DNA from: a candidate division WOR-3 bacterium
Lineage (GTDB): Bacteria > Hydrothermota > Tepidihabitantia > Tepidihabitantales > Tepidihabitantaceae
Direction of reading: 5' to 3'
Assembly: GCA_024653355.1 (NCBI GenBank)
Contig: JANLFQ010000001.1
Location: forward strand, 434,001 to 498,000
DNA: 64,000 nucleotides
Position numbers and translations under genes: made by a program. Position 1 is the stretch's first letter. Each line of letters begins with the position of its first letter. Below are positions 1-64,000 of this stretch, one piece after another. The notes below the pieces were generated by a model that had not been told where the DNA came from, ran no database searches, and saw only the letters and a list, made by a program, of their open reading frames with translations.

Positions 1-2
1 AC

Positions 3-719
3 CGCCTGGAACCAGGTATGGCGCGGGCAAAGAAGGAGCTTTCCCGGGATTTGGTGGTTAAGGAGGAGGATTACATCTCTTATGCGATTTTCCCTGAGGT
101 AGCGCTGAAATTTTTCCAGTGGCGAAAAAACCCAACTCCTGCTTTAGAACCAAAGTCTCCACCAGCCGCAAAACCGCCGGCTGAGAAACCGGCAGCACCG
201 CCACCGCCCGAAGAACCGGGTATCAGAAGGTTGCGGAGTTTAATGGAACTGGCGAGCGTCCACGGTGTCACCGAACTGGATTGGGAGTCGGGTACGGAAA
301 AGGTCAGGATCAAGCGCGGGGGCACAACACCGGCAACCGTTCCTGTGAGCTTGCCACCAACAGCCGGTGTGGTAGCACCGCAACCGGTCAAAGAAGAGCC
401 GCAGCCGGTTGTCGCTCAGCCGGTTGCCGAACCAGCACCAACGGTGCCAACTGAACCGACAACACCCAAGCCGGCAAAAACCGAGGAGATTGTTTCGCCA
501 ATGGTCGGAACATTTTACTCGCGCGCCCGGCCTGAGGCGGCGCCTTTTGTGGAAAAAGGTGATGTGGTAGACCCGGGCCAGACACTGTGTATCGTTGAGG
601 CGATGAAGTTGATGAATGAGATTCAGGCTGAGAAGAAGTGCCGGATAGTTGAAATACTGGTGCGGGACGGTGATTCAGTTGAATACGGTCAGCCCTTGAT
701 GATTGTTGAACCGCTTTAA
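3..719 (+). CDS. C-terminal end of biotin-dependent carboxyltransferase fused to biotin carrier (BCCP) domain, 5' truncated
   Basis: The frame is open to the left edge. The first five codons (RLEPG) precede an ATG at 18 and fit the tail of an oxaloacetate decarboxylase/pyruvate carboxylase subunit B-type carboxyltransferase, as does the following EEDYISYAIFPEVALKFF stretch, so the ATG at 18 is probably internal. A Pro/Ala-rich linker follows, then an AccB-like helix, a second Pro-rich linker and a biotinyl/lipoyl domain with the biotinylation motif EAMKLMNEI (biotinyl lysine codon at 606-608). The carrier would shuttle carboxybiotin between a biotin carboxylase and this transferase in the cytoplasm. 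The biotin carboxylase is not in the window. Alternative: a stand-alone BCCP starting at 18, which I find less likely because of the carboxyltransferase-like N-terminus. Confidence 0.85.
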   Translation, partial: RLEPGMARAKKELSRDLVVKEEDYISYAIFPEVALKFFQWRKNPTPALEPKSPPAAKPPAEKPAAPPPPEEPGIRRLRSLMELASVHGVTELDWESGTEKVRIKRGGTTPATVPVSLPPTAGVVAPQPVKEEPQPVVAQPVAEPAPTVPTEPTTPKPAKTEEIVSPMVGTFYSRARPEAAPFVEKGDVVDPGQTLCIVEAMKLMNEIQAEKKCRIVEILVRDGDSVEYGQPLMIVEPL

Positions 720-743
720 CCAGTTTGCGCTGAGGAGATAGAT

Positions 744-1154
744 TTGTTGCGGTTCGGGGTCAGTGCCAAAAAAGAGTCGGAACTGGCGGAAAAGATGGCA
801 CAGTATGGAATCCGGGAGGAAGATTTAATAGAGCGGTTTGTGCGCTCCCGCGGTCCCGGTGGCCAGAATGTCAACAAGGTGGCGACCGGGGTTTATCTTA
901 AACACCTGCCAACCGGAATAGAAGTTAAAGTTACCCGGGAACGTTCCCAGGCGTTAAATCGGTTTCTCGCCCGCAGAATTTTAACCGAAAAGGTGGCGGC
1001 GCAAATCCTGAAAATCGAAACCGAACGGGAAAGAGAGATTGCCCGGATTCGGCGTCAAAAGCGGCGCCGTTCAAGAAGGGCAAAGGAAAAGGTTTTGCGA
1101 TTAAAACACCTTATCGCAGAGAAAAAGGAGTTGCGCAAACCACCCGATGATTAA
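744..1154 (+). CDS. Peptide chain release factor-like protein (GGQ domain only)
   Basis: This 136-residue protein consists almost only of the RF-1 catalytic domain: RSRGPGGQNVNK around residues 33-44 carries the GGQ peptidyl-tRNA hydrolysis motif, followed by a strongly basic helical tail rich in Arg and Lys. It lacks the codon-recognition domains of RF1/RF2, so it resembles ArfB (YaeJ) or the short release-factor-like family, which hydrolyse peptidyl-tRNA on stalled ribosomes. Which of the two it is cannot be decided by eye. The start is TTG, with GAGGAG about 9 bases upstream; it lies 24 bases after the preceding gene and is probably co-transcribed with it. Confidence 0.85.
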   Translation: MLRFGVSAKKESELAEKMAQYGIREEDLIERFVRSRGPGGQNVNKVATGVYLKHLPTGIEVKVTRERSQALNRFLARRILTEKVAAQILKIETEREREIARIRRQKRRRSRRAKEKVLRLKHLIAEKKELRKPPDD

Positions 1155-1164
1155 CCGGATTTTA

Positions 1165-1192
1165 TTGACCTGACTTAAACCGGAGTTATAAT
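1165..1192 (+). promoter_or_regulatory. Promoter of M14 carboxypeptidase gene
   Basis: TTGACC (1165-1170), a 16-base spacer, and a perfect TATAAT (1187-1192). The predicted start near 1199 gives a leader of about 68 bases ending in an AAAAGGAG Shine-Dalgarno before the ATG at 1267. The leader holds a small hairpin (GGACT-GGTG-AGTCC). Confidence 0.75.
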
Positions 1193-1266
1193 TTTACTGT
1201 GGGCACAGTTTGCAGCGGACTGGTGAGTCCATTGATTTATTTTCACAAAAAGAAAAGGAGTAAAAA

Positions 1267-3525
1267 ATGATGAAAAGTCGTGTCACATTCAGGGCGTTTA
1301 CCCTGATTTTTTGTCTTGCTGCCTTAATCGGTTTCACCCAGGCAAGGCAACTGATTGTCCGGGTTCAAGCACCGGACTATCAAACTGTTTATCAACATAT
1401 CCCCTTCAAGGGAACATCAATTGAGATTGCCGGTGCCATACCGGGCTCATCATACGACCTGCTCCTTGAAGAAGAGGACCTGAGTCTTGTGCTCAATTCC
1501 GGTTTAAAGAGCGAGATACTAATTCCGGACCTCGAAGCGCATAAGGTTCAAGCCCAGGGGTTTGGATTTTACTGTTCTTACGATTCATTAGTTTCAATTA
1601 TGCGTTCCTGGGCGCTGAACTATCCAGCCATCTGCCGTTTTGATTCCATTGGCCAGACGCACGAAGGACGCTGGATTTACGGCGTAAAAATTTCCGACAA
1701 CCCGCAGATTGAGGAGGATGAGCCTGAAGTTCTGCTGGTTGGGATGCACCACGCCCGGGAATGGGCATCGCCCCAGGCAGCCCGCTATTTTGCCGACACC
1801 GTTTTGCGTAACTACGCCAGCAACAGCCAATTTAGAGATTTCGTTGACAATCACCAAATCTGGGTGATACCGATTTTGAATGTTGATGGTTATGTGTACG
1901 ACTATCCTAATCAACGTTCCTGGCGTAAGAACCGTCAGCCTTTTGGTTCAGCAATTGGTTCGGATCCGAACCGGGACTACAATGGCGCCTGCAACGGCTC
2001 AAGGATGGCAGACTGGGGTTCCCTGGTATCCGGTTCAAGGTCCTCCCATTATCCAAGTGATGAAACTTTTATGGGCGGGTATGGTGCGTGGGGTAAAGAG
2101 GTTGCGGCATTGAGTTCCTTCTTTAAACAGCACACCTTTGTCTGTGCGGTCTCTTTACACTCTTACTCGGAACTTGTGCTCTGGCCCTATGGTAGTGGTG
2201 AGACACCACCGGATAATGCTACCATAGTAAGTCTCGGTCAGGGTATTGCTCAACAGATTCAAAAACTGTCCGGTGGCACATATACACCTCAGCCTTCAAG
2301 TCAACTTTATCCAACCAGTGGTGGTGAAATTGACTGGATGTATGGCTGGGCACATTACATCGGCGGGTTTCCCTGCGTGAGTTATGTATTTGAAATTGGC
2401 ACAGCTTTTTACCAGTCAACAAATCAACTGGATGCGATTCAACGCGAAGTTTTCAAAGGGCTCTGGTTTCTCTACAGCCGTGCTGACTCAGTGATTCAGG
2501 TGCTTGAGGGAGTGGTGCCGCGGCCCATTCTCGCTCCGATGGATACAAGTGCTACTGGGACCTTTGTAGTGCACTGGACGCCAATCAGGCCGGAACATAA
2601 TCACCCTGACCGCTGGGAACTGGAGGAGTTGTCTGACCTTTCAACAATTGAAGACGATTTTGAAAACGGAACTGCCCGATGGGTATTTCAGGGGGCATCG
2701 CTTTCCACAACTCAGAAGCATTCCGGGAATTACAGCGTTTACCTTGGTACCGGTAACAACATTGCCAATTATGCGCTGACAGCAGACCCTTATCCAGTTC
2801 AACCCGGTGACAGTTTGCGCTACTGGATTTGGTACAACACCGAGAACAATTACGATGTCGTGGTCACCGAAGTTTCACTGGAAGGCAAAGAGTGGATTCA
2901 ATTACACAACCGTTATACCGGCAATTCGAACGGCTGGGTATATAAGTCCTATTCACTTGAACCCTGGGCGGGAAAGTCGGTATTTATTCGCTTCCGGTAT
3001 ATGACCGATGACGCTACGCTCAATGCGGGTGTCTACATTGACGATGTTTGGCCCGTGCCCAGTTTTGCCCAGCGCCGGACCGTCGCTGACGATATAACCG
3101 ATACAATGTATGAAGTGTCCGTCAACCAAACCGGACGGTACTGGTATCGGGTGCGAGGTCACAATGCGGCGTGGGGTTGGGGTGATAAAGGACCGCTCGA
3201 AGACATTGTTGTGACCGGAACCGGTATTGCCAGCGAACCGACAGTTAAACACCTGACCTCACTTGACATAGCAGGAGCTAATCCCAGTGGTTCAACGATT
3301 AATATCCGTTATTCACTTGGTGCGTCTGGTCCGGTGCGTATTGAAATCTTTGATGCGCTGGGCAGGAGAGTCAATCGACTTGTTGATGGTGTTTATCCAA
3401 CGGGCGATTATCAGGTTACCTGGAACGGTACTGACCGCAACGGCAGAAAAGTGCCTGCCGGTATCTATTTTTGTCGATTCAGTGCGGAGCGAACGCTCAC
3501 AGAGCGAATTGTGCTTACTCGTTAA
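1267..3525 (+). CDS. Secreted M14-family zinc carboxypeptidase with C-terminal sorting-type domain
   Basis: Starts with a signal peptide (Lys-Ser-Arg, then a hydrophobic run ending near ...GFTQA). The catalytic M14 domain spans about residues 105-410: HHAREW supplies zinc ligands H162 and E165, SLHSYSE supplies H298, and FEIGTAF places the catalytic Glu at 376. The RNPDNRD-like region (SDPNRDYNG) is also present. A jelly-roll or carbohydrate-binding-like stretch follows (about 460-610), and the protein ends in a FlgD/Por-type C-terminal domain with the terminal residues IVLTR. It should be exported and release C-terminal amino acids from extracellular peptides. It has its own promoter and a good Shine-Dalgarno. 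The C-terminal domain resembles the tails of four other proteins in this window. Confidence 0.92.
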   Translation: MMKSRVTFRAFTLIFCLAALIGFTQARQLIVRVQAPDYQTVYQHIPFKGTSIEIAGAIPGSSYDLLLEEEDLSLVLNSGLKSEILIPDLEAHKVQAQGFGFYCSYDSLVSIMRSWALNYPAICRFDSIGQTHEGRWIYGVKISDNPQIEEDEPEVLLVGMHHAREWASPQAARYFADTVLRNYASNSQFRDFVDNHQIWVIPILNVDGYVYDYPNQRSWRKNRQPFGSAIGSDPNRDYNGACNGSRMADWGSLVSGSRSSHYPSDETFMGGYGAWGKEVAALSSFFKQHTFVCAVSLHSYSELVLWPYGSGETPPDNATIVSLGQGIAQQIQKLSGGTYTPQPSSQLYPTSGGEIDWMYGWAHYIGGFPCVSYVFEIGTAFYQSTNQLDAIQREVFKGLWFLYSRADSVIQVLEGVVPRPILAPMDTSATGTFVVHWTPIRPEHNHPDRWELEELSDLSTIEDDFENGTARWVFQGASLSTTQKHSGNYSVYLGTGNNIANYALTADPYPVQPGDSLRYWIWYNTENNYDVVVTEVSLEGKEWIQLHNRYTGNSNGWVYKSYSLEPWAGKSVFIRFRYMTDDATLNAGVYIDDVWPVPSFAQRRTVADDITDTMYEVSVNQTGRYWYRVRGHNAAWGWGDKGPLEDIVVTGTGIASEPTVKHLTSLDIAGANPSGSTINIRYSLGASGPVRIEIFDALGRRVNRLVDGVYPTGDYQVTWNGTDRNGRKVPAGIYFCRFSAERTLTERIVLTR

Positions 3526-3602
3526 CGATTGTTCAAACGGTTTTTACTTACTTCCTGGGGAGTAAAATAAGAGACTGCCAAAACAAACCTCGCTATTCGG
3601 GC

Positions 3603-3630
3603 TTGACTTTCTGTATGGTAAATCTACAAT
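3603..3630 (+). promoter_or_regulatory. Promoter of tRNA-Arg/tadA unit
   Basis: TTGACT (3603-3608), a 16-base spacer, TACAAT (3625-3630). The -10 box ends 12 bases before the mature tRNA 5' end, so only a few leader bases would need RNase P removal. No other promoter is evident before tadA or tRNA-Ser. Confidence 0.75.
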
Positions 3631-3642
3631 AGACTAAAGAAT

Positions 3643-3716
3643 GCGCCCGTAGCTCAACTGGATAGAGTGCCGGACTACGAATCCGTAGGTTGCGCGTTCG
3701 AATCGCGCCGGGCGCA
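3643..3716 (+). tRNA. tRNA-Arg(ACG)
   Basis: Full cloverleaf: acceptor GCGCCCG pairs with CGGGCGC (3709-3715), discriminator A at 3716, and the D arm and GCGCG/CGCGC T-stem with TTCGAAT loop are present. The anticodon loop CTACGAA places ACG at 3677-3679. The outermost anticodon-stem pair is a C-U mismatch. CCA is not encoded. A34 of this tRNA is the substrate of TadA, which is encoded 9 bases downstream. Confidence 0.97.
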
Positions 3717-3725
3717 TGGTATAAG

Positions 3726-4205
3726 ATGCGGATTTTTGAAGAAGACGAAAGGTGGATGCGAGTCGCCCTTGCCGAGGCACAACTTGGTCTGAAGGAAGGG
3801 GAGGTGCCGGTCGGTTGTGTGGTTGTGAAAGATGGCGTCATTATCGGGCGGGGACACAACCGAGTGGAAACCCTTAAAGACCCAACCGCGCATGCTGAAG
3901 TTCTGGCTCTAACCTCAGCGGCTAACACGATAGGTAATTGGCGATTAACCGGAGCAACAGTTTACATAACCCTTGAACCGTGTTTGATGTGTACCGGGGC
4001 ATTGATTCTGGCACGACCAAAAAGAGTTGTTTTCGGAGCCCGGGACGAGAAGTTTGGCTGTCTTGGTTCACAATACGATATCGCCCGGGACAACAGGTTT
4101 AACCATCGCCTTGATGTTACCGAGGGAGTTCTGGCAAGTGAAACGGCACACCTTTTGAAAACATTTTTTAAGAAAAGGCGCGAGGGGAAAAGAGCCTTAA
4201 AGTAA
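3726..4205 (+). CDS. tadA: tRNA-specific adenosine-34 deaminase TadA
   Basis: A 159-residue cytidine-deaminase-fold enzyme converting A34 to inosine in tRNA-Arg(ACG). Zinc site: H56-A-E58 (catalytic Glu) and PC86LMC89. The family's substrate-contacting stretch and GCLGS loop are visible. I use the ATG at 3726; an in-frame TTG at 3690 lies inside the tRNA and is unlikely. No Shine-Dalgarno is visible, and the coding region begins 9 bases after the mature 3' end of its own substrate tRNA, so tRNA 3' processing would leave an almost leaderless tadA message. The link between gene order and substrate is direct. Downstream, 12 bases after the stop, lies tRNA-Ser(CGA). Confidence 0.95.
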   Translation: MRIFEEDERWMRVALAEAQLGLKEGEVPVGCVVVKDGVIIGRGHNRVETLKDPTAHAEVLALTSAANTIGNWRLTGATVYITLEPCLMCTGALILARPKRVVFGARDEKFGCLGSQYDIARDNRFNHRLDVTEGVLASETAHLLKTFFKKRREGKRALK

Positions 4206-4217
4206 AAAAGTGTTTAT

Positions 4218-4305
4218 GGAGAGATGGCCGAGTGGACGAAGGCGCGTGACTCGAAATCACGTATACCCTTTTCGGGTATCGGGGGTTCGAATCCCTCTCT
4301 CTCCG
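4218..4305 (+). tRNA. tRNA-Ser(CGA)
   Basis: Class II tRNA with a long variable arm (GTATACCC/GGGTATC hairpin). Acceptor GGAGAGA (4218-4224) pairs perfectly with TCTCTCC (4298-4304), discriminator G at 4305. The anticodon loop CTCGAAA gives CGA at 4252-4254. CCA is not encoded. It lies between tadA and the M6 protease gene on the same strand, with no separate promoter that I can recognise. Confidence 0.96.
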
Positions 4306-4331
4306 CTTTTGACCTGACAAAGTGAGGGACA

Positions 4332-7300
4332 GTGAAACGAGTATCGCTTTCCGAGATTATAGTTCTGATTTTTATTTGTTTTGAGTTCGGAGCTGCGAAC
4401 AAAGTCATTTTAACAAGACCACAATCAGTAAGAAGCAACTTTCAGATTGAATTCAGCAAAAGGTTGATACCTGCGCAAACGGTAACGCAGAACAGAACAG
4501 CGCCATTTCAGCGTTTTCGCTTTCAGCCCCCGGGCAGGGATTTGGTGCGGATTGAGAAACTACAACAGGGTGGTGTCGATACCGTACGGGTCCTCTGTAT
4601 ACGGGTGGAATTTGTCGAAGATACCACGCCATTAACCACCGGTAACGGCAAGTTTGACACGCTGGGTTTTCTTTCCCCGGACTCCGGACTTTTTTACGAC
4701 CCGCCTCATTTCAAACTTTATTTTGAACGGTTGATGGAAGGGCTGCGCAACTACTACCTTGCCCAGTCGCAAGGACGCCTTTACATCGACTTTCGGGTGG
4801 TGCCTGATGGAGAAAAAGATGCCTATCAGTTACCAAGAGAGATGATGTTTTACGGCGACACAGTTTCTTACGAAGGAATTGAGTTCGGGCTGGTGCGGCT
4901 GATGCACGATGCATTCAAAATTGCCGATGAAGACCCGACAATAACATTTAGCGACTATGACGAGTTCATTATTTTTCATGCCGGCAGTGGATTACAGTCA
5001 GATTATGCCACGGACGGGAAATGGGACAGTCCTTATGACCTGCTTGCCGGAGAAATTCCCCCGGGTGCGATTGAAGCGTATCTTGGGGTTCCATACATCC
5101 TTGTTGATTCAGGGAGAACGCGTATTGAACAGGCAACAGTTCTACCAGAAATGATGCGGCAGGATACCCTTACCGAAAGGGGAGAAACTAACCTCGCGGG
5201 AATGGTGGGATTGGCAGGAACACTGGCGCACGAGTTTGCCCATCTTCTTGGCGCCTATGACCTCTACGATGTTACGGGAGTAACAATGGGGGTTGGGGCG
5301 TGGAGTTTGATGGGCTATGGTGGCTGGTTAGGAGATTATGGCGCAGGTGCGCCGCCCGGTGTGATACCCGGTTTTCTTGATGCTTACAATCGGGTCAAAT
5401 TGGGATTGGTTAACCCAACGATAGTTCAAACCCCAGTCGAGTCGCTCCTGGTATATGCGGCAGCGATTGATACCGGACTTTTCCGACTGCGACCGGAAAC
5501 TATTTTTCCTGTGGTGGTGAAGGTGCCGATTAATGAGCACGAGTATTTTCTCATTGAAAACCGGCAAACCGATGTGCGAAAACCGGACACCATTATTGTT
5601 GATGTCGAAGACGGCGTACTGATTTCTGTTGAGTCGAACGAATACGACTTTTTCCAGCCCGGGTCGGGTGTTTTAATCTGGCACATTGATGAGCAGATTC
5701 TCGCTGATTATGGGCCGTACAATGCGGTCAATATCTTTCCGGAACACAAAGGGGTTGACCTTGAAGAGGGAGATGGGGTTCAGGACTTTGATGTTCCATA
5801 TTGGCAGACTTACAATTACCAGTACGAAACATACGGATATAAATTCGACGCCTTTTCTAAACAGGGGTATAACGACCGTTTTACCGCCCAGACCAACCCT
5901 AATAGTGATGGATATACCGGTAAAACATTCATCGCGATTGAACTGTTAGGGCAGCGAGATACTGTTGACCGCTTGAAAGACACGGTGATTCCCGTGCGGA
6001 TTAACTGGGAGTTATATCAACCAGGATTTCCGGTTAATCAGAATCGCGGGGCACGATTTTTCTCCTCATTTACGGCTGATATCGATGGTAATGGCGTTAT
6101 GGAGATTATCACCGCCGATAGTGCCGGGTTGATAAGCGTCTGGGAACCCGATGGCAGAGGTTATCGCTTCCCCAACGGCAGTTTTGTCAACATCGGAACA
6201 ACTATTAGTGCCGATGTTGCGGTTGGTGATGTTGCGCCGAGTCCCGGGCTTGAGATTGTGGTCGTTGCTCAAGATGGCAGAGTGCGAATTTATGGGGCTA
6301 ACGGTCAATCAATCGCAACGATGCGAACATTAGACCGGATAACTGCAGCCCCGGTGCTCGCTGACATTGATGGGGATGGCTTAAAGGATATCATTGTCGG
6401 CTCAACCGATATGAAACTTTATGCGTGGAACTACCAGGGCATGGCATTACCCGGGTTCCCCTTGAATGTCGGTTCGGAAATAAGGGCACCGGTTGCGGTT
6501 ATTGATACCGTTCAGCCGAAAATAGTTCTACTTACTGGAGACCACCGGCTTTTTCTAATCAACCCTGATGGTTCAATCGTGCCCAATTTCCCGGTAGTTT
6601 TGGGACCTTCGTCGTTTTATGCGGTAAGTCAGCCAATCGTTGCCGATTTTGACCGGGACAGTGTTATGGAGATTGCGGTCATCGCCGGCGGAGAACATGA
6701 TTATAAACTTTACATATTGGAACAGGACGGCAGAGTTGTCTTCCAGTCTCAAATTCAAATTCAACACCCATTTATCGGGCAACCGGCAGCGGCGGATATA
6801 AACAATGATGGCTATTTGGATATCGTTGCCGCTTCCCGCCACAAAATCTATGCCTTCAACCCCAACGGTACTCTGGTCACAAATTACCCTTTTGTTCAGG
6901 AGTCAACCTATACCGTTCAGGAACTGGCAGGCAACTGGATAATCACTTACGATGTACCATTTAATTATACTTCATCACCGGTAATTGCTGACCTGAATAA
7001 CGATGGGGTCTTAGATTTGATTGTTGGCTCACCCCAGTACGGAATTTTGGGTTATGATGGCAGCACCGGCAAACTATTGCCGTTTTTCCCTTTACAGACG
7101 ACCGCACCGGTCAGTGCAGTTCCACTGGTTGCTGATATTGACAACGACGGTGTAATAGAAATCGTTGTCGGTTCGGACCAGGGTGTCTTCTATGCGTACA
7201 AAATTCCTCATTCTGCTGATAAGGCTGTTTGGTCCTGCGCCAATTATGAGCCCTGCCACACTGGATTTGTTCCCCTTTCCCATTTGACCGGTTTCCCGCC

Positions 7301-7592
7301 AACTTCAGAAAATCCGGTTCAATCTTTTTATGTCTATCCCAATCCTGCAGGAGACAGGGTGACGATTCGGTATCGACTTGGTTCTAATCCCAACAAAGTG
7401 TGGTTGATGCTGCTTGATATGAGGGGAAACCCGGTCATTGACGAGTTTGAAGGTCAGGTGGTCCATTTGCTGGACAATGAAATTCCCGTTGATTTGAGAA
7501 ACATACCTCCCGGGCTTTATGTTGTTCGGTTGCGGATTGATAATGGCAATCGTGACATCATTCGCTTTGCCAAACTGGCGGTTGTACGATGA
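4332..7592 (+). CDS. Secreted M6-family metalloprotease with seven FG-GAP/VCBS-like repeats and C-terminal sorting-type domain
   Basis: GTG start with GAGGGA upstream; N-terminal signal peptide (hydrophobic IIVLIFICFEFGAA). An immune-inhibitor-A-like M6 domain carries the zinc motif HEFAH (H300, E301, H304) followed by the family's GAYDLYD and SLMGYG stretches. From about residue 575 to 960 there are seven repeats of the form ADIDGDGxxDIIVGS, which suggests a seven-bladed beta-propeller. A Por/FlgD-like C-terminal domain ends in KLAVVR. It should be an exported or surface-attached protease with an adhesion-type propeller. The stop overlaps the next start as ATGA, so the next gene is translationally coupled. 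Confidence 0.9.
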   Translation: MKRVSLSEIIVLIFICFEFGAANKVILTRPQSVRSNFQIEFSKRLIPAQTVTQNRTAPFQRFRFQPPGRDLVRIEKLQQGGVDTVRVLCIRVEFVEDTTPLTTGNGKFDTLGFLSPDSGLFYDPPHFKLYFERLMEGLRNYYLAQSQGRLYIDFRVVPDGEKDAYQLPREMMFYGDTVSYEGIEFGLVRLMHDAFKIADEDPTITFSDYDEFIIFHAGSGLQSDYATDGKWDSPYDLLAGEIPPGAIEAYLGVPYILVDSGRTRIEQATVLPEMMRQDTLTERGETNLAGMVGLAGTLAHEFAHLLGAYDLYDVTGVTMGVGAWSLMGYGGWLGDYGAGAPPGVIPGFLDAYNRVKLGLVNPTIVQTPVESLLVYAAAIDTGLFRLRPETIFPVVVKVPINEHEYFLIENRQTDVRKPDTIIVDVEDGVLISVESNEYDFFQPGSGVLIWHIDEQILADYGPYNAVNIFPEHKGVDLEEGDGVQDFDVPYWQTYNYQYETYGYKFDAFSKQGYNDRFTAQTNPNSDGYTGKTFIAIELLGQRDTVDRLKDTVIPVRINWELYQPGFPVNQNRGARFFSSFTADIDGNGVMEIITADSAGLISVWEPDGRGYRFPNGSFVNIGTTISADVAVGDVAPSPGLEIVVVAQDGRVRIYGANGQSIATMRTLDRITAAPVLADIDGDGLKDIIVGSTDMKLYAWNYQGMALPGFPLNVGSEIRAPVAVIDTVQPKIVLLTGDHRLFLINPDGSIVPNFPVVLGPSSFYAVSQPIVADFDRDSVMEIAVIAGGEHDYKLYILEQDGRVVFQSQIQIQHPFIGQPAAADINNDGYLDIVAASRHKIYAFNPNGTLVTNYPFVQESTYTVQELAGNWIITYDVPFNYTSSPVIADLNNDGVLDLIVGSPQYGILGYDGSTGKLLPFFPLQTTAPVSAVPLVADIDNDGVIEIVVGSDQGVFYAYKIPHSADKAVWSCANYEPCHTGFVPLSHLTGFPPTSENPVQSFYVYPNPAGDRVTIRYRLGSNPNKVWLMLLDMRGNPVIDEFEGQVVHLLDNEIPVDLRNIPPGLYVVRLRIDNGNRDIIRFAKLAVVR

Positions 7593-10324
7593 GCCTGATC
7601 ACTTTTTTGCTCGGTTTGCTGCTTACGGCGGAAAGAACTCATAATTTGTTACCGCCCGAGCGAATTTTACAGGAACGCACGACCTTGAATCCCCGGCCGC
7701 TACCAGCGATTTATTCGCGGCCTGGTAAAGGCGGTAATCGCAGAAGTTATTATGGTAAAGAGCTGGTAGATAGTGTTATCAAGAGCGACTTTGTCTGTAA
7801 TGACGATTCTATCGGGGGATGTAAACACATCGTTCCTGATGTGGCTATTGGCGCTAATGGAAAGTTTATCGTCACCTGGTGCGATTTTCGGGATGGCGAT
7901 GCCGATGTCTGGTTCCAGCGATTTAATGTTGCCGGGCAGCGCATCGGGGTTAATGAACGGATAAACACCGATGTAACTTTAGGATGGCAGGGTGACCCGG
8001 CGGTTACAACCGGACCAGACGGTGGCTGGACATTTTCCTGGGAAGACCGAAGGGAGATTGGGAATTCCGATGTTTTTGCGCAACGCTTTGAGTCTACCGG
8101 TAATCGTCTTGGTGACAACTTTCGGGTAAGTGACTCCGGTGTTTCCGGTGACCAGAGTGTTTCGGCAATTCATACTGTGCCTGATGGCACAACAATCATC
8201 ACCTGGGACGACCGCCGTTACGGTTTAACTGGAGACATATTTGCGCAACTTTACAATCCTGATGGTTCAAAGCGCGGTTCCAATTTTCGGGTCAATGACG
8301 ACCCGATTGGTTTGGGAAACCAGTATGAACCTGATGTTAGTGGAGACGACTCTAATAGATTTGTTGTTGTTTGGATGGATGGCCGAAGAGGAAACTGGGA
8401 CATCTTTTTACAAAGGTTTGACGCGGACGGTAATCGGTTGGGTAACAATGTTCTGGTTACTCCCGATGACAGCATTCAATGGACGCCCCAGGTCGCCTGT
8501 GCTCCAGCGGGCTGGTTTGTTGTAACCTGGGACGACCGGCGCGGAATGAACTGGGATGTTTATGCCCAGATTTACAGCGCTACGGCAGCGCCAATCGGTA
8601 CCAATTTTCAGGTTAATACCGATGCCGGAGGTACCGACCAGTACGGCAATGCCTGTGCGGTAAATAACTTTGGAGAGTTTATCGTCGTCTGGACCGATAA
8701 AAGAAATGGTAATGAAGATATCTATGCCCAGAGGTTTGACACCAGTGGCAGCAGGATAGGTATTGAATTCAAAGTGAACGACGATATTGGTTCGGCAGCG
8801 CAAAATTCGCCCGCAGTTGTCGCTGCGCAAGATGGTGGATACTGGATATTCTGGAGTGACGCACGGAACGGGAATTTTGACATCTACGGACAATATGTAG
8901 CGCGCGACGGTGTGCCGCGCGGTGCAAACTTCCGGGTTAATGATGATTATGCCAGTTCTCACCAGCGGTGTTCTTCAATTGGAATGGAACGAAAGGGAAA
9001 CATCGTTATCGCCTGGGAGGATGAGAGGGGAGTTTCCTGCGATATATATCGGACGGTGCTCGATTCGTCCGGGAACGAACTTACTTCCAATCTTCGGGTG
9101 AATGATGATGCCGGTGGCGCCGCCCAGTATTATCCAAGTGTTGCCGGTGGCAATCAGAAGTTTATTGTCGCCTGGTTTGACAATCGGGTTGATGGTGACA
9201 TTTACGCTCAGTTTCTTGACTTTTCTGGACAAAAACTGGGCGGTAACTTTCGTGTCAATTCCGATGTCGGCAACAATTTTCAATGGTATCCGTATTGTGC
9301 GATGGATTCGTCCAATCGTGCCGTGGTTGTCTGGATGGACTATCGGGACCGACAATACCGGATTTACGCCCGTCGCTATGACGAATCGGGCAATCCAGTT
9401 GGTGAAGAGTTTCCCATCGCCGATACCGTGGCAGAAGGTGCCTATGCGAGCGTTGCGATGAATTCAAACGGCTACTGGGTTGTGTCCTGGATGGACAACC
9501 GCGACGGGGATTACAATATTTATTGTCAGTTGTTCCGAAACGATGGTTCAAAAATCGGCAAGAATATCAGGGTCAACACCGATCCCGGTAGGGTGTATCA
9601 GGGATATCCTTCCTGTGCGATTGCTGAAGACCGCACCATTGCCATCGCCTGGGAAGACACAAGAAATGGCGATTACGATGTTTATCTTCAGTGGCTGGAT
9701 TCGCTGGGCAATTTGCTGGAGGACAACGAGCGGGTAAATGATGACCCTGGTGGTAACGACTGCTATTCACCAAGTTGTGCATTTGACCAATTGGGACGGT
9801 TGGTTGTTTTATTTAATGACGAAAGGGAAGTTACCGGCAATCCCCAGATTTACTGCCAACGTTTTCGTGCCGATAGAACCCGCATCGGCACCAACGCCAA
9901 GGTAAATGAACCTAACTATTTTCCGAAAAACACCCATTGGACTGTAGGGCAGAGCGTTGCCGCTAATAGTTCTATTATTGCCTGGACCTGGACCGACAAT
10001 CGTCGTCATCTGGGCTGGGACATTTATGCCAAATTGACCGATTGGAATGTGATTGGACTTGAGGAGAAATGCTCGAACAATCAGGTACTTAATGCATCAA
10101 GGATTTACTTGCCTTCCATCATCGCCAATCAGAAACAGTTCACAATTGAACTTCCCAGTAATGTAGAAGTCCAGATTTATGACGCTGCCGGCCGCCAGTA
10201 CGAATGTAGCAGAACAGTTACCGGTCAGGTGCCGTTGGACTTTAATAAGTTCAACCCCGGTGTGTACTTTTTGATGCTCAGGCAGGAAAAGGAAGCGGCG
10301 GTTAGAAAGTTAATCGTTCAGTAG
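7589..10324 (+). CDS. Large secreted protein of about fourteen WxDxR-DIYxQ repeats with C-terminal sorting-type domain
   Basis: After a short hydrophobic N-terminus (LITFLLGLLLTAE), the protein is built from about fourteen repeats of roughly 52 residues with the core WxDxRxGxxDIYxQRFDxxGxxxGxNxxVNDD. Spacing and hydrophobic pattern suggest propeller blades, possibly two seven-bladed propellers. The C-terminus is a Por-like domain ending in KLIVQ. I do not recognise a named family or an enzymatic motif; binding or a structural surface role is inference. Translation is coupled to the M6 protease gene by an ATGA overlap, so the two products are likely made together. Confidence 0.8.
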   Translation: MSLITFLLGLLLTAERTHNLLPPERILQERTTLNPRPLPAIYSRPGKGGNRRSYYGKELVDSVIKSDFVCNDDSIGGCKHIVPDVAIGANGKFIVTWCDFRDGDADVWFQRFNVAGQRIGVNERINTDVTLGWQGDPAVTTGPDGGWTFSWEDRREIGNSDVFAQRFESTGNRLGDNFRVSDSGVSGDQSVSAIHTVPDGTTIITWDDRRYGLTGDIFAQLYNPDGSKRGSNFRVNDDPIGLGNQYEPDVSGDDSNRFVVVWMDGRRGNWDIFLQRFDADGNRLGNNVLVTPDDSIQWTPQVACAPAGWFVVTWDDRRGMNWDVYAQIYSATAAPIGTNFQVNTDAGGTDQYGNACAVNNFGEFIVVWTDKRNGNEDIYAQRFDTSGSRIGIEFKVNDDIGSAAQNSPAVVAAQDGGYWIFWSDARNGNFDIYGQYVARDGVPRGANFRVNDDYASSHQRCSSIGMERKGNIVIAWEDERGVSCDIYRTVLDSSGNELTSNLRVNDDAGGAAQYYPSVAGGNQKFIVAWFDNRVDGDIYAQFLDFSGQKLGGNFRVNSDVGNNFQWYPYCAMDSSNRAVVVWMDYRDRQYRIYARRYDESGNPVGEEFPIADTVAEGAYASVAMNSNGYWVVSWMDNRDGDYNIYCQLFRNDGSKIGKNIRVNTDPGRVYQGYPSCAIAEDRTIAIAWEDTRNGDYDVYLQWLDSLGNLLEDNERVNDDPGGNDCYSPSCAFDQLGRLVVLFNDEREVTGNPQIYCQRFRADRTRIGTNAKVNEPNYFPKNTHWTVGQSVAANSSIIAWTWTDNRRHLGWDIYAKLTDWNVIGLEEKCSNNQVLNASRIYLPSIIANQKQFTIELPSNVEVQIYDAAGRQYECSRTVTGQVPLDFNKFNPGVYFLMLRQEKEAAVRKLIVQ

Positions 10325-10336
10325 TCAGGAGGCGTG

Positions 10337-10990
10337 ATGAGTTTTATTATTACATTTATCATCGTCAGTTCAGTACCATCCGTTGAGAAATCCCCGCCCA
10401 ATCCGGCGATTGGAAAAGCAGCAGTTGCCTCATTAATTTTACCGGGAACCGGACAGTTAATTTCTGGCGTGCGCAATCGGGGAGAAGCGATGCTCTGGAT
10501 GGACGGCGTAATGTGGGTCGGCTGGGCTGGTTTTTCCTGGTACAGAAATAGCAAAGAAGAAGATGCTCGGCTGATTGCGAAAAAATTTGCCGGCGCAAAC
10601 ATTTCTATTAAAAACCCCCAGTATTACCGGGCACTTGAGCGCTACAAGAGCAGTTCGGAATACAACGAAGATATCCGCCGGGTTGCAAGAGAACTTTATC
10701 CCGATGACCCGGATGCCCAGCGCCGTTATTATGAAAGCCACGGTTATTTCGGCGAACAGGAATGGAATTGGAGCTCAGACTCGATCCGGATTTACTCTTA
10801 CTGGCAGACAAGACGGGCGGCACGCGCCGCGGGGATGACGGTTAGTTTTTTGACCGCAGGTCTGGTCCTGAATCGGTTGATAAGCGCATTTGACTGTCTT
10901 TTTTTCCTGCCCGAGCAACCGCTGAGTAAAAGGGTGGAGGTTAAACCCGCACCAGCCGATTTCGGTCTTGCGCTCTATTGGCATTTTTAA
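10337..10990 (+). CDS. Small membrane protein, DUF5683-like
   Basis: A 217-residue protein with an N-terminal hydrophobic segment, then KAAVASLILPGTGQL, which resembles the DUF5683 signature (PGxGQ followed by a membrane-spanning stretch), a middle charged region, and another hydrophobic segment near residues 165-190. AGGAGG lies at 10327-10332; the ATG at 10337 is better spaced than the GTG at 10334. It sits 12 bases after the repeat protein and 4 bases before nadB. Function unknown. Confidence 0.65.
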   Translation: MSFIITFIIVSSVPSVEKSPPNPAIGKAAVASLILPGTGQLISGVRNRGEAMLWMDGVMWVGWAGFSWYRNSKEEDARLIAKKFAGANISIKNPQYYRALERYKSSSEYNEDIRRVARELYPDDPDAQRRYYESHGYFGEQEWNWSSDSIRIYSYWQTRRAARAAGMTVSFLTAGLVLNRLISAFDCLFFLPEQPLSKRVEVKPAPADFGLALYWHF

Positions 10991-10994
10991 TCTG

Positions 10995-12605
10995 ATGGCA
11001 GAGATAACAAAAGTTGATTATTTGGTAATCGGTTCGGGTATCGCTGGCTTGTGGTTTGCCTGGAAAGTTGGTGAAAGAAGCAAAGTCCTGATCGTTACGA
11101 AAAAAGATAGTGCCGAATCCAATACCAATTATGCTCAGGGCGGTATCGCCGCGGCGGTGGCGCAGGATGACAATCCGCAACTCCATTACGAAGATACGAT
11201 GCGGGTCGGAGCCGGGTTAGCACACCCGCAAATTGTCCGGATGGTTACCGAAGCCGGTCCGCGCTTGGTTCGAGAGTTGTGGGCTTTGGGGATAAAGTTT
11301 TCGACATTAGAACAAAACCCCGGGGAACTGAAGTTTGAATTGGGTCAAGAAGGAGGACACCGCCGGCGCCGGATTGTTCATGCCCGCGATGCCACGGGCG
11401 CCGAGATAGAACGGGGATTACTTCAAGCGGTGCGTTCCCATCCTGATGTAACAATCTGGGAAGAACATTTTACCGTTGACCTTATTATCGACGATACCGG
11501 CGCTTGTTGTGGGGCGTTTATCTGTGACAAGTCAACCGGAGAAATAAAAACGGTTCTGGCAAAAGTTTGTTTGCTTGCTACCGGGGGAATCGGGCAGGTT
11601 TATCGGCATACAACCAATCCGGCAATTGCGACCGGTGACGGTATAGCAATGGCGTTTCGTGCCGGTGCGAAAATAGCCAATATGGAGTTCATTCAGTTTC
11701 ATCCGACAACGCTTTTCGGTTCCCGAATTGATGACCGGGTTTTTTTGATTTCCGAGGCGGTTCGGGGTGAAGGCGCCGTCTTGCGAACCAAAGACGGCAA
11801 AGAGTTTATGCCCGCCTACCATCCTGATGGCTCGCTGGCACCCCGTGATGTTGTTGCTCGGGCGATTGCCGCCGAACTGACCCGGCGGGGCGATGAGTTT
11901 GTTTTGCTTGACTGTTCTCCCATCCCGGCAGAAAAGATTGTAACACGATTTCCGACAATTTACCAGACCTGTTTGAAACTTGGTATTGATATTACCCGGG
12001 AGCCGATTCCGGTAGTTCCGGCGGCACATTATGTTTGTGGTGGTGTGCAGATAAACTCCTGGGCAGAAACCTCGATTAGGAATCTGTTTGCCGCCGGTGA
12101 ATGTGCCTGTAGCGGGCTACACGGTGCGAACCGTTTGGCGTCCAACTCCCTTCTTGAGGCGCTCGTCTTTGCCGAGCGGGCGGCAATCCGGGCAAAAGAG
12201 GTGGTTACGGAGTTAAAAGGCGAGAGTGATTTCATGCCGTTGTCCTTTTCCCGGATTGAAAACCGGCGAAGTCAGGACGAAGAGGAAATCGTTAAACAAC
12301 TACGAGATACGATGTGGCGCGATGCCGGGATTGTTCGCACCGATGCCGGTCTGTCCGAAGCGGAAAACCAATTAACTAAACTGATAACTCGGACCGCGGA
12401 ATTAATGAAGCGCGGTAACCCCGGTGTTTTTCTCTTGGAACTGAGGAATATGCTAACTGTGGCTTACCTTATCGTCAACTGTGCCCAGCATCGTCCTGAG
12501 TCCCGGGGCTTACATTACAACCAGGACCATCCGTTGCCCGACGAGCGCTTCGAAAAAGATACGATTGTTTCCGTGCGCGAGTTAAACAACATTTTTAGCC
12601 TTTGA
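10995..12605 (+). CDS. nadB: L-aspartate oxidase
   Basis: FAD-dependent oxidase of the succinate dehydrogenase/fumarate reductase flavoprotein family, first step of de novo NAD synthesis (aspartate to iminoaspartate). Seen: N-terminal dinucleotide-binding GSGIAGL, SNTNYAQGGIAAA, EFIQFHPT, the catalytic-region REP and HYVCGGV stretches, and the C-terminal helical domain. The length of 536 residues is normal. The start is taken at the ATG at 10995, where MAEITKVDYLVIGSG fits the family; an upstream in-frame start at 10968 would overlap the previous gene. nadD lies far away at 38.4 kb; nadA and nadC are not in the window. The stop overlaps the next start as TTGA. Confidence 0.95.
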   Translation: MAEITKVDYLVIGSGIAGLWFAWKVGERSKVLIVTKKDSAESNTNYAQGGIAAAVAQDDNPQLHYEDTMRVGAGLAHPQIVRMVTEAGPRLVRELWALGIKFSTLEQNPGELKFELGQEGGHRRRRIVHARDATGAEIERGLLQAVRSHPDVTIWEEHFTVDLIIDDTGACCGAFICDKSTGEIKTVLAKVCLLATGGIGQVYRHTTNPAIATGDGIAMAFRAGAKIANMEFIQFHPTTLFGSRIDDRVFLISEAVRGEGAVLRTKDGKEFMPAYHPDGSLAPRDVVARAIAAELTRRGDEFVLLDCSPIPAEKIVTRFPTIYQTCLKLGIDITREPIPVVPAAHYVCGGVQINSWAETSIRNLFAAGECACSGLHGANRLASNSLLEALVFAERAAIRAKEVVTELKGESDFMPLSFSRIENRRSQDEEEIVKQLRDTMWRDAGIVRTDAGLSEAENQLTKLITRTAELMKRGNPGVFLLELRNMLTVAYLIVNCAQHRPESRGLHYNQDHPLPDERFEKDTIVSVRELNNIFSL

Positions 12606-13525
12606 GGAAAAAGAGGTTTGCGGTCAGTAAATCCTTAGCATCGGCGGTACTTGACCGTTTCAGCCATTACCTTCTCGTGGAAAGAGGTGTAACACCGATA
12701 TCGGCACAGTGCTATCTTACCGATATAAAACAGTTGTATGCATTCAAGCCCGACATCGCAAAAAATCCCGATTTGATAAACGCAAAGTTATTGCGTGAGT
12801 TTGTTCGGGCTCTCTCGGACTGCGGTATAACCACTGCGACATTTGCTCGTAAGTTAAGTTCTCTACGTGTGTTCGGTGCTTTTCTTGAAACGGAATACAA
12901 CATACCCGACCCTGCCCAGGAGTTGAAGTTACCCAGGCAGAAGCGGCGTCTTCCCGAGACATTAAGTCAGAACGAAATAACACAGTTGATAGAAAACACG
13001 GATAAAGCCCCGGACCGGTTCTGGGCGCTACGGTCACGAGCGATGCTTGAGGTGGCTTATGGCGCGGGTTTAAGGGTGTCAGAACTGTTGAGCCTCAAAA
13101 CAAGTGATATCGATTTCGTTGAGCGATTCGTGCGAGTTTTTGGTAAAAGGTCCAAGGAGCGGTTGGTACCGTTGGGCAAACCGGCTCTGCAAGCGGTTAA
13201 AGATTACCTAACTCTGGCACGGGGACATTACGCTCGGGGCAAAATTACCCCCTACCTCTTCCTGAATCGGAGAGGGGGTAAATTAAGTCGAATGGGGTTC
13301 TGGAAAATCCTCCGGCTGTGTGCCCGTCTTGCCGGTATTGAGCGACGCATCACCCCTCACATCCTGCGCCATTCATTCGCAACTCATCTGCTGGAAGGGG
13401 GTGCGGATTTACGGGTTGTCCAGGAGATGCTCGGTCACGCCAGTATCGTTACAACCCAAATCTACACCCACATCGACCGTACCTACCTGCGGGAAGTTTA
13501 CCAAACCTTCCATCCCCGGGGCTGA
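12602..13525 (+). CDS. Xer-type tyrosine recombinase
   Basis: A 307-residue recombinase with an N-terminal SAM-like core-binding domain and a C-terminal catalytic domain. The catalytic set is complete: R158 (GAGLRVSEL), the Lys in GKRSKERLVPLG, H253-x-x-R256 (HILRHSFATHL), H279 (LGHAS) and the nucleophile Y288 (IYTHI). Length and motifs fit the XerC/XerD chromosome-dimer resolvases rather than phage integrases. A TTG start overlaps the nadB stop (TTGA). No dif-like site was identified by eye. Whether it is XerC, XerD or a single XerH-type protein cannot be told. Confidence 0.9.
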   Translation: MRKKRFAVSKSLASAVLDRFSHYLLVERGVTPISAQCYLTDIKQLYAFKPDIAKNPDLINAKLLREFVRALSDCGITTATFARKLSSLRVFGAFLETEYNIPDPAQELKLPRQKRRLPETLSQNEITQLIENTDKAPDRFWALRSRAMLEVAYGAGLRVSELLSLKTSDIDFVERFVRVFGKRSKERLVPLGKPALQAVKDYLTLARGHYARGKITPYLFLNRRGGKLSRMGFWKILRLCARLAGIERRITPHILRHSFATHLLEGGADLRVVQEMLGHASIVTTQIYTHIDRTYLREVYQTFHPRG

Positions 13526-13537
13526 CTTTTTAGAATT

Positions 13538-14536
13538 TTATATTAAAGTTACGCCAAATGTGCCCCGGACAACTTTACCAATTATCTTTGCCTGCGGGAT
13601 ACGACGCCGGATTTTCGCCCCATTTTCCGGCGCGACAAACAGAACCATGCCAATCCCCATATTGAAGGTGCGATACATCTCTTCATCCGGAATTGACCCT
13701 AACTCCTGGATTAACTTAAATATCGGCGCCGGGCGCCAGGCAGATTTTTTGATGATACAGGATGTTTCCGGCGGCAAAAGCCGACTTATGTTGTCGTAAA
13801 AACCGCCGCCCGTAATATGGGCAAGCGCCTTGACTTGGTCAAGAATCGGATAAACCAATTTGTAATAAGACCGGTGGGGACGAAGCAATTCTTTACCCAA
13901 TGGGTGCTTGATGCCGCGAACTTTTGAATGAACGGTTAAGCGATTCAACGTAAAAAGGACCTTTCGGGCAAGTGAGTAGCCGTTGGTGTGAAGACCATTG
14001 GACGGAATCCCAATCGCTAAATCACCGGGTTTCAATCTCTGGGCGTCAATTATACAATCCTGCTCAACAATACCGACGATAAACCCCACAAGGTCAAAAT
14101 CGCCGTTTCGGTAAATATCGGGCATCATTGCGGTTTCGCCTCCGACCAGGGCGCATTCATTTTGCCGGCAGGCTCGTGTTAAACCTTTTATCAAGTAAAG
14201 CAACTGTTCATTGGACAAGTCTGAATGGGCGATGTAATCGAGAAAAAATAGCGGCTTGGCGCCGAGCGTAAGAATGTCATTGACGCAATGGTTGACGATG
14301 TCAATGCCGACGGTATCAAAGACACCCATTTCACGGGCAATAATGACCTTGGTTCCCACGCTATCGCAACTGGCGACAAGAACTGGGTTGCGCTGCCGGG
14401 GCAGTTTGTAAAGCGAACCAAACAGCCCGACCTCAGAAATGACCTGGGGCGAAAATGTCTGCTTTACGAGCCGCCCGATCTCTTTTTTGACCGCGTTCAT
14501 CCGTTCAATATCAACACCCGCTTCTCGATACAGCAT
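13538..14536 (-). CDS. purM: Phosphoribosylformylglycinamidine cyclo-ligase
   Basis: 332-residue AIR synthetase, fifth step of purine synthesis, ATP-dependent closure of FGAM to AIR. Seen: YREAGVDIE at the N-terminus, DSVGTKVIIA, GIDIVNHCVNDILTLGAKPLFFLDYIA, GGETAMMPDIY, GIPSNGLHTNGYSLAR and HITGGGF, all family hallmarks. It is convergent with the Xer gene (12-base gap). The promoter places transcription start at the ATG, so the message looks leaderless, and a perfect palindrome covers the -10 box and start codon. Confidence 0.96.
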   Translation of the reverse strand: MLYREAGVDIERMNAVKKEIGRLVKQTFSPQVISEVGLFGSLYKLPRQRNPVLVASCDSVGTKVIIAREMGVFDTVGIDIVNHCVNDILTLGAKPLFFLDYIAHSDLSNEQLLYLIKGLTRACRQNECALVGGETAMMPDIYRNGDFDLVGFIVGIVEQDCIIDAQRLKPGDLAIGIPSNGLHTNGYSLARKVLFTLNRLTVHSKVRGIKHPLGKELLRPHRSYYKLVYPILDQVKALAHITGGGFYDNISRLLPPETSCIIKKSAWRPAPIFKLIQELGSIPDEEMYRTFNMGIGMVLFVAPENGAKIRRRIPQAKIIGKVVRGTFGVTLI

Positions 14537-14554
14537 ATGTTAATTTAACATATG
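14534..14554. promoter_or_regulatory. Perfect 21-bp palindrome over purM -10 box and start codon (candidate operator)
   Basis: Arm CATATGTTAA, centre T, arm TTAACATATG. It covers the purM start codon (14534-14536) and its -10 hexamer (14543-14548). Its position would let a bound dimer block polymerase. The regulator is unknown. Confidence 0.65.
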
Positions 14555-14570
14555 TTGCTCTTGAGGTCAA
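14543..14570 (-). promoter_or_regulatory. purM promoter, leaderless type
   Basis: On the - strand: TTGACC (14570-14565), 16-base spacer, TTAAAT (14548-14543), then six bases and the ATG at 14536. No Shine-Dalgarno precedes the ATG. Confidence 0.65.
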
Positions 14571-14606
14571 TAAGAATAAAGATAAGGCGAAAAGTCAGGG
14601 CGGTCG

Positions 14607-15563
14607 CTAATCAATCGGACGGATAAAAAAATGGTAGGTCCGAAGCGGGTCAGGGCGGAATTTTAACCGCCAGTAAAGCGAAATTACCGGATTACTGCTG
14701 AATGAGGCAATGAATGCGACTTTGCAATTTTGGTTCTTAATCCAGTGGAGCGCTTTAAGAAGCAGGGCGGTGCCGATTCCCCGACGGCGCATACTCGGAA
14801 TTACTCCCAACTCCGCAATGTCAAAACTTTTCTCGCGCGAGTTGGTGGTGCTTGAAAAAATTATCAGATAGCCCACCGGTTTATCTTTAAACTGGGCAAT
14901 CATAAACTGTTCATTTTTAAAGTCCGGGTTTCCCATTTCAATATCGAGATGGGGTTCACTGACATGCTCTCCCTGATTGAGAGGGTCGTCAAACGCCTCA
15001 ATACCAAGGGTGTCAATTAATCTTTTTTCTTCGGGAAGACGGGCGGCACGGATGGTAACTTCCGCCGGCAAAAGAATCTCATCTAAGGATTCAAGATTAT
15101 GCCGAAACCCCAGCATTGAAACGGGATGTTTACGGAATCCGAGCCGGCTGATAATTGGTGGGTGGATATAATCTACGCTACGATAGAAGATCAGTGCCTC
15201 GGAAATTTTGCAGCGCTGTGCCAGATTCCGGGCGATGCGGAACAGTTCTTCGGTTAGTTGTTTATACTTTTTCTCGTCACGCGCTTCTGGACCAAGGAAT
15301 AACCCCATATTGATTACATAGCGGCAGTGCCAGGGTGAGCACCGCGCCCATCCGTAGCCGATAATTCGTTTATCCTGCTCTAAAACCAGACCGGCACCGT
15401 CCTGTAACCAGGGAGTTTCGAAAAGTCTAATTGTGGCTTCAACCGAGTAAAGGGGTTCAGAACCCATTTCGCCGTAAATTCTATCGGTCAGTATTCCCAC
15501 CTGATAAGCATCGTTTTTATTTAGAGGTCTAATTTTCAGTGAAGATGTGGTATCGTCACTCAT
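14607..15563 (-). CDS. GNAT-family acetyltransferase, probably tandem GNAT domains
   Basis: 318 residues. The C-terminal half has the acetyl-CoA-binding motif A (ELGVIPSMRRRGIGTALLLKAL, positions about 250-271). The N-terminal half (LKIRPLNKNDAYQVG ... IIGYGWARC) begins like a second, diverged GNAT fold. Tandem GNAT proteins include mycothiol synthase-type enzymes, but I see nothing that fixes the substrate. It has its own promoter and an AAAAGGG ribosome-binding site. Confidence 0.8.
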   Translation of the reverse strand: MSDDTTSSLKIRPLNKNDAYQVGILTDRIYGEMGSEPLYSVEATIRLFETPWLQDGAGLVLEQDKRIIGYGWARCSPWHCRYVINMGLFLGPEARDEKKYKQLTEELFRIARNLAQRCKISEALIFYRSVDYIHPPIISRLGFRKHPVSMLGFRHNLESLDEILLPAEVTIRAARLPEEKRLIDTLGIEAFDDPLNQGEHVSEPHLDIEMGNPDFKNEQFMIAQFKDKPVGYLIIFSSTTNSREKSFDIAELGVIPSMRRRGIGTALLLKALHWIKNQNCKVAFIASFSSNPVISLYWRLKFRPDPLRTYHFFIRPID

Positions 15564-15586
15564 ATTTTGCGCCCTTTTCGATTAAA

Positions 15587-15614
15587 AATATAACAATTAA
15601 TGTCAAACTGTCAA
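15587..15614 (-). promoter_or_regulatory. Promoter of GNAT gene
   Basis: TTGACA (15614-15609), 16-base spacer, TATATT (15592-15587) on the - strand, followed by a leader of about 17 bases with AAAAGGG before the ATG. A second TTGACA overlaps at 15606-15601. Confidence 0.7.
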
Positions 15615-15941
15615 TAATTTTGCTTTCTAATTATTTAGGGTCATTTATCAAAAACCCGGGCGGTTAATTTTTATGTTTAAGAGACGCACGACCTGATTAT
15701 ACCTGTTGGGATTGGAGTATATTCGTCTACCGACCACATTTTTGCATCACCTTCTTAATTACTTCTATTTCAAAACGGGCCTCGCGGGAAAAGGTTTGTA
15801 TACTTTAAAGTATACTTTCACCGATATCGTGTTTAAGAATAACATTATGAAATTTAATAAGTTAAACGATTTTATGGATATTTTCCATACCCAACCCCGG
15901 GGTTATTCCCGGAATAGTATGGGAAATTGTAAGAGGAGGTC
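15615..15941. other. Gene-free AT-rich stretch with three short inverted repeats
   Basis: No convincing gene here. It contains a perfect 18-bp palindrome at 15798-15815 (arms GTATACTTT/AAAGTATAC), an inverted repeat TATGGA/TCCATA at 15873-15889, and a 12-bp palindrome AACCCCGGGGTT at 15893-15904. An open frame of 86 codons runs through it without a ribosome-binding site or recognisable protein features. Confidence 0.5.
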
Positions 15942-15991
15942 TAACTATCATCGTCTGTTGACTTAAAATACGGGTTAACTATGATAGTTAA
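15942..15991. promoter_or_regulatory. Candidate operator of lptF: nested palindromes over the -10 box
   Basis: TTAACTATGATAGTTAA (15975-15991) is a perfect palindrome with one central base. It overlaps the -10 hexamer and ends at the base before the start codon. An additional half site TAACTATCAT lies at 15942-15951, just upstream of the -35 box, and is the exact inverse of ATGATAGTTA (15981-15990). Two sites flanking the promoter suggest cooperative binding or looping by an unknown regulator. Confidence 0.65.
15958..15985 (+). promoter_or_regulatory. lptF promoter, leaderless type
   Basis: TTGACT (15958-15963), 16-base spacer, TATGAT (15980-15985), six bases, then the ATG at 15992. No Shine-Dalgarno. 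Confidence 0.75.
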
Positions 15992-17257
15992 ATGAAGATT
16001 CTCGAGCGGGAAACCATCAAGCAAATCATCCCGGCTTTTTTATTTGCAATTGTCGTCTTATCTTTTATCTTGCTGATGGACCGGCTTTTTCTTCTTGCCG
16101 ACTTATTGGTGCGCAAAGGGGTGCCGGTAAAAATCGTCGGCGAAATAATGGTGCTTTCTTTACCCTTTGTTATTAGTATTAGCGTACCCCTGGCGGTGCT
16201 GATTGGGGGCGTAATCACCTTTGGCCGAATGGCTCAAGACAACGAAATTACTGCGATTCGTGCCGCGGGCATTCCTACCTGGCGAGTATTTGTTCCCGCA
16301 CTGGTTTTCGGGACGCTGCTGATGCCCTTCATGGCACTTTTCAACGGGTTTGTGCTTCCTGAATCACAATACAGGGTTCGGGGGCTTTTGACCGATATCG
16401 CTCGAAAAAAACCTTCTTTACGCATTCAGGAGCGGGTATTCCTTGATGACTTTCCGGGCTATATGGTGTATATCGGCGCCATTGATGAAAGACATTCCCA
16501 AATTTCCAATGTCATGATTTTTGAAAAGTCACAGGGTAAAGGCACACCGGCGTTTATCACTGCGCCGCAGGGTAAAATCGATTATACGCCCGATGACCGT
16601 TATATGATTTTGTCTCTCTACAACGGCGAAATTCACGAATTAACAACGAACGGTAATTATCGGCGTCTGGAGTTTCAACAGCATACGATAAACATACTGA
16701 CGGACGACGAACTTGTCCGCCGGAGTCGCGACTATCGGAGTGATGACGAATTGCGGCTCGTGCCGTTACTGACGATGATCAAGGAAAACAGGAAGGCGGC
16801 AGCGGATTTAAAAAAGCAACTGGATTCATTAACCCGCCTGAGTTCTGATAACGAAGTATGGCAGTTCAAGCGGGACGAAATCAAAACCAGGTTGCGTTAT
16901 AAGAACGCGGAGTTGGTTCGCTCTTTGACCGAACTTCACAAACGGCTTTCCCTTGCCTTTTCGGCGCTTTTTTTCCTTATGTTCGGGGCTCCTTTGGGTG
17001 TAGTTCTGCGGCGCGGTGGTGTGGGAACCGGCTTTATCGTCGGCTTGATATTTTTTGCCATTTATTATGTTATGCTCCTCGGCGGCGAAAATTTCGCGGA
17101 GAGCGGCCGGGTAGCGCCCTTTTTAGGGATGTGGCTACCCAACATTTTGCTCATCTTACCGGTAACTGAACTTATCGCCCGGGCATTTTTTGAGATTTCT
17201 CTCAGTCAGAAAGTTATAACAAGCCTCGGGTTGGAAAAAACTTTACTACAGCGATGA
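15992..17257 (+). CDS. lptF: LptF/LptG-family permease (LPS export), first copy
   Basis: 421-residue inner-membrane permease of the LptB2FG transporter, which extracts LPS and drives it to the outer membrane. It shows three N-terminal membrane segments (about residues 12-34, 50-76, 97-122), a periplasmic beta-jellyroll region (about 135-245), a charged helical stretch, and three C-terminal membrane segments from about 310. The MAQDNEITAIRAAGI motif is the family's coupling-helix region. It overlaps the next gene by ATGA. F versus G assignment rests on gene order only. LptB is not nearby; a likely lptE lies at 23.6-24.0 kb. Confidence 0.88.
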   Translation: MKILERETIKQIIPAFLFAIVVLSFILLMDRLFLLADLLVRKGVPVKIVGEIMVLSLPFVISISVPLAVLIGGVITFGRMAQDNEITAIRAAGIPTWRVFVPALVFGTLLMPFMALFNGFVLPESQYRVRGLLTDIARKKPSLRIQERVFLDDFPGYMVYIGAIDERHSQISNVMIFEKSQGKGTPAFITAPQGKIDYTPDDRYMILSLYNGEIHELTTNGNYRRLEFQQHTINILTDDELVRRSRDYRSDDELRLVPLLTMIKENRKAAADLKKQLDSLTRLSSDNEVWQFKRDEIKTRLRYKNAELVRSLTELHKRLSLAFSALFFLMFGAPLGVVLRRGGVGTGFIVGLIFFAIYYVMLLGGENFAESGRVAPFLGMWLPNILLILPVTELIARAFFEISLSQKVITSLGLEKTLLQR

Positions 17258-18339
17258 AGATAATTTACCGTCATCTCCTTTACGAACTTATCAAGTTTAC
17301 TCTTCTGGCGCTTTTGAGCGTTGTAACCATTTATCTTTTAATCGACCTTTTTGAAGAGTTGAGTTATTTCACCAGCCGTAAGGTGGGACTTTTAGTCATT
17401 CTTCGCTATTATTTTTATAGCCTGCCGACCGCGGTTGCGCTTTTATATCCGGTGAGCCTTATTTTAGCAGTTTTTGTTGTCTACGGTCAGATGACTCGGA
17501 ACAACGAAATTGCCGCTTTCCAAAGCGCTGGTGTGGTAATCTATCGCCTGTTCATTCCGGGCATAATCATTGGAGCGGGAACCGGACTTTTGTATCTAAT
17601 CGGGAATGAGGTAATCACCGTTCCGTTTAACCGCTATCTGAGTGATTTGCGCCGCTATGTAATTGAAAAACGAACTGTTCCTGTTGAGCAGCGTCAGATT
17701 GACGTCTACCGGATTGAAGGCAACCAGGTCCTCTGGGCTCGAGAGTGGCAAAAGACGAATGAGCAGGCTACAATTAACAATTTTTTGGTCCTGGAACTTG
17801 ACAAAGAACGACGTGTTGCAAGACGAATTGATTGCCAGACGGCAAGTTATGGCGATAGTGGCTGGGTGGGAGAGAATGTTGTCAAACGACAATTTTCGCC
17901 CGATGGGGGAGAAGAATATCAACAGTTTGCTCGTATCGCGCTTAATGAGTTCAACATTTCACCTGATAAATGGTTGATGCCCCTGCGTCCGATTGAGGAG
18001 ACATCAACGCTTTTTTTGCGCCGCTATATTACGAGAATGAAAAAGGCGGGGGAGAATGTGGCGCGCGAAGAGGTTGAATATCACTATCGATTTTCTTATG
18101 CCCTGATTGGATTGATTGTCACCCTTTTAGGACTGCCCTTGGCGGTAAAACTGCGGCGCGGTGGCGTTATGCTGGGATTGGGATTGGGTCTGCTTTTTTC
18201 TTTTCTTTACTGGGGCGCAATTCAAACCTGTCGGGCGTTCGGCTATGCTCATATAATCAGCCCATTTTGGGCTGCCTGGTTACCCAATATCGTTTTTGGG
18301 GTCGTGGCGGTAATACTCGTATTAAAGGCAGAAAGATAA
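17254..18339 (+). CDS. lptG: LptF/LptG-family permease (LPS export), second copy
   Basis: 361 residues with the same layout as its upstream partner: N-terminal membrane segments, the coupling region MTRNNEIAAFQSAGV, a periplasmic domain (about 125-240), and C-terminal membrane segments with GLPLAVKLRRGGV. Together with the upstream gene it would form the heterodimeric membrane core of the LPS exporter. The start overlaps the lptF stop (ATGA), so equal synthesis is expected. Confidence 0.88.
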   Translation: MKIIYRHLLYELIKFTLLALLSVVTIYLLIDLFEELSYFTSRKVGLLVILRYYFYSLPTAVALLYPVSLILAVFVVYGQMTRNNEIAAFQSAGVVIYRLFIPGIIIGAGTGLLYLIGNEVITVPFNRYLSDLRRYVIEKRTVPVEQRQIDVYRIEGNQVLWAREWQKTNEQATINNFLVLELDKERRVARRIDCQTASYGDSGWVGENVVKRQFSPDGGEEYQQFARIALNEFNISPDKWLMPLRPIEETSTLFLRRYITRMKKAGENVAREEVEYHYRFSYALIGLIVTLLGLPLAVKLRRGGVMLGLGLGLLFSFLYWGAIQTCRAFGYAHIISPFWAAWLPNIVFGVVAVILVLKAER

Positions 18340-18352
18340 ACGGGAGACGAAG

Positions 18353-19003
18353 ATGTTTTGGGGATTGGGGTTAATTTTTCTGAATCTAATTGCTCCGCCC
18401 TTGGTGCATTGTGATGAGGATAGCAACTGTTACTATATCCCGGAAAGGGCGTTAATTGAGAAAAACGGGGTGCCCGGACTGATTGTTCTGCAGTGTTATG
18501 GAGCAACCCGGGGTGACCTCGACAGTTTCAAACTAATTGCTGACTCGTTAAATTGGGCGCTGGCGACTTGCTATCGGAGTCGCAATCATCAAAATATGTA
18601 TCTTAACGACGCTTATATTTATCGGACCGTAAAAAGACTCGTTCGTCGTTATCCGGTTGATTCCACCCGAATTGTCATTTATGGTTTTTCCGGTCAGGGC
18701 AGTCAGGCACTGGCAACGGCTATTCTGCACCCGGAACTGTTTCGGGCGGTAGTTGCGGTTTGTGCTCCTGAAGTCACAATAACTGCCCTCGACACGCCAA
18801 CAATGCTTATCGACCACTTTATATATCTTGTTACCCGGGAAAAGGACTGGAATCGTCAATCAAATTATGAAATGCTGGAGCGGTTTCAATCCCAAGGTGC
18901 GATTTGTAACTTGCTGCTTACAAAAGGTGAACACAGCATCGGAACCCTGAAAGAGGTTTTGACCGCCTGTCGCTGGTTAGATAAACAGCTGAAAGAGCAT
19001 TAA
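18353..19003 (+). CDS. Secreted or periplasmic alpha/beta hydrolase
   Basis: 216 residues; N-terminal hydrophobic signal-like segment (FWGLGLIFLNLIAPPLVHC), then an alpha/beta hydrolase core with the nucleophile elbow GFSGQGSQA and a late Asp/His region (KGEHSIG provides a candidate catalytic His). It resembles poly(3-hydroxybutyrate) depolymerase/esterase-like proteins. It lies 13 bases after lptG and is likely in the same operon; its substrate is unknown. Its stop codon overlaps that of polX on the other strand. Confidence 0.75.
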   Translation: MFWGLGLIFLNLIAPPLVHCDEDSNCYYIPERALIEKNGVPGLIVLQCYGATRGDLDSFKLIADSLNWALATCYRSRNHQNMYLNDAYIYRTVKRLVRRYPVDSTRIVIYGFSGQGSQALATAILHPELFRAVVAVCAPEVTITALDTPTMLIDHFIYLVTREKDWNRQSNYEMLERFQSQGAICNLLLTKGEHSIGTLKEVLTACRWLDKQLKEH

Positions 19004-20721
19004 AGCCGACTGATACTCTTTAAAAGTTTTAAAAGATGATTTAAATTGAGACAATTGACAACATCCGATTTTTCCAGCCATGCCCTCCGGGCGGTAATAA
19101 CCCCATAGCGCATCCAGGAAAGATCGGCAACGGCATGAGCATCGGTATTAACTGCCAGTAACACCCCGGCATCTTTCGCCTCTTTTGCCCAGACATCGTT
19201 TAAATCGAGCCGGGCATAATACGAGTTGATTTCAAGAATTTTTTTGAATTTGGCAGCCCACTCAATTACCTTTTCAAGGTCGATGTCATAACCGGGGCGT
19301 TTGTTTATCAGCCGGCCGCTGGGATGACCAATGATGTGCACCAACGGATGCTCAATCGCAAAACAAATACGCTTTGTCGCCTCCCGGTTGAATGCTTGAT
19401 GGATTGAAGCAACGACCAGGTCTAATTGGCTGAGTGCTTTATCGGAGTAGTCAAGTTTTCCTTCGGGTGTGATGTCTACCTCCGCCGCCTTTAAAACCCT
19501 GAACCCAGTCAGTTTCTCGTTTAACCGGTCAATTGTTTCGCAACGGCGCAGCAGTTCATCTTCTGTAAGACCACCAGCATAACCGGCGGAAACCGAATGT
19601 TCAGCAATCGCAATGTGGGTATAGCCTCTTTTTTGCGCGGCAGTGACGATATCTTCCAGTGACGAGAGACCATCGGAAGCGTCGGTATGGATATGAAGGT
19701 CAGATTTTATATCTGACAATTGAACAAGGCGGGGTAGTCTTCCCGCTTTTGCCGCTTCGATTTCACCCCGGTCTTCGCGCAATTCGGGCTCGATGTAGGG
19801 GAGACCAAGGGCACGATAAACTTCGCGTTCCTTTCTCCCGGCAATTTTTTCCTTACCCCGAAAAACTCCGTACTCAGAAATCTTCAAGCCCTGTTTCTGG
19901 GCTAAAGTGCGCAGGGCAACGTTGTGGTCTTTCGAACCGGTAAAGTACTGCAGTGCCGCCCCGAATTCGTCTTCCCGAACAACTCTTAAATCGACCTGCC
20001 GCAAGCCACCGTTGGTTTTAACAAGAATTGATGCTTTGGTGTCCCCGGCAGAAATCACCTGCTGTTTCTCGGGATATTCAATAAAGCGGTTGATAATCGC
20101 TGTCGGGTTTTTGCCGCTGGCAAGAATGTCGATGTCACCAATGGTCTCTTTGCCCCGGCGTAGTGAACCGGCAAATGTCACCTGTTCCGCAACATTAGCC
20201 CGCTTAATATGGCTCACAATCGCCTCTGCCAATTCATACGCTTCGTTCAGATACATTCTTTCCCCGGAACTTTCTGCTGTCTGGATAGCCTGGAGGATGT
20301 TTTTGACCTTTTTTTCTCCCATACCGGGCAATTTTGCCGCCGAGCCGTCGGTTAAGACCTTTTTCAAACTTTCAAAGTCTTTAACACCCAGCGCCTGGTG
20401 TAGCAGTCGTACAGTTTTTGGCCCAACACCAGGGATTTTAAGAAGGACAAAAAGTCCCGGCTCCAAGCCGCTCGTTACTTCATCAAGTTTCTGCATTTTG
20501 CCCGTGGTCAAATACTCATGAATCTTTTTGGCGATTCCTGAACCAATTCCCGGAATTGTTTCTAAACGATTCTCCCGGTCAAGTTCTGCAACATCTTCTG
20601 TTAATTCGGCAAGTACCCGTGCGGCTTTTCGATAGGCAAGGACACGAAAACCGGTTTCCCCCTTTAACTCTAAGGCATCGGCAATTTGGTCAAAAATCTG
20701 AGCGAGCTCTTGATTTTTCAT
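19000..20721 (-). CDS. polX: DNA polymerase/3'-5' exonuclease PolX
   Basis: 573 residues: N-terminal helix-hairpin-helix repair domain (IPGIGSGIAKKI, IPGVGPKTVRLL, LPGMGEKKVKNIL), the family X nucleotidyltransferase palm (FAGSLRRGKETIGDIDILAS, with the GDIDI metal-binding Asp pair), and a C-terminal PHP phosphoesterase domain (DLHIHTDASDG, HVASIHQ-type residues). The typical bacterial PolX arrangement, acting in gap-filling base-excision repair with proofreading. It begins two bases after the amidohydrolase stop and is last in a five-gene operon. Confidence 0.95.
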   Translation of the reverse strand: MKNQELAQIFDQIADALELKGETGFRVLAYRKAARVLAELTEDVAELDRENRLETIPGIGSGIAKKIHEYLTTGKMQKLDEVTSGLEPGLFVLLKIPGVGPKTVRLLHQALGVKDFESLKKVLTDGSAAKLPGMGEKKVKNILQAIQTAESSGERMYLNEAYELAEAIVSHIKRANVAEQVTFAGSLRRGKETIGDIDILASGKNPTAIINRFIEYPEKQQVISAGDTKASILVKTNGGLRQVDLRVVREDEFGAALQYFTGSKDHNVALRTLAQKQGLKISEYGVFRGKEKIAGRKEREVYRALGLPYIEPELREDRGEIEAAKAGRLPRLVQLSDIKSDLHIHTDASDGLSSLEDIVTAAQKRGYTHIAIAEHSVSAGYAGGLTEDELLRRCETIDRLNEKLTGFRVLKAAEVDITPEGKLDYSDKALSQLDLVVASIHQAFNREATKRICFAIEHPLVHIIGHPSGRLINKRPGYDIDLEKVIEWAAKFKKILEINSYYARLDLNDVWAKEAKDAGVLLAVNTDAHAVADLSWMRYGVITARRAWLEKSDVVNCLNLNHLLKLLKSISRL

Positions 20722-20723
20722 AT

Positions 20724-22205
20724 TTAAACTGCGGGTGAAGCACCAAAAAGCAACTGACCTCGATAATAGGTCGCCAGTATGCGCGCATTGAAGTCTGTTC
20801 GCGGGTCACCACTGAGAACGACAAAATTTGCCTCCATGCCCGGTGCAATTCTACCAGTGAAATTCTCGATGCCGAGCGAATAAGCAGCATTTTCGGTAAA
20901 AAGTGCCAGCGCCTGAGGACCGGTGAGCCTCTGTGACTCGTTTGGTAAGTTCATTGCCGCATAGATGCCGTGCAGCGGGTTAATGGGTGTGATTGGCGCA
21001 TCGGAACCGCCGGCAACAACAATTTTGTTTTCAAATAAGGTTCGATAGGGGTTGGTATAGCGCCACCTTTCGCCCAGGCGTTTCGCATACATCCCCTGTG
21101 GTCCGCCCCAAGCTATTTCAAAAGATGGCTGGACACAGACGACCAAATCCAGCGCCGCGATTCTTTTAATCAAATCTGAAGAGAGCAGTTCCGCATGTTC
21201 TATCCGATGCCGCAGATGCTCTTTTGGCGTTTGACGGGCGACCTGTTCGTGACAGCGAACTATTTGGGATACGGCCCGGTCGCCAATGGCATGAAATGCC
21301 GTCTGTAACTTCATTTTAATCGCCCTGAGAAGAAAATCGATTATTTTTGAATCTTCTTGATAAAGCACCCCCTGGTATCCTATCGCATCAGCGTAATCGG
21401 CAAACAGGGCGGCGGTATGGGAGCCAAAAGACCCATCAACTAAAAGACAACCACCGATGCGGGAAAGGGAAAACTGTTGAGCGACTTCTACCTTCCAGGT
21501 TTGAAGGTAAGGAATCATTTTAATCGGTGCACTGCCGAGTGCATCAAGTAGAAACGCCCATTCATTTTCGGCAAGTTCGTTGGAACCAACCAGGGCGCCT
21601 AAAGCAACGACACCATTTCTGAGTGCGGCACGGGCGGTCAAGTTGATCGCCTCGCGTATGATATCTAAGGGCAAGAGCCGTTTCAGATTTGCCGAAAGTA
21701 TCTCATAGGCTTTACCTCTAACAACACCGGTTGGTTTACCCGCACCATCGAATTCAACGCCGGGACAATCTGTTTCCGGCAGTGCTTCCAGCACTTTTGA
21801 ATTCACTGCCGCAGAATGGCCATCAACGCGATAAATAAAAACCGGGACTTGATTGTTTACTCGGTCCAGTTCCCGTCGATAGGGGTAACGATGCTCTTTC
21901 AGTCGTTCCGGTTCTAAATTAAACCCCAGATAAATCGGGGAATCGGGCATTCGTTCAATGCCTGTTTTTAAAATTTCTAAAACATCGCCAATTGAACGGG
22001 CGGCAGAAAAATCAGGATAAATCATTCCTAAACCGGTTTCCAGCGGATGAGTATGCGCATCGATAAAACCGGGAGCGATATAACATCGGGGTTTTGATTC
22101 GGCAACTGGTATCGTCGCCGTAATTTTTTCTCCTTCAACCATCAGCCGACCCGGAAAAGGTTTACTCTTAGCGTCGATAATAAGCAAACCTTCAAAACAG
22201 GTCAT
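20724..22205 (-). CDS. Amidohydrolase of the YtcJ-like family
   Basis: About 493 residues: N-terminal composite beta-sandwich, GFIDAHTHPLE with the metal-binding HxH, HAIGDRAV, HRIEHAEL, GSDAPITPINPL carrying the late catalytic Asp, and a C-terminal NFVVLSGDP strand. These are the hallmarks of the metal-dependent amidohydrolase family 3/YtcJ group; the natural substrate cannot be read from sequence. The ATG at 22205 is preferred: it is 4 bases after the rlmD stop with AAGGTG upstream. Confidence 0.85.
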   Translation of the reverse strand: MTCFEGLLIIDAKSKPFPGRLMVEGEKITATIPVAESKPRCYIAPGFIDAHTHPLETGLGMIYPDFSAARSIGDVLEILKTGIERMPDSPIYLGFNLEPERLKEHRYPYRRELDRVNNQVPVFIYRVDGHSAAVNSKVLEALPETDCPGVEFDGAGKPTGVVRGKAYEILSANLKRLLPLDIIREAINLTARAALRNGVVALGALVGSNELAENEWAFLLDALGSAPIKMIPYLQTWKVEVAQQFSLSRIGGCLLVDGSFGSHTAALFADYADAIGYQGVLYQEDSKIIDFLLRAIKMKLQTAFHAIGDRAVSQIVRCHEQVARQTPKEHLRHRIEHAELLSSDLIKRIAALDLVVCVQPSFEIAWGGPQGMYAKRLGERWRYTNPYRTLFENKIVVAGGSDAPITPINPLHGIYAAMNLPNESQRLTGPQALALFTENAAYSLGIENFTGRIAPGMEANFVVLSGDPRTDFNARILATYYRGQLLFGASPAV

Positions 22206-22209
22206 CACT

Positions 22210-23559
22210 TCACCTTCGCACAATTTTTGCTATAGATTCCACATGGGCAGTTTGGGGAAACATATCCAGCGGTTCCACACTGCTACAAGAATAACCCAAA
22301 TTTTCTAAAAGTGCAAGGTCACGGGCTAAAGTCGATGGATTGCAGGAAACATAGATGACGGTTCGCGGCGATAGTTGGACAATTCGCTGTATCGTATCAG
22401 GGGAACATCCTTTGCGGGGTGGGTCAACGATAACCACATCAGCGGATTTAATGTTTTTTATGAGCACAGCAACATCACCCTGAACGAACTCGGCGTTATT
22501 GATTTGTAGATTTCGAGCGTTAAAACGGGCATCAGCCACCGCTTCTTGCGCAATTTCTATACCGATAACTTTGCGTACCTGTTCGGCAAGTAGTAAACTA
22601 ATCATTCCGACACCGCAGAACAAATCGAGTACAACCTCATCTCCTTGAGGATTTATCGCTTTAATTACCTTTGAAATTAGTTCTTCAGTTTGAGGAACAT
22701 TGACCTGGAAAAACGAGCCGGCTGAGACCCGGAACTCTTTTTGCAAGATTTTTATCGTGATGTAATGCCGGCCCCAATGAACAATATTTTCGCTGCCGAG
22801 GATTCGGTTCGTTGGCAGCGAATTTATATTCTGGACAATACCGGTCAGAGAAGGAAAGTCAATCAACCTAGAAACGGTTTTAGGGTTTAACTGCTTAGTT
22901 CGCGTTACGATGATTAAAAGCAATTCACCATTTGTGCCCTGGCGAAGCACAAGGTGACGGATGTTTCCATAATGTTTTATTTCATCGTAAGGAAGTTCGC
23001 CAGTTTCTTGTAAGACATCTTTTATCTTATTGCGCAGTTGATTGAACTCTTCCGGCTGGAGAAGACAATCCGGAATATCAATTACCTGATGGCTCTGTTT
23101 TTTATAGAATCCAATAAACATTTTTTTTCTGCTACCGGCGACAGGGTACTGGGTTTTGTTACGATAACGCCAGGGCGAACTGATAAAATTGATGTTAGTA
23201 ACCGGTACGAAAATCTTGCCGATTCTCTGCAAAGTGTCGTTCACGAGCAGTTTTTTTATCACCAGTTGTCCTTCATAAGCGATGTGTTGTAACTGACACC
23301 CCCCGCATTTACCATAATAAGGACAGGGAGCAGGAATACGAAAAGGCGATGGCTCTAAAATTTCTTTTATCCGGGCAATGCCGTAGTCCTTTTTCTTTAC
23401 AATAAGCTGGGCAGCGATTCGTTCCTGGGGTGCGGCATACGGAACAAACACTTTCCATCCATTCAATTCGGCAATACCAATTCCGCCGAAGACAATTCGG
23501 TCAACAAAAAGTTCAACAGTGCCGGTTGAGGTAGAAGAGATGGCGGGATTTTTTACCAT
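22210..23559 (-). CDS. RlmD/TrmA-family RNA (uracil-C5) methyltransferase
   Basis: 449 residues: N-terminal TRAM domain (about 10-70), an Fe-S cysteine cluster CPYYGKCGGCQLQH, then an SAM-dependent methyltransferase with LDLFCGVGMISLLLA, DPPRKGC, and the catalytic Cys region YVSCNPSTLARDL. The family forms 5-methyluridine in 23S rRNA (RlmD/RlmCD) or tRNA (TrmA); the Fe-S cluster and TRAM domain favour the rRNA group. The start overlaps the lptE stop. Confidence 0.9.
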   Translation of the reverse strand: MVKNPAISSTSTGTVELFVDRIVFGGIGIAELNGWKVFVPYAAPQERIAAQLIVKKKDYGIARIKEILEPSPFRIPAPCPYYGKCGGCQLQHIAYEGQLVIKKLLVNDTLQRIGKIFVPVTNINFISSPWRYRNKTQYPVAGSRKKMFIGFYKKQSHQVIDIPDCLLQPEEFNQLRNKIKDVLQETGELPYDEIKHYGNIRHLVLRQGTNGELLLIIVTRTKQLNPKTVSRLIDFPSLTGIVQNINSLPTNRILGSENIVHWGRHYITIKILQKEFRVSAGSFFQVNVPQTEELISKVIKAINPQGDEVVLDLFCGVGMISLLLAEQVRKVIGIEIAQEAVADARFNARNLQINNAEFVQGDVAVLIKNIKSADVVIVDPPRKGCSPDTIQRIVQLSPRTVIYVSCNPSTLARDLALLENLGYSCSSVEPLDMFPQTAHVESIAKIVRR

Positions 23560-24035
23560 GCGGTTACTACTTGCCGGACGATTTCCCGGGCAAGTTTTTC
23601 AATTGCTTTTCTTGCCACCTCCTCTTCAGAACTACTTTGGGGGTCATAGGGAACTCGGCTGGTAACAGTTCCATTGAAAAATGGTTCGTTTCTTATCTGG
23701 TCGATAACATCGACTAGGGCAGTAAGGGTTATTTCGTAAGTGGATACCTCCTGGTTTGAATTGTAAGCTGCTGCGGTTTTCGAGTAACTGGTAATAGTTG
23801 CGCTCAATAGGAGATGGGCCTGTTCGATACTGGTAACACGAAGCGAATGGTCGATGTTAAATGCCTTGGGAAGGGCGAATGTCAATTCTTCTGCCAGACC
23901 GGGCTGAGTTGAAGAGTTTTCTACCGTTTTTATGGCAATTGTTTTCAAATGGGAGGGAAGGAGAGACCGAGTTGAGTAACCGCAGGCAATAAGTAAATAA
24001 AATAACAACAGAGGTAATTTATAAATTTGCCGCAT
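23553..24035 (-). CDS. lptE: LptE-family LPS-assembly lipoprotein
   Basis: 160 residues from the ATG at 24035: a lipoprotein signal peptide with lipobox LIAC followed directly by GYS, then KTIAIKTVENSSTQPGLAEELTFALPKAF, which matches the LptE pattern (IAIPxFENRTxxPGLExxLTxAL), and a C-terminal RKAIEKLAREIVRQV helix. LptE plugs the LptD outer-membrane barrel. It overlaps the 3' end of thi4 by 17 bases. LptD is not in the window. The annotation is by pattern and context, not by alignment. Confidence 0.8.
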   Translation of the reverse strand: MRQIYKLPLLLFYLLIACGYSTRSLLPSHLKTIAIKTVENSSTQPGLAEELTFALPKAFNIDHSLRVTSIEQAHLLLSATITSYSKTAAAYNSNQEVSTYEITLTALVDVIDQIRNEPFFNGTVTSRVPYDPQSSSEEEVARKAIEKLAREIVRQVVTAW

Positions 24036-24813
24036 CGCTTGATAAAAAACGAGTGATAGCTTCGGCAACTTTAACACCGGATAGAAACATGCCGCCAAAA
24101 ATTGGTCCCATTCGGGGTCCACCAAATACGGCATTTGCTGCCATTCCTGTTACCCAGAGACCAGGAAATATTTCTTTCGTGTTAAGCAGCGTCAACCTTT
24201 CCGCTTCTTCCGCCCACATTGGCCGTTCACCTTCTATGGTTCCGGAAGGGGTTGTTAATCTCACTTTTGCCTTGCGGATAAGGTGATTCACCACTTCGGC
24301 AGCGTGGCCCGTAGCATCCACGACAGTTTTTGAATATACGGTAAGCGGGTCAATGTGGAGTTTAGCCATTTCCACTGCTGTCCAGTTTAAAACCAGGCCC
24401 TGAACCCGATTTGCAATCAAAACAACATCTTCGACACTGACAAGGTTAAATAGTTTTACCCCGCTGCGACATACTTTAACAAGTAACGCTCCCAGGGTTT
24501 CGTTGGCATCAGCGACAAAGTATCCCGGACGCTGTTCTACCAATTTTATTTCCAGTTCCTGGAGAATGGGAATTGCTTCTTTTTGCACGACGATTTCCGA
24601 AAACATCATTCCGCCTCCTGGTAAACCTCCGCCTGGTTTAAGCGCCCTTTCAAAGACAACGACCTTTATCCCTTTTTCAGCGAGTTTCCAGGCAGCGGTT
24701 AAACCGGAAGGACCGGCGCCAACTATTGCAACATCGGTCTCAAGATTATCAATAAACCGCTCAATCCATCGTTCTACTATTGCTCGAGAAATTTCTACTT
24801 CTTTAATTCCCAT
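24019..24813 (-). CDS. Thi4-family thiazole synthase (His-type, sulfide-dependent)
   Basis: 264 residues; the FAD/NAD-binding start AIVGAGPSGLTAAWKLAEKG, FERALKPGGGLPGGGMMF, NWTAVEMAKLHIDPLT and the C-terminal GGPRMGPIFGGMFLSG are Thi4 signatures. Where yeast Thi4 has its sacrificial Cys, this protein has His (LHIDP), as in archaeal catalytic enzymes that use free sulfide. It would make the thiamine thiazole from NAD and glycine. No other thiamine genes are in the window; it heads the operon with lptE, an rRNA methyltransferase, an amidohydrolase and polX. The transcript appears leaderless. Confidence 0.9.
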   Translation of the reverse strand: MGIKEVEISRAIVERWIERFIDNLETDVAIVGAGPSGLTAAWKLAEKGIKVVVFERALKPGGGLPGGGMMFSEIVVQKEAIPILQELEIKLVEQRPGYFVADANETLGALLVKVCRSGVKLFNLVSVEDVVLIANRVQGLVLNWTAVEMAKLHIDPLTVYSKTVVDATGHAAEVVNHLIRKAKVRLTTPSGTIEGERPMWAEEAERLTLLNTKEIFPGLWVTGMAANAVFGGPRMGPIFGGMFLSGVKVAEAITRFLSSDAANL

Positions 24814-24818
24814 AAGAT

Positions 24819-24846
24819 ATGTTAAAATTCATCAGCGATAAGTCAA
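24819..24846 (-). promoter_or_regulatory. thi4 promoter, leaderless type
   Basis: TTGACT (24846-24841), 16-base spacer, TAACAT (24824-24819), five bases, then the ATG at 24813. No THI-box-like leader can fit and no Shine-Dalgarno is seen. Confidence 0.6.
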
Positions 24847-24932
24847 GCAGGTAAAAAGAGTTGAAAGTTTAATAACTGTTTTTATATTGATTGCGTACGC
24901 CTAAAATTATAAAACTTATAACCGAGTGAACT

Positions 24933-24960
24933 TTGACAGGCTATTTCAATTTGTTATAAT
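24933..24960 (+). promoter_or_regulatory. Promoter of DUF4870-like gene pair, leaderless type
   Basis: Perfect consensus TTGACA (24933-24938), 16 bases, TATAAT (24955-24960), then seven bases to the ATG at 24968. It sets the start of the gene: a GTG at 24926 in the same frame lies upstream of the -35 box. Confidence 0.8.
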
Positions 24961-24967
24961 CAAACCA

Positions 24968-25381
24968 ATGGAAGCGCCAAACGGAGCGGAACAGTATAAA
25001 ACAGTTACGCAGGAAGGAAAGTTACTTGCCGCCTTAGGTTATGTCCCGATGTTATTCTTTTTGCCGCTACTAATTCGCCCGAGAGACAGTTTTTGTCGTT
25101 ACCATGGCATCCAAAGCGTAATTCTGATAAGTGCGTTAACCGTTTTTTGGGTGGGAGTTTACATCCTTGATTTGATCCTTGGGAAAGTACTCGGAAATGT
25201 GATAATCATCGGCTTTATTTTTAAAGCTGCGGCCTGGATATTTCATTATCTTGTAGGAACGATTGTGTCTTTACTTTACATAACACTATCCATTATTGGC
25301 ATATTTCAGGCGGCAATCGGTCAATACTGGCGTATCCCGGTAATTGGTGTTTACATAGACCGGTTGCAAAAAACACAATAA
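24968..25381 (+). CDS. DUF4870/Tic20-like small membrane protein
   Basis: 137 residues with a short soluble N-terminus and three or four membrane segments; the LAALGYVPMLFFLPLLIRPRDSFCRYHGIQSVIL stretch (described here by its RYHGIQS core) matches the DUF4870 pattern of a first helix followed by a HxxQ motif. Function unknown. Start fixed by the consensus promoter. It is followed 19 bases later by a related gene. Confidence 0.75.
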   Translation: MEAPNGAEQYKTVTQEGKLLAALGYVPMLFFLPLLIRPRDSFCRYHGIQSVILISALTVFWVGVYILDLILGKVLGNVIIIGFIFKAAAWIFHYLVGTIVSLLYITLSIIGIFQAAIGQYWRIPVIGVYIDRLQKTQ

Positions 25382-25400
25382 ACCAGAAAAAGGAGGAAAA

Positions 25401-25760
25401 ATGGCTGAAGAAGAAAAAAAGGTTGAGCAGATTTCGGCAACGAATCCCGATGACGATATTGAAAAGGGAAAGGGATTAGCGTGGTTATCGTATTTGTGGT
25501 TATTATGGTTGGTTCCGCTTCTTGCGATGAAAGAGAACGCCTTCTGCAAATTCCATGTAAAACAGGGAATTATTTTAACAATACTTAGCATTGCAGTATG
25601 GATTGTGGGCTGGATTCCTTTCATCGGCTGGCTCATCGCCTTCGTTGTCTATGTGTACATCATCGTAATGGTAATAATGGGGATAATAAACGCCGCAGGC
25701 GGAAAATACTGGACGATGCCAATACTTGGCAAACTTGCCGCCAACTGGTTCAAATTTTAG
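25401..25760 (+). CDS. DUF4870/Tic20-like small membrane protein
   Basis: 119 residues: acidic N-terminal tail (about 1-25), then hydrophobic segments and the family motif KFHVKQGIIL, ending with NAAGGKYWTMPILG, a typical DUF4870 C-terminus. It resembles its upstream neighbour in layout, which suggests an old duplication. A strong AGGAGG precedes the ATG, in contrast to the leaderless first gene of the pair. Confidence 0.78.
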   Translation: MAEEEKKVEQISATNPDDDIEKGKGLAWLSYLWLLWLVPLLAMKENAFCKFHVKQGIILTILSIAVWIVGWIPFIGWLIAFVVYVYIIVMVIMGIINAAGGKYWTMPILGKLAANWFKF

Positions 25761-25863
25761 ACAGCGCAAAGCATTATATTCCCATTCTATCGCTTCTTCT
25801 GATAATATTTATTATGTAAACTAAACGGCTTGCTGCACTCCGCGTTCTGGTTCCTGCTATCCT

Positions 25864-26898
25864 CTACTGTAACAAACCGCTCTGCTGGTAAATGTTAATG
25901 AGTTTTTCAGCGCATCTGTCCCAGGTAAAATTTTCTAATATGTGATGCCGGAGCGCCGGCGTTTTCTGTTTGCTTATCGTTTCAAGAAGCCCACTTTGAA
26001 TTGACTTTTCGTTTCGGGGTTCGATATAGGTGGCATATTCACCAAAATATTCGGTGGTACCACCGTACTTGGTAATACATATCTTTGCACCCGCTAAACC
26101 CGCTTCCAGTGCCGCTAACCCAGGAGTTTCGTAAAACGAGGGCAATATGAAGGTGTCGCATGCGGCATAAGCCGATTTTAATATTGGGGAGTCCGCTGCT
26201 AGCCCGGGAATTAGTTTTATCGAAGGTGTTTCTGATATGATTTTTACACATTCTTTACCATAGGCATTATCGAGAACCGGACCAATCAATACCGCGTTGA
26301 CCCCAATCTGACGCAAAACCTTTATTAAGGGAAGCACATTCTTCCTCCCCCACCCAATATGCCCTACATAAAGCACAAAGTCCTTTATTCCGTACTCTTT
26401 TATAAAAAGCTCGGGTGACGCTTCAACAAAATGTTTTTCAACCCCGTTAGGTACGATATGGATTTTACTTACTGGTATTTCTAATCCCTGCTCAATTAAT
26501 TTTAATTCGGCATCTGTGTTAACTATCACAATGTCTGCAAGTTCACACAGTTCCCGGCAAAAAGTGTGTTCGGTCCAAAATCCGCCTAATTTACGAAGGC
26601 AAACAGCGCAGTTAACATTGAATTTTAACCTTTTGGGGCTGCTGCGACTGTAAAATATCGGTGTTACAATTAGTTTCATTCCCAAGTTTTTTATCGCCCT
26701 TCCTAAATGGTATGTTCCAACATTAGCCCCGAATAGATGAAAAAAGCGATACTCTTTGAGATTGTATTTGTTCCAGGAATCAAACAACTCAACCTGAACT
26801 CCTTTTTCTGCCAGGGCTTTTGCTAAAGAACGCACCTGCCTCTCAACGCCGCCTCCAAGTACCGTAATCGCGGAAAAAGAACCAAACAAAACCTTCAT
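25864..26898 (-). CDS. Glycosyltransferase family 4-type
   Basis: 344 residues, GT-B fold: N-terminal GGGVERQVRSLAKALAEKG acceptor-side loop, HIVPNGVE linker, and the C-terminal nucleotide-sugar site with FYETPGLAALEAGLAG (the E-x7-E motif). It would transfer a sugar from a nucleotide donor onto a glycan or lipid. The start overlaps the deacetylase stop as ATGA. Last gene of a four-gene operon with another glycosyltransferase, a deacetylase-like protein and an HDAC-family protein. Confidence 0.85.
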   Translation of the reverse strand: MKVLFGSFSAITVLGGGVERQVRSLAKALAEKGVQVELFDSWNKYNLKEYRFFHLFGANVGTYHLGRAIKNLGMKLIVTPIFYSRSSPKRLKFNVNCAVCLRKLGGFWTEHTFCRELCELADIVIVNTDAELKLIEQGLEIPVSKIHIVPNGVEKHFVEASPELFIKEYGIKDFVLYVGHIGWGRKNVLPLIKVLRQIGVNAVLIGPVLDNAYGKECVKIISETPSIKLIPGLAADSPILKSAYAACDTFILPSFYETPGLAALEAGLAGAKICITKYGGTTEYFGEYATYIEPRNEKSIQSGLLETISKQKTPALRHHILENFTWDRCAEKLINIYQQSGLLQ

Positions 26899-28403
26899 AG
26901 TTGACTATTAATGCGTTTTTCCATCTTGCGCCGATAGTTTCGTAACTTTGCCTTTATTAACATTATCAAATCGGATTTTCTGGTATTTAACTCCTGTATA
27001 TTGAAACGCGTAGTTCGATATATTTCACTCCACTTTAACTCATCCCAGGATATCATCTGCGTTTTAATAGGAACAAATGCTATTTGACCATTTCGTTCTA
27101 TCGTTAGGCTGATTTCCGCAGGAGTTTCTGTTGCCTTTAAATCAAACCCTTCTTCTTTCAATTGGATTTCGTAGTTAATCGAATCACGGCGTTGCCACCA
27201 GTGGCAGTAGTCGGTAAGTGTAGTCCAGTTGCGGCAGCGGTCTAAACCATACTGCAAAATATCTATTAGTACATCCTGGTAATGAACTATCCACTTCGGA
27301 TGGTCATAAAAAAAACAAGGTTCTAAACGGGCGCACTGCAGGTCAATTATTCGGGAATAATAGTCAAATATTTGTTTTTTGTTCCGGGTCACCTCACTGA
27401 GTCTGCCCAGTGAGATCGGATGAACTGGAATCTGCAATACTGTACTGCGCTGTCCATTCACCATTGGCAACTCGGGCAGGTCGTCATAAGAATATCCAAA
27501 TTCCGAGGAGTACAGGAAACCCAGTTCGGTATATGCCTGTTGCAGACTTTCGTTCCACTCTCCATAGGGAGCGGCAACTCCAGTCGGCGCCACACCCAAT
27601 TGATTGAGTATATCCTTTCCCCTTGCGTAATTTAACTTATTTTGCGTAATGTCGGCATAAACCAGATGACGGTGACAGTGCAATTGAATATCTTCGCCTT
27701 TTAGGATACTTATGATTGCTTTAAGCCGTGCGTGCTGATCACCGGTAGTTACAAACCAGGTCCAGCGCATCCCTACTTTTTCTGATATTTTCAATGCCTT
27801 TTCGATTAAAGATGGGGAACTGAAATCCGTATCAACCCGAAAACCAAGAGTCGAGGGAAAAGAACCGGGATTGCAGGAGGTTTTTACAAAAGGGAGCTCG
27901 TTTATCTCGCAAAGGTATTTCAAACAGGCAGTCAATAAACGACGAACACCCCCCCGATCGGTAACGGCAACATCTTCATAAGGGAATCTCGGAAATGGTG
28001 CCCAGAATCTTTTTGGTACAATACCACGGTGTTTTAACAGAATATCAAGGTGAAAAGGCAGCACAAAAATTTTCCCCTTGCCCGGAATCTCGTTATAATA
28101 AATTACTCCTTTGCCCTTATCGCTGACACCAAAATTTGCCGAATCGGGGACAAAACAAGCTGTATTTATATCAACAACCCCGACTTTATCAAGAACACCT
28201 GAACGGTCAGGCGCAATGTATCTGATCTTCTTTAAATGGGATTTGAATTCTATGGGTGCATCGCGAAAATCGGCTACAATCACATGTTTCTCGCTCCGGG
28301 TGACAAACAAATATTTTCCCGTTGTGTCTGCTATCCGAAAAGAGATACCTTCGCGTTTCAATAAATCTTGCAGCCGGTCATCAGGTTTGTTAAGAATAAC
28401 CAA
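26895..28403 (-). CDS. Polysaccharide deacetylase-like (NodB fold) protein
   Basis: 502 residues. The central region (about 185-390) has GFRVDTDFSSPS with the metal/catalytic Asp pair and LHCHRHLVY, the HxxxH zinc motif of NodB-type deacetylases, followed by APYGEW. The first 180 residues and the last 110 are not recognised. It probably de-N-acetylates a surface sugar made by the flanking glycosyltransferases. TTG start, four bases after the upstream stop. Confidence 0.75.
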   Translation of the reverse strand: MVILNKPDDRLQDLLKREGISFRIADTTGKYLFVTRSEKHVIVADFRDAPIEFKSHLKKIRYIAPDRSGVLDKVGVVDINTACFVPDSANFGVSDKGKGVIYYNEIPGKGKIFVLPFHLDILLKHRGIVPKRFWAPFPRFPYEDVAVTDRGGVRRLLTACLKYLCEINELPFVKTSCNPGSFPSTLGFRVDTDFSSPSLIEKALKISEKVGMRWTWFVTTGDQHARLKAIISILKGEDIQLHCHRHLVYADITQNKLNYARGKDILNQLGVAPTGVAAPYGEWNESLQQAYTELGFLYSSEFGYSYDDLPELPMVNGQRSTVLQIPVHPISLGRLSEVTRNKKQIFDYYSRIIDLQCARLEPCFFYDHPKWIVHYQDVLIDILQYGLDRCRNWTTLTDYCHWWQRRDSINYEIQLKEEGFDLKATETPAEISLTIERNGQIAFVPIKTQMISWDELKWSEIYRTTRFNIQELNTRKSDLIMLIKAKLRNYRRKMEKRINSQL

Positions 28404-28407
28404 TCTC

Positions 28408-29598
28408 TTAATCCTCTGTCCCTCGGAAAATATCTCGATACATATTTAGCAACGACTGTTCGGCGACACGCCAGTTGTACTTTGTCTCTACCGCTTTTCG
28501 GCCCGCAAAACCACGTTGAATACTTTCCACAGGGTTTTCAAGAACCTCAACCATTGCCTCGGCGATTGCTTCAGGCTGAGTAGGATCTACAAGCCAGCCG
28601 CATTTTGTTTCATTCACAATCCGAGCAATTTCAGGAAAATTACTGGCAATAACCGATAAACCACACCCCATAAACTCAAATAGTTTGTTGGGTTGATTGG
28701 TCCAATCATTTCCTCGCTCGGGTTGAAATAAAATTAAACCAGCGAGACAGGGTTTTATAACATTAAACACCTCTGCATAAGAAGGTAGTTGGGAAACAAA
28801 AACTACATTTTCTGTCAGCCCGTTACGATTAATAAACCCCTTTGACCATCTTTCAATGTCATCTCTCCCGTCAAATTCACCCCGGACAATCAATTTCACC
28901 TGATAAAATCCTCGTTTGACGACCAGTGCTAATGCCTTTAAAAGTTGATGAAAACCTCGTGGGCGACATATCAACCCGGTATAAACAAACCAGGGATTTC
29001 GGTCTTGTTGCGGGGCTCCAATAAGTTCAACCGGAGGGTAATTGGGAACTTGAATCGGAATCCGCCCCCGCCGCGTAAAGCGGCGTGCTCGGGCATAATT
29101 GGTCTCAATAATCGCCTCCACCCGGCGGCTGGCAGTGTATTCAAGATAACTGACCAACGACCAGCTCAGCCAGCGCAACAGTAAGGGGAGGTCTCGGCGA
29201 TCAAGATAGGTTTGCGGAAACCATTCACTTGATTCATATACGATGTGGATACGCTGCGAAAATCGTTTTAACCAAAGGCTAATGGCAAGACACCAAGGGT
29301 CAAGACATTGATAGGCATCAGCATGTTCTTGTAAAGCCAGTTGGGCAATTTCTCTAACAAGAGCAAACTTGTGCCATCTCTTTCGCTCCGGTACCGCAAT
29401 GGTTTTGATACCATCGATAAATTCAATTTTGAACTCATTACCTAAGCCTATTAGGGTAACCTGATAACCACCCTGATGAAGAGAACGAGCTTCTCGGTCC
29501 CAGAATCTACTATATTTAACTGGGTGCGATACTGTCATCATACAAATCTTTTTCGTGCGCCGTTGATTGTATGCCCGGGAATCAGAATAAACGCTCAA
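28408..29598 (-). CDS. Glycosyltransferase family 4-type
   Basis: 396 residues, GT-B fold; MMTVSHPVKYSRFWDREARSL at the N-terminus (ending before residue 45), FVYTGLICRPRGFHQLLKAL (central), and a C-terminal LFEFMGCGLSVIASNFPEI donor-site segment. The TTG start overlaps the stop of the HDAC-family gene (TTGA). Sugar and acceptor are unknown. Confidence 0.83.
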   Translation of the reverse strand: MSVYSDSRAYNQRRTKKICMMTVSHPVKYSRFWDREARSLHQGGYQVTLIGLGNEFKIEFIDGIKTIAVPERKRWHKFALVREIAQLALQEHADAYQCLDPWCLAISLWLKRFSQRIHIVYESSEWFPQTYLDRRDLPLLLRWLSWSLVSYLEYTASRRVEAIIETNYARARRFTRRGRIPIQVPNYPPVELIGAPQQDRNPWFVYTGLICRPRGFHQLLKALALVVKRGFYQVKLIVRGEFDGRDDIERWSKGFINRNGLTENVVFVSQLPSYAEVFNVIKPCLAGLILFQPERGNDWTNQPNKLFEFMGCGLSVIASNFPEIARIVNETKCGWLVDPTQPEAIAEAMVEVLENPVESIQRGFAGRKAVETKYNWRVAEQSLLNMYRDIFRGTED

Positions 29599-30551
29599 GC
29601 GCTGGTTGTTTCTGATTCGTTGGGATTAGGACTATTTTCTTCGGCTGATTTAGGTGGTAGTTGCCCGAGAACCCTAAGGCATTCTTTAGCCGTGTTTATA
29701 TGAATTTCGGCGGTGTCTTTTGTATCCAGCGCATATCCGCCGGCAAGAACTGTTGCAACTGGTATCCCGGCATTACGGCAGTTTTCCAGAACAATTCGGT
29801 CTCTTAAAGCAAGACCTCTTTTTGTCAACTTCAAAGTTCCTAACTGGTCGTTGAAATAAGGGTCTGCGCCGGCAACATAAACTATAAGTTGCGGTCGATG
29901 TTCTGAAATAATTTTGGGAACCGCTTCTTTCATCAAGCGATTATACTCTTCGTCGCCGGTTTCGTCTTCCAGTCCAATATCCCAGTCCGAGCGTTCTTTA
30001 ATTGGATAAAGATGCTCCTGGTGAATGGAGAAAGTGTAGACTCTTGGTTCATTTTGAAAAATTCGGGCCGTGCCGTTGCCCTGATGTAAATCGCAATCAA
30101 TAACCGCCGCGCGCTCCAGTTTTCCTTCTTTTTGAAGTTTTTTAATCGCCACCGCAATATCGTTGATATAGCAAAAACCTTCCCCGTGTTCGGCAAAGGC
30201 ATGGTGAAATCCACCGCCGATATTCATTGCCACACCATCATTCAATGCCAGTTGACAGGCAAGAATTGTTCCTGATGCGTGAAGAAAAAAACCTTGAACG
30301 ATTTCCCAAGTAAGAGGTAATTCTGAACGCACCGTGCGCGAAGTCCAGCGGAGATTCAGCAGGTCATCAACATATTCTTTTGTGTGGACAAGCCGAATGT
30401 CGTCCACTGATGGTTCCGGAGGCTCTACAAAATCTTCAATCCGGGCAAGACCTTCCGCCAGTAACCCGTCGCGTACCATTTTGTATTTCTCGGTCGGGAA
30501 CACATGGACACCAACATTAAATCGATAACGGTCTGAATATACAAATTTCAT
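29595..30551 (-). CDS. Histone deacetylase-family (AcuC-like) deacylase
   Basis: 318 residues with the complete class I-like active site: GGGFHHAFAEHGEGFCYINDIAVA (two catalytic His residues), DCDLHQGNGT (zinc-binding Asp and His) and AGADP (zinc Asp). C-terminal tail is Ser/Glu/Asn rich. Bacterial members act on acetylated proteins, polyamines or small molecules. Here it leads an operon of two glycosyltransferases and a NodB-like deacetylase, so a role in amino-sugar deacetylation is possible but is inference. It has a consensus promoter and AAAAAGGTG ribosome-binding site. Confidence 0.92.
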   Translation of the reverse strand: MKFVYSDRYRFNVGVHVFPTEKYKMVRDGLLAEGLARIEDFVEPPEPSVDDIRLVHTKEYVDDLLNLRWTSRTVRSELPLTWEIVQGFFLHASGTILACQLALNDGVAMNIGGGFHHAFAEHGEGFCYINDIAVAIKKLQKEGKLERAAVIDCDLHQGNGTARIFQNEPRVYTFSIHQEHLYPIKERSDWDIGLEDETGDEEYNRLMKEAVPKIISEHRPQLIVYVAGADPYFNDQLGTLKLTKRGLALRDRIVLENCRNAGIPVATVLAGGYALDTKDTAEIHINTAKECLRVLGQLPPKSAEENSPNPNESETTSA

Positions 30552-30573
30552 TTTTATACACCTTTTTATTTGA

Positions 30574-30601
30574 ATTATAGAGCAACTTATTAACCTGTCA
30601 A
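30574..30601 (-). promoter_or_regulatory. Promoter of HDAC/glycosyltransferase operon
   Basis: Perfect consensus on the - strand: TTGACA (30601-30596), 16-base spacer, TATAAT (30579-30574), then a leader of about 16 bases with AAAGGTG. The -35 box lies inside the last codons of the upstream gene. Confidence 0.8.
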
Positions 30602-31687
30602 CGCTTTTTTACCCAGCATTCGCCTCCGCTGCAGAAGCGAGACAAAAGCCTCGAGCCGGGTTACAAAACCGGCTTCACTTGTGTGTTCGTCGACGGAAAG
30701 CGACAAAAATGGGATGTTGTAATCATTGCTGATCTTTGTCAAAGTCGGCTGCACTACCGTGCTGGGCATACAGGCAAAGGGATGGATGTGAATTACACCA
30801 TCATAACCCTCACGAGCGGCAAGAATCATATGTCCAACGGAATTGGCATCCTCTCCTCCCACACAATATCGCCAGTAATCTTTTGCTATATCCTGCACAA
30901 AGGTCATCTCATTTTTACCGATCCGGAAGCCGTGGAAACCGAGCCAGCGCGGCCCGGTTAGAAACGGGTCAAGTATCGCACCCATCTCCCCTAACCGCTT
31001 GATGATGTCAAAATTTACAAACGGTTCAATCGTGCAGTAACTTTCGCCAATCAATTTAATTTTGAGAATGTGGGCGCGGCCATTTCGGGGCAAACTTTGA
31101 AATCGGTCGGCGATTGATTCCGAGATAAATTTCAACTGCTTTACCGCATTTGCCCGGGCGATTTCCTTCACGACCTCTAAGAGTATTTGATGACACTTAT
31201 CCGGATATTTGACAACAGGTAGCGTTTCTCGGGCCGTTTTGTAAGCATTTTCCAGAGTCATTGCTTTCCACCAAGCCAATCGAAATGCCTTCGCAGTTCG
31301 GGCAACTGCCTGAGTCAGTCTTCCGTTATTCAGTTCCACAATTGCCTGGATGACTTCTTTGAGGCGGTCGCGGCGCAGTTCGATGAAACGAAACCGATAG
31401 CCCATTTCCTGTAGTATCTCCGCCTGCAGTCGCCCATAGTAACCAAACCGACAGGACCAGGAACCACTCACATAAACTAAAGTGTTAGCACCCATTCTCA
31501 GGGCATTGACCATATTGCCCAGAGTAATTTTAAAAGGTAAACAGATGGTCTCGGGAGCAAGTTGAGTACCGATTGCGAGCGTGTCTTTGTTGGGTTCTGG
31601 GGGGACAACAACCTCAGCGCCGATTGTGCGTAAAATTGGTTCAAGTACTAGATGAATATCGCCCATATAAGGAAATGTAACCCTCAT
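30590..31687 (-). CDS. Acyl-CoA dehydratase activase-related protein (DUF2229-type), second half
   Basis: 365 residues. It resembles the C-terminal half of the CoA-substrate-specific enzyme activase-related (DUF2229) proteins: MRVTFPYMGDIHLVLEPIL, LAPETICLPFKITLGNMV with a conserved Cys, SGSWSCRFGYYGRLQ with a second Cys, and HIHPFACMPSTVVQPTL with a third. These Cys positions suggest a shared Fe-S cluster, as in 2-hydroxyacyl-CoA dehydratases. It follows its partner by 6 bases. No BadF-type ATPase partner is in this cluster. Substrate unknown. Confidence 0.78.
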   Translation of the reverse strand: MRVTFPYMGDIHLVLEPILRTIGAEVVVPPEPNKDTLAIGTQLAPETICLPFKITLGNMVNALRMGANTLVYVSGSWSCRFGYYGRLQAEILQEMGYRFRFIELRRDRLKEVIQAIVELNNGRLTQAVARTAKAFRLAWWKAMTLENAYKTARETLPVVKYPDKCHQILLEVVKEIARANAVKQLKFISESIADRFQSLPRNGRAHILKIKLIGESYCTIEPFVNFDIIKRLGEMGAILDPFLTGPRWLGFHGFRIGKNEMTFVQDIAKDYWRYCVGGEDANSVGHMILAAREGYDGVIHIHPFACMPSTVVQPTLTKISNDYNIPFLSLSVDEHTSEAGFVTRLEAFVSLLQRRRMLGKKALTG

Positions 31688-31693
31688 GGTTGA

Positions 31694-32650
31694 CTAATGC
31701 CTTTGCGCTTTAAGTAAATCAATAAAAGCCTCCAGCCTGGTTTTCAATCCCGATTCGCTCGTATGTTCGTCAATTAAGATTGTAAGAATAGGAATTTTTC
31801 TCTTCCGAGTTCCTTCTCTCCGTATGAACTCATTTACAATTGAACCGGTCCCACAGGCAAAATTGGTGTACAAAAGCAACCCCTTGATGCTTTCATCCTG
31901 AATCAATTGCCGGGCACCAGTAATTAGTTCCAGTTCGTAATACCAGTTCGGAACATTTTTTGTGAGCGCACTCTGCATAATCTGTTCCTCGGTCGGGAAA
32001 AAAACTACCGGTTTTGCTCCACAACTGACCAGAAATTCAAAAATTTGTCCATTAAGACAATCATCAAATAAAAGGTAAGGATGACCGATAACGCCGATTT
32101 TAAATCCAGGAGGTATGCTCAAATACGGGTCGGTTTTTAGTTCATTGAAAATGTGGATTGGTGTCTCCAATCGCCGTGTCAACTCATCGGCACTACAAGC
32201 TGCCGCTTGAGCCACTTGGTAGGCTTTTAAAGCATCTTCCTTTTTTCTACCCAATCTACCGGCAATGTTGACGAATGCCATCTTTTCAGAAGAAATTCGT
32301 TCATCGATGATTAGTTCAACAATCTCTGTTGAACTGGGGAAAAGGGCTTTAATTAAATCGGGAAGCGCAAGTGCCTTTGGACAGCCAAAATAATAATCGC
32401 CCACCACCTTTCGACAAACTAAGCGCGGGATAAATATCACATCTGCTTTTTCTTGTAACATCTGGAAATGTCCGAGAAATACTTTAACCGGAAGACACAA
32501 TTCAGCCGGTCCTATTTTCAGCCCCGCTTCAACTATTTCCGGGGTTGTATTTGGCGTTAAGATGGTCTCAAACCCCAGTTCATTTAAAAAGGTTTTCCAC
32601 AAGACAAAATGATGAAACGTATGCAACGCCCGACATATGCCAATTTGCAT
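31694..32650 (-). CDS. Acyl-CoA dehydratase activase-related protein (DUF2229-type), first half
   Basis: 318 residues: MQIGICRALHTFHHFVLWKTF, GPAELCLPVKVFLGHF, FIPRLVCRKVVGDYYFGCPKALALPDLI, and FACGTGSIVNEF are DUF2229-type segments with conserved Cys residues likely to bind an Fe-S cluster. Both this and the following protein end in the same ILIDEHTSE-GLKTRLEAF-type sequence, showing that they are related to each other. The message appears leaderless: the promoter places the start at the ATG. Confidence 0.78.
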   Translation of the reverse strand: MQIGICRALHTFHHFVLWKTFLNELGFETILTPNTTPEIVEAGLKIGPAELCLPVKVFLGHFQMLQEKADVIFIPRLVCRKVVGDYYFGCPKALALPDLIKALFPSSTEIVELIIDERISSEKMAFVNIAGRLGRKKEDALKAYQVAQAAACSADELTRRLETPIHIFNELKTDPYLSIPPGFKIGVIGHPYLLFDDCLNGQIFEFLVSCGAKPVVFFPTEEQIMQSALTKNVPNWYYELELITGARQLIQDESIKGLLLYTNFACGTGSIVNEFIRREGTRKRKIPILTILIDEHTSESGLKTRLEAFIDLLKAQRH

Positions 32651-32656
32651 CTGGAA

Positions 32657-32684
32657 ATTATATAACTGCCTATCTTACGGTCAA
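32657..32684 (-). promoter_or_regulatory. Leaderless promoter of DUF2229-type gene pair
   Basis: TTGACC (32684-32679), 16-base spacer, perfect TATAAT (32662-32657), six bases, then the ATG at 32650. Confidence 0.78.
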
Positions 32685-32723
32685 AAAAAACTCCTGTTTA
32701 GAAATAGCACGGTTGCCGTTCGA

Positions 32724-32751
32724 TTGACTCTTCGAACGCGAAAGTTATATT
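32724..32751 (+). promoter_or_regulatory. Leaderless promoter of small lipoprotein gene
   Basis: TTGACT (32724-32729), 16-base spacer, TATATT (32746-32751), six bases, then the ATG at 32758. It is divergent from, and separated by 39 bases from, the promoter on the other strand. Confidence 0.78.
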
Positions 32752-32757
32752 ATTTAA

Positions 32758-33180
32758 ATGCGGCTCTTTGTTTTCAAAGTAATATTGATTTTACTCGTCA
32801 GCTGTAACACCGGCTCGCAAATTCGTAATTTTCTCTCATCCGCTAACCCTGAAATTCATGTTGGTCGGTATCCGCACTACTATAGGCTGATGTCAAACGA
32901 GGAAATAGAAAAAAGAAAAATTGGTCCTTTAATAAAAGACGGGGTACGGCATCGACTTTGGCTCGAGCAGGAGTTAAAAGCGAGGTTAGGAATTTCGCTC
33001 CCAACACCCATAAGGTATTATTATGCAGGTTACGATTCGGTTAATCAACGGATTGTGATTCGTTATTTTGCCGCTGATCCACAACCTTTGCTAACCGCAG
33101 GCTGGCAAATTCAATTGATTTATTTGTACCCTGCTTTAGTTCTTGATGAGATATATCTGGATGAAATTCCTCTGGAGTAG
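32758..33180 (+). CDS. Hypothetical lipoprotein
   Basis: 140 residues: Lys/Arg N-terminus, hydrophobic core, and a lipobox-like LLVSC with Cys at residue 16, so probably a lipoprotein. The remainder (HVGRYPHYYRLMSNEEIEK, RYYYAGYDS, and a Leu/Tyr-rich end) is not recognised. The phrase YRLMSNEE recalls the GWxTD-type region of some diderm envelope proteins, but this is weak. Single gene with its own leaderless promoter. Confidence 0.7.
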   Translation: MRLFVFKVILILLVSCNTGSQIRNFLSSANPEIHVGRYPHYYRLMSNEEIEKRKIGPLIKDGVRHRLWLEQELKARLGISLPTPIRYYYAGYDSVNQRIVIRYFAADPQPLLTAGWQIQLIYLYPALVLDEIYLDEIPLE

Positions 33181-33191
33181 TAAGTACCTGC

Positions 33192-33220
33192 TTGACTTCA
33201 CAGTTAATTTGTTATAGGAT
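33192..33220 (+). promoter_or_regulatory. Promoter of tRNA-Pro
   Basis: TTGACT (33192-33197) with TAGGAT (33215-33220, 17-base spacer); TATAGG at 33213 with 15 bases is the alternative. The -10 box ends 15 bases before the tRNA. Confidence 0.5.
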
Positions 33221-33235
33221 TCAATACCAATACAT

Positions 33236-33310
<75 letters not shown>

Positions 33311-33333
33311 TTAAATTTAATTCGAATCCGGGA

Positions 33334-33693
33334 TTAACTTGCTAAATGCTCTTTTGCCAGCGCAACCAGCTGGGCAAAGTCATCCGGGGATTTAATTGCT
33401 ACTTCCGAAAGAACACTCCGGTCCAGTTGCACTCCAGCCAATTTAATACCATGCATAAATCGGCTATAACTCAAATCATACGGACGGAGAGCAGCGTTTA
33501 TTCGTGTTATCATCAATGCCCGGAAAACGCGTTTTTTCTGCTTCCGGTCACGGTAAGCACTAAGTAAGCCATGCATTACCTGTAACCGGGCGGTTTTATA
33601 TAAACGAGATTTGCCTCCCCAATAACCCTTTGCCTGCTTCAACCATTTTTTGCGTCGTTTTCTGGTTGCTGGTCCAGTTTTAACTCGTGCCAT
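33334..33693 (-). CDS. rplT: 50S ribosomal protein L20
   Basis: 119 residues, standard length: MARVKTGPATRKRRKKWLKQAKGY-type N-terminus (shown to residue 24 in family terms by ARVK and RRKK), strongly basic, then LMITRINAALR and GVQLDRSVLSEVA, all L20 signatures. L20 binds 23S rRNA early in assembly. AGGAG precedes the ATG. Last gene of thrS-infC-rpmI-rplT. Confidence 0.98.
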   Translation of the reverse strand: MARVKTGPATRKRRKKWLKQAKGYWGGKSRLYKTARLQVMHGLLSAYRDRKQKKRVFRALMITRINAALRPYDLSYSRFMHGIKLAGVQLDRSVLSEVAIKSPDDFAQLVALAKEHLAS

Positions 33694-33705
33694 TTGATTC
33701 TCCTG

Positions 33706-33906
33706 TTAAAGGTAAGGAACAAGTTTTTTTATTGCCTTGAAACGCGTTTCATCAACAACTGCTGGACGATGGAGCCGTCGCTTCTGCTTGTTGCTTTTGG
33801 AACTGTTATTATGACTTGTTCCGCTATGACGATGGAGATATTTGTTGTTAGCGGAGCATTTAAGCCTTTTTTTAAGTGAACTTAATGTTTTTATTTTTCG
33901 TTTCAT
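33706..33906 (-). CDS. rpmI: 50S ribosomal protein L35
   Basis: 66 residues, normal for L35: MKRKIKTLSSLKKRLKCSAN N-terminus, HRHSGTSH, and KAIKKLVPYL C-terminus. The start overlaps the infC stop as ATGA; rplT follows 12 bases later. The order infC-rpmI-rplT is widely conserved and in model bacteria is autoregulated by L20; I cannot see an L20 leader site here. Confidence 0.95.
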   Translation of the reverse strand: MKRKIKTLSSLKKRLKCSANNKYLHRHSGTSHNNSSKSNKQKRRLHRPAVVDETRFKAIKKLVPYL

Positions 33907-34418
33907 TTTGGCACCAACATTAATTGAATAGACTTTTTCCCTTCAGTCTGTAACTTAATGTTTCCTTCTACTCGAGCAACATCAGCAAGGTCTTGGCGAA
34001 TCCGGTCGATAAGTTGATAAGCGAGGTCGGTGTGCAGGACCTCTCTCCCCCGGAGCCAGAGCGTAAGTCGAACCCGGTCCCGGGCGGCAAAGAATTCGCG
34101 CATCTTTTTCAACTTCACCTCGTAATCATGGCGGTCGATTTTCATTTTCATCCTGATTTCTCGAACCTGAGTCTGATGCTGTTTCTTTTTTGACTCCCGT
34201 TGTTTTGCCTTTTGCTCGTAAAGGTGCCGACCATAATCCATAATGCCACAAACCGGTGGTTCTTCTTTCGGGGCTAACATCACCAGGTCAAGATTTTGCC
34301 TTCGGGCAAGCGCGATTGCTTCCCGCGTGGGCATAATCCCAATCGGTTTTTTATCAACCCCTATTACCCGCACATAAGGGACCCGAATTTGCTCATTCGC
34401 TTTCGGTCGGTCCTTAAT
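33903..34418 (-). CDS. infC: Translation initiation factor IF-3, ATT start
   Basis: The usual start codons begin at 34373 and would cut off the conserved N-terminus. Reading the same frame upstream gives KDRPKANEQIRVPYVRVIG, which is the normal IF-3 N-terminus, beginning at an ATT at 34418-34416 just 7 bases after the thrS stop. With this start the protein is 171 residues, normal for IF-3. The C-terminal domain shows QVREIRMKMKIDRHDYEVK. AUU starts in infC are known from E. coli, where IF-3 represses its own translation by rejecting the codon. The exact start (ATT versus CTG further upstream) is inference. Confidence 0.85.
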   Translation of the reverse strand: MKDRPKANEQIRVPYVRVIGVDKKPIGIMPTREAIALARRQNLDLVMLAPKEEPPVCGIMDYGRHLYEQKAKQRESKKKQHQTQVREIRMKMKIDRHDYEVKLKKMREFFAARDRVRLTLWLRGREVLHTDLAYQLIDRIRQDLADVARVEGNIKLQTEGKKSIQLMLVPK

Positions 34419-34425
34419 AACGTCT

Positions 34426-36336
34426 TTATTCTGTACCTGCTGCTCTTCCAGAGGTTTCCTCCTTTATTTGTGCTAATACTCTTTCCAGCGGCATATTACC
34501 AAGATTACCTTTACCCCGTCGGCGCAAAGAAACAGTTCCGCTTGCTTTTTCTTTTGCACCGACGATGAGCATATAAGGAATCTTCTGCCTTTCCGCTTCA
34601 CCAATCTTATAACCAATTTTATCATTATTTAAATCAATTTCAACTCTGACATTTTCCCTTTTTAATATTGCGCCCACCTTTTGGGCATAATCGGCTTCTT
34701 TATCCGTCACGGTCATTACACACGCCTGGACCGGGGCAAGCCAAGTTGGGAAGGCTCCAGCATAATGTTCAATTAAGATTCCCACAAATCGCTCAATACT
34801 ACCAAGAACGGTTCGATGGACAAGATAAGTTGGAAGATGTTCACCTTTTTTGTCCATATAATATACATTAAACTTCTGCCCTAAATTGAAGTCAAATTGG
34901 CAGGTTGAACATTGAAACTCGCGGCCTAAAGAGTCCGCGAGGTGGATGTCTATTTTCGGACCGTAGAAAACCGCTTCGCCTTCAGCCCGGTGGAAATCTA
35001 AACCCGATTGTTTTAAAGTGTTAATCAGGGCATTCTCCGCTACCGACCACTGTTCATCGGTGCCCAGATAGTTTTCCGGATGTTTGGGGTCGCGCACAGA
35101 AAGGGCAACGCTAAACTTATCAAAGCCAAATTGCCGTAAAACTTTAAGCGCCAGTGAAATCACACCGTATATTTCTTCTTCAACTTGCTCCTGGGTACAG
35201 AATATATGAGCATCGTCCTGAGTGAAACCCCGCACCCGCATCGTACCGTGAAGAACGCCGGAACGCTCGTATCGATATACCGTACCCCATTCTGCCAATC
35301 GCAGTGGTAAATCCCGATAAGAGTGGACCTTTGTACGGTAAATAAGAATGTGCCCGGGACAGTTCATCGGTTTCAAGACATACTCCTCCTTTTCCACCGG
35401 CAGGACATACATATTATCCCGATAATAATCAAAATGCCCTGATTGTCGCCATAACTGTGCCCGGGCGATATGAGGAGTAACAACCAGTTGATAGCCCATA
35501 GCAATATGCTCTTTTTCCCAGTAGTCCTGGATGATACGGCGTACCGTTGCACCTTTGGGGTGCCAGAACACCAAGCCGGCACCTGCCTCTTCATGGAAAC
35601 TAAATAAATCAAGTGCCGGTCCCAGCTTCCGGTGGTCGCGCCGCTTTGCCTCTTCAATCCGCTCCAGCCACTCTTTCAGCAACTCTTCATCAGGAAATGC
35701 GACACCATAAATCCGGGAAAGCATCTGTTTTTTCTCATCACCACGCCAGTAAGCACCGGCGACGCTTAAAAGTTTTATTGCCTTAATTTTACCTGTATCG
35801 GGCAAATGGGGACCACGGCACAGGTCAACAAAATCGCCCTGTTCGTATACCGAAATCTCCTCATCCGGGATCTCTTCGATAATTTCCAGCTTATAGGTCT
35901 CACCACGCTGGCGAAACAGGTCAATTGCTTCCTTTCTCGGCAGAAACTTATGAACTATTGGTATCTGCTGCTGTGCCAATTGGCGCATCCGCTCTTCAAT
36001 TTTGGGTAAATCTTCCTCAGTAAATGGCTTGGGGACATCAAAATCGTAGTAAAAACCTTCGGGAACTGCTGGACCAATCGTAACCTTCGCTTCCGGATAA
36101 AGTTGTTTAACCGCTTGCGCCATTAGATGCGAAGCCGAGTGCCAGAATATCTCTCGTCCTTCCATTGAGTCGAAGTACACCGGCTTTATCACAGCATCTT
36201 CATGTATCGGGAAGGAAAGGTCGACCAGCCGACCATTAACTATCGCCGCCAATGCTGCCTTATCCATAAGCACATCACCAGCGGTAATGCCGGCCTGTAC
36301 TTCCCGTGGTTCGTCATTAACAATGACCTTAATCAC
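34426..36336 (-). CDS. thrS: Threonyl-tRNA synthetase
   Basis: 636 residues: N-terminal TGS domain (1-60), the editing domain with HSASHLMAQAV (HxxxH) and the C-terminal Cys/His-type DFVDLCRGPHLPDTG, the class II core (MNCPGHILIYRTKVHSYRDLP, RGFTQDDAHIFC, TVLGSIERFVGILIEHYAG) and the anticodon-binding domain. GTG start. The promoter puts the transcription start at this GTG, so there is no room for a T-box or operator leader of the E. coli type. First gene of thrS-infC-rpmI-rplT. Confidence 0.97.
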   Translation of the reverse strand: MIKVIVNDEPREVQAGITAGDVLMDKAALAAIVNGRLVDLSFPIHEDAVIKPVYFDSMEGREIFWHSASHLMAQAVKQLYPEAKVTIGPAVPEGFYYDFDVPKPFTEEDLPKIEERMRQLAQQQIPIVHKFLPRKEAIDLFRQRGETYKLEIIEEIPDEEISVYEQGDFVDLCRGPHLPDTGKIKAIKLLSVAGAYWRGDEKKQMLSRIYGVAFPDEELLKEWLERIEEAKRRDHRKLGPALDLFSFHEEAGAGLVFWHPKGATVRRIIQDYWEKEHIAMGYQLVVTPHIARAQLWRQSGHFDYYRDNMYVLPVEKEEYVLKPMNCPGHILIYRTKVHSYRDLPLRLAEWGTVYRYERSGVLHGTMRVRGFTQDDAHIFCTQEQVEEEIYGVISLALKVLRQFGFDKFSVALSVRDPKHPENYLGTDEQWSVAENALINTLKQSGLDFHRAEGEAVFYGPKIDIHLADSLGREFQCSTCQFDFNLGQKFNVYYMDKKGEHLPTYLVHRTVLGSIERFVGILIEHYAGAFPTWLAPVQACVMTVTDKEADYAQKVGAILKRENVRVEIDLNNDKIGYKIGEAERQKIPYMLIVGAKEKASGTVSLRRRGKGNLGNMPLERVLAQIKEETSGRAAGTE

Positions 36337-36342
36337 GCTTCA

Positions 36343-36370
36343 ATCTTACTCAATGTTATCTATGTGTCAA
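36343..36370 (-). promoter_or_regulatory. thrS promoter, leaderless type
   Basis: TTGACA (36370-36365), 16-base spacer, TAAGAT (36348-36343), six bases, then the GTG at 36336. Confidence 0.7.
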
Positions 36371-36405
36371 GCATCCAATGGCCGGTTGAGAATTACACTA
36401 TTTTC

Positions 36406-36433
36406 TTGACACTATCTATCATCCATATACACT
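36406..36433 (+). promoter_or_regulatory. divIVA operon promoter, leaderless type
   Basis: TTGACA (36406-36411), 16-base spacer, TACACT (36428-36433), six bases, then the ATG at 36440. Divergent from the thrS promoter. Confidence 0.65.
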
Positions 36434-36439
36434 AAGATA

Positions 36440-36934
36440 ATGGCTTTGACTCCTATCGAAATAAGAAAAAAGGCGTTCCCTGTTTCGTTCCGGGGTTACG
36501 CAATAAAAGAGGTTCGGGCATTTCTCGCCATCGTCGCCAATGAGTTCGAAGAATTGCGTAAAGAACGGGCGGCATTGGCAGAAAAAGTTGACGCACTGAC
36601 TGCGCAGGTTGCCAATTATGAAAAAATGGAAGGACTGCTTAAAGAAACGCTGCTTACCGCCCAGAAGGTGGCAGATGAGATGCGCACTAACGTTGAGAAA
36701 GAACGGGAACTAATGGTTGAACGCATAAAACAAGAGGCGGATAAAATGCAGGCGGAATTAAAAGAGTTAAAAGAACGCCGCGCCCTATTACTTGATGAGA
36801 TACGAGGTATCGCCAACACCTATTTAGCAATAGCAGAAAGATTTGAAAAGGGAAAATATGAACGAGACAAAAACAGTACTTCACTCGACACTGAAACAGC
36901 GGATTCAGGAAAGCGTTCAGGCGATAAGAAGTAG
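36440..36934 (+). CDS. DivIVA-family coiled-coil protein
   Basis: 164 residues. The first 60 (MALTPIEIRKKAFPVSFRGY, DVxxFL-like VRAFLAIVANEFEEL) match the DivIVA/GpsB N-terminal lipid-binding domain (xxPxDIxxKxFxxxxRGYxxxEV). A long coiled coil follows (about 35-135) and a charged, low-complexity tail. DivIVA proteins mark curved membrane at poles or septa. It heads a ten-gene operon. Its last 77 bases overlap the next coding region in another frame. Confidence 0.88.
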   Translation: MALTPIEIRKKAFPVSFRGYAIKEVRAFLAIVANEFEELRKERAALAEKVDALTAQVANYEKMEGLLKETLLTAQKVADEMRTNVEKERELMVERIKQEADKMQAELKELKERRALLLDEIRGIANTYLAIAERFEKGKYERDKNSTSLDTETADSGKRSGDKK

Positions 36935-37703
36935 AACCGCTTTCAAACCTCAGATTGGAATTATTCTCGGCACCGGCTTGGGAAAACTCGCCGAAAGGGT
37001 CGAAACTGCGGTTACCATCCCCTATGCAACGATTCCCCACTTTCCAATTCCCACGGTCGAAAGCCACGGCGGACGGTTAATATTGGGAATGATGAGTGGT
37101 AAACCGGTAGTAGTAATGCAGGGACGGTTCCATTACTATGAGGGATACGAACCTCAGGAAATTACCCATCCCGTGCGGGTTATGAAAGAGCTGGGAATTG
37201 ATACTCTTATTCTTTCGAATGCCGCTGGGGGGTTAAACCCGGAATTTAAAGCCGGCGACATCGCAGTTATTACCGACCACATCAACCTCACCGGTCAAAA
37301 CCCTTTAAGGGGACCAAATGATGAAACCCTTGGTCCTCGATTCCCTGATATGTTTGAATGTTATGACCCCAAATTGATTAAACTGGCAGAAGCCGTGGCA
37401 GCAGAACAGAACTTGATTTTACGCCATGGCGTTTATGCCTGGGTAACTGGGCCCAATCTTGAAACCGCCGCCGAATATCGGTATCTTCGCATTATTGGTG
37501 CCGACCTCGTTGGAATGTCAACAGTACCCGAAACAATCGTCGCCCGGCACGCTGGTTTACGAGTACTGGGATTTTCCGTAATTACCGATATGGGAATTCC
37601 CGAGCAACTTCAGCCCGTTGACCTGGCAACAGTTCTGCGGGTAGCCAATGAAGCCGAGCCGAAACTTACAACTATCGTGCTGGAAGTGGTAAAAAGAATT
37701 TGA
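36858..37703 (+). CDS. Purine-nucleoside phosphorylase
   Basis: 281 residues, trimeric PNP/MTAP-like family: IGIILGTGLGKLAE, PTVESHGGRLI, GRFHYYEGY, LILSNAAGGLNPEFKAGDI, and GMSTVPETIVARHAGLRVLGFSVITDMG are hallmark segments of PunA-type phosphorylases. It splits purine nucleosides with phosphate in purine salvage. The ATG at 36858 with AAAAGGG upstream is preferred to the TTG at 36843. Its N-terminal coding region overlaps the DivIVA tail. The stop overlaps the next start as TTGA. Confidence 0.94.
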   Translation: MNETKTVLHSTLKQRIQESVQAIRSRTAFKPQIGIILGTGLGKLAERVETAVTIPYATIPHFPIPTVESHGGRLILGMMSGKPVVVMQGRFHYYEGYEPQEITHPVRVMKELGIDTLILSNAAGGLNPEFKAGDIAVITDHINLTGQNPLRGPNDETLGPRFPDMFECYDPKLIKLAEAVAAEQNLILRHGVYAWVTGPNLETAAEYRYLRIIGADLVGMSTVPETIVARHAGLRVLGFSVITDMGIPEQLQPVDLATVLRVANEAEPKLTTIVLEVVKRI

Positions 37704-38449
37704 AACCAGTCCTGACCCTTAAACTGCTAACCCTGTTTGTTTTGCTTTGCCTTGCTTGTCCGAAAAGAGCCGAAAGAGCAAAGCCATCGACACCTCAGGA
37801 GGCACTGGAACAAGCACTATCCGACAAGAAGGCAAAAAGGTTCCAAAAAGCGGAAGAAGGTTTTACCTATTTAATCTTCAACTTTCCTGGAAGTTCCCAA
37901 GCAGCCGACGCCCAGTTTTACCTCGCCGACTGTTATTTTGAAAAGAAAGATTACGAGCAGGCGCAAAGTGAGTTTGACTTCTATCTAAAGAACTTCCCCA
38001 ACGGACGTTTCCAGGAAGAGGCTGCTTTTAAAAAGGCAATCGCAGTTTTTCGTTCCGCCCCTCCCCCAGATAAAGACCAAAGCAATGTCCTTAAAGCCCA
38101 AGAACTTCTCAACGACTTTCTTGAAGAGTACCCGGAATCGCGCTTCCGAGACCAGGTGCAAAACACCTTAAAAGAAATCCAGTTCCGATTGGTACAACGG
38201 GAGTTTGATGCCGCTCGACTCTATTTTAAAGCTGGGGAATACAGGTCGGCTCTGATTTATTACCAGTTTATTAAAGACAACTATCCGGAAGTTACCTGGA
38301 CAGAAACCGACCGCTGCCAGTTGGCAGTCTGTTATTTTGAAACCGACAACAAGGAAACAGCACGCTTGATATTTGAAGAATTGGTTAGCACTGCAGTGTC
38401 ACCACGGGTTAAGCGGATATCCCAGCGCTATCTCAATCGGTTAAACTAA
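37700..38449 (+). CDS. BamD-like outer-membrane assembly lipoprotein (TPR)
   Basis: 249 residues; signal peptide with lipobox CLAC (Cys near residue 20), then TPR-type repeats: AEEGFTYLIFNFPGSSQAADAQFYLADCYF and QSEFDFYLKNFPNGRFQEEAAF are typical of BamD (Y/F-xxxxxxPxS). BamD helps insert outer-membrane beta-barrels; general TPR (YbgF/Tol-type) lipoproteins are the alternative. TTG start overlaps the PNP stop; stop overlaps nadD as TAATG. Confidence 0.82.
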   Translation: MKPVLTLKLLTLFVLLCLACPKRAERAKPSTPQEALEQALSDKKAKRFQKAEEGFTYLIFNFPGSSQAADAQFYLADCYFEKKDYEQAQSEFDFYLKNFPNGRFQEEAAFKKAIAVFRSAPPPDKDQSNVLKAQELLNDFLEEYPESRFRDQVQNTLKEIQFRLVQREFDAARLYFKAGEYRSALIYYQFIKDNYPEVTWTETDRCQLAVCYFETDNKETARLIFEELVSTAVSPRVKRISQRYLNRLN

Positions 38450-39072
38450 TGCGGAGTTGTTCACCTAACAAAACCCGCATTGGCATTTTCGGTGGCTGTT
38501 TTGACCCAATTCACCTGGGACATCTGCTGGTCGCGGAGGATGTGTTTATCAAGTTGAAATTAGACAGGCTAATTTTTATCCCAACATTTCACCCACCGCA
38601 TCGTCCTTCACCTATTGCTTCTTACAATGATCGGGTTGAAATGGTTAGGCGGGCAATTGCCGGCAATCATTTTTTTACAGTTTCGTGTATTGAAGCGAAC
38701 CATCCGGGACCTTCTTATACAATCCAGACATTAGCCCGCCTCCGCATACTATTTCCTCAGGCGCATCTTTACCTTCTCTTGGGCTACGACCAGTACCATT
38801 CAATTGGACGCTGGCACAAACCTTTAGAACTTACTAAAATCGCAAAACTGGTGATTATGAGTCGGCCGGGTGTGCGTCGACCTTCACTCCTGCCGGGACA
38901 CAAACCGCGTGATATAATTTTTCTCAATGTAATTCCGGTGGAATTAACCGCCACCTTAATTAGAGAACGACTTGCCAAAGGGGCATCAGTTTGTTATCTT
39001 ATACCAACAGCAGTGGCGGATTACATTTATAAAAACCGCCTTTATTTGAAAGAAAAAACCAAAGGAGGATAA
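38449..39072 (+). CDS. nadD: Nicotinate-nucleotide adenylyltransferase
   Basis: 207 residues: IGIFGGCFDPIHLGHLLVAED (nucleotidyltransferase GGxFDPxHxGH), PHRPSPIASYNDRVEMVRRAI, and a C-terminal ATLIRERLAKGASVCYLIP with the ISxTxIR-like motif in diverged form. It adenylates nicotinate mononucleotide in NAD synthesis. It starts on the last base of the bamD stop. It shares the NAD pathway with nadB at 11-12.6 kb. Confidence 0.95.
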   Translation: MRSCSPNKTRIGIFGGCFDPIHLGHLLVAEDVFIKLKLDRLIFIPTFHPPHRPSPIASYNDRVEMVRRAIAGNHFFTVSCIEANHPGPSYTIQTLARLRILFPQAHLYLLLGYDQYHSIGRWHKPLELTKIAKLVIMSRPGVRRPSLLPGHKPRDIIFLNVIPVELTATLIRERLAKGASVCYLIPTAVADYIYKNRLYLKEKTKGG

Positions 39073-39399
39073 GTGTTGGAAATGGCATTTGCTCAGACTG
39101 GAAGTGGCTCTGCACCACAGCCCGCTGGAGGCTTGGGGATGTTCGGGAGCCTTTTGCCACTAATTTTAATAGTTGTGGTACTCTACTTTTTGATGATTCT
39201 GCCCCAGCAACGGCGTCAGAAAAAGCATCAGCAGATGATTGCCAGCCTTAAAAAAGGTGACCGGGTGGTATTCGCTTCAGGTATCCTTGGTGTAATCACA
39301 AATGTTAAAGAAAATACATTTATGGTCAAAGTGGCGGAGGGAACTGAAATCGAAGTTGAAAAAGGTGCCATCGCTTATAAACTGGGCTCGGCAAATTAA
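39073..39399 (+). CDS. yajC: Preprotein translocase subunit YajC
   Basis: 108 residues: one membrane segment (about 28-46, LLPLILIVVVLYFLMILP), then QQRRQKKHQQMIASLKKGDRVVFASGILGVITNV, the canonical YajC sequence, in which GD-V-TxGGI is slightly changed to GDRVVFASGI. YajC is an accessory of SecDF, which is not adjacent here. AAAGGAGG at 39061-39068; GTG 39073, TTG 39076 and ATG 39082 are all possible starts. Confidence 0.93.
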   Translation: MLEMAFAQTGSGSAPQPAGGLGMFGSLLPLILIVVVLYFLMILPQQRRQKKHQQMIASLKKGDRVVFASGILGVITNVKENTFMVKVAEGTEIEVEKGAIAYKLGSAN

Positions 39400-39438
39400 T
39401 AATTAACAGCGTTAGAACTTGCAAGCCAGGTGTCATCG

Positions 39439-39990
39439 ATGAGTGATTTTCCTAATATGAAGGATTATGGAAAATGCCGAAGAGTCGTCCTTTACGGAAA
39501 CCCGGTATTAAGGACTGTTGCCCAACCGATAACTGAATTCAACCAGCATCTTGAACGACTCATTCAGGACCTGCTAATCACTATGATAAAAAAAGACGGT
39601 GTTGGCCTGGCGGCAAATCAGATTGGCGTCCCTTCAGCAATTTTTGCCCTGAATCCTCAGGCTTGCAATTTAGACCAGCCCCCACTTTGCATCATAAATC
39701 CGGAAATTGTCGCCACCGAGGGAAAGGTCGAGGAAGAAGAAGGCTGTCTGTCTTTGCCGGACATCTACGAAATTGTTCCCCGCCCCGAGTTTGTCCGGAT
39801 AAGAGGTTTTACTGCCGAAGGTAGACCGCTGGAAATGGAAGGTTCAGGTCTTCTGGCACGCGCCCTTGTCCATGAGATTGACCATTTAAGGGGTATTTTG
39901 TTTATCGACCACATCAGCGAACTACGTCGGCAACTTCTCGCTTCAAAACTTAAACAACTCGAAGAAATGGAGCGCCAGTTTTGCGAATAG
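39439..39990 (+). CDS. def: Peptide deformylase
   Basis: 183 residues from the ATG at 39439 (an in-frame GTG at 39430 is possible). The three deformylase motifs are complete: GVGLAANQIG, EEGCLSLP (Cys metal ligand) and HEIDHLRG (two His ligands and catalytic Glu). It removes the formyl group of nascent proteins and pairs with fmt, which begins inside its last codons (10-base overlap). Confidence 0.97.
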   Translation: MSDFPNMKDYGKCRRVVLYGNPVLRTVAQPITEFNQHLERLIQDLLITMIKKDGVGLAANQIGVPSAIFALNPQACNLDQPPLCIINPEIVATEGKVEEEEGCLSLPDIYEIVPRPEFVRIRGFTAEGRPLEMEGSGLLARALVHEIDHLRGILFIDHISELRRQLLASKLKQLEEMERQFCE

Positions 39991-40907
39991 TATTCTTCGG
40001 CACCACGACTTTTGGAATACCCACATTAAGACTACTTCATCAGAATGGATTTGAAATTGTTGCGGTTGTAACCACTCCGCCTCGTCCTCAAGGTAGAGGT
40101 CTGAAGCTTACTCCTTCTCCGGTGGAAATTGCTGCCCGGGAACTGAACCTCAAGGTGTTAACGCCCGAAAACCCCAACAGTCAAGATTTCGTAAAAATAT
40201 TGAGTCAGTATACACCAGACTGTGGTGTTGTTGTCGCTTACGGTTTCATATTACGGGAACCGCTGCTGAATTTGCCCCGATACGGATTCATCAATCTACA
40301 CCCTTCCCTGCTTCCTCGCTACCGAGGCGCCGCACCAATTCCTCGTCAATTAATGGATGGTTGCACCGAGTCAGGTATCACAGTTATCAGAATGGATAAA
40401 GGGGTTGATTCTGGTGACATTTTGAACCAGGTCCGGGTAGAAGTTGATTCAGAAGAAACGGCGGGAGAACTGGAAATGCGATTAGCCCGGTTAGGTGCCG
40501 ATTTAACCTATACAACACTGGTGGAAATGAAAGAGGGTAAACTTAAAAGTCAGCCGCAAAACCACAGCCTTGCCACCTTAGCCCCGAAGCTCACCCCGGC
40601 AGACCGAATTATTGACTGGCGGAAATCAGCTCAACAAATTCACAATCAGATTCGCGCCCTATCACCCGAGCCAGGTGCCGTGACCCATTTTCGTTCCCGT
40701 GAACTGATCATCCTTCGTTCCCGTCTTCTCAACAGAAAAGCTGAAGTCGCACCCGGTACAATTATTAACGAAACACCCGGTCTGGTAGTTGCTACGGGGA
40801 CAGATTTGCTTGAACTGTTATCGTTAAAACCGGCAGGAAAAAAGGTCTTAACCGGGAAAGATTTCCGCAATGGCTATCGCCCTTTAACGGGTGAAAGGCT
40901 GGGATGA
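39981..40907 (+). CDS. fmt: Methionyl-tRNA formyltransferase
   Basis: 308 residues: RIVFFGTTTFGIPTL start, TTPPRPQGRGLKLTPSPV, FINLHPSLLPRYRGAAPIPRQ (formyltransferase core with catalytic His), MDKGVDSGDIL, and a C-terminal domain ending GYRPLTGERLG. TTG start inside the end of def. Formylates initiator Met-tRNA. Its presence means formyl-Met initiation is used, relevant to the many leaderless messages proposed here. Confidence 0.96.
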   Translation: MRIVFFGTTTFGIPTLRLLHQNGFEIVAVVTTPPRPQGRGLKLTPSPVEIAARELNLKVLTPENPNSQDFVKILSQYTPDCGVVVAYGFILREPLLNLPRYGFINLHPSLLPRYRGAAPIPRQLMDGCTESGITVIRMDKGVDSGDILNQVRVEVDSEETAGELEMRLARLGADLTYTTLVEMKEGKLKSQPQNHSLATLAPKLTPADRIIDWRKSAQQIHNQIRALSPEPGAVTHFRSRELIILRSRLLNRKAEVAPGTIINETPGLVVATGTDLLELLSLKPAGKKVLTGKDFRNGYRPLTGERLG

Positions 40908-40911
40908 ACCT

Positions 40912-41661
40912 ATGAAGAAATCTAAAAAACCTTTGCGTATTTTCATTAACCTTTTGCTACTCTTGGCGATCTTTGCCCTTATTGGGGGAATAGTTAGCAT
41001 CCTGATGCCGCTGCTCGTCCAGAAAGGAAAAGAGGTGGCGGTTCCCAACCTAATGGGATTGACGCCGGAAAAGGCGGAAAGCCTGCTAGTGAAATCAGGG
41101 TTAAAAAAAGGTGAAATCCGAACTGTTCCCAGCGCAGAGGTTCCTGTCAACCGTGTATGCGGGCAATATCCCAGAGCCGGAAGGCGCGTAAAAATTGGTC
41201 GAGAGGTTGACCTTGAAATTAGTGCTGGTGTGAGTAAAGTTCGCATCCCTAACCTCGAAGGTCTACCGCTTGCTAATGCCATAACCGCGCTGGAACGTTC
41301 AGGTTTTGTTGTAGCGCGCGTGGAGTCAATTCGCACCGCAACAGTTCCTGCCGGAAGGGTTGTTACGCTATTTCCCCCCGCGGGAACCGAAGTGCGCCGG
41401 GGAACCGAGGTGGTTATATCGGTTTCAACCAAAACGGGTATGTTTCCAATGCCTAATCTGGTCGGCCTGAACATAGAAACCGCCCGGGGTATTATTGCCT
41501 CGCATGGCCTTATCCTGGGTGGAATTAAACCAGCCTCAAGTAATGAACCTCTGGGCACGGTGCTTTTTCAGTATCCGGAAGAAGGTATGGCGGTGTGTAG
41601 CGGTGATACGGTTAGCTTGATTGTCGTCCAGGATTCGAACACCAGTAATCAGAAAAGATGA
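40912..41661 (+). CDS. Membrane-anchored protein with three PASTA domains
   Basis: 249 residues: basic N-terminus, one membrane segment (about 10-35), then three PASTA repeats beginning VAVPNLMGLTPEKAE, VRIPNLEGLPLANAI and FPMPNLVGLNIETAR. No kinase or transpeptidase domain is attached. PASTA domains bind peptidoglycan fragments or act as spacers. In this operon position (after fmt, before rpe) many bacteria carry a PASTA Ser/Thr kinase; here only the sensor part is present. The ATG at 40912 is 4 bases after the fmt stop. Confidence 0.9.
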   Translation: MKKSKKPLRIFINLLLLLAIFALIGGIVSILMPLLVQKGKEVAVPNLMGLTPEKAESLLVKSGLKKGEIRTVPSAEVPVNRVCGQYPRAGRRVKIGREVDLEISAGVSKVRIPNLEGLPLANAITALERSGFVVARVESIRTATVPAGRVVTLFPPAGTEVRRGTEVVISVSTKTGMFPMPNLVGLNIETARGIIASHGLILGGIKPASSNEPLGTVLFQYPEEGMAVCSGDTVSLIVVQDSNTSNQKR

Positions 41662-42308
41662 TTAAGATTTCCGCCTCGATTCTCGACTGCAACTTTCTGC
41701 ACCTTGAAGAGGAGGTACGTGCCGTGCTCAACGCTGGCATCGATGCCTTACATCTTGATATAATGGATGGTCACTTTGTTCCCAATCTCAGTTTCGGACT
41801 GCCAATTGTCCGAGCGGTGCACAAAATCTCATCAGTTCCGATATACTCTCATCTTATGGTCATTAAACCAGAAACGCTCATTGAAAAGTTCCTCCCCTAT
41901 TCTGATTATATTATCTTCCATGTCGAAGCGACCGATAAACCTGAATTCTGTATCGACATTATTACTGCGGCTAACAAAAAGGCGGGCGTTTCTCTTAATC
42001 CCAACACACCCATCGAGAAAATATCCTTTTTGCTGGACCGAATTGATGATGTTTTGATAATGAGCGTTTTCCCGGGATTAGGCGGACAAAAATTTATTCC
42101 TGAATCGCTCAACCGCATCAAAAGAGTTCGTGAACTAAGAACCGAAACCCGGACTAATTTTACCATTTCTGTTGATGGTGGCATCTGCCCGGCAAATTGT
42201 CAGGCAGTCATCGAAGCCGGCGCCGATATGCTCATTGCGGGCAGCGCAATCTTCAAAAGCAACGATTACACCCAAACCGTACGTCAATTGAAATGTTTGA
42301 AGTACTGA
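41658..42308 (+). CDS. rpe: Ribulose-phosphate 3-epimerase
   Basis: 216-residue TIM barrel: KISASILDCNFLHLEEEV, HLDIMDGHFVPNLSFG (metal-binding His/Asp), SHLMV, MSVFPGLGGQKF and SVDGGI are the family hallmarks. Interconverts ribulose-5-phosphate and xylulose-5-phosphate. The start overlaps the PASTA gene stop (ATGA), and its end overlaps ffh by 16 bases. Confidence 0.97.
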   Translation: MIKISASILDCNFLHLEEEVRAVLNAGIDALHLDIMDGHFVPNLSFGLPIVRAVHKISSVPIYSHLMVIKPETLIEKFLPYSDYIIFHVEATDKPEFCIDIITAANKKAGVSLNPNTPIEKISFLLDRIDDVLIMSVFPGLGGQKFIPESLNRIKRVRELRTETRTNFTISVDGGICPANCQAVIEAGADMLIAGSAIFKSNDYTQTVRQLKCLKY

Positions 42309-43579
42309 CTCAGAAACTCACTGAACTCCAGCGCAAACTTCTTGGCCGGGGTAAATTAAGCAGCACCGAAATTACCCGAACCCTGGGTGAAATACGCACC
42401 ATTCTTTTAGAGGCTGATGTAAACTACAAAGTAGTCGGGCAATTTATTCGGGGAGTGGAAACCCAGCTTAAAGAGAGAGATATCACTGCCAGTTTGAAAC
42501 CAGGCGAATTAATCACCTATGTCGTTTACCAGGAAATGGTGAAACTTCTGGGAGGTAGTAGCCCAAAGTTTGAACTGAAAAAAAGTCCATCGACAATCAG
42601 TCTGGTTGGGCTCCAGGGTACAGGCAAAACAACTCTTGCTGGAAAACTTGCCTTTCGCTATCGCAGTCGAAAACCGCTCCTCGTTGCCTGTGACCCGAAA
42701 AGGCCTGCGGCTGCTGAGCAGTTGCAGAGTGTTGCTCGCCGCGTTAACTGTGACTTTTATCCCGTAGAAAAAGATGTAATCACCACCTGTCTGAGAGCGC
42801 AGGAGTATGCCCGACAGAAGGGTAATGGACTCTTGGTCCTTGACACCGCTGGACGACTGCATATTGAAGAAGAGTTAATGAATGAACTCAAGATGGTAGA
42901 AGAGAAAGTTAAACCGGATATGACACTGCTCGTTCTTGATGGAATGGTGGGCCAGGATGCGGTGAATCAGGCAGCGGAATTCAAAGCCCGACTTACCCTG
43001 ACCGGTTGCTGCTTTACTAAACTTGATGGCGACGCCCGGGGTGGAGCGGTACTATCGGTTCGCCAGGTAACCGGTCTACCAATTTATTTTATTTCAACCG
43101 GCGAAAGGCTGGAAGATATCGAAGAGTTCCATCCTGACCGACTTGCTTCGCGCATCCTCGGTATGGGTGACATTAAAACCCTCGCTGAAAAGGTGCAAAG
43201 CGCCACCGACGAAGGTACGCAGCGTCAGATGGCAGAAAAGTTTCTCAAGGGTAAATTCAATCTTGAGGATTTTTTAAATCAACTTAAGACCGTCAAAAAG
43301 ATGGGTTCTTTCTCCAAACTACTGTCCCTGGTTCCCGGCGCAAGTAACATTGATGTTGACGAAGGGGAGTTTGTTAAAATTGAAGCGATTATTCAGTCAA
43401 TGACTCCAGAAGAAAGACAAAATCCTGATATCATCGACGGTTCCCGGCGGCGCAGAATCGCCGCGGGCTCAGGAACAAGCGTTAGTGATGTTAATCGTCT
43501 GCTTAAAGAGTTTGAGCAGGCACGCCTGCTGGCTCGACAACTTTCTTCGGGCAAAGGTCCTCGTTTTCGGCTCCGTTAG
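42293..43579 (+). CDS. ffh: Signal recognition particle protein Ffh
   Basis: 428 residues: N-domain four-helix bundle, G-domain with GLQGTGKTT (P-loop), DTAGRL, TKLDGDARGG, and a methionine-rich M-domain with QNPDIIDGSRRRRIAAGSGTSV that binds the SRP RNA. Start at the ATG at 42293 (MFEVLTQKLTELQ), inside the end of rpe. Targets nascent membrane proteins to the translocon. No 4.5S RNA was recognised nearby. Last gene of the operon. Confidence 0.97.
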   Translation: MFEVLTQKLTELQRKLLGRGKLSSTEITRTLGEIRTILLEADVNYKVVGQFIRGVETQLKERDITASLKPGELITYVVYQEMVKLLGGSSPKFELKKSPSTISLVGLQGTGKTTLAGKLAFRYRSRKPLLVACDPKRPAAAEQLQSVARRVNCDFYPVEKDVITTCLRAQEYARQKGNGLLVLDTAGRLHIEEELMNELKMVEEKVKPDMTLLVLDGMVGQDAVNQAAEFKARLTLTGCCFTKLDGDARGGAVLSVRQVTGLPIYFISTGERLEDIEEFHPDRLASRILGMGDIKTLAEKVQSATDEGTQRQMAEKFLKGKFNLEDFLNQLKTVKKMGSFSKLLSLVPGASNIDVDEGEFVKIEAIIQSMTPEERQNPDIIDGSRRRRIAAGSGTSVSDVNRLLKEFEQARLLARQLSSGKGPRFRLR

Positions 43580-43664
43580 TAAGAATCTTTAACTAAATTA
43601 TCCACCAAGTATCGTCGATTCTGTACATTGAACCAATCGTTAATCCTTTGTGTGTCTGCTGGGC

Positions 43665-44933
43665 TTAGGTGCCTTCCTGCCAGGATGATATGTATTTTTT
43701 CTGTTCCCTGGTAAGTCGGTCTATTTTAATACCCATTGTCTTCAATTTCAGTTCAGCAATTTTCCGGTCGAGTTCATCCGGGAGTTTATAAACGCGTGGC
43801 GCTAATCTCCCCTGATTTTTGTATATAAACTCAATTGCCAGAGCCTGGTTGGCAAAAGATAAATCCATCACCATCGCCGGGTGTCCTTCAGCCGCTGAAA
43901 GGTTAACGAGTCGGCCCTCAGCAAGTAATATCACCTTTTTACCATTGGTCAACAAATGCTCAACGCAGAACTGCCTGAGTTCCCTTTTCTTGACGGTAAG
44001 CGCTTCCAGCGCCCGCCGGTTGATTTCAACATCGAAATGACCGGCGTTACAGATGATTGCGCCGTCTTTCATTTTCAAAATATGTGCCCGGTCAATCACA
44101 TTAACATCGCCCGTAACGGTAACAAAAACATCACCCAGGGGTGCGGCATCAATAAGCCTCATCACCCGGAATCCGTCCATTCGTGCTTCAAGGGCGCGAA
44201 TCGAGTCGACCTCGGTTACAATCACCTCGGCGCCAAGCCCCTGTGCCTTTGCGGCTAACCCGCGACCACACCAGCCATAACCACAGACAACGACTGTAGA
44301 ACCGGCAAATAGGATGTTGGTGGCTCTTAAAATTCCATCGAGCGTAGACTGTCCGGTTCCGTAGCGGTTGTCAAACATAAATTTCGTATACGAATCGTTC
44401 ACCGCAATGATTGGATACCGCAGTACACCATCCTTTTCCATACTGCGTAATCTGATAACTCCAGTGGTCGTTTCCTCAGTGCCGCCCAGCACACCCTGAA
44501 CAATTGCGCCGCCCTTCTTGTGTAAAGTGGAAACTAAATCAGCGCCGTCATCGGTAGTAATCTGAGGTTGATGGGCAAGGGCTTGCTCAATGTGACGATA
44601 ATAACTCTTGCGGTCTTCACCTTTGATGGCAAAGACCGGTATCCCCTCTTTTACCAGCGCGCTTGCTACTTCATCTTGAGTGGAAAGCGGATTTGAAGCG
44701 CAAAGCCGGACCTGCGCACCACCGGCGGTTAATGTTAGAACAAGATTGGCAGTTTCTGAAGTCACATGTAAACAACAACTTATTCGAACATCCTTAAGTG
44801 GTTTCTCTTTAGCAAACCGCTCCCGCACCATCTTTAGCACGGGCATAAACTGCGCTGCCCATTCAATCTTGTTTCTACCTTTTGCCGCCAAATTCAAATC
44901 GCGGACATCATACTCGACCCCTTTGAATTTCAT
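43665..44933 (-). CDS. ahcY: Adenosylhomocysteinase
   Basis: 422 residues: GRNKIEWAAQFMPVL, CLHVTSETANL, NDSYTKFMFDNRYGTGQS, VCGYGWCGRGLAAKAQGLGA (NAD-binding, GxGxxG), and a C-terminal KYISSWQEGT. NAD-dependent hydrolysis of S-adenosylhomocysteine. The shorter form without the eukaryotic 40-residue insert is seen. It follows metK by 12 bases with AAAGGAG; the two genes together cover part of the methyl cycle. Confidence 0.97.
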   Translation of the reverse strand: MKFKGVEYDVRDLNLAAKGRNKIEWAAQFMPVLKMVRERFAKEKPLKDVRISCCLHVTSETANLVLTLTAGGAQVRLCASNPLSTQDEVASALVKEGIPVFAIKGEDRKSYYRHIEQALAHQPQITTDDGADLVSTLHKKGGAIVQGVLGGTEETTTGVIRLRSMEKDGVLRYPIIAVNDSYTKFMFDNRYGTGQSTLDGILRATNILFAGSTVVVCGYGWCGRGLAAKAQGLGAEVIVTEVDSIRALEARMDGFRVMRLIDAAPLGDVFVTVTGDVNVIDRAHILKMKDGAIICNAGHFDVEINRRALEALTVKKRELRQFCVEHLLTNGKKVILLAEGRLVNLSAAEGHPAMVMDLSFANQALAIEFIYKNQGRLAPRVYKLPDELDRKIAELKLKTMGIKIDRLTREQKKYISSWQEGT

Positions 44934-44945
44934 TTTAACTCCTTT

Positions 44946-46148
44946 CTATAAACCAAGTGCCGATTTAACATCAACAACCATATCGGTTTTTTCCCAGGTG
45001 AAGAGCTCCAAAGTTTTGCCCGATAGTTTGTCCTTTACGATGCGGGGCTTCTGACCAAAGTGCCCAAACACCGCCGTCGGCTGGTAGATTGGCTGGCGTA
45101 GTTTCAAATGTTGAATCATACCTTTGGGCGTAAGAGGGAAAATTTTTCTGATTACATCTTGAACCCTTGATTCAGGAACACGCCCAGTGCCCATCATATC
45201 AACAGAAATGTCCACCGGTTCTGGTTTTCCGATAACGTAAGCCAGTCTGATTTCCACTTCATCGCAGACACCAGCCGCAACCAAGTTTTTGGCGATATAG
45301 CGTGCCATATAAGCGCCCGAACGGTCCACCTTGGTTGGGTCTTTTCCGGAAAACGCACCACCACCATGCCGCGCCCACCCCCCATAACTATCAACGATGA
45401 TTTTTCTTCCCGTCATTCCCGTATCAGATTGCGGACCACCAATCACAAACTTACCGGTCTCATTGACAAAGAATTTGGTCCGGCGGTCCAAATACTCTTT
45501 GGGTAAAACTGGTTTGGCAACAACATCGATGATTTCGGCACGAGCCTTTTGAGTAATTTTCGTTCCCGTACGGTCGAGAATCGTCTCATCGTGATGGGCG
45601 GCAAGTACGACACTGTCGATGCGCCGCGGTAAACCATCTTCATATTCAACGGTCACCTGCGCCTTACCATCAGGTCGGAGATACGGCAGAATTTTCTTTT
45701 TCCGGACTTCGGCAAGGCGTTCTACCAGCCGATGGGCAAGAACAATCGGTAACGGCATCAGTTCTTCGGTTTGACGGCACGCATAACCAATCATCATTCC
45801 CTGGTCACCAGCACCACCGGTGTCGACCCCCTGAGCAATATCGGGTGACTGGCGACCAATCACATTCAAAATTGCGCAACTGTCGGCGTTCAGTCCACAA
45901 CTACTGTCTACATAGCCTATTTCGCGCAGAACGCGCCGTACCAATTGTTCTAAGTCCACCCAGGCGCTGGTAGTAATTTCGCCCCCAACCAGAACCATCC
46001 CGACAGTGACAAATGTCTCGCACGCAACCCGCCCCCGGGGGTCTTGACGCAGCACTTCGTCCAACACCGCATCGGAAATCTGGTCACAAAGTTTATCCGG
46101 ATGACCCTCAGCGACCGATTCTGATGTAAACTTTGCAATCTTTTTCAA
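44946..46148 (-). CDS. metK: S-adenosylmethionine synthase
   Basis: 400 residues: [62 protein letters not shown] and [19 protein letters not shown] are all canonical MetK motifs. Makes SAM from Met and ATP. TTG start with AAAGGAG upstream. Only about 34 bases separate it from miaA, so there is no room for a SAM riboswitch. Confidence 0.98.
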
Positions 46149-46182
46149 TTTGCACTCCTTTCCATTATCATTTCATTTAAGG

Positions 46183-47097
46183 CTAATGTTTATTCTTTAA
46201 GAGGTCAAGTAATAGCGGTGCCAGCTTCTCAGCCGTTTCCGGCGGCGTAGTAAGTTCCAGCCAAATGGCATCTGTTAGCCCGCGGAACCAGGTTAACTGA
46301 CGCCGGGCATACTCCTTGGTCTTGCTTTTTGCCTGGGAAATCGCTTCTTCTAAACTCAAATCACCATCAAGATACCGGAACAGATCTATATAGCCATAGG
46401 CATTGGTGGCATAACTGTTCTGATTCAACCCCATCGCTTTGAGTCTTCGCACCTCATCCAACAGTCCCTGCGCCATCATCTGGTCAAAACGCTTTTCAAT
46501 TAATCTATAAAGACGTTTTCGTTCCATATTTAGCACCACATAAACTGGAATAAACTCGGCACTCTTCTGCTTCTCAGCCGTCAGTTCTGAAAATTTCTTA
46601 CCCGTTAACTCATAAACCTCAAGTGCCCGAATCACACGTTGCCGGTCGTTGGGATGAATTTGCTTTGCCCGTTCCGGGTCAACTTCCAGCAACTTTTTAT
46701 AAAGTTCGGGAAGCGGAGTTGCACTTAGTTGCGCTCGCAAATTCGGGTCGTACTTCGGGACATCAAAAAGGGGACGAAAAAGCGCCCGCAGGTAAAAACC
46801 GCTACCACCAACGACAATAAAACCACGCCCCCTGGTTCTCAACTCTCTCATAATCTTCAATGCGTCCCGGGCAAATTCGGCTGCCGAATAGAGCTGGTTC
46901 GGCTCAACACAGTCAACCAAATGAAACCTTATCTCCTTCCGGAGTGCGGCGGAGGGTTTTGCCGTACCGATATCAAGATAACGGTAAACCTGCCTCGAAT
47001 CCGCTGAAATTATATCAATCCCGAACCTTTTCGCGAGAATTGCCGCCACCTCGGTTTTACCAACGCCTGTGGGTCCGGTTAAAACAAGAACCCTCAA
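46183..47097 (-). CDS. miaA: tRNA dimethylallyltransferase MiaA
   Basis: 304 residues from the TTG at 47097: LTGPTGVGKTEVA (P-loop), ISADSRQVYRYLDIGTAKP, a middle insertion domain, and a C-terminal KTKEYARRQLTWFRG. It adds a dimethylallyl group to A37 of tRNAs reading UNN codons. The start overlaps the mutL stop as TTGA; a longer in-frame start at 47166 would run into mutL. The mutL-miaA order is conserved in many bacteria. Confidence 0.95.
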   Translation of the reverse strand: MRVLVLTGPTGVGKTEVAAILAKRFGIDIISADSRQVYRYLDIGTAKPSAALRKEIRFHLVDCVEPNQLYSAAEFARDALKIMRELRTRGRGFIVVGGSGFYLRALFRPLFDVPKYDPNLRAQLSATPLPELYKKLLEVDPERAKQIHPNDRQRVIRALEVYELTGKKFSELTAEKQKSAEFIPVYVVLNMERKRLYRLIEKRFDQMMAQGLLDEVRRLKAMGLNQNSYATNAYGYIDLFRYLDGDLSLEEAISQAKSKTKEYARRQLTWFRGLTDAIWLELTTPPETAEKLAPLLLDLLKNKH

Positions 47098-48701
47098 GTT
47101 CTGCCGAACCTCCGGTCCAAATCTTCCAGCGTAATTTTGATAATTACCGGTCTGCCATGAGGACAAAAGTACGGTTCCCGGCAGGCAAAAAGCCGGTTGA
47201 TAAGTGATACCATTTCTTCTTGCGTCAAACGCTGGCCTGCTTTAACAGCGCCTTTACAGGCAAAAAGTTTTGCCAGTTCCTGCTCGAGCGTTGCTTTTTC
47301 CAAACTGGTTTTAGTTAGTTCGGCAAAAAACTCCCTGATTTCGTCTTTCCCCATAAACGAACCGGCTGGAACGCTCTCCACGACAACCGTTCTTCCGCTG
47401 AAAATTTTTGTCTCCATTCCCATCTGGCGCAATTTTCCCTTAATTCGTTCATAGGCTTCAAACTCATCGGCGTTCAGGTCGATAGTTATCGGAAAAAGCA
47501 ACCCCTGGGGTTTCACATTCTGACGGTTGTTGAGCAGTTCTTCAAAAATAATCCGTTCGTGTGCTGCATGCTGGTCAACAATCACATACCCCGATGCCAC
47601 CTGGGCAAAGATATAACTGTTGTGTAACTGCCAGAATTCACCCGGCACCGCATCATCTCGGGTGATTATTTCTTGATTAAACAGCCCGGTATCTTCCAGT
47701 TGTGCCCGGCGTTGAATCCCGAGTCCCTTACGCACCGCTTCCGAAATAAAATCAAACAGGAAACGCTCATCTGCAAACCGCACCTCCTGTTTTGTTGGGT
47801 GAATGTTGACATCAAGCCGCGCCGGGTCGGTCTGAATAAAAACGATAAAATTGGGATGATGACCCGAAGGCATCGGTCCATAACCATCGTAAACCGCCCG
47901 GGCAACAACCTGGCTCCGGACCGGTCGATGGTTGAAAATCACAACCTGAACATCGGAAAAACCCTTCACCTGGGTCGGGTCGGAAAAGAATCCGTGCAAT
48001 GTGAGCATCGGATTGTCGACCTGAAATTCCACCATTCCCTCGACCACCTTGCGGTCAAACAGCCCGAACAAGCGCTCTCGATATGAACTCACTGGCGGTA
48101 AGTTCGCTACCAAACGTTCGTTGCTTATTAACTCAAACCCCAGTTGCGGAAAAACTATCGCATAGTTGCGAAACACCTCCGTTACCATTCGCAACTCGTA
48201 ATTTTCTGATTTCAAAAAAGCCCGGCGTACTGGCAAATTAAAAAAGAGTGCCTTAACGGTTACTGTAGTACCAACAGGGTGAGCAACCTCAGCAATCTCT
48301 TTTATTTCACCGCCTTCAACTTCCAGGCGCGTTCCGGGTTGCGTTTCATCAATATTGGTTTCAATCGTCATTCGGCTGACCGCGGCAATTGATGCCAGAG
48401 CCTCGCCGCGGAAACCGTAACTCTCAATTCTTGTCAGGTCTTCCACGGAACTAAGTTTACTCGTCGCGTACCTTGCCACTGCCAGCCGGACATCATCGCG
48501 ACTCATTCCGATACCATCGTCAACAACTCGTATTAAATTTTTTCCCCCCGCTTTTACCTCTAACCTGATTCGCTTTGCCCCGGCATCAATTGAATTTTCA
48601 ATTAACTCCTTGACCACCGAGGCCGGTCGTACAATCACCTCCCCCGCCGCAATTCGGCGTACGACCTCCTCCGGAAGCGGTAAAACCGGTTTTCTATTCA
48701 T
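47094..48701 (-). CDS. mutL: DNA mismatch repair protein MutL (endonuclease type)
   Basis: 535 residues from the ATG at 48701: GHKL ATPase with IAAGEVI, ELIENSIDAGA, DDGIGM, RYATSKL and GFRGEALASIA. The C-terminal domain has DQHAAHERIIFEE, which matches the metal-binding endonuclease motif DQHAx2Ex4E, plus ACKGAVKAGQ and CPHGRP. So this MutL should nick DNA itself, unlike the E. coli MutH-dependent protein. The linker is short. It overlaps the end of the MBL gene by 8 bases. Confidence 0.95.
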   Translation of the reverse strand: MNRKPVLPLPEEVVRRIAAGEVIVRPASVVKELIENSIDAGAKRIRLEVKAGGKNLIRVVDDGIGMSRDDVRLAVARYATSKLSSVEDLTRIESYGFRGEALASIAAVSRMTIETNIDETQPGTRLEVEGGEIKEIAEVAHPVGTTVTVKALFFNLPVRRAFLKSENYELRMVTEVFRNYAIVFPQLGFELISNERLVANLPPVSSYRERLFGLFDRKVVEGMVEFQVDNPMLTLHGFFSDPTQVKGFSDVQVVIFNHRPVRSQVVARAVYDGYGPMPSGHHPNFIVFIQTDPARLDVNIHPTKQEVRFADERFLFDFISEAVRKGLGIQRRAQLEDTGLFNQEIITRDDAVPGEFWQLHNSYIFAQVASGYVIVDQHAAHERIIFEELLNNRQNVKPQGLLFPITIDLNADEFEAYERIKGKLRQMGMETKIFSGRTVVVESVPAGSFMGKDEIREFFAELTKTSLEKATLEQELAKLFACKGAVKAGQRLTQEEMVSLINRLFACREPYFCPHGRPVIIKITLEDLDRRFGRT

Positions 48702-49491
48702 CTTCTCTTCGGTACTTCCCGAGGTCAACCAACATTCCATCCTCAGCGGCTAAAACCGCACATCCTGTGCGTTCGCTTAAATCTCGGGCAAGTTTCCAGG
48801 GGTGGGCGCGAATCATTGTCATTCCAAAGTGGGTCATTATCGACAGTTTCGGCCTCATCGTTTTTATCAACTCTTCAACTTCAGGAAAGTGAAGATGGTC
48901 CAGGGTAGATGGCGTAAACCGGACAACATTGTAAATTACAACATCGGCACGATAAAGATTTGCCAGTTCCGGAAAGTATGCGGTATCGGCGATGTAAGAA
49001 ATTGACAATCGGGTGGTTTCAAATTTGAATCCATAAACCTCACCGCGATGCCGATGCCTTATCGGACAGGTAAATCGAACCGGGCCAATCTGATATTGCC
49101 CGCCTTCTTTAAGCACAACAATTGTTTCAAGAAATGCCCGCAGATAACGGAGAACCACCGGGTCATCACCCTCGAGTGCATCCTGAGGAGCAAAAAGTTT
49201 GCCGCGGGGCTCAGTTCCTCCCATCGTCATCGCCTCAATTAAAACATTGACATCCGCCGAATGGTCGAGGTGGCGATGGGACAAAATAATTGCCGCAAGT
49301 TTCGTCGGGTCAAGTTTATGCCGACTGCTGGTTGCCCGGACCAGCGCGCCCGGACCGGGGTCAACAATAAAGTGGGTGTTTTCGAGTATAAACCAGATGC
49401 CGCCCGAAGCCCGTACCTGTTTTGCGATGACAATCCTCGCACCACCAGAACCGAGGAAAATTAAACTGTCCGGCCTTATCTGACTTGCCAT
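48694..49491 (-). CDS. Metallo-beta-lactamase-fold hydrolase
   Basis: 265 residues from the ATG at 49491: FLGSGGARI, HFIVDPGPGALV, and SHRHLDHSADV carry the HxHxDH metal motif; later CPIRHRHRGEVYGF, ADTAYFP and MTHFG complete the site. It looks like the RNase Z/phosphodiesterase-type MBL group, but the substrate is unknown. An ATG at 49497 lies only two bases after the -10 box, so the ATG at 49491 is preferred. First gene of MBL-mutL-miaA-metK-ahcY. Confidence 0.85.
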   Translation of the reverse strand: MASQIRPDSLIFLGSGGARIVIAKQVRASGGIWFILENTHFIVDPGPGALVRATSSRHKLDPTKLAAIILSHRHLDHSADVNVLIEAMTMGGTEPRGKLFAPQDALEGDDPVVLRYLRAFLETIVVLKEGGQYQIGPVRFTCPIRHRHRGEVYGFKFETTRLSISYIADTAYFPELANLYRADVVIYNVVRFTPSTLDHLHFPEVEELIKTMRPKLSIMTHFGMTMIRAHPWKLARDLSERTGCAVLAAEDGMLVDLGKYRREDE

Positions 49492-49499
49492 TAACATTT

Positions 49500-49527
49500 A
49501 GCATACGAAGGCATAGAAAATTGTCAA
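49500..49527 (-). promoter_or_regulatory. Promoter of MBL-mutL-miaA-metK-ahcY operon, nearly leaderless
   Basis: TTGACA (49527-49522), 16-base spacer, TATGCT (49505-49500), then eight bases to the ATG at 49491. Confidence 0.6.
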
Positions 49528-50021
49528 TTACAATCGGGCTAATTTTGCGAAAGTAAACCGCATCTACCTCCATTCAATGCCCGCCGGTTAATGTCATCAG
49601 TGTTTGGACTCTTCTTTTGCTCATTGTATATATACGAAAGAGTAACAGAAAGTGACAAAATTCCATACCCTCCACTGTCCGGGGACAATTCTAGGGATAG
49701 CCTTCAACACCCTTCAGTTCACTATCTTTTTTACCACCCTTGCAAACACCCCGAAGTTAATATCGTACACCATTTAATGCTCTATCTTATTGAAAATCAA
49801 TATGGTTATCTCTAAATCTCTATCAGCAATTATTCAGTGAATTACAATTCCGGCAATTTTTTAAACCGTCTCATATACCACCTTGGATTCTTACCCCAGT
49901 TGTGTATCCATGGTACTCTTACAGTTGGTGGTTACATACCATTTCCACTCTCTGTAGGATACAGATTTACCGTTTAACTGTCAGGTTTGTGCGACAATAC
50001 AGCCCTGTAAGAAGTTAAATT
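49528..50021. other. Gene-free stretch of about 490 bases
   Basis: I find no convincing gene, tRNA or terminator. Open frames are short and lack ribosome-binding sites. On the - strand a short open segment (about 49862-49945) reads VPWIHNWGKNPRWYMRRFKK and could be a remnant of a lost gene, but I cannot assign it. The composition is more AT-rich than the flanking genes. Confidence 0.4.
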
Positions 50022-50681
50022 CTAAACTAACTTTGTGCCGTTTATTACCAGTTCAAAACGGCAGCGGAGGAAATCGGCAGCGCGGCGGGAGATGAGCATC
50101 CGGCTGAGGAAAATCTCAAAATACTCCATAACCGGCGCAATACCCGTGTCAACGTGCAGGTCAAAAACAATTCGGTGATTTACACTGTCAACGCTTAGTG
50201 TCGATTTTTTAACAGCAAAATTAACCCGGTCGTGGATATCAAATTTTATCAATGCCGGATTTCGCACTCGACTGCGGTGCACATCGGCTTTGTCGGCAAG
50301 AATCAGCGCTGCCGCTATTTCGGATACAGGATTACCGCCTTCCTCATGATGATTGCCAATCGCCGCCATTATCTGAGCAACCTCGCCAAACTCCATTCCC
50401 AGTCGCACAAGGATTTCCCGCGCCAGCAATGCACTGGTACGTTCGTGGGCTTGTCGGTTCACAACATTACCAATATCGTGGAGATAACCGGCAATAGCAC
50501 TTAACTCCGCAACCTTTTCATCGTAGCCCAGCTGAATGAGAATTGAACGGCTATTCTTGGCAACAAGCCGCGCGTGGCGATGACCGTGTTCGGTGTATCC
50601 CAGGATTGCCAGTTGCCGGTCCGCTTCGGTAATTAGGGCTTTAGCCTCTGGGTCCTTTTTTACTTCCCGAAGCGTAACCAT
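50022..50681 (-). CDS. HD-domain phosphohydrolase
   Basis: 219 residues: HGHRHARLV (first His), GYLHDIGN (HD dyad), GNHHEEGG and LILADKADVHRSR (late Asp) give the complete H-HD-D signature. HD proteins cleave phosphoester bonds of nucleotides or cyclic dinucleotides; substrate unknown. The C-terminal 80 residues (FDIHDRVNFAVKKSTLSVD onward) are not recognised. It follows the preceding gene by 49 bases with GGAAAGG before the ATG. Confidence 0.88.
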   Translation of the reverse strand: MVTLREVKKDPEAKALITEADRQLAILGYTEHGHRHARLVAKNSRSILIQLGYDEKVAELSAIAGYLHDIGNVVNRQAHERTSALLAREILVRLGMEFGEVAQIMAAIGNHHEEGGNPVSEIAAALILADKADVHRSRVRNPALIKFDIHDRVNFAVKKSTLSVDSVNHRIVFDLHVDTGIAPVMEYFEIFLSRMLISRRAADFLRCRFELVINGTKLV

Positions 50682-50730
50682 TATCTACCTTTCCCGTTGC
50701 CGGATTTCTTAAAAGCAAAAAACCAATCAA

Positions 50731-51216
50731 TCACTCAGGTTGCCGTTCAGGAGCAACCTGCTCGCTGGTCAGTGACTCTTTGAGATAGGCTTCGTAGTCG
50801 GAGAGTAACCGTTCGTCACCGACCATCTGTGCCTTCCAGCGGATTGCCACTTCGTTTACGCCGAAAGTTTTATCAAGAAAAACCTGCAACTTCGCACCGG
50901 TGGGATAGTTCTTGTCCTCAATGATGATGCCGCTTGTCGACACATTGTCACCACAAACATTGTAAACTTCAACCGCCTTTTCCGGATTGTAATCCCAGAC
51001 TTGAGGTCCGCGCGCTGCTCGTTTGTACATCAGGAATTCAATCAAATCGTTCGCGATTGAAATCATCAGTGAATAGTCAGTTGTTGGGTCCGCACCGGCA
51101 ACATAATTTTTAATCGGCAGGTGAAGGGCAAGTCCGCACTCTCCCCGACCTTCGCCGACGAAAATCCGGTCCGGGTCGATGTAACCACGCAGGTCAAGTG
51201 TCTGGATGTACAGCAC
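50731..51216 (-). CDS. Hypothetical protein
   Basis: 161 residues, GTG start, no signal peptide or membrane segment. LDLRGYIDPDRIFVGEGRGECGLALHLPIKN at the N-terminus (not longer than described), an acidic C-terminal tail. I do not recognise the family. Promoter and codon pattern suggest a real gene, and it probably shares a transcript with the HD-domain gene. Confidence 0.65.
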   Translation of the reverse strand: MLYIQTLDLRGYIDPDRIFVGEGRGECGLALHLPIKNYVAGADPTTDYSLMISIANDLIEFLMYKRAARGPQVWDYNPEKAVEVYNVCGDNVSTSGIIIEDKNYPTGAKLQVFLDKTFGVNEVAIRWKAQMVGDERLLSDYEAYLKESLTSEQVAPERQPE

Positions 51217-51225
51217 TCTATTAAA

Positions 51226-51254
51226 ATCTTAACATTTAAAATTCACCCGGTCAA
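51226..51254 (-). promoter_or_regulatory. Promoter of hypothetical/HD gene pair, nearly leaderless
   Basis: TTGACC (51254-51249), 17-base spacer, TAAGAT (51231-51226), nine bases, then the GTG at 51216. Confidence 0.45.
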
Positions 51255-51267
51255 GTTTTGCATTCTG

Positions 51268-54126
51268 TTATTTATCCTCTCCGAAGATTTGGCGGTAGAC
51301 CGAAAGAAGAAATTGGTTCGTTTCTTTGAGCCGTGCCGTAGTTAACGCTTTTTCCACCGTTTCGTCCCGCATCTTTGCCAGCAGTTCAACCGCACACAAT
51401 CGGACAAATGGGTCTTGATGATGTAGATAATCAATGGTCTGTTGCCGGCAGCGGTTTTTCATCTCTTCACTGATCACCGTGTCAAGTTTCGTGACAATCT
51501 GATTCAAAGTTCTTATCCCGTGCCCCCGTGCTGGAGGTGTCAACCGGTCCAGGTGGCTAAGAATTGAGTCGACACTTACCAATCCGATTGACACCAAGGC
51601 TGCTTCCGCCGCGCTGCGCACCGTAAAAAACGGGTCGCTTAACGCCTCAATCAAGGCGGGAATCGCCACCGGATTTTTCAATTTGCCACAAGCCTCCGCG
51701 GTAACAATTCTTGATACTTCAAATGTATCTTTCAGTAAATAGAGAATCTGTGGCACAACTGTGGAGTCGCCGATACTCCCCAGGGCATAAACGCCCCGCC
51801 TTGGGGTAATACGCCCTTCCTTAAGTGCCAAAAGAATTGAATCGACCACATCGCGCGCACTCTTCCCAATTTCACCCAGCCAGTAAGCGGAGTTCTGACG
51901 CGCCAGAAATCTCTCATCCCGCAACCCTTTTAAAAGGTAAGGTTTTGCCGTTTCCGGAACCGCCTTAACCAGTGCCAGTACCGCTTCTGATTCCAGTCCA
52001 TCCTTTGTATCCAGTTTATGTTCATAGATATACTGTACCGCCTTTGCGCCGAGGCGAATCAATTCCTTGCGTGCCCTGAGTACCTTTTTACGCGCATTGC
52101 CCACCGCCCAGACCGATGCCGTTTTAAACACACTTTCCACCGGTGCGGTAATCACAGAATCGATACTTGCCTCCGAAGTGTCGACATCTGGTTCATAGTC
52201 AATAACCGTTGCCGGGCGGTCAAGGTCAATCCCCGAACCGTAAGTGCCTTTTGTCCACCATTTTTTGTTCGCCGCAATATTACCCGCGGGATACTGGTCT
52301 TTACCCGCAAGGTCAATAAACAGTCCGATACCGCCGAACCCCCGTGCCCAATTGGAACTTCCCTGGGCGATCAACGACTCGGAAGTCATATACCAATCTT
52401 GACCATCGGCATCAAGGAAAAGTCCAACCGAATTAGTTAAACCGATACCCTGACCACCGGATGCATAATAACCATCATCACCCTGGTAGTCAAAGAGCAC
52501 CCCAACCGAAAGATCGTGCCCTTCTCCCTGTGAAGGACCCAATCGTGAAAAGTATGAGTCATTTCCTTCTGCATCAATTAACGCACCAACCGACAAATGA
52601 ATTCCGGCACCCTGGGAGTATTGAGCCGCTGTGTAGTGATCAAAACCCTCGCCGTCGTAAAGCATACCCAATGAGTACCAGTAACTTGTTCCCTGGCAGA
52701 ACACCTCGGCGTTGTAAAAGTCGTTACCTTTAAGGTCACATAGAAAACCGATACCACCGCTGGCGTCCGGTCGGACACCAATCGCAAACCCTTGAGCAAA
52801 GGACCTGAACTCGCGGGGTAAAAGTGGCTCATGAAGGTATCTGCCACCTGCATAGTACAAATCCTGACCCGTAACTTCAGCAAGAAGCCCATAACCCCAG
52901 GTTCCAGCAAAACCCTGACAATAGCAGAAAGCCCGATAGCAATCGTTACCCTGATTGTCAATTAACTGCCCGACACCGTAATGGCCCGCACCCTGGGCAT
53001 AGAATCCGGCATCATAGATGTCCTGCCCGGAAACATCCCACAACACCCCGGTGCCGAAAATCGCCGCACCCTGAGCGTAGTGCCGTGAACGGTAAACATC
53101 GTCACCGGCAAGGTCAAACAGCACACCGCATCCGAAAAGCGCCCCTCCCTGAGAAAAAAGTTTATGCGTTTGATAAAGGTCGTTACCTTTAAGGTCAATT
53201 ACCACCGAAAATGGGTTATCTAAAACCCCGATAGCCCCTCCGGCACGATTCAAATACCGGTCATCACCTCCCGGGTCAATAATTAATGCGGCATCATCCT
53301 GATAAACATCATCGCCATCGGTACCAATAATCACCCTTCCCCATCTGGTCTCAAACACCTTCAAACTGTCTTTGTAATATTTCTCCTCCGCCATCTCATC
53401 TTTTAATAACTGCATCGCTCGAGTCACTCCCATCGTTACTGCGATACCGGCAAATGCCAGTGCCTGCCGGTCAAGTTTGCGCACATAGGCTAACAGTGTT
53501 TCTGATTTCACCTGCAAACTGGTGTCATATTCCCTGCCAAACTCGCGATGCAGGATACCACTAAACCCCTTTTCCAGTGTATCATCTTCATCTTTCCAGA
53601 AGTTGGGCGCCTCACCCAGTAAAATGTTTAGTTCCCGCTCAGATATCGAGCAGAGCGCCTGTTTTAAAAAACTGTCCCCTATCGCAAAACTGGCGAGGAT
53701 GGTATTAACCGCGCGCATCAATTTCCCCCCATTTTCCGGCCGAAACAGCGCTCTCTCCCGTCGGACTATCTCCCGACCAATTTTAACGGTATCAGCATCA
53801 GTTATGTGTAAATCAGTTGCCCGATACTCCTCGATAATCAACGCCACGGGTGCACGGGATAACTTTTCCACTTTGTGCGCGCTGCTCTCAACATAAGTGG
53901 GAACTTCAAGCGGTTGAGAAAGCAAGCGCTCAACAATTTTCAGGCGAAAAAAACTGTCCACCGCCCAGAATTTATAAAACCCCAGTTCCTTCTCTTTCAT
54001 TCCCTGAATTTCCAGTGCCTGATGAAGAACTCTTGGAAAAAGCACCTGCACACTATCCTGTTTTTTTACCTCCTTCCCGAAAACAGACCCAATAACAAGG
54101 AATAAAAAAAGTATCGACCTCATCAT
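51268..54126 (-). CDS. Secreted repeat protein: thirteen GxDxY-type repeats plus HEAT repeats
   Basis: 952 residues. A signal peptide (SILFLFLVIGSVFG) is followed by an alpha-helical region (about 20-265), then a long repeat region (about 270-640) with thirteen copies of a G-x-D-x-Y element, each usually followed by a QG-x4-6-G-x-G-x-L-x-D segment (for example GDDVYRS, YAQGAAIFGTGVLWD). The spacing of 22-40 residues suggests a solenoid or beta-helix; the Gly/Asp pattern recalls calcium-binding RTX repeats but is not the same. From about 690 to 940 HEAT-like repeats follow (LGEIGKSARDVVDSILLAL, YALGSIGDSTVVPQILYLL). Function unknown; likely a surface scaffold. Nine bases after the M6 protease, GGGGGAAAG before ATG ATG. 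Confidence 0.8.
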   Translation of the reverse strand: MMRSILFLFLVIGSVFGKEVKKQDSVQVLFPRVLHQALEIQGMKEKELGFYKFWAVDSFFRLKIVERLLSQPLEVPTYVESSAHKVEKLSRAPVALIIEEYRATDLHITDADTVKIGREIVRRERALFRPENGGKLMRAVNTILASFAIGDSFLKQALCSISERELNILLGEAPNFWKDEDDTLEKGFSGILHREFGREYDTSLQVKSETLLAYVRKLDRQALAFAGIAVTMGVTRAMQLLKDEMAEEKYYKDSLKVFETRWGRVIIGTDGDDVYQDDAALIIDPGGDDRYLNRAGGAIGVLDNPFSVVIDLKGNDLYQTHKLFSQGGALFGCGVLFDLAGDDVYRSRHYAQGAAIFGTGVLWDVSGQDIYDAGFYAQGAGHYGVGQLIDNQGNDCYRAFCYCQGFAGTWGYGLLAEVTGQDLYYAGGRYLHEPLLPREFRSFAQGFAIGVRPDASGGIGFLCDLKGNDFYNAEVFCQGTSYWYSLGMLYDGEGFDHYTAAQYSQGAGIHLSVGALIDAEGNDSYFSRLGPSQGEGHDLSVGVLFDYQGDDGYYASGGQGIGLTNSVGLFLDADGQDWYMTSESLIAQGSSNWARGFGGIGLFIDLAGKDQYPAGNIAANKKWWTKGTYGSGIDLDRPATVIDYEPDVDTSEASIDSVITAPVESVFKTASVWAVGNARKKVLRARKELIRLGAKAVQYIYEHKLDTKDGLESEAVLALVKAVPETAKPYLLKGLRDERFLARQNSAYWLGEIGKSARDVVDSILLALKEGRITPRRGVYALGSIGDSTVVPQILYLLKDTFEVSRIVTAEACGKLKNPVAIPALIEALSDPFFTVRSAAEAALVSIGLVSVDSILSHLDRLTPPARGHGIRTLNQIVTKLDTVISEEMKNRCRQQTIDYLHHQDPFVRLCAVELLAKMRDETVEKALTTARLKETNQFLLSVYRQIFGEDK

Positions 54127-54135
54127 CTTTCCCCC

Positions 54136-55734
54136 TTAACGCTGGCGAAGAAGTTTGTAATTTGCCCTCAAAAGCCCATCCTCTATTATCATCAAATAAA
54201 CGCCCGCGGACAGAGCCTCCCCCTGTTCATCCCTACCATCCCACATAAAACGACCCTGAACGAGCGCCTGATGTACTCGCTTACCAGCTGAATTGTAGAT
54301 TGTTAGCAAAACCGGCGTCTCACAATTGACCTCAATCAGCGTGCGGTTTAAAAATGGGTTTGGTGTTGCCTTGATTACCGAGTGTGATTGCACCTTTTCT
54401 TCAATTCCAACCTGAGTCGAATCAAAGGTCACATCACAGACGATTGTATCGCCAACTTCTTCGATATTCCGAATGCTAACATAGGTCGGTCGACCATTTC
54501 GGGACCGGCTCGATGGATTTGACCAGTTGTCAAAAATCCTACGATTCCAGATTCCAGGCAGAGGGTCAGAACTGTCACCTAAAGCCTCATGATATATGTG
54601 CGGGTCCGGCCGAACCCCGTTCCCGTGGTCCAGATGATAGGTTGAATCCTCCTCAAGGTCAACAACATTATGCATTGAGCCTGCTGCTGGGTCAATGTGC
54701 CAGATGAGAAGCCCGGACCAGGGTAAGGGTGCATCAAACCCCTTTTTCTGCCGATTTTCAAGATAAAAACAGGTGTCACGGTTTAAACCGTTACGCCACA
54801 CCTTGTAAACGACCGGATTCGTCTCTACATCCACAATCCGTAAATTGTATGTGTCATGCGTTAAAACAATCGGTGTTACAAAACCGGCTTCAACTTTACT
54901 CCATGCCTCCATATGAGATGGGCTCCAGGGCGTATTTCCGCCCGCACCCCACGCACCGTATCCCATCAAACCCCAGTAACCAACCCCCCAGGAGTTACGC
55001 GTATAATCGTAAAGGTCAGGAAGGCCCACAAGATGCCCAAGTTCATGACACATCACCGCAATGCAGCAAAGGGTTGTTTCGCGGGCTTCAGTAACCATGG
55101 CGAATTCCGGCACATTTGTTACACCCCTGATTGTCACCCCATCGTTCGTACGGTAATTAAAATAAGGAATCGCATGCGACCAGCAACAGTTGACATCTCC
55201 GTTATCGGCACCATCGGCACCGGCATGCACCATAAACATTGCGTCAATATAACCGTCACCATTCAGGTCAAACTCTCGAAAATCAACAAACTGGTCAACC
55301 TGCTGAAGATTATTCCGTGCCAGTGATTCGCCTGTAGAAAGCATATAATTACCATCGTAGTAACTAGAGTAGTTGTAACGGGAAAGAAACCAGCGATTAC
55401 CAGCAATACCGCCCCGTACCGAATATCTTCCATAAGAATTCTCAAGAAAGTAGTCGTTCAGACTGCCCGCACGATAAGGTTGGCCATTGTAAACCCCAGT
55501 GGAGTAAAGCATCGAATCGAAACGCGCGGCGGAATGTTCAACCGTATCCGCGCGATTGTCCGGGAACTGCATAAGAATTGTGACCGTCTCACAGAAGTCA
55601 TAGCCTTTAAGCCGGTTTTCTCCTGGGACCTCAACTCCGGGTGGAAAAACCGGAACCGGGCCATTAAATCCGGGTTTAGGTGGCATTGCCAGTACCAACC
55701 CGGTTACCAAAAGCAAAAACATTTTTCCTTTCAT
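54136..55734 (-). CDS. Secreted M6-family metalloprotease with C-terminal sorting-type domain
   Basis: 532 residues: signal peptide MKGKMFLLLVTGLVLA, M6 domain with HELGH (H230, E231, H234), GLPDLYDYT, GLMGYGAWGAGG, and LIWHIDPA, then a Por/FlgD-like C-terminal domain ending in YKLLRQR. A smaller relative of the M6 protease at 4.3 kb, without the FG-GAP repeats. Start: ATG ATG at 55737-55732; the second is better spaced from AAAGGAG. It is followed by the GxDxY/HEAT protein. Confidence 0.9.
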   Translation of the reverse strand: MKGKMFLLLVTGLVLAMPPKPGFNGPVPVFPPGVEVPGENRLKGYDFCETVTILMQFPDNRADTVEHSAARFDSMLYSTGVYNGQPYRAGSLNDYFLENSYGRYSVRGGIAGNRWFLSRYNYSSYYDGNYMLSTGESLARNNLQQVDQFVDFREFDLNGDGYIDAMFMVHAGADGADNGDVNCCWSHAIPYFNYRTNDGVTIRGVTNVPEFAMVTEARETTLCCIAVMCHELGHLVGLPDLYDYTRNSWGVGYWGLMGYGAWGAGGNTPWSPSHMEAWSKVEAGFVTPIVLTHDTYNLRIVDVETNPVVYKVWRNGLNRDTCFYLENRQKKGFDAPLPWSGLLIWHIDPAAGSMHNVVDLEEDSTYHLDHGNGVRPDPHIYHEALGDSSDPLPGIWNRRIFDNWSNPSSRSRNGRPTYVSIRNIEEVGDTIVCDVTFDSTQVGIEEKVQSHSVIKATPNPFLNRTLIEVNCETPVLLTIYNSAGKRVHQALVQGRFMWDGRDEQGEALSAGVYLMIIEDGLLRANYKLLRQR

Positions 55735-55754
55735 CATCGCTCCTTTTTCAGTTG

Positions 55755-55782
55755 ACATTAGCAAAACTACCCATCGGGTCAA
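55755..55782 (-). promoter_or_regulatory. Possible promoter of M6 protease gene
   Basis: TTGACC (55782-55777), 16-base spacer, weak TAATGT (55760-55755). The gap after the PDZ gene allows an internal promoter; read-through is equally possible. Confidence 0.4.
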
Positions 55783-55800
55783 CGATAAACATAAAAATAT

Positions 55801-56376
55801 TTATTTTGCAACTGTTTTCTCCTCGTATTTCTGGCGCAGAACCTCCAGTTCATTCTTCAAACGCTCAATTTCCCTTTGGATTGAATCCAGTGACTGCTGA
55901 TACATCCTTTTCCCGGTTTGTAGCTGTGGTTCAAGCCTTCTATAGATTTCAACCAATGTGCGATATATATCGTGGAACTTAAACCCGGGAATCAAATCGC
56001 GTTCCTGCCTAACTCCCGGGCGTCTTCCTATCTTAACCGAGACCTTGAACCGTTTAAATCGACGGACCACCACGACTTCAACAAACTGATTTGGACGGGA
56101 AAGAACCATCTGCCGCAATATGTCAATGCCATCAACCGGCTGACCAGCGAATTCGGTAATCACATCTCCCATTTTAAAGCCCGACTTTGCTGCCGGACTG
56201 TTTTCAATTACATCACTGACAAGAACTCCATGCTCAATGCCCAGTGCCGCAAGCATTGCTGGACTCATATTTTCCCCAACTATGCCGAGCCAACCCTGTT
56301 CATATACCGATACTTTTTCACCCTGCCCATTAACTGGTTGCAAAATCAGCAGTAATAAAACAAACCACCATCTCAT
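55801..56376 (-). CDS. Periplasmic PDZ-domain protein with C-terminal coiled coil
   Basis: 191 residues: signal peptide (WWFVLLLLILQPVNG), a PDZ domain (about 28-115; GWLGIVGENMSPAMLAALGI and ENSPAAKSGFKMGDVITEFAG), and a C-terminal coiled coil (about 150-190). No protease domain is attached. AGGAGGTG precedes the ATG. It could bind C-termini of envelope proteins or act as adaptor for the neighbouring M6 protease, which is inference. Confidence 0.85.
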   Translation of the reverse strand: MRWWFVLLLLILQPVNGQGEKVSVYEQGWLGIVGENMSPAMLAALGIEHGVLVSDVIENSPAAKSGFKMGDVITEFAGQPVDGIDILRQMVLSRPNQFVEVVVVRRFKRFKVSVKIGRRPGVRQERDLIPGFKFHDIYRTLVEIYRRLEPQLQTGKRMYQQSLDSIQREIERLKNELEVLRQKYEEKTVAK

Positions 56377-56423
56377 ACCGCAACACCTCCTGCCAAATCA
56401 TACCTTAATATTGCCCTCATTTA

Positions 56424-57080
56424 TCAGATTCGAAATGGCCTTGGTGCCGTTCTTCCAAACATAATGCCAAGGTCAAGAACAAACCCTTTCATCGAAAACT
56501 CCGGTGGTGCGTCACTCCCGTACCAGTTAGGACCTACGAAAGGCAACTGATACCCACCTTTCGCGGTAAAACCAATAAATGTCCCTGTTTGAAAGGTTAT
56601 CCGCGCCATTAACTCAACATTCGGCAAGGCAAAAAGTTCCCAGTTTAAAAACCACCGGGTAAAATTTGCATAACCGGGCTCAATTGAATGGGCAAAAACA
56701 AACCAGGTTCCAGCCCCGACATCAACGCCCGGTTTTACAAGCAAAAGTCCATTAAACCATCGTGGATAGCCAATTTCGAAACTTCCGAACATACTACCGA
56801 TTTTTGCGTTAATGGAATCAGCCGCACCTGCCCCAAACGAAATTCCACCGCCACCGCCAATTGCGACTGAGTTTACCTCCTTTACACCACGACCAGTTAT
56901 CCCCCACCAGGGTGACCGAAGACGAAAACTGTCTTTACCCGACCATATCTGATTTAGTTCCGTAAGCCTTTTGTTCAATCCATTGGGGTTAAAGAAGTTT
57001 GCCCTTACGCTAACACCACCGTAACCTACCAAACAGTTCACCCAAACCAGCACAATAACAACAGGACGAATTAATCTCAT
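56424..57080 (-). CDS. Hypothetical secreted protein, possibly an outer-membrane beta-barrel
   Basis: 218 residues with an N-terminal signal sequence (VVIVLVWVNCLVGYG) and alternating Gly/aromatic strands (IGGGGGISFGAGAA, WFVFAHSIEPGY, GFTAKGGYQLPF), ending in an aromatic-rich strand that closes with FRI. The pattern suits a small outer-membrane barrel, not a known enzyme. AAGGAG overlaps the stop of the upstream gene. Confidence 0.65.
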   Translation of the reverse strand: MRLIRPVVIVLVWVNCLVGYGGVSVRANFFNPNGLNKRLTELNQIWSGKDSFRLRSPWWGITGRGVKEVNSVAIGGGGGISFGAGAADSINAKIGSMFGSFEIGYPRWFNGLLLVKPGVDVGAGTWFVFAHSIEPGYANFTRWFLNWELFALPNVELMARITFQTGTFIGFTAKGGYQLPFVGPNWYGSDAPPEFSMKGFVLDLGIMFGRTAPRPFRI

Positions 57081-57088
57081 TTTTTAAT

Positions 57089-57670
57089 CTACTCCTTTTT
57101 CGTAAAATCTTTCAAAGGGTTGGTAAAATCGTATTCCACCGCACCTTCCCGGACTGCGTCACCGCCAATTCGTGCTGCCGCGGGCTTAAGCCCGGGCGGT
57201 AATTTGGGGTCTACCCATATTGCCATTGCCCGCCATTGTGCCAGATTTTCTCCTCCATCATCGTAAACATAGACCCAGGCAACGCGCACCCGCTCTTTTT
57301 TTCGGTTATTGTACTCATCAATGACCGAATACAAAACCCAATCCAAGACCGTGCGCAACGAATCTACATCCAATTGAACAGCGGTCTGTGCTAGAACCGT
57401 TATCCCTTTTAATTTGTTGAGCCGGATTTCTTTCACGGCAATCAAACGATAATCCGGTTCGGGACTTTCCGGGCGGGGAAAAACTGAACCCTTACTTGTT
57501 AAATTAGGCCCAAAAATCAAACCAATTGCTACCGCAACTCCCGCAAGAACAATAACGGTAATCCAGTAATTACGACGGCGCCCAGATTTCCGGACATTTC
57601 TAATCCTCTCTGCCAATCCCAACTGATTCGTATTTCTTTTAATTCTGCGATTGAACTTCACCGGTAGCAT
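57089..57670 (-). CDS. Membrane-anchored hypothetical protein
   Basis: 193 residues: very basic N-terminus (about 1-33, KFNRRIKRN, RKSGRRRNYW), one membrane segment (about 36-55), then a periplasmic domain (IRLNKLKGITVLAQTAVQLDVDSLRTVLDWVL) that I do not recognise. It leads a run of envelope genes (barrel-like, PDZ, M6, repeat protein) on the - strand. Confidence 0.65.
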   Translation of the reverse strand: MLPVKFNRRIKRNTNQLGLAERIRNVRKSGRRRNYWITVIVLAGVAVAIGLIFGPNLTSKGSVFPRPESPEPDYRLIAVKEIRLNKLKGITVLAQTAVQLDVDSLRTVLDWVLYSVIDEYNNRKKERVRVAWVYVYDDGGENLAQWRAMAIWVDPKLPPGLKPAAARIGGDAVREGAVEYDFTNPLKDFTKKE

Positions 57671-57676
57671 TGTTTT

Positions 57677-57705
57677 ATTTTAAAATACTTTTCCCCATCT
57701 GTAAA
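57677..57705 (-). promoter_or_regulatory. Promoter of - strand envelope cluster, nearly leaderless
   Basis: TTTACA (57705-57700), 17-base spacer, TAAAAT (57682-57677), six bases, then the ATG at 57670. Confidence 0.45.
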
Positions 57706-57774
57706 AGTTTTCTTCAATCTCAACCCCATTACACCAGCCGATAATTGTAATTGATTTTGCCTTGCTCAATGATG

Positions 57775-57803
57775 TTGACTTATAAATATAATGAGTGTAC
57801 AAT
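57775..57803 (+). promoter_or_regulatory. Promoter of C25 protease gene
   Basis: TTGACT (57775-57780), 17-base spacer, TACAAT (57798-57803). Leader of about 70 bases with AAAAAGGAGG before the ATG at 57883. A TATAAT at 57787-57792 is an alternative -10 box with a poorer -35. Confidence 0.6.
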
Positions 57804-57882
57804 TTAATTAGCGCGGAACGACTTAATACTACAGGTCCCCGTGCAGGAGATAAATGTCAATAACCAAAAAGGAGGCATAATA

Positions 57883-60800
57883 ATGCAGCGTCTATATGTT
57901 GTCATAATGACGCTCGCAGTCGTATTCGCGGTCTCCCTTGGAGGCAGTATCACCCGTAGTTTTAACTATCCAGTTGATGCCCTCCATATTGAGACCGAAG
58001 ACGGCTGGACCAAAGTAGACTTCGGAATGGCAGCACATCCCGGAAGACTTGGGGAACCTGACTTACCGGTCCTGCCCTATCAAATGGTCATCCCTGCTGA
58101 CGCTGAAGTCACCAACATTGAAATTGTATCCTATAAAGAACAACCGGTTCCCGGCTCTTATAAAGTTCTGCCGGTTCAACACCCGATTCCGTGGAAAAAA
58201 GATTACCAACCGATGCCTTTTGTCCCTCCCGACCCAATGATATATACGCGCGATGCGGTGTGGCCCGCCCAACCGGCAACTTTTGCCCATATCGGCAATA
58301 AATCCGGCTACCGCATCGCCAGTTTTCTCGTTTATCCGGTGCGCTACAACCCGGTTGAAGGCAAACTTTATCAACTGACCAGCATCACCGTGCGACTTAA
58401 CTACGAAACCGGCAGACATCACACGCCCGCTTACACCGAAATGCAGATTAAGATGTTTGGCGACCAGGTCAAGATGCTTGTCCTCAATCCCGAGGATGTT
58501 GACCGTTTTGCCCCGCCCAAAAGGACAAAAAGTTTTGGCTCGCAATTCCTTGAGCCCGGTGAATACGAACACCTAATCATCACCAGTCAACAGTTTGCCG
58601 ACTCTTTGGTCTGGCTGCGTGACTGGCGTACCCGGCTTGGGTGGCGTTCAAAAATCGCTATCCTTGAATCAATCTGCAACACCTATCCGGGCAGAGACAA
58701 TGCTGAAAAGATGCGCAACTTCATTAAAGATGCCGATACCACCTGGGGTGTTATCTATGTGTTCATTGCCCGTCCTGACTATCCTGCGAACTACTATCGT
58801 AACTGCTATGTTTACGGCTATACCTTTGCATCGGATATGTACTTCTCTGACCTTGATGGAACCTGGGACCGAAACAACAACAACATCTTTGGCGAGAATG
58901 CCGACTCGGTTGATGGCTACGCTGATGTCCATGTCGGAATGATGACCCTGAATCAGTTTTCTGAAATCGCCAATGTGCGCCGCAAAATCCTGCGCTATGA
59001 AACCGCACCCGACACCACCGGGAATTGGTGGTATAAAATCCTTTTACCCAACGGCGTAACCTTCTCAAACAACTACAACGACTCAATTGCCAATGCATCG
59101 CCCACTCCGCCCTGGTTTGACCTTAAGATGTACTACTCCGGCGGTATGGTCCAGCCTACGCCCCAACGCTATTGCGACTCTCTCAACTCTGGTTACACCC
59201 TAACTTCAGTCATTGCCCACGGCAGTCCAGACCTTTATGAACTGAACGGCGATGTCACATCACAGATGATGCTCAACCTCACCAATACCAACCGTCTCAA
59301 CTGCATCACCGCAGTTTGCTGCAATGTGGGCCAATGGGACCGGGGTTCTACGAATGGCGACTGTATTGCGGAAAATATGTTCAACCACGCGCCCAACGGA
59401 TTCATCGGTGTAATGATGAATTACGAATCCGGCTGGGTAAATGTTGCGGAAAAACTGAACTATGCCGTTGCCTATGGCTTTCTAAGATTCCGCACCAGCC
59501 GCAAGGTCCATCAGGGTGAAATGCTCTCCTACGGCAGGGACTACTGGGTACCTGTTATCCTCGACTCCCAGAAGTACCGGATGGAAATTATGGAACGCAC
59601 CCTCTTTGGTGAGCCCGCAACCCCTATCTGGTCTGCTAAACCCTTTATCGCTCAGGTAACTAAACCCGCTACCATCAACATCGGCAACAACATTCCGGTC
59701 ACAATCACCGTCCAGAACCCGAGTTTTGCACCCGTGGAATCGGCGATGGTTGTACTTCAGAAACCGGGTGAAACTTTTGCCCGTGGCTTCACCAACGCTT
59801 CAGGCCAAGTGACCCTGTTTGTCTCTTGTCAGACCCCGGGGTTTTTACAACTGGCAATCACCGGTGCCAATAACATCCCTTATCTGGACTCAATCGTCGT
59901 GATATCTACTGGCAGGTATGTTGCCTATCTCCGCCACTCGATTAACGACTCACCACCAGGCGGAAATGGTGACGGCATCATCAACCCTGGCGAATCATTT
60001 CGCATTCCCACCTGGGTCAAAAACTTCGGCACAGTGCAGGCGAACAGCGTTACCGCTCGGCTTCGCACCCACACCGCCGGTGTCACTATCACCGACTCGG
60101 TTAAAACCTTCGGCAACATCCCGGCTGGTGACTCAGCGTTCAACAGCCAGGGATTTGCAATGACCGTTGCTCAGGGGCTACCCAACCGCTACGCCATCCC
60201 CTGCTCATTAATCTGTAAAGATGCCCTTGACTCTACTTGGGTTTCATATGTTACATTCTATGTCGGTGCTCCAGCAATCCAGTTTGTTACAAACACGGTT
60301 AAGGACTCTATGGGAATCCAGCCCAATGGCAAACTCGACCCTGGCGAGACCGCTGACCTTGAAGTGACCCTTGCCAACTCAGGCTTGGCCAATGCTTACA
60401 ATGTTCAAGTTGTTCTCCGCTCCGGCGACCCAAGATTGACTGTCCCCGACTCATCAGCGGTTTACGGGACAATTCCTGCTGGGGCTTCGCAAACAAACTT
60501 TACCGACCACTTCACACTCACCGCCTCCCCAGCCATTTTACCCGAAACCCCAATCTCCTGTACCCTTAAAATCTATGCGGACAACGGCTATTTCAGCCGG
60601 TCAACCTTCACAATTGTGGTTGGTGAAATGCGGCCGATTGACCCAATCCCGGACAACTCCACTCCGCCCCTGTACTGGGCATTTGATGAGGTTGATACTT
60701 TTTATCCACCTCATCCCCAGTTCAACTGGGTAGAACTCAGAAGCCAACAACAAGCCACAAGGCTAACTTTAAGCGACGACCAAACCGTGCAGATAAATCT

Positions 60801-61617
60801 ACCACCATCGTTTGGTCCTTTCATCTTCTATGGCCAGTCTTACAACCAGATATCCATCTGCTCCAACGGCTGGATTGCACCGGGCTATACAGAGTTAACA
60901 AACTGGAGTAACACTTCACTACCAAACTCATCAATGCCTCCATTACTCGCTGCCAACTGGGACGATTTGTATCCACCCTATGGTAATGGCGTCTGGTACT
61001 ATCACGATACCGCCAACCATTGCTTTATAATCGAATGGGATTCAGTACATTACTATAGTCCCAGAGCACAGTGGGATAAGTTCGAGATTATCCTCTATGA
61101 CACAACCCTTGCTGCTGAAGACGGCAACTGCCGGTTTGTTTTCCAGTACCTCACCGCAAATCAGCCCGGGACTTCCGCAACCGTAGGCATTCAGGACCCG
61201 ACAATGACAAAGTACATCCAGGTACTATTCGATGGTAGTTATCACCGTGCCGCATCACCCTGGGTTACCGAACATGCGATTAAGTTCTCTACCGACCAGC
61301 CTACAGGGGTCAGCGAAGATTATGGCGTAAAACTCCTCGCTAATGGTAAAATCCTTGCTGTCGCTCCCAGTTTGTTCCACCGTACAACTTCAATCCACTG
61401 GTTAATTACCAAAGAGGGTTATGTTGACCTGAAGGTGTTTGATGCAATCGGCAGAGCAATTAAAACTGTGGCTTCCGGGAAAATGGCAACCGGCAGTTAC
61501 TCCGCAGTATGGAACGGTACTGATGATGCGGGCAGACAACTCAGCCATGGCGTTTACTTTGTTCGACTGACAACACCAGAAACCTCTATCAAGGTCAAAA
61601 CGGTGCTTACCCGTTAA
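57883..61617 (+). CDS. Secreted C25 (gingipain-like) cysteine protease with C-terminal sorting-type domain
   Basis: 1244 residues from the ATG at 57883 (GGAGG at 57871-57875; an upstream in-frame GTG at 57841 is not needed). Signal peptide YVVIMTLAVVFAVSLGG, then a gingipain-type propeptide (GEPDLPVLPYQMVIP), the C25 domain with catalytic H446 (VIAHGSPDLY) and C480 (AVCCNVGQWD), and later CARDB/Ig-like modules (NGDGIINPGES and NGKLDPGETADL) and a Por-type C-terminal domain ending in VKTVLTR. In Bacteroidetes such domains direct export by the type IX system. A perfect terminator follows. Confidence 0.92.
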   Translation: MQRLYVVIMTLAVVFAVSLGGSITRSFNYPVDALHIETEDGWTKVDFGMAAHPGRLGEPDLPVLPYQMVIPADAEVTNIEIVSYKEQPVPGSYKVLPVQHPIPWKKDYQPMPFVPPDPMIYTRDAVWPAQPATFAHIGNKSGYRIASFLVYPVRYNPVEGKLYQLTSITVRLNYETGRHHTPAYTEMQIKMFGDQVKMLVLNPEDVDRFAPPKRTKSFGSQFLEPGEYEHLIITSQQFADSLVWLRDWRTRLGWRSKIAILESICNTYPGRDNAEKMRNFIKDADTTWGVIYVFIARPDYPANYYRNCYVYGYTFASDMYFSDLDGTWDRNNNNIFGENADSVDGYADVHVGMMTLNQFSEIANVRRKILRYETAPDTTGNWWYKILLPNGVTFSNNYNDSIANASPTPPWFDLKMYYSGGMVQPTPQRYCDSLNSGYTLTSVIAHGSPDLYELNGDVTSQMMLNLTNTNRLNCITAVCCNVGQWDRGSTNGDCIAENMFNHAPNGFIGVMMNYESGWVNVAEKLNYAVAYGFLRFRTSRKVHQGEMLSYGRDYWVPVILDSQKYRMEIMERTLFGEPATPIWSAKPFIAQVTKPATINIGNNIPVTITVQNPSFAPVESAMVVLQKPGETFARGFTNASGQVTLFVSCQTPGFLQLAITGANNIPYLDSIVVISTGRYVAYLRHSINDSPPGGNGDGIINPGESFRIPTWVKNFGTVQANSVTARLRTHTAGVTITDSVKTFGNIPAGDSAFNSQGFAMTVAQGLPNRYAIPCSLICKDALDSTWVSYVTFYVGAPAIQFVTNTVKDSMGIQPNGKLDPGETADLEVTLANSGLANAYNVQVVLRSGDPRLTVPDSSAVYGTIPAGASQTNFTDHFTLTASPAILPETPISCTLKIYADNGYFSRSTFTIVVGEMRPIDPIPDNSTPPLYWAFDEVDTFYPPHPQFNWVELRSQQQATRLTLSDDQTVQINLPPSFGPFIFYGQSYNQISICSNGWIAPGYTELTNWSNTSLPNSSMPPLLAANWDDLYPPYGNGVWYYHDTANHCFIIEWDSVHYYSPRAQWDKFEIILYDTTLAAEDGNCRFVFQYLTANQPGTSATVGIQDPTMTKYIQVLFDGSYHRAASPWVTEHAIKFSTDQPTGVSEDYGVKLLANGKILAVAPSLFHRTTSIHWLITKEGYVDLKVFDAIGRAIKTVASGKMATGSYSAVWNGTDDAGRQLSHGVYFVRLTTPETSIKVKTVLTR

Positions 61618-61633
61618 ATCAGAATTCCAAATG

Positions 61634-61667
61634 GTGGGGCGGAGTAAAACCTCCGCCCCACTTTTTT
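61634..61667 (+). terminator. Rho-independent terminator after C25 gene
   Basis: Perfect 11-bp stem (GTGGGGCGGAG / CTCCGCCCCAC), loop TAAAAC, followed by TTTTTT. It begins 17 bases after the C25 stop and lies between convergent genes. Confidence 0.95.
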
Positions 61668-61696
61668 AGAAAGTTGCTAAGCCTTGCCTGAGACTA

Positions 61697-62350
61697 CTAC
61701 AACCTCCGGGAAAGCCATCTTTGATAATCAAGAATATCCCGGTCCAGGAGCAACCGCCTGAGCAATACCCCAATTTTCCCTTTTCTGGGCAAAGGCTCTT
61801 GATTTGCCTCCAGTCGTTTAATCACCGTAAGCAAAAAAAGTATCGCACAAAAAATAGTTACTCCTGTTGGTTTGTGGAACACAAAAGCCAAAACAGGTAA
61901 AAAGGCAAGAAAGAACAGTACCATTATTGCGCCGGCACGCAAAATTTTCCCCAATCCCAACGCAATTAAAATCCATAAAGTGCCAATCGGAAATAATGGT
62001 ATCAAAGAACCAAGAATCACACTCACACCTCTCCCGCCTTGAAAACCAAGCCATACGGGCCAGGTATGGCCAATAAAAGCTCCAATGCCAATCAGTAATG
62101 GTAAAAACGACTCTGGTGCCAGAGCCTTACCTATAAACACCGGCACAAGCGCCTTGAGGATATCAAGTATCCCGACCAAGACTGCCGCTGGTTTAGAAAC
62201 GAGCACGCCAACCATCGTTCCGGAAACGGTGCGGCTGCCATAATTACGCATATCAATTCCGCGCCAGGCTCGAACCAGAAGCCAGGAGAAAGGTATTGAA
62301 CCAAAAAAGTAGCCAACCAAAAGCGCCAATGCGGAATAGACAACTATCAT
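61697..62350 (-). CDS. plsY: Acyl-phosphate:glycerol-3-phosphate acyltransferase PlsY
   Basis: 217-residue multi-spanning membrane protein: GYFFGSIPFSWLLVR, NYGSRTVSGTMVG (in place of the usual GSGNxGATN) and AFIGHTWPVWLGFQGGRGVS, the three PlsY motifs. It acylates glycerol-3-phosphate using acyl-phosphate, the first step of phospholipid synthesis. Its start overlaps the end of the fused fatty-acid kinase gene (ATGA), a direct functional coupling because that kinase would make acyl-phosphate. Confidence 0.95.
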   Translation of the reverse strand: MIVVYSALALLVGYFFGSIPFSWLLVRAWRGIDMRNYGSRTVSGTMVGVLVSKPAAVLVGILDILKALVPVFIGKALAPESFLPLLIGIGAFIGHTWPVWLGFQGGRGVSVILGSLIPLFPIGTLWILIALGLGKILRAGAIMVLFFLAFLPVLAFVFHKPTGVTIFCAILFLLTVIKRLEANQEPLPRKGKIGVLLRRLLLDRDILDYQRWLSRRL

Positions 62351-64000
62351 CGCTTGGCGGTTGAACCGTAACGAACAAGAAAACCCTGTAGACCCGGACC
62401 GCTTATCATCTTAACATCAAACCGGAATTGTCCGATATTCAATTCCAATTCCTCACGCCGCTGACTGATTGCCTCTTCAATACTTTCTCGCAGTCGTCGT
62501 GCGACATCAGCAGGTAAAATTTTTTCCAGACTGGTTGCCTCCGACATTGTTCTTCCGTAAATCCAATCAGAAGCAAAAATCACCGTGCTTTCGGAATCAA
62601 GAACAAGCAGCGAACCGCCATCGGTCCGGACATAATTTTCAAACGCCCGCTGAATCAAACGCAACCTTGCCACCTCCTGTTGTAGAGTTTGATACCGGTG
62701 ATGGGCACGGTACCACATTATGGGAAACAGTACCGCGTAGGCGACCCAGTTAGCAAAGAACCGCACGACATACCCTGGTACCTTTCTTACCCAATGGAAA
62801 GCTCGAGCGAATCGAAAACGATAAATCTCTCGTTTCCGTTTCGCAAGCCTTGTTGGCGGTTTAGGTGGCGTAGCGTAACCGAATCGTGCGGCAATCCGCA
62901 ACACCTCCTGCTCCAGACCTTCAGATACATGGATATGGAAATGGGTTGTCCCGTCCACCACATTAAAAGTTATCTTAGGGTTGGGCAAACGGTTATCAAG
63001 CATAACGAACGCTTTATTTAATTCCTCAGCGACCTCGCCCTGCACACAGCCCTCAACGCAGAAACCACGCAACTCAGGTGGTTGATGACGATAAATGAGC
63101 CGCTGGGCTAATTCACCATGGCGTCGAACCTCTTTTAACACCAGATGGTACCGTGTCTGGATTCGTTGTTCCCGAGATAAACCCAATGTCCGCAAAAGTG
63201 CCCATATGACCAGCGTGAATCCAAATCCTCCCGCATCAACCAGCCGTTCCTGTTTTAAAATTTCAACCTCCTGTACGCGGGGATTCAGCAGTTCTTCTGT
63301 TGCTGCCAGATAGGCATTGGTCAGGACATTGCGCAGCGTTGGTCTTTGCTCAAAAGCCTTTTGTGCCGCCTGGTCACAGGCTCGCATTACCGAAAGAATT
63401 GTCCCTTCTTTCGCTTCGCGACCAAAATAGGCGTAACACCGGTCTGTACCTGCCTTTAAAGCTTTAACCAGTACCTCAAGCGTTAAATTTTCAGTTGGGT
63501 TGTTTCTTTCAACATATTCACTGAATCCCAGAAAGTATGCACCAATGGCTCCACCGGAATAACCACCGCCCTTTCGGGCAATACGAACTGCGACCTGCTT
63601 CAACATCGGTGCGAATGGTATTGAAGCGTCAATGTTCGCTCCCGCTCCTTTAAATGGCGATAGTAAATTTGAACCGGTATCACCATCTCGGACCGGGAAA
63701 ACATTTATCGCATTTACCGTTTGTTGAAAGATTCTAAGTTCTTTCTCTACTTCATTGAGAAATCGTAAAAACACCGGGGTTGAAATCGACTCGTAACCTA
63801 GCCCGAGAACCCCGAACGCCACTAATGCTGTTCCGGTATGGACACCGATTACCGGGCTCGCCTGGTAAAACAACACTGGCTCCGACAGTATAAACTCCGA
63901 TTGGCTCTCAATGATTTTTCTTAATCGTTCGGCATCAGGCATAACCTCAGAACCGGTCCAGGAAACCTGGGCAATCATTGGCTCTTTATATCCCACCCGC
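62347..64000 (-). CDS. Fused DegV (FakB-like) - DAK2 (FakA-like) fatty-acid kinase with membrane segment and C-terminal PAS-like domain, 5' truncated
   Basis: The frame is open to the right edge. Numbered from a GTG at 63996: residues 1-70 are the C-terminal part of a DegV/FakB fatty-acid-binding domain (SPVIGVHTGTALVAFG); 75-275 are a DAK2 kinase domain (NAINVFPVRDGDTGSNLL with the metal-ATP Asp residues at 104 and 106, KGGGYSGG, VDAGGFGF); 300-375 match the FakA middle domain (RGFCVEGCV, FHIHV); a membrane segment follows (about 408-430), then a coiled coil and a C-terminal PAS-like fold (LLVLDSESTVIFASDWIYG). In Firmicutes FakB and FakA are separate proteins that make acyl-phosphate for PlsX/PlsY; here they are one chain, coupled to plsY. 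Confidence 0.82.
   Translation of the reverse strand, partial: RVGYKEPMIAQVSWTGSEVMPDAERLRKIIESQSEFILSEPVLFYQASPVIGVHTGTALVAFGVLGLGYESISTPVFLRFLNEVEKELRIFQQTVNAINVFPVRDGDTGSNLLSPFKGAGANIDASIPFAPMLKQVAVRIARKGGGYSGGAIGAYFLGFSEYVERNNPTENLTLEVLVKALKAGTDRCYAYFGREAKEGTILSVMRACDQAAQKAFEQRPTLRNVLTNAYLAATEELLNPRVQEVEILKQERLVDAGGFGFTLVIWALLRTLGLSREQRIQTRYHLVLKEVRRHGELAQRLIYRHQPPELRGFCVEGCVQGEVAEELNKAFVMLDNRLPNPKITFNVVDGTTHFHIHVSEGLEQEVLRIAARFGYATPPKPPTRLAKRKREIYRFRFARAFHWVRKVPGYVVRFFANWVAYAVLFPIMWYRAHHRYQTLQQEVARLRLIQRAFENYVRTDGGSLLVLDSESTVIFASDWIYGRTMSEATSLEKILPADVARRLRESIEEAISQRREELELNIGQFRFDVKMISGPGLQGFLVRYGSTAKR

Follow-up and report, generated by a model that had tools for sequence, protein, structure and literature searches.

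Introduction

Mixed tRNA-mRNA operons, as well as tRNA genes that neighbor the gene of their cognate enzyme, are known kinds of gene arrangement. The thrU-tyrU-glyT-thrT-tufB operon of E. coli belongs to the mixed tRNA-mRNA type, while cognate neighbors are known for selC, which occurs with selA/selB, and for pylT, which occurs with pylS.

The term “tRNA punctuation” is in use, as exemplified by a passage of PMC4394434, and loss of the tRNA adenosine(34) deaminase TadA is known in Mollicutes from passages of two further papers (PMC3711424; PMC11472039). The adjacency of tRNA-Arg(ACG) and tadA is unmentioned in the passages of the latter two, and no report of the gene pair was found in a search of the open-access literature. 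Here, the surroundings of tadA are described for the window, i.e., the whole 64,000-nt stretch of DNA that was analyzed, and compared with those of relatives from the same class and phylum and from other phyla. The arrangement tRNA-Arg(ACG)-tadA-tRNA-Ser(CGA) is best explained, with a probability of about 0.72, as an old tRNA-mRNA-tRNA transcription unit from which the tadA message would be freed by tRNA processing.

Organization of the Locus

The locus is made up of the following features (window coordinates):

3603..3630, + strand: promoter-like site TTGACT-16-TACAAT, 10/12 consensus matches, before tRNA-Arg(ACG)
3643..3716, + strand: tRNA-Arg(ACG), by the Rfam tRNA model (ARAGORN: 3642-3717)
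3717..3725, + strand: spacer UGGUAUAAG (= TGGTATAAG), 9 nt, between tRNA-Arg(ACG) and tadA, without Shine-Dalgarno sequence
3726..4205, + strand: tadA, tRNA adenosine(34) deaminase, 159 aa, ATG at 3726, stop codon ending at 4205
4218..4306, + strand: tRNA-Ser(CGA), 12 nt past the tadA stop codon, by ARAGORN

The limits of tRNA-Arg(ACG) at 3643-3716 (Rfam match in genome coordinates: G000:C1:437643-437716) are backed by the acceptor stem GCGCCCG/CGGGCGC and the discriminator A, and CCA is not encoded in the gene. The gap between this tRNA and tadA is exactly the 9 bases given in the original prediction, which was made from the letters of the window alone. With the NCBIfam TadA equivalog model (NF008113), whose cut-off is 150 bits, the encoded protein scores 181 bits, and the residues of its zinc site HAE...PCxxC (H56, E58, P85, C86, and C89) are invariant in an alignment of 20 relatives. 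All anticodons of the 47 tRNA genes in the genome were read, and A34 was found to be carried by tRNA-Arg(ACG) alone. The A34 substrate tRNA that the genome offers to TadA, its usual substrate in bacteria, is indeed the one adjoining tadA, as had been proposed.

The tRNA gene downstream of tadA had been overlooked at that stage. Judging by its anticodon, tRNA-Ser(CGA) is not a TadA substrate, and it is regarded here as the third member of a conserved unit. The locus displays the features of a mixed tRNA-mRNA operon, with a promoter-like site 5' of the tRNA and a closely spaced gene on the same strand, together with the layout of tRNA punctuation, as tadA is flanked by tRNAs at gaps of 9 and 12 nt. 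Elsewhere in the window (744-1154), a small ORF of 136 aa resembles a release factor, with prfB, prfA, prfH, and ArfB model matches that fall below the cut-offs.

Conservation and Loss of the Arrangement

We mapped tadA in 41 relatives as well as in 120 sampled genomes of the phylum and scanned its flanks for tRNAs. Within class and phylum, a tRNA was counted as linked if located on the same strand at a distance of no more than 500 nt from tadA, considering loci with enough flanking sequence. Upstream of tadA, tRNA-Arg(ACG) is linked at 40 of 42 loci in the class, compared with 22 of 49 in the rest of the phylum, where about half of the loci show no such linkage. For tRNA-Ser(CGA) downstream of tadA, the counts are 40 of 42 and 15 of 47, respectively. 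At a single locus (L034 in genome G028), tRNA-Arg(TCG) stands where tRNA-Ser(CGA) otherwise follows tadA. A survey of tadA neighborhoods had been suggested along with the original prediction, and the adjacency is found to reach well beyond this genome, both within the class and in more distant lineages.

The sample from other phyla comprises 79 named loci that were picked by TadA similarity, with uneven sampling, and linkage was counted within 300 nt of tadA. Here, tRNA-Arg(ACG) was identified upstream of tadA in 7 of 76 loci (Archangiaceae, two Nitrospirae, Omnitrophota, Puniceispirillum, Scalindua, and Poribacteria), and tRNA-Ser(CGA) downstream of tadA in 23 of 75 loci from many phyla. The order Ser(TGA)-Ser(GCT)-Arg(ACG)-tadA-Ser(CGA)-Ser(GGA) is common to the Archangiaceae (Myxococcota) and Poribacteria loci, the latter carrying an additional tRNA-Ala inside these six genes, and Ser(TGA) and Ser(GCT) are still located side by side in the genome of the window, away from tadA (L233). 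The shared six-gene order and the displaced serine pair would fit the break-up of an old cluster, with repeated assembly as a possible alternative to descent. Descent and repeated gain are indistinguishable on the TadA tree, which is unpolarized and requires 15 changes to account for the Arg link and 23 to account for the Ser link, and an independent-pairs test on this tree contained too few supported pairs.

The tRNA-Arg(ACG) pattern is present in 44 of the 54 class genomes that are at least 85% complete. Eleven class genomes are without tadA (G095, G097-G101, G035, G037, G089, G103, and G104), and the leftover matches in these genomes sit in ORFs at least as long as RibD. tRNA-Arg(ACG) is also missing in nine of the eleven, G095 and G098 having kept a copy, while the presence of tadA without this tRNA in G012 is due to a contig end at that spot. 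As the two genes are physically linked, one assembly gap could remove both of them; their joint absence includes G100 and G101, each of which consists of a single contig. A DNA search for tRNA-Ser(CGA) in G099, G100, G101, and G035, which divergent copies may escape, returned only other tRNAs, and the whole three-gene unit appears to be gone from these four genomes. Two loci considered as intron-bearing tRNA-Arg copies (L198 in G101 and L207 in G117) were rejected, since each consists of a 5' fragment that lacks the 3' half and neither is ACG. These arginine tRNA fragments resemble insertion-site remnants.

Promoters and Transcript Processing

The original prediction placed one promoter before the tRNA and none between the two genes. 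In a consensus scan of positions 3400-4500, with the tRNA and the gap included, the site at 3603-3630 was the sole promoter-like sequence, which agrees with this view. At gaps of 9 and 12 nt, a separate tadA promoter could fit only inside the tRNA. A similar pattern emerged from the 39 phylum loci whose gap between the tRNA and the tadA match is no longer than 50 nt (the short-gap set): a site with at least 9/12 matches precedes the tRNA in 33 of them, and a promoter-like site in the tRNA end and gap was detected in two. Among 24 loci with longer gaps, seven carry a promoter-like site within the gap; these include the five long-gap loci from family f8, where TTGACA-16-TATYCT is found before tadA. 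In this family, which belongs to the class, five of six loci exhibit such a site of their own between tRNA and tadA and the long-gap loci also keep the site before the tRNA, so that the two genes, still neighbors, look like separate units. To judge from these promoter-like sites and from the long gaps found elsewhere, a single unit does not seem to be obligatory. For the locus of the window, the single transcription unit originally proposed for tRNA-Arg(ACG) and tadA is supported by spacing, promoter pattern and conserved adjacency, and we infer that the genes are co-transcribed.

In the preferred model, the three genes would be read as one transcript from the promoter at 3603-3630. A cut at the 3' end of tRNA-Arg(ACG), after A3716, and an RNase P cut at the 5' end of tRNA-Ser(CGA), before 4218, would then release a tadA message that has approximately 9 nt of leader and almost no 3' UTR. 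A 5' end of tadA near 3717, generated by tRNA 3' processing, is plausible given this layout. The tRNAs of the unit, in which CCA is not encoded, would suit RNase Z. An RNase Z model yielded a match of 29 bits, under the cut-off, to one ORF of the genome that Pfam places in the beta-lactamase superfamily; as this match is weak, the exact 3' cut is uncertain. Enzyme and substrate would stand under one promoter at a fixed ratio, for which feedback is neither needed nor indicated, and the unit would represent an old bacterial gene cluster, inherited by descent in a phylum in which tRNA-led messages are common.

Translation of tadA would start from the short leader. The Shine-Dalgarno sequence reported as missing is indeed lacking in canonical form, but this is not a distinctive trait: among 40 long ORFs in the window, counted with a crude start-codon choice, 26 are likewise without one, and the lack was therefore rejected as a special mark of processing. 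A short leader without Shine-Dalgarno sequence is kept in most short-gap relatives. A hairpin CGCAT...ATGCG (3713-3730), which would span the tRNA end and the tadA start, was also discarded, as the acceptor stem wins in the fold and the hairpin is not retained beyond the genus. A start codon hidden in precursor structure could be rejected as well, since the tadA AUG is unpaired in the predicted folds of both the precursor and the processed form. With z-scores of -0.17 and 0.52, respectively, the stability of these folds is no better than that of shuffles, and no regulatory structure was seen around the tadA start in the predicted folds and the shuffle comparison. In genus g3 (L010, L011, L013, and L017), the tRNA and tadA are separated by an interval of ~70-100 nt with repeated GGGTTC/GAACCC motifs, and two of these loci (L011 and L017) present no in-frame ATG, GTG, or TTG from the tRNA to the conserved tadA start.

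The most unusual feature of the unit is the overlap of tadA with tRNA-Ser(CGA). At 17 loci, the tadA stop codon is located 10-47 nt within this tRNA; 15 of them come from six families of the phylum, one is from Scalindua and one from Blastocatellia (L016, L018, L020, L043-L046, L048, L056, L077, L081, L086, L089, L091, L096, L135, and L169). In families f29 and f12, the TGA stop codon corresponds to tRNA-Ser positions 12-14 and the TadA end R-R-D-G-stop is partly encoded by the 5' end of the tRNA. The window itself has a 12-nt gap between tadA and tRNA-Ser(CGA), without overlap. Overlaps of this kind would be hard to explain without a shared transcript, and on such a transcript the tadA stop codon would be cut off by RNase P. 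A tentative and unlikely extension of the model regards the unit as an ancient module punctuated by tRNAs, where the maturation of both flanking tRNAs would determine tadA expression; in the overlap lineages, each transcript would yield either a mature tRNA-Ser or a complete tadA message and not both, with RNase P acting as the switch.

Inherited Neighborhood or Functional Coupling

Other tRNAs of the genome provide a background for these observations, as about 16 of the 47 are situated no more than 30 nt before a same-strand ORF (ORFs unverified). Three such pairs were traced through the class. The linkage persists at 29 of 30 loci for tRNA-Leu(TAG)-tig (L273-L302), at 24 of 25 for tRNA-Ala(CGC) and an arginine decarboxylase-like gene (L303-L327), and at about half of the loci for tRNA-Ile(GAT)-sppA (L243-L253, L255, L257, L258, and L261), whose gap is 9 nt in the window's genome. 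The genes that we take to be tig, sppA and arginine decarboxylase-like were named from reading of the sequences and not from database matches, and we know of no action of Tig, SppA, or the arginine decarboxylase-like protein on the neighboring tRNA. As the first two of these unrelated pairs are equally conserved, class-wide adjacency alone is insufficient to show functional pairing; that tadA is linked more widely to the unedited tRNA-Ser(CGA) also speaks against this reading. The proposal that the adjacency of tRNA-Arg(ACG) and tadA is a clear functional pairing is weakened by these controls and finds no support, and conserved tRNA-gene adjacency in general needs a background count before it is read in this way.

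The control pairs and the frequency of tRNAs closely ahead of same-strand ORFs also favor a neutral history, in which a compact genome holds tRNAs within operons and tadA has kept its old neighbors by read-through transcription, the pairing conferring no benefit. Class-wide persistence of the unit, its recurrence across phyla in one orientation, and the tadA/tRNA-Ser overlaps suggest more than drift, with the caveat that the unrelated pairs persist equally well. Taken together, a purely neutral origin is considered unlikely.

According to the original prediction, tRNA and enzyme form a self-adjusting module, in which the efficiency of tRNA maturation sets tadA expression and the pairing was selected because TadA edits the tRNA. 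This explanation is quite improbable. It accommodates the fact that the upstream neighbor is the only A34 tRNA of the genome, and tRNA-Arg(ACG) is the tRNA found in 7 of 11 other-phylum loci with a same-strand tRNA no more than 300 nt upstream of tadA, far more often than expected by chance (~2e-9 under the assumption of independent loci and 40 equal isoacceptors, which does not hold). The joint loss of tadA and tRNA-Arg(ACG) fits as well, although it is also expected from their physical linkage or from a TadA that is useless without its substrate. Against substrate-specific linkage, the link of tadA to the non-substrate tRNA-Ser(CGA) has the wider distribution (23/75 vs. 7/76 for tRNA-Arg(ACG)), and functionally unrelated tRNA-gene pairs match the conservation of the unit. 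Furthermore, half of the phylum loci outside the class have no Arg linkage, family f8 has a separate promoter-like site before tadA, and the predicted precursor neither occludes the tadA start nor folds better than shuffles. Feedback tuning via processing efficiency is possible but unsupported.

Finally, a tadA promoter located inside the tRNA gene, which would render the two genes mere neighbors, is exceedingly improbable. In its favor, tadA has a promoter-like site in a longer gap in family f8; against it, the consensus scan of the window saw no such site within the tRNA or the gap, and only 2 of 39 short-gap loci have one in the tRNA end and gap.

Comparison With Described Systems

The preferred reading, a tRNA-mRNA-tRNA unit with a tadA message released by tRNA processing, involves an ordinary TadA with its usual substrate, as in bacterial tRNA-Arg(ICG) decoding described in passages of PMC3711424 and PMC11472039. 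In the TadA-less Mollicutes covered by these passages, the decoding of CGN codons is the question studied; of the 11 relatives devoid of tadA in the present set, nine yielded no ACG tRNA at all.

The unit offers a simple genetic handle on whether the adjacency of an enzyme and its substrate tRNA matters. As in selC-selA/selB and pylT-pylS, a tRNA gene adjoins the gene of an enzyme acting on the tRNA. Those pairs belong to special-purpose coding systems, whereas the tadA unit concerns a general tRNA and is linked more widely to a non-substrate tRNA. With thrU-tyrU-glyT-thrT-tufB, the unit has in common co-directional tRNA located just 5' of the gene for a tRNA-acting protein, one promoter and a message that would be released by processing. 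Unlike in that operon, which has a longer leader, a single tRNA precedes the gene and is itself the substrate of the encoded enzyme, the leader would comprise 9 nt, and a second tRNA follows 3' of the gene.

The layout also resembles mitochondrial tRNA punctuation: tRNAs are located on both sides of the coding region, its ends would be set by tRNA maturation, UTRs are nearly absent, and the stop codon overlaps the next tRNA in some relatives. In contrast to the mitochondrial case, the tadA unit is bacterial and comprises three genes, and its processing is predicted from the gene layout. If the unit works as proposed, it would constitute an instance of bacterial tRNA punctuation that unites an editing enzyme and its sole substrate and that is retained class-wide and seen in several other phyla.
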